In this document: positions 1-38,448 of the stretch, in pieces | Layout: each line of letters starts with the position of its first letter | Numbering within the stretch: the stretch's first letter is position 1 | Source of the DNA: a virus | IMG/VR virus record: IMGVR_UViG_3300045996_000681 | Span: 1 to 38,448 of that record | Strand: one strand, 5' to 3' | DNA: 38,448 nucleotides | Made by a program: the position numbers and the translations under genes | The notes under the pieces: model-generated | What the model was told of the DNA's origin: nothing | What the model saw: the letters and a program-made list of their open reading frames with translations, nothing else | The model's database searches: none

Positions 1-56
1 GGCGAGGAACTCGCCAGACTGGGGGAGAACCCCCCAGGATCTTGAAATCCTGAGAT
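1..56. other. hairpin cluster at presumed cos region (left part)
   Basis: This short non-coding stretch follows the stop of the HNH gene on the minus strand. It contains closely packed hairpins: GGCGAG/CTCGCC (1-6 with 10-15), CTGGGGG/CCCCCAG (19-25 with 31-37) and CAGGAT/ATCCTG (35-40 with 47-52); the last two overlap, so they exclude each other. If the window is circularised, the first stem grows to 8 bp using the last two bases of the window. Packed hairpins between an HNH gene and the terminase genes are what a cos site looks like; no cut position can be read from sequence alone. Confidence 0.5.
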
Positions 57-368
57 TCACCAGATTCGCGAGGTCGGGAACTCGCTCACGGCTGGCACGG
101 GTGGTGGGGTGCGCTTGTTCCTTCGCCCGTTGCATGAGCGGCAGATCACGCGCAGGTTGCCGAGCTCATCGGTGCCGCCGTGCTTGACCTCGAGGATGTG
201 GTCTGCCTCAGCGCTCGCCGGCGTGAGGGGGGTGGTGTAGTCGAGCTCTCGTCCGCAGCCTGCGTCGTCGAACCCGGGGCAGTGGGTGAGCCCGTTGCGT
301 TGGGCTGCCTTCTTGACCCGCGCCGCGTTGCGCAGGTAGACGGCGGTCCCAGTACGGGAGGTGGTCAC
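57..368 (-). CDS. HNH endonuclease (packaging-associated)
   Basis: A 103-residue HNH nuclease. It has a Cys pair (C30, C38), the D56-H57 of the HNH core, an Asn (N71) and a C76-x2-C79-N80 zinc/HNH knuckle followed by a basic tail. I chose the GTG at 368 because it makes a 4-bp GTGA overlap with the stop of the upstream gene; a longer in-frame ATG at 419 would overlap that gene more deeply. In circular form the gene sits immediately upstream of the small terminase, across the hairpin region. HNH proteins beside terminase are known partners of cos cleavage by the large terminase in HK97-like phages; that role is inferred here from position and size. Confidence 0.85.
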   Translation of the reverse strand: MTTSRTGTAVYLRNAARVKKAAQRNGLTHCPGFDDAGCGRELDYTTPLTPASAEADHILEVKHGGTDELGNLRVICRSCNGRRNKRTPPPVPAVSEFPTSRIW

Positions 369-595
369 GCGCTCTCCCGCGCCTGCCGTATCTCCACGGC
401 CCGGTCTGCCTTCTCGCACTCCTCAGCCTGCTCGCGTGAGTCGCACACGGTCCGGCACACCAGGCACACGTGCGCGGCGTTGACGCACCACTGACACGAC
501 TTGCGCTCACCCACACAGCAGGCGGGCACGGCGTCGCAGTGGGCGCAGATGCCGCCGACGTACTCCTTGCCGCAGCGGCAACGGTGAGCAGCCAT
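365..595 (-). CDS. small cysteine-rich zinc-binding protein
   Basis: A 76-residue protein unusually rich in Cys, with several C-x-C and C-x2-C pairs spaced along the first 50 residues and an acidic/basic helical tail. The pattern suggests two or more structural zinc sites, but I recognise no named family. The ATG at 595 is chosen because GGGGAGG lies 6 bases upstream; an earlier in-frame ATG at 643 has no such site and would run into the preceding gene. It is translationally coupled to the HNH gene by a GTGA overlap, so it may act with it or simply be co-expressed. Confidence 0.7.
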   Translation of the reverse strand: MAAHRCRCGKEYVGGICAHCDAVPACCVGERKSCQWCVNAAHVCLVCRTVCDSREQAEECEKADRAVEIRQARESA

Positions 596-608
596 GACGC
601 GCCTCCCC

Positions 609-815
609 TCAGTCGTCGAGGTTCCACGGGTCGGCGTAGACAATGTCCGTCGGATGGCCGCCGTACCGCGCGAGTTCGCGCCGGGCTAGGCGGTATGCGC
701 GGCGCCAGGTGCAGCGAACCCAGGGGACGCCGTCTGGTTCGTAGCGCATCTGGCCGTCGTCGATGCTGATCCAGTATGACCATCGGCCATGCCGAGTGAT
801 GGTGGCGACCAGCAC
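609..815 (-). CDS. hypothetical small protein, first gene of the HNH/packaging unit
   Basis: A 68-residue protein with a beta-rich first half (aromatic strands around WSYWISIDD) and an Arg-rich helix, ending in an acidic tail. No family recognised. The reading frame is open much further upstream (to 1061), but that part runs through a hairpin terminator, so a downstream start is needed. The GTG at 815 has a G-rich Shine-Dalgarno (GGGGGG) four bases before it; a GTG at 842 is an alternative. It is the first gene after the terminator at 995-1032, and probably heads the transcript that continues through the HNH gene and, across the joined ends, into terminase. Confidence 0.6.
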   Translation of the reverse strand: MLVATITRHGRWSYWISIDDGQMRYEPDGVPWVRCTWRRAYRLARRELARYGGHPTDIVYADPWNLDD

Positions 816-994
816 GACGCCCCCCAAAGTTTGCCCCCGCACGAGCGCGACGTCCGGCCGCGTCCTCGTGAAGTGTGGCGCCGAGTCTGCGCCGCGTGCG
901 GGGGAGTGTGTGGCACGAACCGGACCGGGGACGGATCGACTTAACGAGAGGGGCGGCAGCGCCCCGCGGCCTCGGCCCGGTCGTGCGTCTGCAT

Positions 995-1032
995 GACGAA
1001 GGCCCGGGAGCGTCTGCTCACCGGGCCTCGTC
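995..1032 (-). terminator. hairpin terminator ending the early operon
   Basis: The arms GACGAAGGCCCGG (995-1007) and CCGGGCCTCGTC (1021-1032) form a 12-bp stem with one bulged A and a 13-base loop. It lies 63 bases past the GIY-YIG stop codon in the direction of the early operon. There is no long T-run after it, only TTCGTC, as is common in GC-rich actinobacteria. The base sequence GCATGACGAA at its edge recurs at the terminator near 14.18 kb. The 180 bases between it and the gene at 815 hold no ORF or promoter that I can defend. Confidence 0.6.
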
Positions 1033-1094
1033 ATGTGTTCTTGGCGTTGGGACGAATCCAACTTACGGCAAGACTACTTCGAGGAGGGCCGAAG

Positions 1095-1610
1095 TCAAGG
1101 CGACAGGCGAACGGGCTTGTACGACGTGATGACCGGCGGCCCGCACTTCTCCTTCCTCCGCTCGATCCAAGCCAGCAGCTCGGGCTCGGGGCGGAAGTCC
1201 TCGCGCCGACCAATGCGGAGGTGTGCGAACTGCTTGTGCCGGATCCGCTCGAGCGTCTTGTTCCCGGGCTCGGTGGCGAGGACGGCTTCGCGCCCAACCC
1301 TGAGTCCCGTTAGTCGCTCGGTCATGTTCGTCGTCGTGCCGATCTTGATGACGCCACCCGGCATGTTCAGGTAGTAGACCTGAGCCTGTCCCGAACGATC
1401 CGGCCCAGCGGCAATGCGGGCGATCTCCTCATCGGATCCGGGAGTGAGGTAGCCCTGTCGGGCCATCAGTCGAAGGGTCTCGTCTTGGATCGCGAGGGAG
1501 ACCTGCAAGGCATGCCTAGTGCAGATCGGGAACGGCATGCCCGGCCGCGCAGGTGCCGAGCAGAATCGACCTCCGTGCACCTGCGCGGTGCATTCCTCGG
1601 TCGTCCTCAT
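1095..1610 (-). CDS. GIY-YIG / T5orf172-like nuclease
   Basis: A 171-residue protein whose middle carries a GIY-YIG-type signature: VYYL at 78-81, IKIGTTTN at 88-95, a conserved Arg region near 100-104, and a Glu-led helix (E121 RIRHKQF). This layout matches the T5orf172/Mug113 branch of the GIY-YIG superfamily (metal-dependent DNA nicking/cutting). The N-terminal 35 residues have three Cys and a His that could bind zinc. The start ATG at 1610 overlaps the upstream stop by 4 bp and has AAGGTGG before it. It is the last gene before the terminator. It could be a homing-type or repair nuclease; the substrate is unknown. Confidence 0.75.
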   Translation of the reverse strand: MRTTEECTAQVHGGRFCSAPARPGMPFPICTRHALQVSLAIQDETLRLMARQGYLTPGSDEEIARIAAGPDRSGQAQVYYLNMPGGVIKIGTTTNMTERLTGLRVGREAVLATEPGNKTLERIRHKQFAHLRIGRREDFRPEPELLAWIERRKEKCGPPVITSYKPVRLSP

Positions 1611-2341
1611 GCCGCCACCTTGCCCCGGGTCGTCAAGTCGGCCAGCCGCATCGCGTCCTCGAACCGGTAGAGCCCCTCCTCGATGGGCTCTAGCTTCCCG
1701 GTCTTGACCCAACCTGAAACAGTCGACGGGGCCCGATCGCGGTCGATGGTCTTGAGCCCGCGCAGGATCTCGGTCTGCGTCATGAGCCGGGTTGAGAGCT
1801 CGGCACGAAGGAAGTCGCGCTGCGTCGCAAGCGTGAACTCCGTGCCGCATTCCCGGCAGATGCCGCCGGTCTGATGCTCGCCGACGTACAGCTCGCCGAC
1901 ACATCCTGTGCCATCCTCGCCCTTCGATGCGCACGGGCCCACGTACGTCGGTGGTGCCGGCCGTTCGAGCGCAGTCCGCACCCGGTGCCGGTACTCGTTG
2001 GCGTCGTCGCAGAACCCGAGCGCCATCTCGTCGTCCTCGGACGTGAAGTGCCCGTACCGATGCGCGACCTCGGCGAGCAGTCCTGGCATCGCGGATGTCG
2101 TCGGCTGCCACTCGGTCTCATCCATGAGGATCTGCCCGTAGAACCGCGCGACCTTGTCCTCGATCTCGCGCATGAGGTCGCTGACGTACACGTCGATGAC
2201 GAGGGGTTCGGTCTTTCCGCGCGGCATCCCGTTGAGCCCGTTGCCGCCACCGGTGCGGAGTCGGGCCTGTAGCGCCGGCCACTGGGCGACGACGTACAGG
2301 AGCGAGTCGCGGGCCTCGAGGGCTTCCAGGTTGGAGATCAT
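1607..2341 (-). CDS. DNA-binding-like protein with Cys4 zinc site and C-terminal HTH
   Basis: A 244-residue protein. The first about 130 residues are mostly helical; then two C-x(n)-C pairs (near residues 145-175, including ICREC) form a likely zinc ribbon. The C-terminus has a helix-turn-helix-like segment with a SGWVKTGKL turn and a DAMRLADL helix, resembling regulators that read a small DNA operator. Strong Shine-Dalgarno GGAGGAA precedes the ATG, which overlaps the upstream stop by 4 bp. Similar zinc-plus-HTH proteins are common and uncharacterised in actinophage early operons. A regulatory role is inferred only from the fold-like features. Confidence 0.75.
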   Translation of the reverse strand: MISNLEALEARDSLLYVVAQWPALQARLRTGGGNGLNGMPRGKTEPLVIDVYVSDLMREIEDKVARFYGQILMDETEWQPTTSAMPGLLAEVAHRYGHFTSEDDEMALGFCDDANEYRHRVRTALERPAPPTYVGPCASKGEDGTGCVGELYVGEHQTGGICRECGTEFTLATQRDFLRAELSTRLMTQTEILRGLKTIDRDRAPSTVSGWVKTGKLEPIEEGLYRFEDAMRLADLTTRGKVAA

Positions 2342-2469
2342 CGGCGGTTCCTCCGTCGCGTCTTGGCTCGGTAGGCGGCGTGCATCTTGGATCGGCGGGG
2401 TGTGGTGACGATCTCCTCGAGCTCGGCGTAGAGGGCCCAGAACTCGGGCCAGCTGATCCAGAAGCCCAT
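2338..2469 (-). CDS. hypothetical 43-residue protein
   Basis: A short protein with an aromatic N-terminal helix (FWISWPEFW...) and a strongly basic C-terminus (KTRRRNRR). The ATG at 2469 shares its A with the stop codon of the gene before (TGATG) and has AAGGAA upstream. The basic tail suggests nucleic-acid contact. No family recognised; reality rests on the good ribosome site and the exact overlaps on both sides. Confidence 0.6.
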   Translation of the reverse strand: MGFWISWPEFWALYAELEEIVTTPRRSKMHAAYRAKTRRRNRR

Positions 2470-2657
2470 CAGTCGTTCCTTCCGTCGAGGTCCCACAGGT
2501 GCGTCACGGGCGGGTGTGCGGTAAGCGCCTTCTCCGGGCGCAGAATCGGTCGGGGGTCCGCGGGTGCCGGGGCGGCGGTTGCGGCCCAGCACGTGCACGT
2601 GTGCGCGGCGCAGGCGGGGCATGCGGCTGCGGCGCGTGGTGCGGCGTCGGCGGTCAC
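2469..2657 (-). CDS. hypothetical small Cys-containing protein
   Basis: A 62-residue protein with Ala-rich N-terminal region and four Cys in CPAC...CTC spacing, then a Pro-rich stretch ending in WDLDGRND. The end resembles the tail of the 609-815 product (WNLDD), perhaps a shared short motif. The GTG start overlaps the upstream stop as GTGA, with GCGAGG before it. A zinc knuckle is possible; no function can be assigned. Confidence 0.55.
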   Translation of the reverse strand: MTADAAPRAAAACPACAAHTCTCWAATAAPAPADPRPILRPEKALTAHPPVTHLWDLDGRND

Positions 2658-2788
2658 CGCCGGGCCTCGCGATCGGCGAAGGCGTAGGCGGCCTCCCAGG
2701 AGGCGAAGACAGCCCCGTGGTCTTCCTGGACGTTCTCCGCCGCCCAGCAGTCGAGCCCGGCCCACTTGCGCACTCGCCATGCCCTCAT
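2654..2788 (-). CDS. hypothetical 44-residue actinophage protein
   Basis: Small aromatic-rich protein (MRAWRVRKW start) with a C-terminal helix of the SWEAAYAFADREARR type, a pattern seen in many short conserved actinophage proteins of unknown role. The start is fixed by a 4-bp ATGA overlap and by AGGAG just upstream. No signal peptide or membrane segment. Confidence 0.65.
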   Translation of the reverse strand: MRAWRVRKWAGLDCWAAENVQEDHGAVFASWEAAYAFADREARR

Positions 2789-2970
2789 CGCACTCCTCCT
2801 GTCGTCCGTCCGCAGTCGCGGACCCGGTTGTAGTCCCGCCCGCACCCACGCCGGCACGTGAACGGGTGGGTGAGCTCGCGGTCGCAGTCCCACAGGCACA
2901 GGACGCGGGCGGCGAGGTGGATGGCGTGTGCGGCCATCGCGAGGGCGAGCGGGTAGCGGTGCGCGGTCAT
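2785..2970 (-). CDS. hypothetical small Cys/His protein
   Basis: A 61-residue protein: an Ala-rich helix, then C-x3-C, C-x3-C and a final Cys with a His (LCLWDC...FTCRRGCGRD...DCGR), a likely zinc-binding fold of the zinc-ribbon kind. ATGA overlap with the preceding gene fixes the start. It is one of several small Cys-rich proteins in this operon; I do not recognise the family. Confidence 0.6.
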   Translation of the reverse strand: MTAHRYPLALAMAAHAIHLAARVLCLWDCDRELTHPFTCRRGCGRDYNRVRDCGRTTGGVR

Positions 2971-3284
2971 GCGTCGCCTCGCAGGTACGCGGCGACCATC
3001 GCGGCCTGGTGAGCGTGCCTGCTGGCGTACCCGTGGGCGTCGCCCGCAGGGCAGCACAGGCCGTCATGGTCGGCGCACGACATCCGGTCGCTGTCGTGGT
3101 CCCGCAGCACGCCCGCGATCCCGTCGACGTCGTCCGCCACGACGGCGAGGAGCGTCCGTGCCCTGTCTCTGACCATCGCGCGCGCCCACTGCTGCTGGTC
3201 TGCTCGCGAAGGGCTCACGGTGTCGTCCCAGGCCCAAGGATCCAGCGCCCGTGCGACGCGCTCCGTCAGGCTCTCGCCGCTCAT
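2967..3284 (-). CDS. hypothetical protein (helical, Cys/His-containing C-terminus)
   Basis: A 105-residue protein. The first two-thirds look helical (ERVARALDPW..., ARTLLAVVADDVDGIAGVL), the last third has clustered His and Cys (SCADHDGLCC...HGYASRHAHQ) that could hold a metal. The ATG at 3284 is preceded by GAGGAGGGG and overlaps the upstream stop. Similar proteins (start MSGESLTERVARAL...) occur in actinophage early regions; function unknown. Confidence 0.7.
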   Translation of the reverse strand: MSGESLTERVARALDPWAWDDTVSPSRADQQQWARAMVRDRARTLLAVVADDVDGIAGVLRDHDSDRMSCADHDGLCCPAGDAHGYASRHAHQAAMVAAYLRGDA

Positions 3285-3880
3285 CGCCCCTCCTCCTCGT
3301 CCACGGTCACGCCCGCGGTCCGCAGCCAGTCCGCCACCACAGACTCCGGGCGCCCGCTCTCGGACGCGATCGTGCGCACCTGCTCCCGGGTGACGGCCGG
3401 CGCGGGCGGTGCGGCCTCCGGTGCGGGCGCATCCAGGAGGGCGCGGAGGTCCCGGAGGTCGGGGGCGTAGCGCCCGCGACCCTCGTACGAGTCGCACAGT
3501 CCTGCGACACCGGCCCGGAGCGCGGCCACCTCGGCGCGGGCGGCGTCGAGGTCGGCCTTCCACTTGTCGCGCTCCTGCACGACCTGGAACACCTCGGCGC
3601 GGGCGGCGTCACGCTCGGCGCGGTAGGCGGCCGCGTCCCGAAGTCGCTCGAGCCGTTCGACCTCGCCGTCCTCACGCGCAGGGGCGGACGGGTCGTGCAG
3701 GACGTACTCGTCTTCGTCCTGTGCCATCTGGGCGGACGTCCAGAGATCGCCCGCGCCTGAGATCCACTTCCCGTCTCGGCGCTTGTGCCACTCGCCACCA
3801 CCCCAGGACGAGATCACCATGCGCGCGACGGGCAGCGCGTCGAGTTCGGCCGCCGTGGTGATGGTGCGGGGGGTGGTCAT
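3281..3880 (-). CDS. coiled-coil protein with C-terminal helical domain
   Basis: A 199-residue protein. The N-terminal 70 residues are a small beta-rich domain with Trp and Gly; residues about 70-140 form a long charged heptad-like coiled coil; the C-terminus (VTREQVRTIASESGRPESVVADWL...) looks like a short DNA-binding or helical-hairpin domain. I chose the ATG at 3880, which has GAGGAG five bases upstream; an in-frame ATG at 3913 overlaps the helicase stop by 4 bp and would add 11 residues. The position directly after DnaB hints at a replication accessory role, which is only inference. Confidence 0.7.
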   Translation of the reverse strand: MTTPRTITTAAELDALPVARMVISSWGGGEWHKRRDGKWISGAGDLWTSAQMAQDEDEYVLHDPSAPAREDGEVERLERLRDAAAYRAERDAARAEVFQVVQERDKWKADLDAARAEVAALRAGVAGLCDSYEGRGRYAPDLRDLRALLDAPAPEAAPPAPAVTREQVRTIASESGRPESVVADWLRTAGVTVDEEEGR

Positions 3881-3909
3881 GTCGTCTCCTCGGGGTGTCG
3901 TGTGGGCGT

Positions 3910-5178
3910 TCATGAGGCCACCGCGCTCGGTCGCCACTTCTTCGGGTCGAGCCGCGCGATGTCGCCGCGGCGTTCGAGCTCGAACGGGCCCGTGATGCCA
4001 TGGCGGTTCTTCGGGACGGCGGCGAGCATCTTCGAGGGGTCGGCGTCCTCGTCGACGTGGAGCAGGATGATGACGTCGGCGTCCTGCTCCAGCGCGCCCG
4101 ATTCGCGAAGGTCGGCCATGGTCGGGCGCTTGTCCGTGCGGTTCGCGGACTCCCGGTTCAGCTGAGCGAGAGCGATGACCGGGACCTCGAGCTCCTTCGC
4201 CATGACCTTGAGGTCGCGCGACCAGCCGGCGACCTGCTCGTGTCGGGGACGTCGGTCGCCGTTCGCGCCGGACATGAGCTGGATGTAGTCGACGACGACC
4301 CCCGCGAGCGGCCCGCGGCGAGCGAGCGTGCGGGCGTAGGACCGGATGTCGAGGGTGCGCACGGTCGACCGGTCGTCGACCGCGAGCTTGAGCTCACCGA
4401 TCTGCGCGCGTGCCTTCGCGATGTGGTGCCAGTCGCGCTCGGTGAGGGTCCGCTGCTCCATGCGGGTCAGCGACACCTCGGCAAGCTCGGCGAGGACGCG
4501 CTTGTCGACCTCGGGCTTTGGCATCTCGAGCGAGTGCAGAGACACCCACCCGTGCTTGGCGAGCGCGACGGCGGCCTGCTTGCCCATGAGCGACTTGCCC
4601 ATGCCCGGTCGCGCGCCGATGACATACAGGGCACCGGGTCGCCAGCCGCCGATGAGGTGGTTCAGGTCCTCCCAGGGCGTCGGCACGTAGTCCGGCGCCT
4701 CGGCCTCGAGGTCCTCGATCGTCTGGTCGATGGTCTCGCCGATCGTGGAGACCTCGGCGATGGTCCGCGACGCCTTGTCGACCTGGGCCCGGATCTCCTC
4801 CTGGACCTCCTGCGCGTCCCCGGTGCCGTCCTCGGTGAGCTGGGCGGCGCGGTGGGCGGCGATGTTGAGCCGGCGCAGGATGGCTCGGTTGACGACCTGC
4901 CCGGCGTACAGGCGAGCGAGCCCGCCAGCCGGAGCCGCGCCGTAGAGGTCGGTGATGAGCGTCGGGTCGATCGGCAGCGACGCCCGGGACAGGTGCTGGG
5001 CGACGGTGACGGGCTCGGGAGGCATCCGCTTGCCGTCGAGGTCGAGCATCAGCGACCACAGGGCTTCGAGGCGGGGGTCGCGGAAGTCGGCGGGGTCGAC
5101 GTCCTCGACGTCGCGGATGAGCTTGGGGCGGTTGAGGATGACGCCGATGAGGGCGCGCTCCGGGTCGAGGTCGTTCAC
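3910..5178 (-). CDS. dnaB: replicative DNA helicase, DnaB-like
   Basis: A 422-residue helicase that would unwind the phage fork. The N-terminal DnaB domain spans about residues 1-110, a linker about 110-160, then the RecA-type motor: Walker A GARPGMGKS (188-196), Walker B VVVDYIQLM with D297, the ALAQLNR sensor with Q339, and the SGALEQDADV region from 360 with KNRHG at 390-394. Length is slightly short for DnaB (about 450) but all motor motifs are intact. GTG start, GTGA overlap. It follows the replication protein gene closely, which fits an initiator that loads this helicase. Confidence 0.93.
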   Translation of the reverse strand: MNDLDPERALIGVILNRPKLIRDVEDVDPADFRDPRLEALWSLMLDLDGKRMPPEPVTVAQHLSRASLPIDPTLITDLYGAAPAGGLARLYAGQVVNRAILRRLNIAAHRAAQLTEDGTGDAQEVQEEIRAQVDKASRTIAEVSTIGETIDQTIEDLEAEAPDYVPTPWEDLNHLIGGWRPGALYVIGARPGMGKSLMGKQAAVALAKHGWVSLHSLEMPKPEVDKRVLAELAEVSLTRMEQRTLTERDWHHIAKARAQIGELKLAVDDRSTVRTLDIRSYARTLARRGPLAGVVVDYIQLMSGANGDRRPRHEQVAGWSRDLKVMAKELEVPVIALAQLNRESANRTDKRPTMADLRESGALEQDADVIILLHVDEDADPSKMLAAVPKNRHGITGPFELERRGDIARLDPKKWRPSAVAS

Positions 5179-5417
5179 TCGGCACGACCCCCCTGACTGC
5201 TCATCCCGAGAGCGGCGAGCACCCGCTCCGCGACATGCTGGGGGCCGTACTGCAACCCGAGCCCGTCAGCGGGCAGGACGCCGCATTCAACGCAGTAGAG
5301 ATGCCGCCCGCTGCTAACTCCATCGGGAGCCAGCTCGACCAAATCCGGGGTGTGGACCGCTACCGCTTCCGTCACGGCGGCTACCTGGTCTGGTGTGGCG
5401 ATGATGATCTTGTTCAC
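5175..5417 (-). CDS. hypothetical protein between replication genes
   Basis: An 80-residue protein beginning with a beta strand (NKIIIATPDQ) and containing a single C-x2-C (YCVECG) in its middle. Its end is helical. GTG start in a GTGA overlap, with GAGGA six bases upstream. Placed exactly between the initiator-like gene and the DnaB helicase, so a small helicase-loading or modulating role is possible but not shown by any motif. Confidence 0.65.
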   Translation of the reverse strand: MNKIIIATPDQVAAVTEAVAVHTPDLVELAPDGVSSGRHLYCVECGVLPADGLGLQYGPQHVAERVLAALGMSSQGGRAE

Positions 5418-6139
5418 GGCGCGTCCTCTCGTCTGACGGGGCGGTCCCACACGCTGCTGCCGGTGCGGGGTTGGGGTGTGCGGCCGTCGCGTGTCGCGTA
5501 CTCGGCTGCGTTCATGAGCCAGCGGGTGAAGGCGGCGTTCCAGTTCTTCGCCGTCCTGCCCTTCTCCTCGGCGTGGGCCCGGAACTTGACCGTCTCGCGG
5601 TCGAGTTCGAGGCCGGCTTCGACGGCCCGTTCCTTGTGCTCGACGGTCGGGGCCCACGAGCTCGGGAGAGTCGTGGCGCGGACCGCGTGAGCGGCCTTCT
5701 CCCCTTCTCCCCTTCTCCCCTTCTCCCCTTCTCCTATGGCCTCATTTGCATGAGGGCTCACTGAGTTCTCACTGAGTGCTCCGTGAGTCTCAGCGTTGTC
5801 GCAGGTGGGAAGGGGGTAGCGGCCTCGACTTGGCCGATTGATGACCTGATGCGTAGAGAAGTTGGTGATGTGCAGGAACGGCTTCCCGTCGACCGTGTAG
5901 CGGCTCAACATCCCCTTGCGTGAGCACTCACTGAGGGCTCCGTGAATCAACTTGAGCGCCGCATCCTGGTCGGGCTCGAGGGGAAACAGGTCGGACCGGA
6001 TGAGCGCCTCCACGTCCCTGCCGACGCCGTTGTCGTCCACGTACGACCACAGACCGATGAAGACGAGGCGGTGGGGGATCGAGAGGGATACGACGTCTTG
6101 CGACGTCCAGAACTCGGGGCGGATGCTGCGGATTCTCAC
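5414..6139 (-). CDS. replication initiator-like protein (DnaD/O-type)
   Basis: A 241-residue protein. The N-terminal half (starting RIRSIRPEFW...) has the typical winged-helix style of phage replisome organisers, including PHRLVFIGLWSYVDDNGVGR. A low-complexity linker (about residues 125-165) separates it from a C-terminal domain ending in Arg/Pro-rich sequence with TAKNWNAAFTRWL, similar to the DnaD-like tail that contacts helicase. The DNA for the linker holds short iteron-like repeats and an octamer tandem repeat, as in lambda O where the origin lies inside the gene. GTG start by GTGA overlap. Upstream neighbours are a methyltransferase and RusA; downstream is DnaB. Confidence 0.8.
   Translation of the reverse strand: MRIRSIRPEFWTSQDVVSLSIPHRLVFIGLWSYVDDNGVGRDVEALIRSDLFPLEPDQDAALKLIHGALSECSRKGMLSRYTVDGKPFLHITNFSTHQVINRPSRGRYPLPTCDNAETHGALSENSVSPHANEAIGEGEKGRRGEGEKAAHAVRATTLPSSWAPTVEHKERAVEAGLELDRETVKFRAHAEEKGRTAKNWNAAFTRWLMNAAEYATRDGRTPQPRTGSSVWDRPVRREDAP
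5697..5734. repeat. octamer tandem repeat (TTCTCCCC)4 plus partial copy
   Basis: Four perfect copies of TTCTCCCC (5697-5728) and six more matching bases. On the coding strand it reads as repeated GGGGAGAA and encodes a Gly/Glu/Lys/Arg-rich linker in the replication protein. Because the unit is eight bases, a change of one copy would shift the reading frame. Confidence 0.9.
5754..5945. repeat. iteron-like CTCACTGAG repeats, candidate origin
   Basis: CTCACTGAG occurs at 5757-5765, 5768-5776 and 5927-5935, each nearly palindromic (CTCA-C-TGAG), with a relative CTCCGTGAG at 5780-5788. Longer blocks around the second and third copies are also alike (CTCACTGAG, three bases, CTCCGTGA). They lie in the linker-coding middle of the replication protein gene. 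Origin function is inferred from analogy with lambdoid initiators. Confidence 0.45.
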
Positions 6140-6897
6140 GCCGCTACGTCCTCTCGGTTGACCATGAGCCAGGCTCGCAACTGCAACCCGATCCACTCGG
6201 TGTAGACGGGCGGCAAGGACTGGTGCATCCCGCCCGTCGTCATCCAGTCGATGCCGAGGAGGCGCTGCTGGATGTGCCGCGGGGGCACGTAGCCGCCGTG
6301 ACGCTCGTACTTGGCGGCGTGCCGGTGCTGAGCCGGCGTCTGTCCGGGCTTGCGCGCTCGGGCGCCTCCGTACGAGCCGGCGACCCACACGCTCGAGTCG
6401 TGCACGTGCGGACCGGGCGCCACGAGCGGGATGCTGGACTCAAACCGTCGCGGGCGCTCGAGCCGCAGAGGCAACCCGTCGTCGTCCAGAGCGCCGAGCC
6501 CGAACATGCACCCGCAGAGCTCGATCGGGTCCAGCAGCGGCGCCTCGGGGACGTTCTCGATGACGTACGGCCGACCCGTCGCGATCAGCGCCTCACGGGT
6601 CGGGCCGATGAGGTCGGGGTATTCCTCCCGGTCGAGGGCCCGGGTGCCGGCAGAGTGGCGCTGGCACGGGGGAGAGGCGGCGATGACGTCGTACTCGTGG
6701 CCGTGGTCGCGGATGTACTGCACGGCATCGGCCTGAATGGACGGGAACGGGTAGCGCTTCTGCGAGAACCCGACCCGCTTGCCCTTGGCGTTGACGTGCT
6801 TGAACAGGTCGACGCCTGTGACGTCGAAGCCGGCGCGGTCGTAGCCGACGGATGCGCCGCCCTCGCAGCAGAACGTGTCCAGCAGCCGGGGCCTCAC
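6136..6897 (-). CDS. C5 cytosine DNA methyltransferase
   Basis: A 253-residue enzyme that would methylate C5 of cytosine in DNA using S-adenosylmethionine. Motif I is DTFCCEGGASVG (7-18), the catalytic PPCQ is at 76-79 (motif IV), and ENV at 114-116 is motif VI; a short Arg-containing motif VIII-like stretch follows (RLERPRRF). The target recognition region is short, as in compact phage enzymes. GTG start at 6897 in a GTGA overlap; AGGAGA lies in the preceding mini-gene. No restriction enzyme gene is adjacent, so it is an orphan; protection from host restriction is the likely benefit. Confidence 0.88.
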   Translation of the reverse strand: MRPRLLDTFCCEGGASVGYDRAGFDVTGVDLFKHVNAKGKRVGFSQKRYPFPSIQADAVQYIRDHGHEYDVIAASPPCQRHSAGTRALDREEYPDLIGPTREALIATGRPYVIENVPEAPLLDPIELCGCMFGLGALDDDGLPLRLERPRRFESSIPLVAPGPHVHDSSVWVAGSYGGARARKPGQTPAQHRHAAKYERHGGYVPPRHIQQRLLGIDWMTTGGMHQSLPPVYTEWIGLQLRAWLMVNREDVAA

Positions 6898-6977
6898 GCC
6901 GCCTTCTCCTGTCGCTCCACAAGCTCGCGCAGCACGTCCTCGAGGCAGTCCCGCAGCGGGACGGGATCGGGGGTCAC
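6894..6977 (-). CDS. 27-residue mini-gene between rusA and methyltransferase
   Basis: A very short frame starting at GTG 6977 (GTGA overlap with the RusA stop) and ending in a GTGA overlap with the methyltransferase start. The peptide is acidic-helical (DCLEDVLRELVERQEKAA). Its end carries the ribosome site for the methyltransferase. The double perfect overlap is in keeping with the rest of the operon and argues for translation, at least as a coupling cistron; the peptide may have no role of its own. Confidence 0.5.
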   Translation of the reverse strand: MTPDPVPLRDCLEDVLRELVERQEKAA

Positions 6978-7381
6978 GGCGCCACCCCCACGCTGATGGA
7001 CGCGCCCGGCTCATCCCCGTAGACCTTGGTGACGCGCAGCCGGGTCACGAGGGAGTCGTCGTCGATGATGTGCGCCTCGGTCAGGCAGTCCAGGACGAGC
7101 CGCGTGAGCTTGTCGAGGTCGCCGGACGACCGCGTGATAGGCGCGACCCGCTTGGGGGCAGACGCGACTGGCGGGATGTAGAACACGAGCCAGACCTCGA
7201 GCGGGACTCCTTCGAGCGTCTCCCACCCGTGCAGGTCACGCTCCTGTGCGGCGGCGAGGGTCACGGCGGTCTTCCACGCGCCGTTGTTGACCTGCTCGAT
7301 GAGCCGGCCGCGACCGACGTGGCGCAGCGATCCTTTGGGCTTTGGGGTGCCGTGGACGCGGATGTGGCGGATGGCGGTCAC
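6974..7381 (-). CDS. rusA: RusA-like Holliday junction resolvase
   Basis: A 135-residue endonuclease that would cut four-way DNA junctions during phage recombination or replication. The N-terminal GTPKPKGS is the usual RusA start, and the acidic active site is visible as SSGDLDKLTR (D88, D90) and IIDDDSLV (D107-D109), followed by the K-containing strand VTKVYG. Length matches the family (about 120-140). GTG start by GTGA overlap, with AAGGAGG four bases before it. Confidence 0.9.
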   Translation of the reverse strand: MTAIRHIRVHGTPKPKGSLRHVGRGRLIEQVNNGAWKTAVTLAAAQERDLHGWETLEGVPLEVWLVFYIPPVASAPKRVAPITRSSGDLDKLTRLVLDCLTEAHIIDDDSLVTRLRVTKVYGDEPGASISVGVAP

Positions 7382-7983
7382 GACGCCTCCTTGATGGCTG
7401 CACGGCGTGCCTTCTCGTAGGAGAGGCGTGCGGCGCGCACCTCCGGGTCGGCGAGGCGGGAGCGGTCGTAGTGCTTGCGGGCCTGCATGCATGCGGGGCA
7501 GGCGTCCTCGCCGCGGCGCCGGTGGGTGTTGTAGCCGGCGCGTGTGCCGTGCTCGAAGGCGTCGGGGGTGCCGTGTTCCTTCGCGTGCCAGTGGCATGCG
7601 GGGCAGAGCATCTTGGAGCCGGATGCGCGGTGGCGCGCGACACCGTTGGCGGTGCCGACGTCCTTGCCGCAGACGGTCTTGTCGTTGACCTGGCCGCCGA
7701 GGATGGCCCGCTGCTCACGGGTCTTGCCGCCGCGGAGGCCGAACCGGAGCTGGGCGGGCAGCCCGTCCTCCTCGGCGAGTGCGTCGCGCAGGCACGCGGC
7801 CTTGACGGGGCACTCCTCGCAGATGGCGCGGGCCCGGTCGAAGCGCGCTGCCTGTGCCCCCTCGGCGAACCACTGGTCGAGGTCGCCGCCGTCGCAGGCC
7901 GCGGCTTCGTGCCAGTCGACCTTGGGCTCGAGCTCAAGCCGGTTGACGGGCCGGGTCATCGTCTGCGCGCGCTGGGTGGTCAT
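7378..7983 (-). CDS. WhiB-family regulator with extra Cys-rich C-terminal module
   Basis: A 201-residue protein. The first 95 residues are a WhiB domain: C30, C55-x2-C58-x5-C64 to hold a [4Fe-4S] cluster, and the turn FGLRGGKTREQR that follows it. WhiB proteins bind sigma factor A and alter transcription in actinobacteria; phage versions can reprogram the host. Unlike typical WhiB (80-130 residues), this one continues with about 100 residues having C-x2-C (LCPAC) and HGTRAGY...CPAC motifs that resemble the N-terminus of the HTH protein at 8216-9013. ATGA overlap sets the start. Confidence 0.88.
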   Translation of the reverse strand: MTTQRAQTMTRPVNRLELEPKVDWHEAAACDGGDLDQWFAEGAQAARFDRARAICEECPVKAACLRDALAEEDGLPAQLRFGLRGGKTREQRAILGGQVNDKTVCGKDVGTANGVARHRASGSKMLCPACHWHAKEHGTPDAFEHGTRAGYNTHRRRGEDACPACMQARKHYDRSRLADPEVRAARLSYEKARRAAIKEAS

Positions 7984-8219
7984 GCTGCACCTCGCGCGGT
8001 CAAGTAGTGGCGGGCGACCCAGCGGACCGCCTGTCCCGGGGTGAACTCCTTGGTTCCGTCGGGGTAGCGCCGTGTTCCGTCATATGCAACCCCGTACCAG
8101 GCCGTTCTGCTTGCGTTACCGGCGGTGACGCCGCGGCCGACGATGCCGACCGGGCGGCCGTCAACGAGGACGCGAAAGCCGGTTGGGCGCTCGACTGTTG
8201 AGACGATGTGGCTGGTCAT
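7980..8219 (-). CDS. hypothetical protein
   Basis: A 79-residue beta-rich protein (VSTVERPTGFRVLVDGRPVG, then RTAWYGVAYDGTRRYPDGTKEF) with a C-terminal helix. No Cys cluster or membrane segment. ATG at 8219 overlaps the upstream stop by 4 bp and has GAGAGGA upstream. I do not recognise the family; such short all-beta proteins are frequent near WhiB genes in actinophages. Confidence 0.65.
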   Translation of the reverse strand: MTSHIVSTVERPTGFRVLVDGRPVGIVGRGVTAGNASRTAWYGVAYDGTRRYPDGTKEFTPGQAVRWVARHYLTARGAA

Positions 8220-9013
8220 GCTGCGTGTCCTCTCGGGGTGCGGCCGAGCGCTCGCTCGACGGTGGACTGCTTGGCTCCGAGACGGCCGGCGATGGCAGGG
8301 ATGGTGAGGCCCATCTCGGCGAGCTCGCGGGCCTGGTCGGCGATGGTGGGCTCCTGGTAGCCAGCGCCGGACGGACGCGCGGCGGGGTCGTCGATGGTGG
8401 CGTCGTTCCAGGCGAGCGGAGGCGCCCATCCGTTGCGCTGGGCGTGCTGGATGGTCCGAGTGCGGGAGGCCCGGTCGTACCGGGCCCGGCCGGGGGGCGG
8501 CGTCATGGAGAGGGCCCGGTAGGCGGCGTTGATGCGGGCGGCGGTCGAGGCCGTGACGTGGGTGCGGTCGCCGTGCGCTAGGCGCTGCACTTGGTCCCGG
8601 TGCGTGCCGGTGGCCTGTGCGATGCGGCCGAAGGAGTAGCCGAGTGCGGCGAGCGCTTGGATGCGCCGCTGGGTGCCGGTGGCGCCGATGCGCAACCAGC
8701 CTTCGGGGGCGCTGGCGGGGGTGATGGCGAGGATCGCCCGCGCGGTCTCGGGGCGGATCTTCGTGCGCGTCGGGATGCGGGACAGCGCGGAGGTTGCGAG
8801 GCCGCTTGCCGCGGACAGGGCCCCCCACGACATGCCGGTCCGGCGGAGGGTGGCGAGGTGCGCGGCCGCTAGGTCGGGGTTGACCCATGTGGCACCGCCG
8901 CGAAGGCGGTAGAGCTTGCATGCTCGGGAGTTTGCTGCGGTGCACGCTTCGCACGCGCAGCCGGCCTGGTACCGGGCTCGGGTGCCGTGCGGCTTGGTGG
9001 TGTTGATCGTCAC
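8216..9013 (-). CDS. helix-turn-helix DNA-binding protein with N-terminal Cys module
   Basis: A 265-residue protein. It begins with HGTRARYQAGCACEAC, a zinc-like module of the kind also present at the C-terminus of the WhiB protein next door. The rest has at least three helix-turn-helix-like segments: MSWGALSAASGLATSALSRI (about 60-80), YSFGRIAQATGTHRDQVQRL (about 125-145) and LTIPAIAGRLGAKQSTVERAL near the C-terminus. This repeated-HTH layout fits a transcription regulator. ATGA overlap with the upstream gene fixes the start. The regulated targets cannot be read from sequence. Confidence 0.75.
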   Translation of the reverse strand: MTINTTKPHGTRARYQAGCACEACTAANSRACKLYRLRGGATWVNPDLAAAHLATLRRTGMSWGALSAASGLATSALSRIPTRTKIRPETARAILAITPASAPEGWLRIGATGTQRRIQALAALGYSFGRIAQATGTHRDQVQRLAHGDRTHVTASTAARINAAYRALSMTPPPGRARYDRASRTRTIQHAQRNGWAPPLAWNDATIDDPAARPSGAGYQEPTIADQARELAEMGLTIPAIAGRLGAKQSTVERALGRTPRGHAA

Positions 9014-9543
9014 GCGGGCTCACCGGCCTGGGCCTTGAGCTCGGCGATGCGGGCCTCGATGCGTGCGCGTCGGCCGGCGTCGGACGTCTTCCACATGGCG
9101 CGGAGGGCGGTGGTGTCGGTTGCGGTGGCGATGTCGTCGACGAGGGCGGGCGTGTCGGGCAGCGGCTCGACGATGAACATCTGGCTCTTGCCGCGGGAGA
9201 CGAGCAGCGGGACCGACAGTCGCTTGCCGCCGGGCAGGTGACTCATGTGCGAGATGCGCGTACCGCCCGTGCGCTCCTTCCCGAATGACACGTCGGGGTC
9301 GAAGTACAGGGTGACGCGGCGCCCGGTCCAGGTCTTCGAGTCGGTTCCCCATCCTGCGGCGAGCAGCCGGCGCATGCCCTTGCTGGGACGCCACACGCGG
9401 GGGAACTCGGCGAAGGAGACGCTGACGGGCTGCTCGTCCGTGCCGGGGGAGACGCCGGTGATGGTGAAGGTGCGCGGGCCGGCGACAAGTTCGATGGCGT
9501 CGAGCTGGTCGGACTTGGGGGCGAGGGAGTCGGTGATATCCAC
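9010..9543 (-). CDS. conserved actinophage protein paired with exonuclease
   Basis: A 177-residue protein starting DITDSLAPKSDQLDA, a start seen in many actinophage proteins coded beside YqaJ-type exonucleases. The middle is beta-rich (TGRRVTLYFDPDVSFG, then GGTRISHMSHL), followed by a helical tail. The pairing suggests a DNA-recombination partner, for example a single-strand binding or annealing-type protein, but no RecT or SSB signature is visible. GTG start four bases past the exonuclease stop codon; the ribosome site is weak, so coupling is likely. Confidence 0.7.
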   Translation of the reverse strand: MDITDSLAPKSDQLDAIELVAGPRTFTITGVSPGTDEQPVSVSFAEFPRVWRPSKGMRRLLAAGWGTDSKTWTGRRVTLYFDPDVSFGKERTGGTRISHMSHLPGGKRLSVPLLVSRGKSQMFIVEPLPDTPALVDDIATATDTTALRAMWKTSDAGRRARIEARIAELKAQAGEPA

Positions 9544-9546
9544 TGG

Positions 9547-10224
9547 TCAGAACCTGATTTCCGCGTCGTAGGTGTTGCGCTCGGTGGCGGGCAGGCCGGC
9601 CGACTCGGTCTGGTAGTCGCGGACCGCGTTGCCGATCGCCTCCTCCGCAAGTTCGACAGCGGCGATGATGGCGTCGTCCCATCGGGGGTCTCGGTGCACG
9701 CGGCCGACCCAGAGCGCCATGCCACCGCAGAAGGACACGTAGTCGCACCACTGGCGGTCGGCGACGAGCATCCCCGTGTGCATCTGCGCAAGGTTCTCGA
9801 GTGGGGGCTTGTCTGCGAGGATGGTGGCGAGGTGCTTCTTGGGCCGACGCGACTTGATCTCGATTAGGCCGTCGTCACCGACGAGGCCGTCGGGGGAGTA
9901 GCCGATCGGGTAGCCCCAGTCGTCGCGGACCATGAGCCCGGTCTCGGTCACGGGCGCGTAGTGCTCGGCGTACAAGGCGCGAGCGACGGGCTCATCGAGG
10001 GTGCCGCGCATCATGTCGTCCGTGACGTAGACGGGGTCGGACCATCCGGTGATGCGCTCGGCCGCAAGGAGCAGGGTCAGCGCGCGGGAGTAGTCGTTGG
10101 ACGCCGGCTTAATGGTCTTCGGGGTGATGAGCTGGCCGACGACGGACGCGGTCACGATGCCGCGACGTGCCGCCAGCCACTCCTCGGAGCCCTGGACGAG
10201 GTCGTTGTAGACGTGGAGGGTCAT
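9547..10224 (-). CDS. YqaJ/RecB-family exonuclease
   Basis: A 225-residue nuclease of the lambda-exonuclease/YqaJ type that would resect double-stranded DNA for recombination. It starts with the family-typical GSEEWLAARRG (12-22). The metal site is formed by E78, D112 (GYSPDG) and E122-x-K124 (IEIKSRR), with Q147 in QMHTGM as the usual fourth motif. ATG at 10224 in a 4-bp overlap. Together with the following gene and RusA it forms a recombination set. Confidence 0.9.
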   Translation of the reverse strand: MTLHVYNDLVQGSEEWLAARRGIVTASVVGQLITPKTIKPASNDYSRALTLLLAAERITGWSDPVYVTDDMMRGTLDEPVARALYAEHYAPVTETGLMVRDDWGYPIGYSPDGLVGDDGLIEIKSRRPKKHLATILADKPPLENLAQMHTGMLVADRQWCDYVSFCGGMALWVGRVHRDPRWDDAIIAAVELAEEAIGNAVRDYQTESAGLPATERNTYDAEIRF

Positions 10225-10463
10225 CGGGGTTCTCCCTTGCTTGTGGTGTAGTCGAGGAGCCCGGCGTCGTACAGCGCGAGGGCGACGTGCTCGGTGTGGT
10301 CGAGCTCGGCCCGGGCGTTGCAGGAGCAGTCGGGTCCGGGGATGAGGCGGTGGCGCGCGAGGACGGCGGCTGCGTCAACGGCGACGTTCGGCAGGTCGAC
10401 AGGGGTGAACCGGTCTTCGTGGTGCTCGACGTCGAGGGAATCGCGGAAGTCCAGGGCGGTCAT
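10221..10463 (-). CDS. hypothetical protein
   Basis: An 80-residue protein: acidic N-terminus, then a helical stretch with CSCNAR and DHTEHVALALYDAGLL. It resembles short helical actinophage proteins of unknown role. Start ATG 10463 is fixed by the ATGA overlap with the HNH gene, and its stop overlaps the exonuclease start in the same way. Confidence 0.65.
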   Translation of the reverse strand: MTALDFRDSLDVEHHEDRFTPVDLPNVAVDAAAVLARHRLIPGPDCSCNARAELDHTEHVALALYDAGLLDYTTSKGEPR

Positions 10464-10906
10464 GCGGCCACCGCCCTGGATCGCGCGGCTGCACGGCGCT
10501 GGACCTCGCGCTTGCAGATCCGACAAGCCCGGGCCCCGTCGCGCCGGAGGTACGTGTTCTGCTCGTCGTACGGATGGCCGTGAATGCAGTGCGTCTTGGC
10601 CGCGTTCTGAGCTGTGATGCCCGCGCCGCGCAGGACGTTCGTTCGGTTCGTGACTGGCTCGAGATGCGCGGGGTTGATGCACCTGCGGTTGCGGCAGAGA
10701 TGGTCGATCGTCAGGCCCTCGGGAATCGGCCCGACATGCAGCTCGTACGAGGCCCTGTGAGCCATGAGGTAAGAGCGGTTGCCGCGCCAGAGCAGCCCGT
10801 ACCCATCGGCATTGGTGGCCGCAGTCCACAACCAGCAGCCGGATTCTGCGACCTCGTGGCTGGTGGCGATGACGTCGCGCACGGGACGCCGTCGCAGCCC
10901 GCTCAT
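10460..10906 (-). CDS. HNH endonuclease (homing-type)
   Basis: A 148-residue HNH_3-type nuclease. The core reads MAHRASYELH, IDHLCRNRRCINPAHLEPV (His plus two Cys and the NPxHL signature), and the C-terminus has a separate Cys/His module, HCIHGHPYD...NTY...RACRIC. The same C-terminal module is present in the HNH protein at 25660-26196, so the two are related. It is built into the operon with ATGA overlaps, unlike a recent insertion. Could be a homing endonuclease or a repair/packaging nuclease. Confidence 0.85.
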   Translation of the reverse strand: MSGLRRRPVRDVIATSHEVAESGCWLWTAATNADGYGLLWRGNRSYLMAHRASYELHVGPIPEGLTIDHLCRNRRCINPAHLEPVTNRTNVLRGAGITAQNAAKTHCIHGHPYDEQNTYLRRDGARACRICKREVQRRAAARSRAVAA

Positions 10907-11235
10907 CGCCGCGCCCCGATCCCGTACAGCGCGAAGACGCAGCCGCCGCACAGGACGATCGCCGCCGCCCGCTCCGGAGCCGACTCGGCCAGCCAGGCGA
11001 TGAGGCCCATGACGACGGCGAGCATGATGAGGAACGCCGACGCGAGACCACGCAGCGCCTCGCCGGCTTTCTGGTCGACGAACCGGGACACGTCGTCGTC
11101 GGGCTCATCGTCCGGCTCGGGCTCGAGGGGGTCGGGGGTGTGAGCCATCGTCAGGGCGGCGGCGACGAGGGCGTGAAAGTCGATGGGGTCGCCGGTCTCC
11201 TGGTAGCGGCGGCGGAGTGCGTCGATGTCGTTCAT
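10903..11235 (-). CDS. small membrane protein with two transmembrane segments
   Basis: A 110-residue protein with an acidic, Pro-rich first half and two hydrophobic segments (about 67-87 and 91-108), separated by a short charged turn. It would sit in the cytoplasmic membrane with most of the acidic part on one side. The ATG at 11235 has only a weak purine site (GTGAAGAC). Membrane proteins in early operons near the repressor are often superinfection exclusion factors; nothing in the sequence proves this. Confidence 0.65.
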   Translation of the reverse strand: MNDIDALRRRYQETGDPIDFHALVAAALTMAHTPDPLEPEPDDEPDDDVSRFVDQKAGEALRGLASAFLIMLAVVMGLIAWLAESAPERAAAIVLCGGCVFALYGIGARR

Positions 11236-11240
11236 TGTCT

Positions 11241-11384
11241 TCACGCCCAGACGAGGTTGTTGGTGGCGACGTCGATGGCGACGAGCGCGCGGGTGGGGTC
11301 GAACGGGGACACGGAGTCGAAGGCGTGGTAGTCGCCGTCGCAGAGGAGCTCGCGCTCGAGGGTGCTGACGCCGGCGGAGATCAC
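11241..11384 (-). CDS. hypothetical 47-residue protein
   Basis: A short frame that starts at GTG 11384, overlapping the upstream stop as GTGA, and stops six bases before the next gene's ATG. The peptide is well balanced in composition (STLERELLCDGDYHAFDSV, then RALVAIDVATNNLVWA), with alternating hydrophobic strands, unlike an antisense frame. No family recognised. Confidence 0.6.
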   Translation of the reverse strand: MISAGVSTLERELLCDGDYHAFDSVSPFDPTRALVAIDVATNNLVWA

Positions 11385-11593
11385 GCGGCACGCTCCTCAG
11401 TGAGCGGCGCGGCGAGGGCGTCGAGGCGGGCGAAGGTCCGGATGTCGACTGCATAGGGCTGCTCGGGCCAGGTGCCGGTCGCGAGGACGGTTGCGTCGAA
11501 CAGCGGCGTCTCGGACTCGTTCGTCGGGCCGAGGCGGTAGACGTCTGCGGCACGGGTGGCGTACGGGGTGGTCTTCTTGCGGCGGAGGAACAT
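11381..11593 (-). CDS. hypothetical 70-residue protein
   Basis: A 70-residue protein with a basic start (MFLRRKKTTPYATRAADVYRL would be the first part) and strands in the second half. The ATG at 11593 is preceded by AAAGAAG at some distance, a weak ribosome site. The 74 bases before it hold no gene but do hold one of three copies of the motif TCTGGCTGG, near other gene starts in this region. Confidence 0.55.
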   Translation of the reverse strand: MFLRRKKTTPYATRAADVYRLGPTNESETPLFDATVLATGTWPEQPYAVDIRTFARLDALAAPLTEERAA

Positions 11594-11667
11594 GGCCTAG
11601 GCTTCTTTCTGTCGGTGGCGTCGCCCTGTGGTCTGGCTGGCTTAGGGGCGGCGCCGCTGTTCGTTTG

Positions 11668-11889
11668 TTAGGCGTCGTGTGACCAGTAGCGGTCGGTGTC
11701 GTGGTTCCCGGCCCATGCGTCGCGGAACGGTGCCGGGGTGACGTCGGGTGGGATCTCGCCGGGGACCCACATCCACTGGGGGGCGCCGGTGGGGTGTGTG
11801 GGTTCGCCATCCAGTGTGTCGGGGTGGTCTGACATTGGCAGGACGGGCGGTGTGAGCCTGCGGACGATCCGCGGTGTGATCCGGTTCAT
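11668..11889 (-). CDS. hypothetical 73-residue protein
   Basis: A Pro/Trp-rich protein (QWMWVPGEIPPDVTPAPF) with a His/Asp-rich tail, preceded by a basic start. ATG 11889 overlaps the repressor stop by 4 bp, so it is expressed with the repressor; an internal ATG at residue 19 is an alternative start. Because it lies directly behind the repressor it may belong to the immunity region. Function unknown. Confidence 0.55.
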   Translation of the reverse strand: MNRITPRIVRRLTPPVLPMSDHPDTLDGEPTHPTGAPQWMWVPGEIPPDVTPAPFRDAWAGNHDTDRYWSHDA

Positions 11890-12119
11890 CGCTGGATCCC
11901 GTTGTTCGCGGCGGTGGACTGGATCTCGAGGCTGGTGGTGCCGAGGACGCTCGCGATCTTGTCGAGTTCGTCGAGGTCGAATGCCTTCATCCCGTTGAGT
12001 CGGCGGGAGAGGGTTGCGCGGGGGATGCCGGTGGTGGTGGCGAGGTCGCGGAAGCTGATGCCGGCGATGGTGATGCGGCGCTGGACTTCCTTCGCGACTC
12101 GTGTCTGGCTGGGTGTCAT
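11886..12119 (-). CDS. small XRE-family HTH regulator, candidate immunity repressor
   Basis: A 77-residue DNA-binding protein of Cro/C1 type. The HTH lies at about residues 21-45 (GISFRDLATTTGIPRATLSRRLNG), followed by a helix DLDELDKIASVLG. This is essentially one domain, Cro-sized, so it may be either a repressor or a Cro-like antagonist. The ATG at 12119 has no Shine-Dalgarno; a TTGACA box with ideal spacing would place the transcript start at or next to the ATG, so a leaderless mRNA is likely. A perfect inverted repeat sits in that promoter. Location beside the divergent recombinase module fits an immunity switch. Confidence 0.75.
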   Translation of the reverse strand: MTPSQTRVAKEVQRRITIAGISFRDLATTTGIPRATLSRRLNGMKAFDLDELDKIASVLGTTSLEIQSTAANNGIQR

Positions 12120-12125
12120 GAGTAC

Positions 12126-12154
12126 AGCGTGGCCCATTTGGGCCGGGGTGTCAA
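12126..12154 (-). promoter_or_regulatory. repressor promoter with inverted-repeat operator
   Basis: On the minus strand, a TTGACA -35 box (12154-12149) is followed after exactly 17 bases by a poor -10 (CACGCT, 12131-12126), six bases before the ATG. The spacer holds a perfect inverted repeat GGCCC-N4-GGGCC (12131-12144). Occupied by a protein, it would block the promoter, so autoregulation by the HTH protein is likely. The same repeat occurs at 23229-23242. Confidence 0.6.
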
Positions 12155-12498
12155 GGGTGAGATTCCTCGAGGATCGCCGACACCCGGTTGAGCTGGTCGG
12201 TCGTGAGCGCGTCGGCCCAGTTCCCGAATCGGGTGAGGCCACGCAGGCGGTCGCGGGCGGCACGGAGGTCGTCGTGTGCGGCGAGAGACTCGGTCGTGAA
12301 GATGCGCTGGGCGTTGTGCGTCACGCCCTTCTCTCGCCCACTGTCGGCGTGGAACGCCGTCTCACTGCCCCACGCGTTCGCGATGTAGACGTAGGTCCGT
12401 CCGACGCGGGAGATGAGGGCGGCCTTGTCCTCGACCCCCTTGTAGACGGGCCGACGGAGGATGACCTCTTGCCCGACGTGCCACTGCTGAATGCTCAC
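12151..12498 (-). CDS. hypothetical protein, beta-barrel-like N-terminus
   Basis: A 115-residue protein, first gene of the leftward early transcript. Residues 1-45 (QQWHVGQEVILRR, ALISRVGRTYVYIAN) look like a small SH3/KOW-type beta barrel; the rest is helical with Arg-rich AARDRLRGLTRFGNWADAL. GTG start with AAGGAG five bases upstream. Its stop codon lies inside the -35 box of the repressor promoter. Similar proteins are common and uncharacterised in actinophages; nucleic-acid binding is a guess. Confidence 0.7.
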   Translation of the reverse strand: MSIQQWHVGQEVILRRPVYKGVEDKAALISRVGRTYVYIANAWGSETAFHADSGREKGVTHNAQRIFTTESLAAHDDLRAARDRLRGLTRFGNWADALTTDQLNRVSAILEESHP

Positions 12499-12538
12499 GG
12501 TGTCTCCTTGGTGTGTCTGGCTGGCGTGGCCCTAACGG

Positions 12539-12566
12539 TCGACAGGGCTACGGGTGGTGCTACTCT
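12539..12566 (+). promoter_or_regulatory. promoter of the recombinase operon
   Basis: TCGACA (12539-12544) and TACTCT (12561-12566) are separated by 16 bases, close to the actinobacterial housekeeping consensus. A degenerate copy of the repressor-type repeat (GGCCC-TAAC-GGTCG, 12528-12541) overlaps the -35 side. Downstream, CCCACC/GGTGGG (12586-12591 with 12597-12602) can form a leader hairpin before the first gene. The region also separates the two divergent operons and would be a natural place for attP, but no att core is recognisable. Confidence 0.5.
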
Positions 12567-12633
12567 GGCAGCGTATACCAAAGCGCCCACCAACGGGGTG
12601 GGATGCTCGATCCGAACGGGAAAGCGGGAACCA

Positions 12634-12807
12634 ATGTTGTCAACGCGCGACATCTCGCACGACACGGTCAAGGCGATCTCGTGGCTGCTGGGCTACGACC
12701 CCGACGACGTGACCATGATCCGCGTGGAGCCGCTTGAGGTACGGGCGTTCCTCAAGTCCGCCGCGGATCACCACCCGGTCGTTCACTACGTGGCGCGTGA
12801 AGGATGA
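12634..12807 (+). CDS. 57-residue protein coupled to the recombinase
   Basis: A small acidic protein (DISHDTVKAISWLLGYDPDDV, then VEPLEVRAFLKSAADHH) with helical character. It starts at ATG 12634 with a moderate purine stretch upstream and ends in a 4-bp ATGA overlap with the recombinase start. The coupling suggests a partner such as a recombination directionality factor, but it has no HTH and no known excisionase pattern. Confidence 0.6.
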   Translation: MLSTRDISHDTVKAISWLLGYDPDDVTMIRVEPLEVRAFLKSAADHHPVVHYVAREG

Positions 12808-13433
12808 GGGCGCTCGGGTACCTGCGGGTCAGCACAGCCGAGCAGGGCGACTCCCGCGCCGGCCTCGAGTCCCAGGAACGCGTCATCCGAGACGAGTGCA
12901 CCCGCCGCGGCTGGGAGCTCGTGGACATCCGTCGTGACGTGGCGTCGGGGAAGTCGATGCGGCACCGGCCCGAACTCGCGAAGACGCTGCGTGCGCTTGC
13001 GGCCGGGGAGGCGGATGCACTCGTCGTCGCCAAGCTCGACCGGCTGTCGCGCTCCGTTCTCGACTTCGCCTCGGTCATGGAGACCGCGCAGGAGCAGAAG
13101 TGGTCGCTCGTCGTCCTCGACCTAGGCGTCGACACCACGTCGACGAACGGGAAGCTCATCGCGCACATCATGATTGCGCTCGCCCAGTGGGAGCGGGAGC
13201 TCATCGGCGACCGCACCCGGTCTGCACTGCGTGCGGTGCGCGCTCGAGGGACTCGCCTCGGCCGGCCGTCCGGGGTCACGGAGGACACGGTGCGGCTCAT
13301 CCGTACCCTGCGGCGGACGGGGATGTCGTGGCAGCGGATCGCGGACGCACTCACGTCGGAGGGTGTGGCGACGGCGCAGGGTGGGCGGTGGCACGCGGCG
13401 ACCGTGCGGAAGGTGCACGACAAGGCGGCCTAG
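12804..13433 (+). CDS. serine recombinase, resolvase-sized
   Basis: A 209-residue site-specific recombinase. The catalytic serine is S10 in YLRVSTAEQ, with the family Arg residues in KLDRLSRSVLDF (around 73-84) and ERELIGDRTRSAL (around 132-144). The C-terminus is a short HTH domain (GRPSGVTEDTVRLIRTLRRTG, then SWQRIADALTSEGV) of the resolvase/invertase type. Large serine integrases have 450-600 residues, so this is unusually small for a phage integrase, yet it is the only recombinase in the window and sits in the standard integrase position. It may integrate the phage or only resolve or invert DNA. Confidence 0.88.
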   Translation: MRALGYLRVSTAEQGDSRAGLESQERVIRDECTRRGWELVDIRRDVASGKSMRHRPELAKTLRALAAGEADALVVAKLDRLSRSVLDFASVMETAQEQKWSLVVLDLGVDTTSTNGKLIAHIMIALAQWERELIGDRTRSALRAVRARGTRLGRPSGVTEDTVRLIRTLRRTGMSWQRIADALTSEGVATAQGGRWHAATVRKVHDKAA

Positions 13434-13528
13434 CTCTGGGTGGCGGCGCGATACTGGGCGCGTAGGCGTTCGTTGCGCGCCAGGCGGCGGCACTCGGCAC
13501 TGCACCACTTCGGCCAGCATCGAAGGAG
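13430..13528 (-). pseudogene. possible 3' remnant of a zinc-finger gene
   Basis: On the minus strand the last 30 codons before a TAG at 13430 read CWPKWCSAECRRLARNERLRAQ, a pattern typical of the C-terminus of small phage zinc-finger proteins (fCS-x2-Crr...). No in-frame start exists near it, and further upstream the frame runs antisense to the DUF6221 gene. It may be what is left of a gene cut by arrival of the recombinase module. Chance is an alternative. Confidence 0.3.
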
Positions 13529-13533
13529 TTCTG

Positions 13534-13602
13534 ATGGAGACCCCGAGGCGCCGCGCCCTCCGCGAGTACGTGAAGGAGGTGGATCGTGACGACGTTGCCT
13601 GA
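13534..13602 (+). CDS. 22-residue upstream ORF
   Basis: A micro-frame with an excellent ribosome site (GAAGGAG, five bases before ATG 13534) coding for a basic peptide, METPRRRALREYVKEVDRDD as its main part. It overlaps the start of the next gene by 17 bases, and its end carries that gene's AAGGAGGT site. It may be a translation-coupling leader rather than a functional peptide. Confidence 0.35.
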   Translation: METPRRRALREYVKEVDRDDVA

Positions 13603-13978
13603 GTTCCTGCTCGCCCGGATCGCCGAGGATCACGCACGGGCCGAGATGGACGGGGCGAACGCCTATGCCGGGTTCATGTACGGGCTCGCCGGCTGGAAGC
13701 CGGAGGCGCCGGCGTGGGCATACACGGCTGTGCAGCTCCGCGAGGTAGACCACGCCGCCCGTGTCCTCGCCGAGTGCGAGAGCAAGCGGCGGATCGTGGA
13801 GCTGCACCGAAATCGGTCATACCCTCAGCCAGTAAACCCCTCCGACGGGCCGGCGTACACCGAGGAAGAGCTTTGCTGCGACGTGTGCGGCTGGGCCGAG
13901 TACGCGTGCGACACTCTCCGCCTACTCGCCCATCCGTACGCCGAGCACCCCGACTTCCGACCCGAGTGGAGGGCGTGA
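13586..13978 (+). CDS. DUF6221-family protein
   Basis: A 130-residue protein recognised by its start (TTLPEFLLARIAEDHARA), the central DHAARVLAECESKRRIVELH and the end DTLRLLAHPYAEHPDFRPEW, all hallmarks of the DUF6221 group found in actinobacteria and their phages. A C-x2-C (CCDVCGW) is added near residue 97. The biochemical role is not known. GTG start with a near-perfect AAGGAGGT six bases upstream. Confidence 0.85.
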   Translation: MTTLPEFLLARIAEDHARAEMDGANAYAGFMYGLAGWKPEAPAWAYTAVQLREVDHAARVLAECESKRRIVELHRNRSYPQPVNPSDGPAYTEEELCCDVCGWAEYACDTLRLLAHPYAEHPDFRPEWRA

Positions 13979-13979
13979 C

Positions 13980-14177
13980 GTGGACGAGATCCCCGGGCTC
14001 GAGAACGGCACATGCGACCTTTGCGGGCAGCAGTTCCTCCGGAGCGCAGATGACTGCTGGCATCCCTGGGACGTCCCTGCCGCCTGCCCGCCAGAGGTGC
14101 TGCGCGACGGTGTGATGCAGCCCGAGTGGGGCGGACCGGGACGCCCCGGCCGCGAGCACTTCCGACCGCGGGCATGA
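13980..14177 (+). CDS. small Cys/His protein
   Basis: A 65-residue protein with C-x2-C (CDLCGQQF) and a C-x-H (CWHPW) that together could bind one zinc ion, then a Pro/Gly-rich tail. GTG start one base after the preceding stop, with TGGAGGG upstream. Last gene of the plus-strand module; the terminator starts right after its stop codon. No family recognised. Confidence 0.65.
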   Translation: MDEIPGLENGTCDLCGQQFLRSADDCWHPWDVPAACPPEVLRDGVMQPEWGGPGRPGREHFRPRA

Positions 14178-14182
14178 CGAAA

Positions 14183-14219
14183 GCCCCGCACCGCCCTGGG
14201 GGAAGGGGCGGTGCGGGGC
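14183..14219. terminator. bidirectional terminator between convergent operons
   Basis: A 13-bp perfect stem, GCCCCGCACCGCC (14183-14195) with GGCGGTGCGGGGC (14207-14219) and an 11-base loop. It lies six bases past the plus-strand module and 19 bases past the stop of the last minus-strand late gene. Read leftward it is followed by TTTCGTC, so it can serve the minus strand, and it can stop both transcripts. Confidence 0.85.
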
Positions 14220-14237
14220 GTCTGTGGGTGGTGCGTG

Positions 14238-14513
14238 TTATCGGACGTCGACGACGTCGGCGTCACGGTACGCGACTTCGGGTTCGGCTGTCGCGCGGAT
14301 GGTTGCTGTGGCTCGTCCGATCGGCAGGACCACGGTGCCGGCGGGGTTGCTGGTTGCTTCGGGGCCGGCGAGCAGGACGCGTGCGCGACCGTCAGCGACC
14401 GTCATGGGGTGCCAGGTCGTGCCGTCGTCGAGGCTGAGCTCGACGACGCCGCCATCGGGGATCTCGGACAGCGGCCAGTACAGGAACTCGCGGCCGCGGC
14501 GGTCGAGGATCAC
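14238..14513 (-). CDS. hypothetical protein, last gene of the late region
   Basis: A 91-residue beta-rich protein (REFLYWPLSEI, then GGVVELSLDDGTTWHPM and an Ig-like run of strands). It looks like a small structural beta sandwich, possibly a tail fibre accessory or chaperone. GTG at 14513 overlaps the esterase gene stop and has AGGAGG five bases before it. Function not known. Confidence 0.7.
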   Translation of the reverse strand: MILDRRGREFLYWPLSEIPDGGVVELSLDDGTTWHPMTVADGRARVLLAGPEATSNPAGTVVLPIGRATATIRATAEPEVAYRDADVVDVR

Positions 14514-16435
14514 AGATTCCTCCTGGGGTAGCTGACGGTGAACGGGTTGCGAGACGGGCTGCCCGCGATGACGAGGTCGCCCGGGTCGGGGAGAACGGCT
14601 GGCTCCTCCGGGTTGCGTCCGATACCGGCCACGGAGACCGCCACCGATGTGGTCGAGCCGCCGGTGCGCACCGATGCGGCGACCCGAGCGCCGGCCCCGA
14701 CCGTGACGACCTGGGCCGTGACGATGCTCGAGCCGATGCGCCGTGCGACACTGGACCCGACCGTCCCGACCGATACGCCGACCGCGCTGCCACCTGTGCC
14801 GGCGGTGGGGTGAATGCCGGCCCCGACGGCTGTGACGATCGTAGACGCGACAGAACCAGCCCGGCCGACCTTGCGCCCGGCCTGGACGGTTGCGGCCGTC
14901 GTGAGGGCAACGGACGAGCCTGAGCCGCGCTTCTGGCCGGACGCGGTCACGCCCGCTGTGGTTGCGGCGACCGATCCGGCGCGTCCGACCTTGCGACCCG
15001 CGCCAACCACGCCGGCCGTGACGCTGGCCGTCGAGCTCGCGCGGGCGACCTTTCGTCCCGCCTCGACGTCATTCGCCGTGACGGATGCGACCGAGCCGCC
15101 CGACCGCACAGACGCCGAGGACCCGACCGCTGCCGTCTGCATCGTCGTTGACGAGCCGATAACCTCGGTGCGGTACCGGTTCGCCCGGTCAGCTACCCAC
15201 GCGTTCCGGAGCGTGTACCCGGCCGTCAACATGTGGATGGCGTCAGCGTTCCACAGGCCGGTCTCGTCGCGGCCGTCGTGAATCCACGCGGTCGTGTCGA
15301 CGTACCGGGCGAGCGGGCGTGCGACGACTTCCTGACGCAGCCACTCGGTTGCGGTCGCTCGAGCGGCCGTGTTCGGGTTGCCCTGGATCCCGAACCACAG
15401 GACCCGGTTGGCGTCCCCGATCGCGTCGAGAATCCCCTTGACGCCATTTCGAAACGTCGCCTCAGGGACGCCTGAGCTGTTCCCGCCGAGGTTGATGACC
15501 CAGAGTGCGGGTTCGCTGCCGAGAGCTGTGCGTGCTGCTGCGACGTTCTGGATCGTTGTCGTGCCGGTAGAGTCGGCGGTCGTGAGTGTCTTGCCGCCGA
15601 CGCCATGGAAGTAGATGTCCGCGGCGGTCGTCCACCCGACACGCGCGAGCTGGGTCCGGATGTTCGCCTCGCCGCCGAGCTCGAACTGCGAGTCGCCGAT
15701 GAGGGCGATCTTCCCGAGCGCAGGGACTCGACGTACGTCGACGACGTCGGCACCGATGGGTGCGTACCAGTCGGTGGCGTGGGCCATGAACCGGACGTCG
15801 TCGATGCTGACGGATGCTGCGGTGCCGGCGGACGTGCCCTTGCCGAAGTAGAGGTTGTTGACCTGGACGGTGCCGGTGTTGACGGTCGCGCCGGACGTGA
15901 ACGTGGCGTCGGGGGTGGTGCCCTCGACGTTGGTTCCGTAGAACAGCCGGTAGGACAGGGTGCCGTTCGACGTGGTGGAGCCCTTGATGCACTCGACGGA
16001 CAGTCGCGCCTTTGTGCCGAGCGGCACCGTGGCGGTTGACACTGAGCCGCTGACGCCGGAGCCGGCCGCGTTCTGCAACGACACGGTCCCGGTCGTCCCG
16101 ATGACGGCCTTGAACCCGGCGGTGGATGCGCCGGTTGCCGTCATGATCGGGAACGACCCACCGGTCGGGTACGCCGGGATGGTGAAGTACACGTCGAGCA
16201 CCTGCCGGTCACCTGCGTCCGGGGTGAACCGGAGGTAGGTGCCGGCGGTGCTGTTCGACGTGATCTTGACGGACCGTGTGCCGTGAGCTGCCCAGTCGTC
16301 GTCGTAGGTCATCGTGTGACCGGCGGTGATCTGGACGAGGTTGGCCGCGGTGTTGCCGAGGCCGACGTCTCCGCTGTTCGCGGTGGTGACCGGCTGGTCG
16401 ATGGGGCCGTGCTCGAAGTTGTTGCTACCGGGCAC
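14510..16435 (-). CDS. tail protein with SGNH-hydrolase domain and 20-residue repeats
   Basis: A 641-residue protein. Residues 1-225 form a beta-sandwich, carbohydrate-binding-like region. Residues about 240-415 are an SGNH/GDSL-type hydrolase: GDS at 247-249 (catalytic S249), LGGNS with N319, and DAIH with D398/H401 as the acid-base pair. Residues about 441-605 are eight degenerate repeats with a 20-residue period (AGRKVGRAGSVA type). Such enzymes on phage tails deacetylate or cleave esters of surface polysaccharide. GTG start with AGGAGG. Placed at the end of the tail module behind the lysis genes; adsorption role inferred. Confidence 0.8.
   Translation of the reverse strand: MPGSNNFEHGPIDQPVTTANSGDVGLGNTAANLVQITAGHTMTYDDDWAAHGTRSVKITSNSTAGTYLRFTPDAGDRQVLDVYFTIPAYPTGGSFPIMTATGASTAGFKAVIGTTGTVSLQNAAGSGVSGSVSTATVPLGTKARLSVECIKGSTTSNGTLSYRLFYGTNVEGTTPDATFTSGATVNTGTVQVNNLYFGKGTSAGTAASVSIDDVRFMAHATDWYAPIGADVVDVRRVPALGKIALIGDSQFELGGEANIRTQLARVGWTTAADIYFHGVGGKTLTTADSTGTTTIQNVAAARTALGSEPALWVINLGGNSSGVPEATFRNGVKGILDAIGDANRVLWFGIQGNPNTAARATATEWLRQEVVARPLARYVDTTAWIHDGRDETGLWNADAIHMLTAGYTLRNAWVADRANRYRTEVIGSSTTMQTAAVGSSASVRSGGSVASVTANDVEAGRKVARASSTASVTAGVVGAGRKVGRAGSVAATTAGVTASGQKRGSGSSVALTTAATVQAGRKVGRAGSVASTIVTAVGAGIHPTAGTGGSAVGVSVGTVGSSVARRIGSSIVTAQVVTVGAGARVAASVRTGGSTTSVAVSVAGIGRNPEEPAVLPDPGDLVIAGSPSRNPFTVSYPRRNL
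14621..15115 (-). repeat. 20-codon repeat array in tail esterase gene
   Basis: About eight in-frame, diverged repeats of 60 bases. A Gly recurs at residues 460, 480, 500, 520 and 540 and, less strictly, 560 and 580; units follow the pattern GRKVGRAGSVA then a Thr/Val/Ala-rich strand. The regular period suggests a stacked beta structure or stalk. Confidence 0.75.
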
Positions 16436-16444
16436 GCGGGCCTC

Positions 16445-17722
16445 CTACGCCTTGATGTACGGGACGATCGCGCGGCCAGTGTCAGAGAACGGGCCTTGCG
16501 ACGGGTCCCACTCGACGACACCGTTCAGGACGACGCCGATGCGGTCGGACGAGAACATGACCTGTGCGCCTGGCTCGTTCCGTACGACGCCGTTCGCGTC
16601 ACGCCACCCGCGCTTCCTGATCCGCACCTGCTCGAGCACGATGCCGTCGCTGAGGGTGTTGCCGTTGTTCTCGTAGGCGTTCACCGTCGCTGCGGATCCG
16701 CCCATCCAGCATCGCAGGTACTTGATGTCGCGAAGCCGGGTGCGTTCCGGGGTGTCGCGGTAGCGGGAGTCGCCCTCGTCCTTGAGCATGGCGTTTGCGT
16801 TGAACCCGCAGGGCGTCCGGGTGCCGATCGGTCCGGGGTCGATGTCGGTGCCGGCTCCCTTGCGCGGCATGTCCCCGCCGAGCTCGCACTCCTCGTACAG
16901 GGTCTTCCCGAGCGTGCCCCACTGCGAGTTGTCCGAGTGCGTGTTGCCGCCGCGGGGGTCGGTCGGGTTGTTCTGCACGTCGTAGAACTCCGTCGGCTGG
17001 AGCTGGTTGGCCCAGAATGACTCGGCCTGCAACGTGCGGTAGATGTGCGTCGTGGCGATGACACCGGTGGCCGTTGCGCCGGGTGCGGCGGCGTGGTTGT
17101 AGTTGTCGCAGGAGCCCTGGTTGCGGCAGTACCGGAGCTGGATCAGGGCGCCCCAGCATCCGAACGTGAAGATCGTCGCCCATCGTTCGGCGCCCTCGTG
17201 CCGCTTCCAGTACCCGGGGTCGATGTCGGAGTGCTCGAAGACGATCGGGGTGGAGGAGAAGTTGGTGACGAGGGCGGCCGACGACCACTGGACGGACCCG
17301 GACGAGTTGAGGCGCGGGCGGCTGTTCCGTTGCCGCATGATCTCGTCGGGGTTGTTCCCGGCGACCCAGGAGTTCCAGATCTGCGGGACCGTTGTGGTGG
17401 ACGCAGGCTTCACGACGGCGCACCGGTAGATCGTGTTCCGGGCGACGTAGTTCTGCGGGATGTTGAAGACGCGGCCGCCGTGCCCGTCCGCGACGCCGTC
17501 CTCGTACCGGTAGCCGGGCGGCGGTGCACCTTCGTATCGCCAGTCGAGGGGGATCGGTGCCAGGAGCCCGGTCATGCCGTCGGCGCGCGGGTAGAACGTC
17601 CCCTGAGCGAACGACTCCCGGTAGGCGGCGAGGTCGGTGAGCTCCCGGGTGAACATGAGCCCGATGTCACGGACCGCGATTCCCCCGCCGCGGTCCGTGA
17701 CTGTGAGCCGGCCGGTCGTCAC
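16445..17722 (-). CDS. tailspike-like protein (predicted beta-helix)
   Basis: A 425-residue protein. After an N-terminal region that contains RYEDGVADGHGG, many short strands with Asn and aromatic residues recur (NTIYRCAVV, VFEHSDID, LYEECELGG, LRCWMGG), the spacing typical of right-handed beta-helix, pectate-lyase-like proteins. Six or more Cys are unusual for a phage tail protein. No catalytic signature could be assigned. GTG start in a GTGA overlap with the gene before it, between two other candidate carbohydrate-active tail genes. Confidence 0.65.
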   Translation of the reverse strand: MTTGRLTVTDRGGGIAVRDIGLMFTRELTDLAAYRESFAQGTFYPRADGMTGLLAPIPLDWRYEGAPPPGYRYEDGVADGHGGRVFNIPQNYVARNTIYRCAVVKPASTTTVPQIWNSWVAGNNPDEIMRQRNSRPRLNSSGSVQWSSAALVTNFSSTPIVFEHSDIDPGYWKRHEGAERWATIFTFGCWGALIQLRYCRNQGSCDNYNHAAAPGATATGVIATTHIYRTLQAESFWANQLQPTEFYDVQNNPTDPRGGNTHSDNSQWGTLGKTLYEECELGGDMPRKGAGTDIDPGPIGTRTPCGFNANAMLKDEGDSRYRDTPERTRLRDIKYLRCWMGGSAATVNAYENNGNTLSDGIVLEQVRIRKRGWRDANGVVRNEPGAQVMFSSDRIGVVLNGVVEWDPSQGPFSDTGRAIVPYIKA

Positions 17723-19110
17723 GGCGCGGTGAACTCGAAGACGGCCTGGGCCCCGGTCATCGAGACGCGGCGGATGGCGGAGGGGGCGATGCCCGGGATG
17801 GTGAGGGTCACGTCCGCGACGTCGACGTACGCGGGGACCTCGGGCTTGGCCGCCCACGTGAACGGGATTTGCGCGGTGGCGACATCACCACTGCGGTCCT
17901 GGACGGTCAGGGTTCCCGTCACGGTTACCGCCGGGACGGCGGGGACGGCCGGCTTGGAGTCCGGGTCGCTGTAGGTGACCGTGACGCGGACGACCGTCCC
18001 GGTGACGTACCCGCCGGTCGGCATCGTCGGGCTGAGGGTGTGGTTCGTGATGACGGGAGCTGTCACGGTCGTCGTCCTCCGGTTGCGCTTGGCGCACATC
18101 GCGGCGAACGCGACTGCGACCGGGTTGGCCGACGGCGGGACCGTCATCGGCAGGGTGTTCGATCCGGGCCGCGTGAACGACCCGTGCTTGGATGCCTCGC
18201 CGGTCGGCTTCGTGAAGAAGGAGACGCCCTCGAGCCCGGGTATCTCGTTGACGGCCGTGTCGACCGTCCCAAGCCACGCGACCGCGCCGGCCGCATCGCC
18301 GACCATGACGTCCGGGTTCGCCCGGGTGTCCCATGCGAGGGCCGTCTCTGCGAGGACGAACCGGGTGATGCCGCCGCTGAGCATCGCGGTGATGTGCGGG
18401 TCGACCTTCGCCCGGAACGGCTCAGGCTTGTACCCGCCCGCACCATCGGAGGTGAAGCGGAAGTACGTGTCCCACAGGCCGACGACGTAGCGCATCTCCG
18501 TCGACGTGAGCGCGGACGTGATCCCGTCCCACCACCACCACGACTGGTCGGCCATACCGCCGGTGAGGAGCAGCCCACCGACGCCGAGCTCGTCCGGGTC
18601 GGCGCCCATCTCGATGGCGGTCCGGGCAGCGACCTTGCAGAACCGCTGGATCGCTGCCCGGTACACGGCCCGGTCAACCGCGGGCCCGTAGTTGTCCTGC
18701 TCGTGGTTCAGCGCCCGGTAGAACCGGTACCGCTTCCCCGCCGGCCGGTTCGACCCGATCGGGAGCTGGCGCACCATCGTGGCGAACGCGGCATCATGCG
18801 TCCCCGCGGCGATCGCGGCAAGGGTCGCGTCAGAGTAGCTGTCTGCGCCACCGGTTCCGACCGCCCACGTGCACACGAGCGACACCGGACCGAGCGCCTC
18901 GAGCGTCTTCCCCTGCGTCGACGTCGCCGACCAGCCCGCCGAGCCGAGCCCCAGGTAGTTGCGGTACCCGCGGTTCAGCGGTGCCGTCGCGGCGACGGCG
19001 TCACGCAGGTACGCGTCGAGGCCGGCCGTGAACGTGGAAAGGCCCGCCGGAGTGAGCGCCTCCACGTCGTCGAACCCGTCGTACCCCAGAACCCACGCAT
19101 CTGCCCCCAT
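17719..19110 (-). CDS. tail-associated glycoside-hydrolase-like protein
   Basis: A 463-residue protein. The first about 300 residues read like a TIM-barrel glycosidase: a strand ending WVLGYDGFDD, a surface helix, RFYRALNHEQD with a candidate acid/base Glu (about residue 137), ELGVGGLLLTGG, and FVLAETALAWD with a second Glu (about 255) as candidate nucleophile, as in GH26-like enzymes. The C-terminal about 130 residues are Ig-like beta domains rich in Pro, Thr and Val. The ATG at 19110 was chosen; a TTG at 19119 is equally unsupported by ribosome sites. A host surface polysaccharide is the likely target. Confidence 0.65.
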   Translation of the reverse strand: MGADAWVLGYDGFDDVEALTPAGLSTFTAGLDAYLRDAVAATAPLNRGYRNYLGLGSAGWSATSTQGKTLEALGPVSLVCTWAVGTGGADSYSDATLAAIAAGTHDAAFATMVRQLPIGSNRPAGKRYRFYRALNHEQDNYGPAVDRAVYRAAIQRFCKVAARTAIEMGADPDELGVGGLLLTGGMADQSWWWWDGITSALTSTEMRYVVGLWDTYFRFTSDGAGGYKPEPFRAKVDPHITAMLSGGITRFVLAETALAWDTRANPDVMVGDAAGAVAWLGTVDTAVNEIPGLEGVSFFTKPTGEASKHGSFTRPGSNTLPMTVPPSANPVAVAFAAMCAKRNRRTTTVTAPVITNHTLSPTMPTGGYVTGTVVRVTVTYSDPDSKPAVPAVPAVTVTGTLTVQDRSGDVATAQIPFTWAAKPEVPAYVDVADVTLTIPGIAPSAIRRVSMTGAQAVFEFTAP

Positions 19111-19120
19111 GACGGTCAAG

Positions 19121-19462
19121 TTACACGGCCGCGTGGTTGATGCCGGTGGACGCGCCCGTGAGGACGTACTGGCCCGCGGACGCGTACACCTCGGAGGTGA
19201 GGTCGCCGCCGCCGTGGTTCGTGCCCGCGGTCAGGGCCGTGAACCCGCGCCACCCAGCGACGGTCGAGCCGGCGGGGATGTCGAACGTCTGGTCGGCGGC
19301 GAGGCGAACCTGACCGTTCGACGCAGCCGTCCACGTGACAGCCTTCCGCGCGTACGCCCCACCGGAGAGCTCGGTGCCGGACCCGTTGACGAGCCCGACA
19401 TGCGTAATCACTGACGCGCCCTGCGTCGCGATCGCGTTGAGGTACGAGGTAGCCATAGCCAT
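19121..19462 (-). CDS. small tail protein
   Basis: A 113-residue all-beta protein (VITHVGLVNGSGTELSGGAY, FDIPAGSTVAGWRGFTAL, then GQYVLTGAS). This pattern is common to a family of small phage fibre-associated proteins. It would form a beta sandwich on the tail tip. ATG with GGAGG eight bases upstream. Confidence 0.65.
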   Translation of the reverse strand: MAMATSYLNAIATQGASVITHVGLVNGSGTELSGGAYARKAVTWTAASNGQVRLAADQTFDIPAGSTVAGWRGFTALTAGTNHGGGDLTSEVYASAGQYVLTGASTGINHAAV

Positions 19463-19481
19463 GCGTCAGTCCTCCGTGGGG

Positions 19482-20573
19482 TCAGGCGGCTTCGAAGATG
19501 CCCATGAACCAGAGGTTCGAGGCGGGGAAAGCGGTTGTGTCGATGACGGCCGGGTCGACGGAACGAAGCCCGCCGCCGCGCTTGACGTACGCGCGCAGGG
19601 CGGTGCTCGGGGTGGTGATGAGTGCGCCGGCCCAGTCGCGGAACTCGACGGTGAACGCGGTCGGGGACAGGGCGCTGTTGCCGACGTTCGGGACGTTCCC
19701 TCCGCCGCGGCCCGCCACTGAGACGTTGATCTGCGGGGTGGTGTCGGTTCCGAGCGCCAGGGTCGGGTGCGTGAGGGTGAGGACACCGGCGGAAAACGAC
19801 GGGGTGAACACGCCGTTGAACGACACCCAGTTCGTGCCGTCATAGTGGACGTAGTCGGCGTACTCGGGCCACTGCCGGGACAGGCGGATCGTCGCAGCAG
19901 ACTGGGTGACGGACGCGCCGGCGAAGATCCCGGCGCGCGCGAGGGTCTCGTCGGGCGTGACGACGAACGACACGACCTTGGTGGCCGAGATGCCCGGGTA
20001 GTTGATGACGATCTCGCCGCCGTTCGCCGCGCTGTACGTGACCGACCCGACGTTCGTCGATTGGTGGTCCGCGTCGGTGATTAGCGCCCACCCAGACCCC
20101 GTGTTCCGGATGACGCCGGCGACGACGCGCCGCTGAGTCCCGTCGCTCGCCCGCAGCGCCCCGTCAACACCGAGAGCTGTGCGGGCTGCGGCTGCGGTGG
20201 TTGATCCCGTGCCGCCGCGGTTGACCGGCTGCGTCGCCGTCGTCTGGACGTAGCGTGCGTCCGCTGCGGTTCGGGTTGCGGTCGGCGAGCCGAGGTACCC
20301 GGCGACCTGGGAGTCGGACGGACCCGCGGACTCGATCGGCCAGACGTCGATGAACGTCGGCCCGACCGTCAGCCGCAGGCGGCCCGGGTGCGCGGACGTG
20401 AAGTCCGCGCGCCCGGACGCGTCCGTCACCCCGTACGGGCCCGTGACGGCGCCCTGCGTGATGTCGACGGGCAGCGAGGTCGCCGGGTCCGAGACGGTGA
20501 ACCGGGTGTTTGCCGCGAGTCGCAGCGAACCCCCGAGCTCGGCGTAGACGGCGACGTGCTGGTACGTGGGCAC
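19482..20573 (-). CDS. minor tail protein / tail fibre
   Basis: A 363-residue protein. The N-terminal domain (1-85) is beta-rich with a GPYGVTDASGRADF turn; residues about 105-140 contain ARYVQTT and NRGGTGSTTAAAARTALG, a linker signature very frequent in phage tail fibres. The C-terminal half is a long series of beta strands, probably the receptor-binding part. GTG start with GAGAGGAG six bases upstream. First structural gene after the holin in this transcript. Confidence 0.75.
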   Translation of the reverse strand: MPTYQHVAVYAELGGSLRLAANTRFTVSDPATSLPVDITQGAVTGPYGVTDASGRADFTSAHPGRLRLTVGPTFIDVWPIESAGPSDSQVAGYLGSPTATRTAADARYVQTTATQPVNRGGTGSTTAAAARTALGVDGALRASDGTQRRVVAGVIRNTGSGWALITDADHQSTNVGSVTYSAANGGEIVINYPGISATKVVSFVVTPDETLARAGIFAGASVTQSAATIRLSRQWPEYADYVHYDGTNWVSFNGVFTPSFSAGVLTLTHPTLALGTDTTPQINVSVAGRGGGNVPNVGNSALSPTAFTVEFRDWAGALITTPSTALRAYVKRGGGLRSVDPAVIDTTAFPASNLWFMGIFEAA

Positions 20574-20576
20574 GCG

Positions 20577-20687
20577 CTACTCCTCTCGAGCGTTGGCGCG
20601 TTCGATCGCCGCAGCGACCTCGGCCTCGTAGTCCTCGTCCCAGCGCTCGGCGTCAGCGCGCCGGGACGGGCGCGACGGGGCGGCCAT
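20577..20687 (-). CDS. 36-residue protein behind the holin
   Basis: A short, highly charged helical peptide (RRADAERWDEDYEAEVAAAI). Its ATG shares a base with the holin stop (TGATG), and its stop lies three bases before the next gene start. There is no Shine-Dalgarno, so translation would depend on coupling. Real by position and composition; function unknown. Confidence 0.5.
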   Translation of the reverse strand: MAAPSRPSRRADAERWDEDYEAEVAAAIERANAREE

Positions 20688-20944
20688 CAGTGGAGGCCGT
20701 CGCGAGGGTTGACGGCGGTGACCTTCTCGTTGGCGAGCGACGGGCCGGGGTTGTCGCCGACCTTCGACGCGATGAGCGCCTTGAGCAGCGACGCGAGACC
20801 GGCGAGACCGGCGGTCGACAGGACCGCGCGCCAGTCGGCCGTCAGGAGGTCGAAGCCGTCTGCGGTCAGGAGGGCGAGGACCGCGCCAGCGATGGACGCG
20901 AGGACGCGCTCGAGCGTCGCCGTCCAGAAGGCTCGGTTGAGCAT
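20687..20944 (-). CDS. holin, r1t-like
   Basis: An 85-residue membrane protein that would make lesions in the cytoplasmic membrane to release endolysin. Two hydrophobic helices (about 12-30 and 40-60, AVLSTAGLAGLASLLKALIA) are followed by SKVGDNPGPSL, which is typical of the r1t-type holins of actinophages. ATG with GGAGA upstream. It lies two genes behind the endolysin. Confidence 0.8.
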   Translation of the reverse strand: MLNRAFWTATLERVLASIAGAVLALLTADGFDLLTADWRAVLSTAGLAGLASLLKALIASKVGDNPGPSLANEKVTAVNPRDGLH

Positions 20945-20968
20945 GGGGGTTCTCCGATCAGGGGATGG

Positions 20969-21154
20969 TCAGGCGCCGACCTTGTTGGCGATGGCGCCGA
21001 GCTGGCGGGTGTGACCGTCGCACACGGCCTTGAGGTTCGCGACCTGCGCCTTGAGCTCGACCAGGAGCTGAAACATCGACTTCTGGTCGGGCGTGGACAG
21101 GCCGCCGAAGAACACGCCGTCATACAGGGCCTGGATCTGGTGCTCGGTGGTCAC
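20969..21154 (-). CDS. hypothetical protein in the lysis cassette
   Basis: A 61-residue helical protein (ALYDGVFFGG, then SMFQLLVELKAQVANLKAVC) with heptad character, so probably a short coiled coil. It starts at GTG 21154, overlapping the endolysin stop, with AAGGAGA upstream. Its place between endolysin and holin points to a lysis accessory protein. The sequence has no membrane segment. Confidence 0.65.
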   Translation of the reverse strand: MTTEHQIQALYDGVFFGGLSTPDQKSMFQLLVELKAQVANLKAVCDGHTRQLGAIANKVGA

Positions 21155-22032
21155 GGGGTCTCCTTGACGGTGGTGAGGGTGAGGTTCGCGAGAGCATCCT
21201 GTGCCCCGCGTCGTGCGGCGTCCTCGATCGCGGCAGGGTCGAGCCCGGCGCCGATCGCGAGGGACTGGACAGCGGACGTCAGCGCGGCCACCTGTGCCGT
21301 GAGCGTCGCGGCGAGGGTTTTCGCGTCGGCGACCTCCTGAATCAGCGACACCGCCCCACCGTCGCGCTGCACAGGCCACAGGACCGTGTCGCGGGCTGCG
21401 TCTGCTGCCTTCGCGGCGTACTGCTCAGTCGCCGCGAAGATCTGGTTGAGGGGCCGGCCGCCCGGGGTGTCGGTGCCGCCCTTCGTGAACGCGTCCACCA
21501 GGTACGTGATACCGGCGAGGACGCGGTCCTGCTCGTGGTCGTCAAGCGCCATGAGGAAACCCTTCATGAGTGGGGTCGGGGCGTTGAGGTCGGGGACGTT
21601 CGGGACGTCGCCGAGGGAGCCGCCGCCGTTCGAGATCGGGCGCGCCTCGCTGATGCCCCACGGGGACCGGTCCTGCTCCCACGTGGACCCGTGACGGATC
21701 GACACGTGCACGTGCCCGTGATGTGCGTTCGGGCCGGTGTAGGGACGTGACGCGAACCCGTAGATCCGCTGCCAGATCCGGCCGGCATGGATCACGTAGT
21801 TGGTGCGGTGGTCGAGGATCGCGACGGCGACGAGGTGCCAGGGGTCCATGCCGTCCTTGTCGAAGTCGCGCGCCCGGATGACTCCGATGACGGGCGGGGC
21901 CGGGTTGTGATCCGACGGACGTGCCTGATGCGACATGTCCCCGATCGCACCGTCCGACGTCTTGTCACGTCCCGGCCAACGCGCATTGACCTCCGCGAGG
22001 AGCTGTTGCAGCGACGGGGCCACATACGCCAT
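21151..22032 (-). CDS. endolysin, M15-like peptidase
   Basis: A 293-residue lysin. Residues 1-115 are an M15/DD-carboxypeptidase-like domain: ARPSDHNP with H42, VIRARDFDKDG with D56 and the HHGHVHV motif (H107, H109) form a zinc site that would cut the peptidoglycan stem peptide. Residues about 150-293 are a linker and a helical C-terminal half (ALDDHEQDRV..., AATLTAQVAALTSAVQ), perhaps for oligomerisation or wall attachment; no known wall-binding repeat seen. ATG start, TGATG overlap. Confidence 0.88.
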   Translation of the reverse strand: MAYVAPSLQQLLAEVNARWPGRDKTSDGAIGDMSHQARPSDHNPAPPVIGVIRARDFDKDGMDPWHLVAVAILDHRTNYVIHAGRIWQRIYGFASRPYTGPNAHHGHVHVSIRHGSTWEQDRSPWGISEARPISNGGGSLGDVPNVPDLNAPTPLMKGFLMALDDHEQDRVLAGITYLVDAFTKGGTDTPGGRPLNQIFAATEQYAAKAADAARDTVLWPVQRDGGAVSLIQEVADAKTLAATLTAQVAALTSAVQSLAIGAGLDPAAIEDAARRGAQDALANLTLTTVKETP

Positions 22033-22757
22033 CAGGGGGCCTCCTCAGACGCGGCGAGCCAGCACGGGCCGCCCGTTGTCGATGTCGTCCCGTCCGTGTA
22101 CGTGACGAGCCATGTCGCGTCTTCCTGGCACTCAAGCGACGCAATCCCGCGACCGTCCGCGCCGTCCGCACCAGCCGCTCCGGTGGCCCCCGTCTCACCG
22201 CGAGCACCATCCGCGCCGCGGCAGCCGTTGTTTGCCGCGCAGTACTCAGCATGTACTCCGTTGAGGATCGCGAGCAGCTCCTCGTAGGGGCGGACGCCGC
22301 CAGGGTCTCCCTTGTCACCCTTGTCGCCCTTGATCGACTCGCCTGGGGCACCGTCTTCTCCCTTGGCCCCGTTCGCCCCCGGCTCTCCCGGATCGCCCTT
22401 GTCCCCCTTATCACCCTTCGCGCCTGGCTTCCCCTCGGGGCCGGCCGGACCTGTGGGACCGGGGATTGGCGTCATGGTGGGAACAGGGGACACGGGCTGC
22501 TCGGCGACCTTCTGGGCGCGGTCGCAGACGTTCTGGTCGGAGACGATGACGTCGACGTCGAGGCATGCGCGTCGGACCTGCTCGGCGAGCGAGACGGCGT
22601 TGTCTGCTGCTGCCTCGGCGGCCATCTCGGCCTCATGGCGCAGCCAGACGTTCCAGGCGAGCATGCCCACGATGATGGCGATGAGGACAGCGTTTACCGC
22701 ATTCCGCCGACCCTTGCCGCGTACGACCTTCTCGACCCGCTCATTGGTCTCCGTCAC
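22032..22757 (-). CDS. membrane-anchored collagen-like protein
   Basis: A 241-residue protein with one transmembrane helix near the N-terminus (about 21-39), a helical segment, then two collagen-type stretches of Gly-X-Y repeats (about 100-154 and 180-204) separated by a globular part with two Cys, and a small C-terminal domain with a Cys pair. It would form a trimer standing on the outside of the membrane. GTG at 22757 is preferred for its G-rich site; GTG 22766 is an alternative. It sits directly upstream of endolysin and behind another membrane protein, so it may take part in lysis or in surface exclusion. Collagen repeats are otherwise usually found in tail fibres. Confidence 0.75.
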   Translation of the reverse strand: MTETNERVEKVVRGKGRRNAVNAVLIAIIVGMLAWNVWLRHEAEMAAEAAADNAVSLAEQVRRACLDVDVIVSDQNVCDRAQKVAEQPVSPVPTMTPIPGPTGPAGPEGKPGAKGDKGDKGDPGEPGANGAKGEDGAPGESIKGDKGDKGDPGGVRPYEELLAILNGVHAEYCAANNGCRGADGARGETGATGAAGADGADGRGIASLECQEDATWLVTYTDGTTSTTGGPCWLAASEEAP

Positions 22758-23091
22758 GCCGCCCACCCTCGATCGCTAAGAGCCGCTGCCTTGCAAGGTG
22801 TGCCGCCTCCTCGGCGGCGAACCGCCGCCGACGTTCGTCCTCAAGCTCCTGTAGGACTTTCTGGTTCGACTCCCGCAGGCTCTTGAGGCTGTCCTCTACC
22901 CGGCCAAGCTGTCGCGCATGTTCCGCGTTGAGATTCTGAACGTTCTCGAGGTTCTGCGCCTGGATGTCTGCGACGTCGTCTCTGTACTGCTTGCGGTCCT
23001 GCGAGTTGACTCGCAGGAGGTAGATGACGACAACGAGGAGAACGCCTGCGGGGCCAAAGGATGGCGCTAGTGAGGTCAGGGCCGGATCCAC
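22741..23091 (-). CDS. membrane protein with coiled coil
   Basis: A 116-residue protein: one transmembrane segment (about 12-27, AGVLLVVVIYLL) followed by a long charged coiled coil (30-110). This resembles the small membrane proteins that accompany holins in actinophages. GTG start with GGAGGGGGG five bases before it. It is probably the first real gene of the lysis transcript; its start lies 170 bases from the divergent gene at 23264. Confidence 0.75.
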   Translation of the reverse strand: MDPALTSLAPSFGPAGVLLVVVIYLLRVNSQDRKQYRDDVADIQAQNLENVQNLNAEHARQLGRVEDSLKSLRESNQKVLQELEDERRRRFAAEEAAHLARQRLLAIEGGRRDGDQ

Positions 23092-23130
23092 TGAGGCCCC
23101 CCTCCACGCGCGCAGGCCGCCTGTGGACGG

Positions 23131-23169
23131 CTAGGCACGGCGGGGTGCTGTAGTCGGCCGCTCGTTCAT
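23131..23169 (-). other. possible 12-residue leader ORF in the lysis-operon leader
   Basis: The divergent gap 23092-23263 has, on the minus strand, an ATG at 23169 with AAGGGGG upstream and a stop 12 codons later. A second G-rich stretch (GGGGGGCAAACG before an ATG at 23185) lies just before it. It could be a leader peptide or coincidence. I see no convincing -10/-35 pair for the leftward transcript in this gap. Confidence 0.2.
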
Positions 23170-23228
23170 CGTTGCCCCCTTGCATCGTTTGCCCCCCACG
23201 GGCACGGGTGAACCCGGAAACTGCCTAT

Positions 23229-23257
23229 GGCCCAAACGGGCCACACCCTGCTAGTAT
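23229..23257 (+). promoter_or_regulatory. leaderless promoter with repressor-type operator
   Basis: A TAGTAT -10 box (23252-23257) stands six bases before ATG 23264, which fits leaderless transcription. Where the -35 would be lies the perfect inverted repeat GGCCC-AAAC-GGGCC (23229-23242), the same palindrome arms as in the repressor promoter at 12131-12144. A bound protein would cover the -35 side, giving repression or cI-like activation. Confidence 0.6.
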
Positions 23258-23263
23258 TGTCTC

Positions 23264-23662
23264 ATGGACATCAGAGGAGCACTCGCAGGGGCAGTCATCA
23301 CCACGATCGCCGGCGCAGGCATCATGGCCGGCATCATCACGGCCAACGCCGATAACGAGCCCACACCGCAGCCCACCGTCACCGCACCCGTCACCATCGC
23401 GACGATCACGCCCGAGCCCGTCGTCACGCCCGAACCCGTCGTCACCCCGGAGGTCGTCGTGCCCGAGCCCGTCGTCGAGCAGCCCGCGCCCGCCGTCGTC
23501 GAGCCCGCCCCGGTCGCGCCCGAGCCGGTGGTCGAGCCCGAGCCCGCCGAGGAGCCGGTCATCGAGGTCTCTGTCTCGGGCCCTGACGAGGGCGCCCCCT
23601 ACGGCCGCCTGAACGGCATCCCGCAGCCCGCGCCCGCCCCGGACGGCAACTCGGGCGACTAG
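23264..23662 (+). CDS. lone plus-strand membrane-anchored Pro/Glu/Val-repeat protein (moron candidate)
   Basis: A 132-residue protein coded against all its neighbours. Residues 5-27 form one hydrophobic helix (signal anchor or uncleaved signal, after a short MDIRGAL start); about 33-112 are repeats of PEPVV/PAPVV type, extended and wall-spanning like TonB linkers; the last 20 residues are Gly/Pro-rich. Likely exported, with the rod crossing the cell wall. The stop overlaps the stop of the convergent tail gene (CTAG). No ribosome site, so a leaderless mRNA is expected. Such independent genes in late regions are often expressed in lysogens and alter the host surface; here that is inference. Confidence 0.75.
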   Translation: MDIRGALAGAVITTIAGAGIMAGIITANADNEPTPQPTVTAPVTIATITPEPVVTPEPVVTPEVVVPEPVVEQPAPAVVEPAPVAPEPVVEPEPAEEPVIEVSVSGPDEGAPYGRLNGIPQPAPAPDGNSGD

Positions 23663-24498
23663 CGCAGGAAGATCGCCTGGGCCTCCGTGTAAGCGCGACT
23701 CGCCGCACCGGAGGCCCAGGCGTTCCCCTGTGTGTGGATGCGGCATCGAACGTGGATCTGCGCCCCAGCCGTCAGCCCGGTCAGGAGGGACGACCGCGCC
23801 GTAGCGAGCATCGTCGGTAGCCCCGGCTGCGCCAGTCCGAACACCTCACGCGAGGTCGTCCCGTTGATGCCCGCGGACAGGTAGAGGTAGTCGATCGAGC
23901 CGGACGTGTTCGAGTGCCCGGCCGAGACCGTCAGGTAGACCAGTGCCTGCGTGAACCCCGCCGGGACCGTGATGTACCCGTTCGCGAAGTCCTGGTCCGT
24001 CGTCGTCGTAGCGAAGCCGGTCTGACTCTGAGAGACCCGGCCGACAGCGACCGGAGCCGCAAGAGCCTCGTTGTCGATGATGCCAGCGGGCAGTGACAGG
24101 GTCCCGGCGATCGCCATCGCGCCGGAGAATGTCGCATTTCCGGTGACCCCGAGGGTGCCGCCGATCGTCGTCGCTGCGTCCACGTTCAGGGTGCCGTCGA
24201 TGTCGGTCGACCCGGTGATGTGCAGGGCGTCGTCGATCGTCGTGGAGCCGGCAATCGTCGTCGTACCGTCGATCGTCGTGTCGCCGCCGATGTGCGTCGT
24301 ACCCGTGATCTCGGCCGTCTCGGTGACGTCGAGCGGGCCGTTCACCACGAGCTCACCGTCGACCGTCACCTGTCTCGGAGCCGTAACGGACATGCCCGAG
24401 CGCGCGTAAGGGGACGCGTTCTCGTCACTGATCCGCCGCCGCTGCTCGGCTCGCAGCTTGCGGATCAGGCCCTGGTCCGTCTCAGGCAGCCGGCTCAC
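23659..24498 (-). CDS. tail protein with repetitive beta-strand domain
   Basis: A 279-residue protein. After a helical start, residues about 45-140 are short repeats with the pattern [TG]-x-T-x-I-x-G (TTHIGGDTTIDGTTTIAGSTTI...), like a parallel beta-solenoid; the C-terminal about 130 residues are a beta-sandwich (FTQALVYLTVSAGH, then LTGLTAGAQIHVRCRIH), probably the receptor-contacting head. ATGA overlap with the hub-like gene. Last gene of the upstream tail transcript. Confidence 0.75.
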   Translation of the reverse strand: MSRLPETDQGLIRKLRAEQRRRISDENASPYARSGMSVTAPRQVTVDGELVVNGPLDVTETAEITGTTHIGGDTTIDGTTTIAGSTTIDDALHITGSTDIDGTLNVDAATTIGGTLGVTGNATFSGAMAIAGTLSLPAGIIDNEALAAPVAVGRVSQSQTGFATTTTDQDFANGYITVPAGFTQALVYLTVSAGHSNTSGSIDYLYLSAGINGTTSREVFGLAQPGLPTMLATARSSLLTGLTAGAQIHVRCRIHTQGNAWASGAASRAYTEAQAIFLR

Positions 24499-25658
24499 TG
24501 GTCACGCACCTCCGAGATTGTCCAGTTCACGATCGCGGGCCCGTCGTCCTGCACACCCACAGCCATGTCGAGGACGCGAGCCTCGAACGCAAGAGGCCGC
24601 TCCGTCGCGTACACGTCCGTGTCCAGCTCAACCCGGACCGTGTCGCCGCGCTGCACCTGCGTCCAGTCCGGGTCATCCTCGAACGTGCTGAGCGTGTACG
24701 TCGTCGTCAGGCCGCGAGTAGCAGCCAGGTCCGCAACCGCGTGCCGCTCAAGCGTTGCGTTCTCCGTCACATCGGTGTACCGGCGGACGAGTGTCCGCCG
24801 CGGGTAGCCGACGTTCAGGAGATTCGTCGCTAGGACTTCCCAGCGGAGCTGGGCGTTCTCCTCGCCAGCACCGACCGCGATCGCCCCGGTGTAACCGGGA
24901 ACCTGGCGTCGGGCCGGGTGCGCGATGACGTTACCGCCGCGGCGCCCACCGTCGTAGATCGGTCGCGCGTCCGTCGGGAAGATGTTCCCGAGCGTCGTCA
25001 GCTGCGGCGGCGCGGACGGCGGCCGGTACGGCTCGGTGTCCTCGACGTACTCGAGCGTCGCGACCGGAGACGTGGAGCCGAGACGGTCGCCGAGGATGAG
25101 CGTGCGCGTCGGGTTCTCAAACGTCCCCGTCGTCGCGAAGTACCACTCGGGCCCCCCCGCGCGCTCACCGAGCCGGCGGATCTCCTCCTCGACGGTCGTG
25201 GTGTCCCACGGGTTGATCGTCAGGTCGGAGCGTGTCGCGCCCTCGGTGTACGGGGTCTGGATGAGGTAGTTCTGCCCGGGGATCGCCTGCGCCGTGTCGA
25301 CGAGAAACCGAATGAGCGCGTGATCGTTCGTGCCCGTCGTCGTGATCGCCGGTGCCGGGACGCGCTCGAACGCGCTGCCCCACTCGGCGAACGTGAACGA
25401 GAACGTCCGCGGCCCCGTCTGCGACTCGTTCACCTGCTGCCCCGACCACAACGGCACACCGTCACGGCAGATCAGCACACCGGACATCGCGACGGACAGC
25501 GCCGGCCGCCAGAACGAGCGGCCCGGCTCCACGGTCGCCGTGAACGACGCCTCACCGTGATCGGACAGCGGCATCGTGAACTCGACATCGCGCGCAGGAA
25601 TAAGTTCCTCCACGACCCTCGGATCATCCCATCGGGTCGCGTATACCTCGTAGGGCAC
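24495..25658 (-). CDS. tail hub protein (Gp37-like minor tail protein)
   Basis: A 387-residue protein. The start (PYEVYATRWDDPRVVEEL) and the opening domain with SFTATVEPG and WRPALSVAMSGVLICRDG resemble the ReqiPepy6 Gp37-type siphovirus tail proteins that take the place of the tail-associated hub. The C-terminal half has LERHAVADLAATRGLTTTYTLSTFE and a final beta domain. GTG 25658 comes one base after the stop of the HNH gene, whose end holds the GAGAGGCGG ribosome site. Function as hub is inferred from order (tape measure, distal tail, one more, hub). Confidence 0.7.
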   Translation of the reverse strand: MPYEVYATRWDDPRVVEELIPARDVEFTMPLSDHGEASFTATVEPGRSFWRPALSVAMSGVLICRDGVPLWSGQQVNESQTGPRTFSFTFAEWGSAFERVPAPAITTTGTNDHALIRFLVDTAQAIPGQNYLIQTPYTEGATRSDLTINPWDTTTVEEEIRRLGERAGGPEWYFATTGTFENPTRTLILGDRLGSTSPVATLEYVEDTEPYRPPSAPPQLTTLGNIFPTDARPIYDGGRRGGNVIAHPARRQVPGYTGAIAVGAGEENAQLRWEVLATNLLNVGYPRRTLVRRYTDVTENATLERHAVADLAATRGLTTTYTLSTFEDDPDWTQVQRGDTVRVELDTDVYATERPLAFEARVLDMAVGVQDDGPAIVNWTISEVRDQ

Positions 25659-25659
25659 C

Positions 25660-26196
25660 CTAGGCCGCCTCTCGTGCGCGGAGCCGGCGAGCCTTGTCGG
25701 CCGAGCGGCTACACGCCCGGCACTTTCGGCGACCATCGGGGTAGCGGTATGTGTTTCCGTCGTCGTACAAGTGCCCAGCGGGGCAGTGTGTCACGTTCAT
25801 GGTGTAGAGCCGGCCCTTCGCATCGCGATCTGCGGCGTTGTCTGCCGGCGTCCCCAAGAAGAGATGCTCAGGGTTGCAGCAGGGCGGGTTGTCGCAGCGG
25901 TGCAACACACAGAGGCCGTCGGGAATGCGACCGTGCGCCAACTCCCACGCTCGGCGATGGGTGAGCATGGTCTTACGGCCGACGCGAACGCTGCCATACC
26001 CATCACGCCCCCGCGCTCCGGACCACTCGATGCATCCACTCGCCGCCGGGATCAGTCGCGCGCGGAAAGCGGTGTCGCGATCGGCGCGCGTCGGGACCGC
26101 GCCTGCCCGACGGAGAGCGTCGTAGTGCGAGCGGCACACCGCACGGGCGTAGGGAGCGTCCTGACATCCATCGACGGTGCATCGGGTAGCCTTCAT
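25660..26196 (-). CDS. HNH homing-type endonuclease inserted in the tail module
   Basis: A 178-residue nuclease. An N-terminal Cys module (RCTVDGCQD...AVCRSHY), a DNA-binding-like GYGSVRVGRKTMLTHRRAWEL stretch, the HNH core VLHRCDNPPCCNPEHLFLG, and a C-terminal Cys/His module (HCPAGHLYD...KCRACSR) make it a typical HNH_3 protein. It stands between structural tail genes, preceded by a hairpin and an 87-base gap that is unusual here, so it is probably a mobile intron-less homing gene. Its C-terminal module is shared with the HNH protein at 10460-10906. Confidence 0.9.
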   Translation of the reverse strand: MKATRCTVDGCQDAPYARAVCRSHYDALRRAGAVPTRADRDTAFRARLIPAASGCIEWSGARGRDGYGSVRVGRKTMLTHRRAWELAHGRIPDGLCVLHRCDNPPCCNPEHLFLGTPADNAADRDAKGRLYTMNVTHCPAGHLYDDGNTYRYPDGRRKCRACSRSADKARRLRAREAA

Positions 26197-26233
26197 GGCA
26201 GCCTGCCTCTCGCTGAGATCGAGATGTGGGTCA

Positions 26234-26267
26234 GCCCTCGGGTGGTGTTTCCAGCACCTCCGAGGGC
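26234..26267 (-). terminator. hairpin between tail gene and HNH insert
   Basis: An 8-bp perfect stem GCCCTCGG (26234-26241) with CCGAGGGC (26260-26267); GGTG/CACC inside the loop can extend it. It lies 17 bases past the stop of the minor tail gene on the minus strand and before the HNH gene. It may lower transcription into the HNH gene or be a processing signal; there is no T-run. Confidence 0.55.
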
Positions 26268-26283
26268 GCTTCCATTCTACCTC

Positions 26284-27033
26284 TCAAACCCCCTGCGCAA
26301 TCCAGCTGACTCGCGCGGTCGCGCCGATGGCCGGCGTGCCATCCAGGTTGCGGACGAGGACCTTGAACGACGTCAGGGACGTCGGGTTGAACTCGTAGTT
26401 CTGCGCGGCGCCGATGGTCCCGAACGACTCGACCGACACGACAACCGACTTCACCAGCGTCGTGAACGGGTCCGGGAAGTTGATCGTCGCCTCGCCGAGC
26501 GCACCGGTCGACACGACGTCGGACCGGGCCTGCATCCACTCGCCACCACGGTTCACCGCGGCCGGCGCGAGCCGCGTGTACGCCCGCAGGTCGTCGATGC
26601 TCCCGTTCACGATCGTCGTCGCGTTCGCCGGGTGACGCAGTCGCGCGAGAGCCACCACGGTCGCCGGGATCGTCGGGTCGACCGGGTTCGCGTTCGGCGT
26701 ACCAACGATCGTGCGGATCGTCTTCGTCGCCGAGTCGAACACCACGATGTCGTATCGCGCGATCGCGCCGACCGGGTTCGACGTGAACACGTTGAGGGTC
26801 TTCGTCGTGTCGTTCACGAGCAGCGACACCCCCGCCGTCAGCGACGCCTGCACCGTCGCAGCGCCGGCACCGACATGCACGGAGCCGGACGCCGTCGGGG
26901 TCTGCGTCACCGACAGGCCCGACAGGATGCCCGTCCGCGCTACCCCGACGGACGACTGCGCAAACAGGAACGACGACGCGAGCTTGTTCTGCGCCTCGCT
27001 CGACCCCGCCGCGAGGAACTGGAACTCGGCCAC
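26284..27033 (-). CDS. minor tail protein
   Basis: A 249-residue protein, N-terminal helical (AEFQFLAAGSSEAQNKLASS) then repeated beta strands (GSVHVGAGAATVQASL, RYDIVVFDSATKTIRTIVG) and a C-terminal sandwich. This looks like a baseplate or fibre-connecting protein. The GTG start shares one base with the previous TAG. The gene follows the distal tail protein gene. Confidence 0.7.
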   Translation of the reverse strand: MAEFQFLAAGSSEAQNKLASSFLFAQSSVGVARTGILSGLSVTQTPTASGSVHVGAGAATVQASLTAGVSLLVNDTTKTLNVFTSNPVGAIARYDIVVFDSATKTIRTIVGTPNANPVDPTIPATVVALARLRHPANATTIVNGSIDDLRAYTRLAPAAVNRGGEWMQARSDVVSTGALGEATINFPDPFTTLVKSVVVSVESFGTIGAAQNYEFNPTSLTSFKVLVRNLDGTPAIGATARVSWIAQGV

Positions 27034-27881
27034 TACGCCACCGCCTTCTCATAGCCCCACGCGCTCAAAAGCGCCGCAGGGTCCGCTGTGTCTGCCGTCC
27101 AGGTGATCGAACCGCCCCCGACCGGAACCGCGAGCCAGTTACCCGACGACGTCACCCGATGCCGCACCGACACTTGCCCCTGCAACAGGACACGCCGCTG
27201 AGCGAGGTCAACGTCAAGCCACTGGCCGGCGCCAACGGTCCCGTTGTAGCGCACCCAGGCACCCGTCTCCGCAAGCGACACCGTCGGGTTCGTCACCGGG
27301 CCCGCGATCCGCAGACGAGGCCAGTACGCGACCGTGCCGTCGTTCGGGAGCTGCAACGCGCCCGGGATCACGCCCGGCGGCACACCCCAGTCGAGCGGGT
27401 ACGCCAGCGGGTACGTCAGCCCGGCGCCCGGTGTCGCCGTCGCCAGGCTCGCGGAGTTGAACGTCGGCGGCCCGTACAGCGTCGGGTCGGAAGCGACGAC
27501 CGTGAGCGCGTACCGGAACGAACGCTCCGACCCAAACCACTCGATCTCAGGGGCCGCAGCGACTCGCACAGTAGCGGACAGGGTGCCCTCCGCCGCACCG
27601 GTCACCGACAGTTCGTAGCTCGACTGTGGGCGAAGGGCAGCAAGTGCGCGCGCGACAGCGTGAGCCTCAGCGCCCGTCGACTCGTCAACGAACCCGACGA
27701 GCTCGACCTCCCTCGCCAGACGGCGCCCGGTAGCATCCCAAGCGCCGTCCTGCTGTGACCGGGCGACACCAGCCGACCCCGACACGTCCGTACCGAACCA
27801 GCCTGCGATGGCCGTGACGACGCGATGCGATGTGGTCGTGAACAGGTCGAGCGGGATGCCCGCGAGCGTTGTCTCAGCCAC
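27033..27881 (-). CDS. distal tail (Dit)-like protein
   Basis: A 282-residue protein with the usual place right after the tape measure. The N-terminal about 130 residues (AETTLAGIPLDLFTTT..., LVGFVDESTGAEAHAVARALAAL) and the C-terminal galectin-like strand series (LRIAGPVTNPTVSLAETG, LDVDLAQRRVLLQG) match the two-domain pattern of distal tail proteins, which form the ring joining tail tube and tip. GTG start in an 8-bp overlap with the tape measure, G-rich site upstream. Confidence 0.7.
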   Translation of the reverse strand: MAETTLAGIPLDLFTTTSHRVVTAIAGWFGTDVSGSAGVARSQQDGAWDATGRRLAREVELVGFVDESTGAEAHAVARALAALRPQSSYELSVTGAAEGTLSATVRVAAAPEIEWFGSERSFRYALTVVASDPTLYGPPTFNSASLATATPGAGLTYPLAYPLDWGVPPGVIPGALQLPNDGTVAYWPRLRIAGPVTNPTVSLAETGAWVRYNGTVGAGQWLDVDLAQRRVLLQGQVSVRHRVTSSGNWLAVPVGGGSITWTADTADPAALLSAWGYEKAVA

Positions 27882-29949
27882 GGATCGCCGCCCCCAATCG
27901 CTGGTCCATCGAGGCTGCCATGCGCTGCCCGTCAAGGGTCAGGTTCAGGTTCACCCCGGCAATCGCACGGGCCAGGCGGTCGTAGTCGAGCGGCGCCCCG
28001 CCGGCAGCGGTCGCCGCGTTGCCGCCGACGCCCGCAAGGTTGGCGTTGAGCGACCGTGCAGTCGGGATGTCGAGGATCGAGTTCATCGAGTCCTGCACCG
28101 ACTGCTTCTGCGAGTCGATGCCGCGCGCTAGGCCCTCGCCCGTGAACCGGCCGATCTCCATGAACACCTTCGACGGCGACGCGATCCCGAGGACAGACTT
28201 CGCCCCGTCGATGACCTTTCCGACCGCCTCCTTGACCGCGCGGACAGCGTCGCCGACCTTGTCCTTGATCCCGTCGATGAGGCCCTCGAGGAGGTTCCGG
28301 CCGACCTCGAGCATCGCCTTTCCGAAGTCGAGCGCCTTCCCGAGCGCCTCGCCGAACGACTCCGCGAAGTCGATGACGGCGCTGATCCCGTCGAAGATCC
28401 ACCCGATGAGCGACCCGATCGCGGAGATGAGCCCGCCCAGGATCGGGCCGATGAGGTTCGCCATGACCGGAATGAGGAACGCGCCGATCTTGACCGCCCA
28501 CTCGGCGATCGCCTGGATGATCGGGACGATGAACGACCCCAGCCGCACCAGCACCGGGACGACCTTGCCCGTGATGACGGAGAAGAAGCTCTCGAGCGCG
28601 GGGAGGATGTTCTCCTGGAAGTTCTGCCACAGGCCGCGCAAGACCGGGACCACGTTGTCGCTGATGACCCCGTAGAACGACAGGAGAGCGGGCAGCAGGA
28701 CACCGGAGAAGTAGCCGGCGACCGTCGCGATGGCCGGAGCGATGTTCGACGTGAAGAAGTCCGCCATGCGCTGTACAACCGGCAGAACGTCCTCCCGGAT
28801 GAACGCGGAGAACGCGCGAAACGCAGGGATGGTGTGCTCCTGCACGAACGCAACCAGCTGGGCGATGATGGGCATGACGTTGGCGACGAAAGCGTCCGCC
28901 AGCGCGCGGACGATCGGGACGACGGTGCCGGTGACAAAGCCGGCGAACTCTCGCAGAGCTGGCAGGAGCGTCCCAGCGAACCAGTCCGACGCAGCGCGAG
29001 CCGCTAGGCCGATGCGCTCCATGATGCCCGCGAAACCGGACGACGTGACATCCGACCCGCCAGCCTCGAAAGCCGCGGCGAGTGCCTTCGCCCCGCCCGC
29101 GATCGTGTCAAAGGCCGGCATCATGTTCTCGAGCAGGAAGCCGCTTACAGCTGACATCACGGGCAGCAGGCGCGTACCGAGTTCGGTCTTGACGTTTTCG
29201 ACCTGGGCCTTAAGTCGCTCCTGCTTGCCGGCGAGCGTGTCCGCCTCACGGGCGAACGCACCAGTCGCGTCGGCCGACTGCTCAAGGATGAGCGCCTGGG
29301 TAGCGAGGGCCTTCTCGTTCTTTGTCAGCTCGGACGCCGATGTCTTGCCCGTGTCCGCGAGCGCCCGCGCCTGGATGGTCGCCTGGTCGAGCGACACCCC
29401 GTAGCGCCGCAGCGGCTCGAACTCGCCGCGGAGGGCCGACGCCATAGCCCCCGACGCCTCGACGACCGTGCCGCCGAACGTCGCGGACAGGTCGGCGGCG
29501 ATCCCGATGAGCTTGTCGGTCTCCCCGGCCAGGTCTTCCATCGACGTGCCCGAGTTCTTGAGCGTCGTCCCGATGATCGCCGCCAGCTCGTTGTACGAGT
29601 TCTGCGACAGGCCGAGGTCGGTCGCCGCGCCCTTCGCGAACTCGTGAACCGTCGCCGAGGTCTCCTTGAAGATCGCGTCGACGCCGCCGATTGACTGCTC
29701 GAGCGCCGATGCCATCTGCACCGACTCGGACAGCACCTGCCCGATACCGAGGGCTGCTAGACCCGCGGCGAGGGGAGCGAAGATCTTCGACGCCATACCA
29801 CCGATACCCGCGGCCATCCCCGTACCGAACCGGCCGCCACCATCGCGGCCGGCCCGGTCAAGGGGCCCGTTGAGCTCGTCAGCGATCCGGCGCTCACCAC
29901 CACGGAACGACGGGATGAGCGTCACGAACGCACTGGCGACCTCAGCCAC
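27874..29949 (-). CDS. tape measure protein
   Basis: A 691-residue protein that sets tail length and is ejected first with DNA. An N-terminal helical part (ELNGPLDRAGRDGGG) is followed by a TP901-like core (about 95-260, with GGVDAIFKETSATVHEFAK), then several hydrophobic, membrane-like segments (about 355-540) and the IASPSKVFMEIGRFTGEGL motif near residue 600, present in many phage tape measures. By the usual relation of about 0.15 nm per residue the tail would be near 100 nm. GTG start with GTGGAGG six bases before. Confidence 0.93.
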   Translation of the reverse strand: MAEVASAFVTLIPSFRGGERRIADELNGPLDRAGRDGGGRFGTGMAAGIGGMASKIFAPLAAGLAALGIGQVLSESVQMASALEQSIGGVDAIFKETSATVHEFAKGAATDLGLSQNSYNELAAIIGTTLKNSGTSMEDLAGETDKLIGIAADLSATFGGTVVEASGAMASALRGEFEPLRRYGVSLDQATIQARALADTGKTSASELTKNEKALATQALILEQSADATGAFAREADTLAGKQERLKAQVENVKTELGTRLLPVMSAVSGFLLENMMPAFDTIAGGAKALAAAFEAGGSDVTSSGFAGIMERIGLAARAASDWFAGTLLPALREFAGFVTGTVVPIVRALADAFVANVMPIIAQLVAFVQEHTIPAFRAFSAFIREDVLPVVQRMADFFTSNIAPAIATVAGYFSGVLLPALLSFYGVISDNVVPVLRGLWQNFQENILPALESFFSVITGKVVPVLVRLGSFIVPIIQAIAEWAVKIGAFLIPVMANLIGPILGGLISAIGSLIGWIFDGISAVIDFAESFGEALGKALDFGKAMLEVGRNLLEGLIDGIKDKVGDAVRAVKEAVGKVIDGAKSVLGIASPSKVFMEIGRFTGEGLARGIDSQKQSVQDSMNSILDIPTARSLNANLAGVGGNAATAAGGAPLDYDRLARAIAGVNLNLTLDGQRMAASMDQRLGAAIRG

Positions 29950-30328
29950 TGTCGGCCTCCACTTCTAGTCGTGCGCGTAGAGCGCGGTACTCCGCGACCG
30001 ACATGGAGGTGCCTGCCCCGAGCGCCTTGGGCTTGACATCCCACGGGCGCGGGTAGGGCTGGGCCTTGTGCTTCTTCGGGTCGACCTTCGACGCCACAAA
30101 CGCGTCGTACAGGTGGGCGCTGAGCATCCACTCACGCGACACCGGGTGCGGCCAGCCAGCTACCGCCGCCGCTACATGCGACGACGGGTCAGCCAGCAGA
30201 ACACCCGTGAGCCGCCAGGCCTCACCGAACGACATGCCCCCCGGCACGTCAAGCGGCATGTGGAAGCGGGTGCGCCAGTCGTACTCGAACGCGGGGCGAT
30301 GCTCCTCGATGTAGTCAAGGAGCGTCAC
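29942..30328 (-). CDS. tail assembly chaperone, downstream (T) part
   Basis: The second frame of the tail chaperone pair; residues from TLLDYIEEHRPAFEYDWR onward, with CDS-like composition and a C-terminal SVAEYRALRARLEVEADSG. It is read as a -1 extension of the chaperone gene upstream (slip at 30331-30337), giving a gpG-T fusion. Alternatively a GTG at 30328 overlaps the upstream stop as GTGA, but no ribosome site is present. Its product would carry the tape measure during tail assembly. Ends 8 bases into the tape measure gene. Confidence 0.8.
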   Translation of the reverse strand: MTLLDYIEEHRPAFEYDWRTRFHMPLDVPGGMSFGEAWRLTGVLLADPSSHVAAAVAGWPHPVSREWMLSAHLYDAFVASKVDPKKHKAQPYPRPWDVKPKALGAGTSMSVAEYRALRARLEVEADSG

Positions 30329-30657
30329 GATTGGGGGAGGGTCGCCCCAGACGTGTCCGCGGACCGGAACCACTCGCCGGCGAGCTTGACCGTCTCGGGG
30401 AACGGCTTCGCGTACAGGGCGTTCAGGGCGAGGATGTCGTCCGGCTCGGTGCACACGGCCTCGAGGCAGATGAACGCGAGCTTGAGCTCACCGGCCTCGC
30501 CGTCCATGAGCATGTCGCGGAACGCTCGGCCGTCGATCTTGGTCATGACGTCGCCGGGCGGCGGGAGCCTGTGCGTGATGCCCTCGTGCTTGAACGTGAA
30601 CCCGTCCACCGCCTTGGCCTTGCGGTCCTGCGGCGTCTTGCGTGATGCGGGAGGCAT
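30325..30657 (-). CDS. tail assembly chaperone (G)
   Basis: A 110-residue helical protein (DGRAFRDMLMDGEAGELKLAFICLEAV, then ALNALYAKPFPETVKLAGEW). Its place between major tail protein and tape measure and its size fit the gpG-type chaperone of siphoviruses. The last codons include CTC-CCC-CAA where the frameshift would take place. ATG with AAGGG seven bases upstream. Confidence 0.85.
   Translation of the reverse strand: MPPASRKTPQDRKAKAVDGFTFKHEGITHRLPPPGDVMTKIDGRAFRDMLMDGEAGELKLAFICLEAVCTEPDDILALNALYAKPFPETVKLAGEWFRSADTSGATLPQS
30331..30337 (-). other. candidate -1 ribosomal frameshift site
   Basis: On the minus strand CCCCCAA is read in frame as C-CCC-CAA just before the chaperone stop codon. 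A one-base backward slip of the proline tRNA on CCC keeps full pairing and enters the frame that continues to 29942. The site has the expected place and direction for tail chaperone frameshifting; the second codon (CAA to CCA) pairs poorly, so efficiency may be low. Confidence 0.55.
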
Positions 30658-30692
30658 GCGCGTGCCCTTCTGCTGCGCGCGGATAGGTCAAG

Positions 30693-30729
30693 CACCGGCC
30701 GGGCGTCCGCGCAGAGCACCCGGCCGGTG
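30693..30729 (-). terminator. terminator after major tail protein
   Basis: A perfect 11-bp stem CACCGGCCGGG (30693-30703) with CCCGGCCGGTG (30719-30729), loop of 15 bases, six bases past the major tail protein stop codon. Partial termination here would give high tail-tube protein levels relative to the tape measure and tip genes. Confidence 0.8.
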
Positions 30730-30734
30730 GATCA

Positions 30735-31262
30735 TCACGGGGTCTTGAGCGCCGTGTCCTTGACGGTGATGTCGCCGTACGCGGTGACGGTGCACTCGAA
30801 GCCGACGGCCTCGCCGTTGCGCCACCCGGCCTCGGACAGCGCGGAGAGCTCGCCCTCGAACATCTCGCGGTGCGCGAACGCCCCGTCGATGACGTCGACG
30901 ATGAACTTGCGCCGGCCGCCGGTCGCGCCGGGGGTGATCGTGTAGGAGCCCTCCGTCGCGGTCTGCGTGACCGTCGTCCCGTACGCGAACTCGATGGTCG
31001 CCTTCGTCGTCTCCCACAGCGTGAACGTGTAGGTGCGGCCGGCGTCGGTCGTGACGGTGCGAACGACGGCGTTGTTCTGCCACGCGACGAGGTTCGTGGT
31101 CGAGCGCTCGTTCTCGACGCCGACACCATCCGGGCCCAGGTATCCGAGTCCGGTGAAGCCCGTCGTTGCGGCCGCTGCGGTCGTCGGGAAGGTTGCGGTG
31201 GTCGGGGCGACGAGAACCTCGCCCGAGACCCCGGTGCGGACGTTGCTGGCGGTCAGCGCCAT
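30735..31262 (-). CDS. major tail protein
   Basis: A 175-residue all-beta protein (ALTASNVRTGVSGEVLVAPT, then TTKATIEFAYGTTVTQTATEG) with the tail-tube fold pattern; it would stack into the tail tube. The strongest ribosome site of the tail module (AAGGAG, six bases before ATG) precedes it and a terminator follows it, in keeping with high expression. Confidence 0.88.
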   Translation of the reverse strand: MALTASNVRTGVSGEVLVAPTTATFPTTAAAATTGFTGLGYLGPDGVGVENERSTTNLVAWQNNAVVRTVTTDAGRTYTFTLWETTKATIEFAYGTTVTQTATEGSYTITPGATGGRRKFIVDVIDGAFAHREMFEGELSALSEAGWRNGEAVGFECTVTAYGDITVKDTALKTP

Positions 31263-31288
31263 GGCCTACTCCTTGATGATCGGTGACA

Positions 31289-31333
31289 GCGCACGGCCGC
31301 CGTGAAGGGGTTGTGGTGCGTACCGCCGTGCGC
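31289..31333. other. hairpin in leader of major tail protein gene
   Basis: The 80-base gap between tail terminator and major tail protein contains GCGCACGGC (31289-31297) and GCCGTGCGC (31325-31333), a 9-bp stem with a 27-base loop; CACGGC-C-GCCGTG inside is also palindromic. It could stabilise or insulate the mRNA of the next gene. No function can be proved. Confidence 0.4.
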
Positions 31334-31342
31334 GCGACGGGG

Positions 31343-31759
31343 TCAGAGAGACGAGCCGCGGACAACCAGCTCGGACGTGAAGTAGAAGCACGGGCGCCCC
31401 GACTGCTCGGTGACCTCGTACGGGCGCGCGGAGTCCGACCGGCGCACCGGGCCGACGTTCTCCATCGACGCGACGAGAGCGCTCACCAGGTTCGCGAGGT
31501 CGGACGCTTCTGCCTCGTCCGCGCCCCAGACGCGGACCCCGAGGCGTGCGACCGCGCGGACATCGCCGAGACTCGGGCCGCCGTCATCACGGACGACGAC
31601 GAGTCGCTTCGACGTCGGCCACGGCTGGCTGGCGGTCTCGTCAGGGACCCGGTTGCGGACCGTGACGTTGGCCGCGAACGGTTCCGATCGGGCGGCGAGG
31701 GCTGTACGGAGATGCCCGACAACCACGGCCTCGACATCCGCATGGATCACCCCGGCCAT
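31343..31759 (-). CDS. tail terminator protein
   Basis: A 138-residue protein located just before the major tail gene, where siphoviruses code the protein that caps the finished tail. Beta-alpha pattern (VRVWGADEAEASDLANLVSAL in the middle, a central helix following two strands) and length fit the family. ATG shares a base with the upstream stop (TGATG). Confidence 0.75.
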   Translation of the reverse strand: MAGVIHADVEAVVVGHLRTALAARSEPFAANVTVRNRVPDETASQPWPTSKRLVVVRDDGGPSLGDVRAVARLGVRVWGADEAEASDLANLVSALVASMENVGPVRRSDSARPYEVTEQSGRPCFYFTSELVVRGSSL

Positions 31760-32043
31760 CAGGAGTTACCGACCTGCGCGAACGCGCGGGCCAGGTTGCC
31801 GGTCCGCGCCTCGACCCGCGACGCCTTGAGCGAGCGGGCGACTACCTGGACAACCGGCCGGTCCTGGCGGGAGAGCGTTTGGATCGCGAGCGACGCCCGG
31901 TAGTCACCCGTCGCGACCGGCGCCGTAGCAATGGCCTGCTCAAGCACGGGGCGCATGCGGGCCTCGAGGTCGGCGCGGACGCCGGGATCGTTCAGGAGCT
32001 CGAGGACACCGGGGGAGTTGAGGACGACACGAGGACGCGGCAT
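31759..32043 (-). CDS. head-tail connector / tail completion protein, HK97 gp10-like
   Basis: A 94-residue protein with a central helix (LEARMRPVLEQAIATAPVATG) followed by DYRASLAIQTLS, the characteristic motif of the HK97 gp10-type neck proteins. The ATG at 32043 has GGAGGGG four bases upstream; a longer frame start at 32277 lies antisense-like within the previous gene and is rejected. It joins the head neck to the tail. Confidence 0.75.
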   Translation of the reverse strand: MPRPRVVLNSPGVLELLNDPGVRADLEARMRPVLEQAIATAPVATGDYRASLAIQTLSRQDRPVVQVVARSLKASRVEARTGNLARAFAQVGNS

Positions 32044-32044
32044 C

Positions 32045-32380
32045 TCACCCCTCCGCGAGTTCGAGCTCGACGACCAGGCCGGCCGTCTGTGTGGTGTACG
32101 GCGACACCCACTTGGCGGGGCGGCCGATGACCCGATACACGTCGCCTCGCACGCGCAGGCGGTCCGTAGCGACGATGTCCGGGGCGTAGTCGCGGAAGTA
32201 GACCTTGGGGTTCGTGACGCGCTGCTCACGGCCAACCTCGGAGGGCTCGAGCGAGCCGCCCGGGTCGAACGCCGCACCCGTCAACGGGGTGTCAGCGTCG
32301 ACGCCAGGGAGAGGGTTGCCGTAGCGGTCGTCACCCGGCGAGTCGCCCGCACGGATGCGAACGACCGTCTCGCCGATCAT
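32045..32380 (-). CDS. head-tail connector (stopper-like)
   Basis: A 111-residue beta-rich protein: ETVVRIRAGDSPGDDRYGN, then a barrel with DRLRVRGDVYRVIGRPAKW and a final strand VVELELAEG. Gene order and the small barrel fit the stopper that closes the head after packaging. ATGA overlap with the adaptor gene. Confidence 0.75.
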   Translation of the reverse strand: MIGETVVRIRAGDSPGDDRYGNPLPGVDADTPLTGAAFDPGGSLEPSEVGREQRVTNPKVYFRDYAPDIVATDRLRVRGDVYRVIGRPAKWVSPYTTQTAGLVVELELAEG

Positions 32381-32853
32381 CCCTCACCGTACTCAGCGAG
32401 GGGAAACAGGCCCGTCAGGACCGCCCCGCACGAGCAGTACTCCGCCCCGAAGTTCAGGGCACAGATGTCCGCGTGGACGATCGTCGGCGAGTTCGTCGTG
32501 TCGATGTCGAACGCCTTGCCCGTCCGCTTCGACGTCGCACACAGGCTCTGGAGCTGTTCGATCTCCGACGGCCAGAACATCCCCCGACGCTGCTGCCGGG
32601 TATCGACCATCGCACCGAACGGGCCCGTCTGCGTCGACTGAAACGCACCCGTACCGGCCTCATGCCAGCGGAGGACAGCGCCGCGCAGGATCGCACGGGC
32701 CGCCATCACGTACGGGAAGTCGTCTTCGAGGATGCAGGGGGCGACCAGCGACGCCATCGCCGTCGCATCCTGAACCATCGCCGCGGCCTTCGCCGGGTCG
32801 ATGCCCGAGATGAACGGTGTCAGGTCAGACGCGGCGAGGATGTTCTGCGGCAC
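32377..32853 (-). CDS. head-tail adaptor
   Basis: A 158-residue helical protein (DPAKAAAMVQDATAMASLVAP, ARAILRGAVLRWHEAG, and the motif FWPSEIEQLQSLC). This matches the gp15-like adaptor that binds below the portal ring. C-terminal part is beta with Cys residues that are not usual in the family. GTG start, GGAGGGGG six bases upstream. Confidence 0.8.
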   Translation of the reverse strand: MPQNILAASDLTPFISGIDPAKAAAMVQDATAMASLVAPCILEDDFPYVMAARAILRGAVLRWHEAGTGAFQSTQTGPFGAMVDTRQQRRGMFWPSEIEQLQSLCATSKRTGKAFDIDTTNSPTIVHADICALNFGAEYCSCGAVLTGLFPLAEYGEG

Positions 32854-32868
32854 CGGTCGCCCCCTCCG

Positions 32869-33129
32869 TCACTTCTGAGCCGCGTCGACCGCGGCCTTGA
32901 TGTCCTCGCGCTTGGCGTCCTCGTCGTACTCGACACCAAGGGAGTCGGCGTACGACGCCCACTCGTCACGCGAGGCGTTGCCCTTCGGGGCACCCCCGTC
33001 ACCATTCTCGGTGACCGGCGCCTCGTACTCGCCGTCCGCGAGGGACGTCCACCCGGAGGTGAACCGGCCGGCCTTGTCGTCAGCCACGCTGACGACCACC
33101 TTCGTCTCGTCGTTGATGTAGCGCGGCAT
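32869..33129 (-). CDS. small head protein with C-terminal helix-hairpin domain
   Basis: An 86-residue protein. The N-terminal half is a small beta domain (PRYINDETKVVVSVADDKAG), and the C-terminal half (SRDEWASYADSLGVEYDEDAKREDIKAAV) has the HeH/LEM or Rho-N-like form often seen in phage proteins coded right after the capsid. ATG shares its last base with the capsid stop. Possibly a head decoration or connector-associated protein. Confidence 0.7.
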   Translation of the reverse strand: MPRYINDETKVVVSVADDKAGRFTSGWTSLADGEYEAPVTENGDGGAPKGNASRDEWASYADSLGVEYDEDAKREDIKAAVDAAQK

Positions 33130-34043
33130 CAGACGTTCGCCACCTTGTCGACGACGACGGAGAAGGCGTCGAGGTCCATGACGCCCCACCCGTAGACGAC
33201 CTCCGTGCGGAGAGCGATCTGGTTCATGCGCGCGAGGTCGCCCTGCCCGTCCGGGTCACCCGTCTCGATGAGACGGACCGGGACACGCCGCTGAACGCCC
33301 CACACGAACGCCGACCAGTCGCCGACGATCGCCTTCACGTTCGTGTTCGTCGCCTCCGGGACCGCCGAGACGGTCGTCGAGGACGCCGCCCGCAGACCCT
33401 CGAACGAGGACACGTTGAGGCCGAAGCCGAGCTCGGGGTACTTCTTGCGGCCGTCCGCGTATCGGGCCGTTGCGATCGTCCACGCGTACGTGGGGTCGAA
33501 TGCGATGCCGTTGGGCTGGTAGCCGTCCGCGATGATGAGGCCGGCGGCCTGCTCCATGACGAGGTCCGGCGTCGTGAGCGTCGCCGTCGTGAGCTCGACC
33601 GCGTTCGTCGTGGTGGCGATGCGGTCGCCGGCCACGATCGACGCGACGGCCGTGCCGGTCAGCGGGTTGATGCCGTGGAACGCGCCGAGGTCGAGCGCGC
33701 GGGCCAGGGCCGTACCCGACTCGTCCGCGAGGGTCTGAAGGACACCGAGCTGGTAGTCCTCGTCGGCCCAGCGGACCTCCTCGTTGAACCGGAGCGTCAC
33801 CTGCACCTTGTGGGGGGTGATGACCTTGGTTCCGAAGCCGACGGTGCTCGACGCCTTGTTCGCGCCCTCACCGACGTACTCCGCACGAGGGCGGGTCGTG
33901 AGCGTCGGCTGCGTGATCGAGCCGAACGACTGCGGCTGCGCCTGCGACAGGACCGCGATCGCGGAACCGGTCGTCGCCTTGGAGAACAGGCCGTCTGCGA
34001 TGTTCGTGGGCAGGTTGATGTTGCTGGTACCGAGAACGGCCAC
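33129..34043 (-). CDS. major capsid protein, HK97 fold
   Basis: A 304-residue capsid protein. The N-terminal arm (NINLPTNIADGLFSKATTGS), the spine-helix region around VRWADEDYQLGVLQTLADESG and the A-domain strands (DLVMEQAAGLIIADGYQPNG; YADGRKKYPELG) match actinophage HK97-type subunits of this length. Ribosome site GAGAGGAG is strong, in keeping with high expression. No separate protease gene of the HK97 kind was seen; the scaffold gene is immediately upstream. Confidence 0.93.
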   Translation of the reverse strand: MAVLGTSNINLPTNIADGLFSKATTGSAIAVLSQAQPQSFGSITQPTLTTRPRAEYVGEGANKASSTVGFGTKVITPHKVQVTLRFNEEVRWADEDYQLGVLQTLADESGTALARALDLGAFHGINPLTGTAVASIVAGDRIATTTNAVELTTATLTTPDLVMEQAAGLIIADGYQPNGIAFDPTYAWTIATARYADGRKKYPELGFGLNVSSFEGLRAASSTTVSAVPEATNTNVKAIVGDWSAFVWGVQRRVPVRLIETGDPDGQGDLARMNQIALRTEVVYGWGVMDLDAFSVVVDKVANV

Positions 34044-34061
34044 GGCCGGTCTCCTCTCAGA

Positions 34062-34547
34062 TCAGGGGGTTCGGTTGAACAGCGCCCTGGCCGTCTCGCG
34101 GCCGTCGTCGCTGCCCACCTTCGATGGGGTCTTGCCCTCGCTGGGCACGTGGTTGCCTGCGACCTTCTGCTCGGCCGCGCCCTTGGCGAGGCGGCCGGCA
34201 AGCGCGCGCATGGCGTCCTCGTCGGTGACGCTGTCCAGCAGCGCCGCGTCGTCCTTGGAGAGCTTGAAATCCAGGGCGACGTCGCGCCGAAGCGCTCGAG
34301 CCTCCGCCTGGACGGCGCGCTGCTCAGCCTCGGCGAAGCGCTTCTCGGCCTTCTCCGCCTCGGACATCTGCGACGCCTTGATCGCAGCGAGCTCGTCGGC
34401 AGCCGTCTTGTTGGCCTTCGCTCGGCTCTCCCACTCCCGCGCCTTCGCCTTCCAGTCGACCTCTGCCGGCTGGGGGTCGGGTGCGGGCGCCTCGCTTCCC
34501 TGTGCAGGGATGGTCGGCTGCGGCAGGGCCGCGGTCTGCTCGGACAT
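34062..34547 (-). CDS. capsid scaffolding protein
   Basis: A 161-residue protein: Pro/Gln-rich start, then a long charged coiled coil (KAKAREWESRAKANKTAADE through AEARALRRDVALD) and a C-terminal helix-rich end (ETARALFNRTP) that would bind the capsid. I chose the ATG at 34547 with GGGAG six bases upstream; ATG 34601 overlaps the MuF stop by 4 bp and would add 18 residues. Scaffold is lost from the mature head. Confidence 0.85.
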   Translation of the reverse strand: MSEQTAALPQPTIPAQGSEAPAPDPQPAEVDWKAKAREWESRAKANKTAADELAAIKASQMSEAEKAEKRFAEAEQRAVQAEARALRRDVALDFKLSKDDAALLDSVTDEDAMRALAGRLAKGAAEQKVAGNHVPSEGKTPSKVGSDDGRETARALFNRTP

Positions 34548-34597
34548 GGTGTGTGCTCCCGTTTCGGGTAGAACCCCCTGCCGTGCGGCTGGGGACG

Positions 34598-35287
34598 TCA
34601 TGTGTAGGTGTCCAGAGCGCCCCGGATGAGCGCGTTGTGCTGCGCCTTCTGACGCTCGGACATCCCAGTAGTGCGTGCCGACGCCCGGTAGATCTCGACG
34701 TCGACCTCAGGCGCGTCCTGATCCCACGACGGGACTGCCGCGCAGTTGCAGTGGCCATGCGACGCGAAGTGCGCCGTCGTGTCCTTGTAGACAGCGCCGC
34801 GACCGGCGAGCATCCGGCAGAACCGGCACCCACCCGACCGCACCACGCGCTGCCAACCGACCGCCCGCGGGTCACGATGCGTCGACGTCGCGATCGTGTC
34901 CCTGCCGGCGGCGAGGGCGTACTTGCCGACCGACGGCAGGAGCGTCGTCAGCGCGTCGGCCTGTGCGGCCGTGAACAAGGCCCCAGCGGCACGGCGAGCG
35001 AGCCCCTCGGCCGCATCCTGGTACGGCGATGGCGCCATCGCGGCGCGGAACCGACCCGGCACGCCCTCAGCCGCGCGGACCTCGTCGTACCAGTCCGCCG
35101 CCATCGTTGCCGCAGCCTCGCCGTACTGGCGCACCAGCTCGGGGATGAACATGCGGAGCTGAGCGGCAGCCGCCTCGGCGTTGTCCAGGTTCAGCGACCA
35201 GAACAGCGCCTCAAGGTCGCGCTCAACGAGGGCCCGGATGGCCGCCTGCGCCTGCCTCAGCCGGTTGACGTCATCCTGCGACGGCAT
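34598..35287 (-). CDS. MuF-like minor head protein
   Basis: A 229-residue protein that starts with a helical region (SQDDVNRLRQAQAAIRALVERD) and ends with the MuF signature region: a Cys-rich CRFCRMLAGRGAVY, and GHCNCAAVPSWDQ. MuF proteins sit inside the head near the portal. A TTG at 35314 would add nine residues; neither start has a strong ribosome site, so the gene is probably coupled to the portal stop. Confidence 0.8.
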   Translation of the reverse strand: MPSQDDVNRLRQAQAAIRALVERDLEALFWSLNLDNAEAAAAQLRMFIPELVRQYGEAAATMAADWYDEVRAAEGVPGRFRAAMAPSPYQDAAEGLARRAAGALFTAAQADALTTLLPSVGKYALAAGRDTIATSTHRDPRAVGWQRVVRSGGCRFCRMLAGRGAVYKDTTAHFASHGHCNCAAVPSWDQDAPEVDVEIYRASARTTGMSERQKAQHNALIRGALDTYT

Positions 35288-36713
35288 CGGGCTCAACGAC
35301 CGGCTCAGGGACAACAGGCGGGCGACCAGCAGCGATCAGGGCATCGAGACGAGCCCGACCCTGCGCACGCTCACGCTCACCCAGCGCATCGTCGATCTCG
35401 GCCTCCGTCAAGCCGGTCAGCTTGAGGCCAACCCGCGTCTCCGCGAGCCACGGAACCGCCGCAAGTTGCTTCGACCCGGCATCCGCCTCAGCGGCACGGG
35501 ACAGGAAGCGCGGGTTGCGCCACCGCGGGACGATCGACGCCCACTCTGTCGGGATCTCGTCGAGGCCGTTCGCGATGGCGAGCGCCCGAACCTGCGCCCG
35601 TCGCAGAGCCGGCGACCAGTCGTCCACCGTGCCCTCGGCCTCCGCGATGAGCTCGTACTGCGAGGCGTCGTACGACTCCGCCGACGTCGGGTTGCTCACG
35701 TCGGTGATCGCCAGCGCCGTGTCGGGCAGCGAGAACTCCCGGGCGATGAGCTTGGCCTGCGCGTTCAGCGCCGCGAGGTGCGGAGCCGGCGAGGACGCGG
35801 GGAACTGCTTGACATCCGCGCGCGCCAGGCTCGGCTCGTCCTGGTCCTGATCGTCCGGGACGCCCTTGATGCGGCCGAGCATCGTCTTCCACACCGGCCG
35901 CACGGAGCCGTCTTCGTTCTTGAAGACCGACTCGTCCGCGCCGAGCAGCCACAGCTCGGGGAACGAGTACACGTCCATGTGCCCCTCGAGGCGCATGAGC
36001 TCGCGCACCGCAGCGTCCTGGATGCCGCGGGCCGCGCGCGTGATGCGCGAGGAACCGAACGCCCGACGCAGCCGCGGCTTGTAGACCATCGGGTCCGCCG
36101 GGACGCCCCACGGGTGCGTCTGGATGTCCGTCGACCAACCGCTCGCATCCTTCTCCGCGACGATCGTCTTCCCGTCCAGGTACAGGGCCAGGCCGGTCGC
36201 CGCGCCCTTGTCATCCCGGTCTGTGATCGACAGGAGGTCGCTCATGCGGCGAGCGCGCGCGTCCCACGTCCCTGTCGCGTCCAGCGCCGACTTGAAGTGG
36301 ATGAGCGCCGGGGGCTCGCCGTCACCGCCACGGGTCGTGACGATGAACGCCGGCCCGTGAATCAGCGACTCGAGCCCGCCTTGACGCGCCTCGGACGACA
36401 GCATGTTGCCGTCCCACAGCTCGCGGTAGCCGAGCGAGTCCAGGTCCCCGTCAGGCCACGAGAAGCCCGTCAGGTTGCAGCGGCGGTTCAGGCCGTCGAC
36501 ACCCTTTGCCGTCCAGCCGAGCGTCAGCGACATCCCCGCATACATCGGCGGGAGGATGCTCGACACGTGCCGAACCAGGCGGTGCATGTCGTAGTACGCC
36601 GACAGCTTCTCGTTCCGCGGCGTCGCGTCATGCAGCTTCTTGAGCAGGCCGTTGAGCAGCCGCAGCTCGTCGTCCGACACGTCCGGCAGGCTCGCGATGG
36701 TCTGCTCCGTCAC
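35271..36713 (-). CDS. portal protein, SPP1 gp6-like
   Basis: A 480-residue protein that forms the ring through which DNA enters and leaves. The N-terminal region (SAYYDMHRLVRHVSSILPPMYAGMSLTLGW) and the following LGYRELWDGNMLSSEARQGGLES, plus the middle helix-barrel region, match the SPP1 gp6/HK97-like actinophage portals. The C-terminal part is helical. GTG start in a GTGA overlap with the large terminase. Confidence 0.93.
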   Translation of the reverse strand: MTEQTIASLPDVSDDELRLLNGLLKKLHDATPRNEKLSAYYDMHRLVRHVSSILPPMYAGMSLTLGWTAKGVDGLNRRCNLTGFSWPDGDLDSLGYRELWDGNMLSSEARQGGLESLIHGPAFIVTTRGGDGEPPALIHFKSALDATGTWDARARRMSDLLSITDRDDKGAATGLALYLDGKTIVAEKDASGWSTDIQTHPWGVPADPMVYKPRLRRAFGSSRITRAARGIQDAAVRELMRLEGHMDVYSFPELWLLGADESVFKNEDGSVRPVWKTMLGRIKGVPDDQDQDEPSLARADVKQFPASSPAPHLAALNAQAKLIAREFSLPDTALAITDVSNPTSAESYDASQYELIAEAEGTVDDWSPALRRAQVRALAIANGLDEIPTEWASIVPRWRNPRFLSRAAEADAGSKQLAAVPWLAETRVGLKLTGLTEAEIDDALGERERAQGRARLDALIAAGRPPVVPEPVVEPDAVAG

Positions 36714-38242
36714 CGCGCACCTACCCTTCGTGTGGTTGTCGTGCGGTTGCCGGAAGCGGTGCGACCCTCGCCCGTCTTGGGCTTGCCAGTAGCGGCGCCA
36801 TGGCGGGCCAGCGTCACGGCCTCGAGCGACGTGACGTCGCCGTCCGGGGTGACCGCGGTCCAGCCCCAGCCGCCAGCCGTGCCGATCTTGCGCTGGCCCG
36901 CACAACGCACCGCGGCATCGAGTCCCGGCTGTGCGAGGTGCGAGACCTGGCGCTCGTTGATCGCGCGCAGCATCCCCGAGTGCGCCGTGATCGCCTCATC
37001 CGTCGTGACGATGCGGACCCGGCGAGCCGAGACGCCAGCCGCGATCAGGGACGTGCGCAGGTCGCCTGCGCCGGACTTGCCGTCGATGAGGATCGCCGAC
37101 GCCTTCCGCCAGCGCTGAGCCAGCCACGCGACGAGCTCGGACGTACCGTCAGCCGTTGCCGCGACGCCGAGCGCCTCGACGTGCGTGAGGCCGTCCTCGT
37201 GCAGCGCGACACCGACACCGACGCGGTGCCCATCGACCGAGAACTTCACCGCGAAGGCGAGGGTGCCGGACGTAGGCGCCATCTCTGCGGGAAGCGCGAG
37301 ATCCAGCCACGACGGGTAGTCGATGACGCCGCCGAGAGCATCCGAGTCCCACGCGCCGCACCGCTCACGCATGAACCCCGAGAACGACATGCCGTCCATC
37401 TCGTCCGTCACAACCGAGAGCTGGATGCGGTCACCGAGCGCCGGATTCGTCGCCGCCGCAGCCGTCAGCACCGCGTCACGCTCCGCCTGATCCACCGGCG
37501 GCCACACCGTCGTCGACGGCGCACGCACCGGCGACCACTCGTGCCACGACAGGCGGTGATCCTTCCCCGCCACACCCGACAGGCGCATCCGCTTGAACGG
37601 TGCACCGTCAGCGTTCGGCGGGGGAGGCGTGCCGGTCATGATGATCTGCGGATCACGAGACGGCGCCGCGGAGATCGTCGGCAGGAGCGCCTCGAGCTGC
37701 TCGTCCGAGAGCTCCTGCGCCTCGTCCAGCACCAGGTCGTCGACTGTGAAGCCGCGACCGGACCCGCGCGACCGGGCGACGAACTCGACCGAGCCGCCGT
37801 TCGTCAGGACGACAGCCTCCTGGCCGTTCGTCTGCCGGATCTCCTTGACCATCCCGGCAAGCTCAGGCCACAGCCGCTCGTTCTCGAAGAACGACCGCAG
37901 ACGCATGAACGCCTTCCGGGCCGTCTTCACCTCGTGCGCCGTGTGCAGCACCTTGCGGCCCTGCACGACGATCTTGAACAGCTCGACGACCTCGAGGATG
38001 CCGTTCTTGCCGTTCTGCCGCGGGACCGAAAGGCCGCAGCGACCAGCAGCCAACCGATCGGCCGGCGTGCGCCCCAGCCACGAGACGATCACAACCTCCT
38101 GCCACGGATCCGGCGTCAGGCCGTACCGCGAGGCGAGAAAGCACGCGTCGCCTCCGTCATCGAACTTGCTCGACCGGCGAGGCTCAAGCCGAACGCGTGG
38201 CTCCTGACTCCCGAGCAGCGCGGCGCTCGGTGAGTTGGTCAA
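36710..38242 (-). CDS. terL: terminase large subunit
   Basis: A 510-residue packaging motor. Walker A is SVPRQNGKNG (about 71-80), Walker B with the catalytic Glu is VLDEAQE (171-177), and TGTPPPPN follows as the coupling motif (about 203-210). The nuclease half starts near 330 and includes an acidic SVDGHRVGVGVALHEDG stretch (an aspartate-containing beta strand). TTG at 38242 with GAAGGG is my start, because an open frame further upstream overlaps the small terminase; it overlaps TerS by 59 bases, which is longer than usual. Confidence 0.92.
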   Translation of the reverse strand: MTNSPSAALLGSQEPRVRLEPRRSSKFDDGGDACFLASRYGLTPDPWQEVVIVSWLGRTPADRLAAGRCGLSVPRQNGKNGILEVVELFKIVVQGRKVLHTAHEVKTARKAFMRLRSFFENERLWPELAGMVKEIRQTNGQEAVVLTNGGSVEFVARSRGSGRGFTVDDLVLDEAQELSDEQLEALLPTISAAPSRDPQIIMTGTPPPPNADGAPFKRMRLSGVAGKDHRLSWHEWSPVRAPSTTVWPPVDQAERDAVLTAAAATNPALGDRIQLSVVTDEMDGMSFSGFMRERCGAWDSDALGGVIDYPSWLDLALPAEMAPTSGTLAFAVKFSVDGHRVGVGVALHEDGLTHVEALGVAATADGTSELVAWLAQRWRKASAILIDGKSGAGDLRTSLIAAGVSARRVRIVTTDEAITAHSGMLRAINERQVSHLAQPGLDAAVRCAGQRKIGTAGGWGWTAVTPDGDVTSLEAVTLARHGAATGKPKTGEGRTASGNRTTTTRRVGAR

Positions 38243-38411
38243 GGCCAGATCCCTTCGGGGCGGCCGGTGCAGACGCCTTCTCGAGCTCGTCGATCTCAGC
38301 GAGAGTGGCGCGGTACTGGGCGGCGATCTGTGCCCGTACGCCGACCGTTGCTTCCGATAGGGACTCCTCGAGGAGGTCAGCCAGCTCGCGGAGGCGGTCG
38401 ATGCGAGCCAT
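38184..38411 (-). CDS. terminase small subunit (probable)
   Basis: A 75-residue mostly helical, charged protein (RLRELADLLEESLSEATVG, then AEIDELEKASAP) with a basic tail. Its size is small for a terminase small subunit, but its place directly upstream of TerL, with an excellent ribosome site (GGAGGGGGG, five bases before ATG), and next to the presumed cos site, supports the role of DNA recognition. No HTH is obvious, so it might instead be a fragment or an accessory protein. Confidence 0.65.
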   Translation of the reverse strand: MARIDRLRELADLLEESLSEATVGVRAQIAAQYRATLAEIDELEKASAPAAPKGSGLDQLTERRAARESGATRSA

Positions 38412-38448
38412 GGCAACCCCCCTCCATACCTCTCGGGGGTATCTCGCT
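38412..38448. other. right part of presumed cos region
   Basis: Non-coding leader of the small terminase gene. ATACC and GGTAT (38426-38430 with 38438-38442) form a small hairpin, and CCCCC/GGGGG stretches could pair and cover the ribosome site. The last two bases (CT) complete the 8-bp stem CTGGCGAG/CTCGCCAG when joined to bases 1-17 of the window. The last bases also make CTCGC-TG-GCGAG across the joint, a symmetry that cos sites often show. Confidence 0.45.

Follow-up and report, generated by a model that had tools for sequence, protein, structure and literature searches.

Two promoters in a siphophage genome

The window (the whole 38,448-bp IMG/VR virus record analysed) carries on its minus strand a siphophage gene order of terminase, portal, capsid, tape measure, minor tail genes and holin, followed by a plus-strand gene for a small serine recombinase and then by a minus-strand early operon, which runs downwards from position 12119 with P0001 first, then a RecE-like exonuclease, WhiB, a methylase and DnaB. 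The serine recombinase is the only recombinase in the phage, and no large integrase is present. Capsid relatives in viral contigs reach at most 83% identity, save one partial match at 89%, and the capsid protein is 71–78% identical in three genome contigs titled Arthrobacter MAG, Microbacterium and Marmoricola MAG. The following features lie at and around the head of the early operon.

11886..12119, minus strand: P0001, a 77-aa regulator of the Cro/C1 type (XRE), with the helix IPRATLSRRL
12126..12154, minus strand: leaderless promoter of P0001, read directly as TTGACA (12154-12149), a 17-nt spacer, CACGCT (12131-12126), 6 nt and ATG(12119)
12131-12144: candidate operator site 1, in the spacer of the P0001 promoter; GGCCCATTTGGGCC as read on the plus strand and GGCCCAAATGGGCC in the sense of the minus-strand gene, a perfect 6+6 palindrome with a 2-nt centre
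12151..12498, minus strand: gene with a ProQ C-terminal-like domain (PF24203, E 1e-20), upstream of P0001
12804..13433, plus strand: small serine recombinase of resolvase/invertase size, 209 aa (PF00239, E 9e-37; phrog_125 DNA invertase), divergent from the early operon

P0001 matched the Pfam families HTH_26 (35.7 bits) and HTH_3 (34.7 bits) above their cut-offs, domains which in a small protein mark the Cro/C1 (XRE) type, as well as phrog_4583 (transcriptional repressor, E 3e-14), and a family HMM found no other small XRE in the window. Its promoter has a perfect -35 box, a weak -10 box and a spacer filled by the palindrome. The ProQ C-terminal-like gene adjoins P0001 and has its own stop codon inside the -35 box of the P0001 promoter.

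The second promoter belongs to a lone gene, P0002, which runs in reverse to the late operon in which it is embedded.

22741..23091, minus strand: late gene on one side of the slot, 116 aa, with one hydrophobic segment followed by a coiled-coil-like part
23229-23242, plus strand: candidate operator site 2, GGCCCAAACGGGCC, from -35 to -22 relative to the P0002 ATG
23252..23257, plus strand: -10 box of P0002, TAGTAT, 6 nt before ATG(23264), read directly
23264..23662, plus strand: P0002, 132 aa, an N-terminal hydrophobic segment followed by a Pro/Val/Glu-rich tail
23671..23725, plus strand: 17-nt inverted repeat, a terminator-like hairpin without a T run, directly after the P0002 stop and inside the converging minor tail gene
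23659..24498, minus strand: minor tail gene flanking the slot, whose homologue flanks the slot in relatives too

The coding status of P0002 is supported by codon-position GC (GC3 0.91). The open reading frame at 22841-23185 was considered as a slot neighbour and set aside as probably not a gene, the gene there being 22741-23091. No separate -35 hexamer is recognisable at the P0002 promoter, and a simple sigma-70 consensus scan detected neither this promoter nor that of P0001. An earlier sequence-only reading had placed the ATG six bases after the -10 box at both genes, which direct reading confirmed, and the leaderless starts that it proposed for P0001 and P0002 are plausible from this spacing.

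The palindrome in the window and in other phages

The same reading had located the repeat GGCCC-N4-GGGCC at 12131-12144 and 23229-23242 and had seen no further copy. Both positions were right, and an exact pattern search of the 38,448 bp with the spacing fixed returned these two copies only, where 0.22 would be expected; at least two copies occurred in 1 of 100 shuffles of the window. The likeness of the two sites exceeds that account, as in the sense of their genes (GGCCCAAATGGGCCAC at site 1 and GGCCCAAACGGGCCAC at site 2) they share the 16-bp consensus GGCCCAAAYGGGCCAC with one difference, a single half-site change of C for T at site 2. The window holds no third copy of this 16-bp form at up to two mismatches. 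None of 300 third-order Markov simulations of the window produced the 14-mer GGCCCAAAYGGGCC, while about one occurrence per window would be expected for the loose form GCCCRNNYGGGC. A scan of viral contigs with the exact 16-mer gave 24 single, scattered matches that look like chance. A degenerate third match, GGCCCTAACGGTCGAC, with three mismatches, lies at 12528-12543, where the recombinase operon may have a plus-strand promoter; taken alone, it is not above chance.

P0001 used alone as a query retrieved no relatives from viral contigs, and no ortholog was found above about 45–47% identity, the best short segments reaching 50–55%. Since P0001 has no close homologue, distant homologues were used for the operator comparison; an 8-row XRE alignment was too divergent for scanning. 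Palindromes with a CCR-NN-YGG core lie near the start codon of related small XREs, such as ATGCCCACTTGGGCAT in G026 and GTCCATATGGAC in G022, while the XRE of Mycobacterium phage Sparky has CCATATGG and CCGTATGG and that of prophi62-2 has CCGTTCGG once and CCGTTTGG twice. Of 18 small XREs whose helix is of the TLxRRL type, 9 had the CCRNNYGG core between -28 and -18, compared with 4 of 53 other XREs and 11 of 330 control ORFs; the enrichment over the control ORFs (Fisher 3e-8, or 3e-7 without the window) was counted on a set including the early homologues on which the core was first spotted, so that the P value is not fully independent.

Closer matches were found in three records. The XRE of L186 has exactly GGCCCAAACGGGCC at -25, with a second palindrome at -4 and an integrase-like ORF adjoining; L222 has GCCCAAACGGGC and GCCCGAATGGGC between a divergent XRE pair whose helix, IPRTTLMRRL, is near that of P0001; and the XRE promoter of the unrelated phage L277 holds the same 14-mer as site 1, GGCCCAAATGGGCC. 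Scanning viral contigs with TTGAC-N1-9-GCCCAAAYGGGC provided an independent check, yet with a pattern picked after L186 and L222 were seen: it recovered 6 XRE promoters, which serve at least four different proteins with helices IPRTTL, IPRMTL or IPFTTL, and in each of them the ATG lies 15 nt past the palindrome. The other 52 of the 58 matches lay outside XRE promoters, mostly in coding or chance contexts. The same 12–14 bp palindrome thus precedes its own XRE in unrelated phages and in one genome element, with a helix that is mostly IPRxTLxRRL, and the P0001 promoter has the CCRNNYGG-centred palindrome that marks an autoregulatory operator of this XRE type.

This comparison ties the palindrome, as a type of operator, to the TLxRRL-type recognition helix. 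Because the same palindrome takes the same promoter place before independent XREs with near-identical helices, both palindromes of the window are very probably operators of P0001, and the predicted binding of P0001 at both is well supported. That the regulator binds both sites had been proposed earlier, together with a search for the palindrome in related phages; the search succeeded at XRE promoters (L186, L222, L277 and the scan matches), and the proposal gains the association between operator and helix while standing as a prediction from sequence. Phages with the GCCCAAAYGGGC operator carry the palindrome once or twice, at the XRE, one of them with a distant copy in a coding frame. Among relatives with their own XRE operators, promoter copies were found at the XRE only and none was remote; by this measure, only this phage places its second copy at another gene, 11 kb distant.

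A variable slot in the late operon

P0002 has no family match in Pfam or PHROGs, no homologue by BLAST and no match in 26 related records. The hairpin after it is 94% complementary (-52.5 kcal/mol, z -6.3). The gene has its own promoter, a terminator (by structure only) and an orientation independent of the operon, the marks of a moron, and is best explained as a moron-like gene in a variable slot of the late operon. Its product is probably a surface protein, either membrane-anchored or exported, and its anatomy, with the analogy to P22 sieA and the Butters genes discussed below, would suit an envelope or exclusion protein.

Reverse-strand genes also occupy the corresponding slot in phages that have the adjacent minor tail genes in common with the window. 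In L132, L140 and L146 a ribbon-helix-helix (RHH) gene is followed by a protein with a hydrophobic N-terminus or a Pro-rich protein. In L133, L135 and L137 a single protein joins the RHH to a hydrophobic segment and an outer domain. An HMM built from the slot RHH sequences matched in the slots of L132, L133, L135, L137, L139, L140 and L144-L146; the same HMM found no RHH gene in the slot of the window, which in this respect is not P22 immI-like. The two slot RHH proteins compared with PHROGs, from L133 and L140, are Arc-like repressors (phrog_6506), and the RHH promoter in L133 and the related L307 has a palindrome of its own, GGTGTATTACACC. P0002 and the look-alike slot protein of L140 gave no significant BLAST match (E 0.39), so these slot proteins are alike in anatomy only and homology is not claimed.

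Several further arrangements were observed in this slot and elsewhere. The one-frame fusions of an Arc-like RHH, a hydrophobic segment and an extracytoplasmic domain (minus strand; L133 8667-9176, L135 3047-3544, L137 3733-4272) could encode membrane-tethered repressors, or have an internal start giving an exported protein. In the closest relative (L129; G001 15381-16061, minus strand) the product of the slot gene is an exported protein bearing the motif HEFGHAI, which is like that of zinc metalloproteases. Many phage records (L302-L330, matches near 3001) contain RHH proteins that start with MPNQPKTP, and in L313, L316, L319, L325, L326 and L329 they are followed by a lipoprotein-like protein or one with a hydrophobic N-terminus, often Pro/Ala-rich, forming a recurring two-gene cassette. 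In G001 (TerL 82%), which is the closest among the phages whose immunity region is readable, the repeats of that region are absent at the slot gene.

The slot of the window agrees with those of the relatives in where it lies, which way it points and what type of protein it encodes, with the XRE operator where they have a local RHH gene. It is suggested tentatively, at somewhat less than even confidence, that a slot run by an Arc-like repressor in relatives was here captured by the Cro-like switch, the RHH gene being gone and the switch operator lying on a counter-oriented envelope gene.

Proposed regulation of P0001 and P0002

P0001 is more likely Cro-like than an immunity repressor, because it heads the early operon and its relatives are annotated as Cro or linked to an excise. 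The early lytic operon begins with it, and Sparky gp48 is annotated as Cro. In relatives the XRE gene leads into excise (prophi62-2 gp5, L255) or into recombination genes (L277), with another HTH gene transcribed divergently from it; a divergent partner repressor is present in L255, L259 and L277.

Both palindromes are read as operators through which Cro-like P0001 would repress its own gene with the early operon as well as P0002, leaving P0002 on without the XRE and silenced in lytic growth, an account held to be probable with moderate confidence. At site 1, P0001 would bind between the -35 and -10 boxes of its own leaderless promoter and repress itself and the early operon, autorepression being the natural reading of this position. 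At site 2 it would cover the -35/spacer region of the P0002 promoter and turn P0002 off. Repression is favoured since both operator positions overlap the promoter core. The classical position for an activator is near -42, as for lambda CI. The centre of site 2 lies about 28 bp upstream of the presumed P0002 start, too near for that position, so repression at site 2 appears more likely; the half-site change and the lack of a clear P0002 -35 box leave activation from this site as the less likely reading. P0002 would thus be expressed when the XRE is absent, in lysogeny or very early infection, possibly in an envelope role such as superinfection exclusion, and would be shut down as soon as the XRE is produced in the lytic programme, which would also avoid collision with the opposing late transcripts.

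The sequence-only reading had called P0001 a repressor that links lysogeny to the gene at 23264, a label made doubtful by the Cro position of P0001. As a lysogeny (immunity) repressor, P0001 would keep its own level low in the lysogen and P0002 off in the prophage, or on by contact with RNA polymerase. No HTH repressor that could share the operators was found among the divergent genes at 12634-13433, and the missing immunity repressor leaves room for this view, to which P0001 being the only small XRE in the window and its phrog_4583 annotation also lend weight. The view is nevertheless unlikely, as an autorepressor at the head of an operon with exonuclease, WhiB and DnaB holds the Cro position, and in the relatives the corresponding gene faces a distinct immunity repressor and leads into genes for excise or recombination.

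The remaining alternatives concern site 2. In cluster A mycobacteriophages, many asymmetric stoperators, spread across the genome away from the immunity region, stop transcript elongation (PMC9283540), and site 2, inside the late operon, could similarly be a roadblock or a decoy, with bound XRE stopping minus-strand late transcripts through the slot. This is improbable, since the site is a single palindrome and not an asymmetric element, it coincides exactly with a leaderless promoter that has a -10 box, and the window holds no further copies. That the second copy arose by chance and leaves P0002 unregulated by the XRE is more improbable still: the loose pattern is common enough to allow it, as are versions with two mismatches, but the actual 14-mer form was absent from the simulations, site 2 falls in one of the few intergenic promoter regions, and it is identical in sequence to operators found at independent XREs. 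The two sites are also oppositely oriented and flank the recombinase and tail-fibre genes, as would crossover sites of the serine recombinase inverting an 11-kb segment. This invertase-site reading was dropped as scarcely credible, since the similarity ends after 16 bp and inversion would turn late genes out of their operon; the palindrome also occurs at XRE promoters elsewhere.

Together, these comparisons suggest that a moron-like gene, in an immI-like slot whose controller varies among relatives, carries a remote operator of the phage switch protein. They provide an operator, GCCCAAAYGGGC, and a helix signature, IPRxTLxRRL, for widespread, little-studied small actinophage Cro-like proteins, a pair that would make operators and targets predictable from sequence. 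They also suggest that phages may swap controllers of a variable late-operon slot, an Arc-like repressor in some and the main switch protein here, which, if true, shows how accessory envelope genes get tied to the decision between lysis and lysogeny.

Several known systems resemble parts of this arrangement. In Salmonella phage P22, the immI region (mnt-arc-ant, sieA) resembles the slot of the window's relatives, which holds Arc-like RHH repressors with a membrane or secreted protein; the resemblance is one of layout, with no sequence homology claimed, and differs in that no antirepressor was found and that the window's slot is without an RHH gene (lost or never present) and has an XRE operator instead. 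Like P0002, the membrane defence genes gp30 and gp31 of the cluster N mycobacteriophage Butters are orphans that have hydrophobic segments and lie in a variable region, and they are expressed from the prophage in lysogeny (PMC7542560); they are other proteins at another location, and the consulted part of that source describes no remote switch operator for them. Stoperators share with the window the presence of phage regulator sites outside the immunity region, but here a single promoter carries a single palindromic site. P0001 itself resembles the Cro-type repressors of temperate actinobacteriophages, Mycobacterium phage Sparky gp48 and prophi62-2 gp5, small XREs with 38–41% identity to P0001 that lead an early or excise operon and have CCRNNYGG palindromes in their promoter; they face a divergent immunity repressor, for which no counterpart was found in the window. 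Finally, in phages with the GCCCAAAYGGGC operator the promoter copies are local only, whereas the window has one copy 11 kb off, at another gene.
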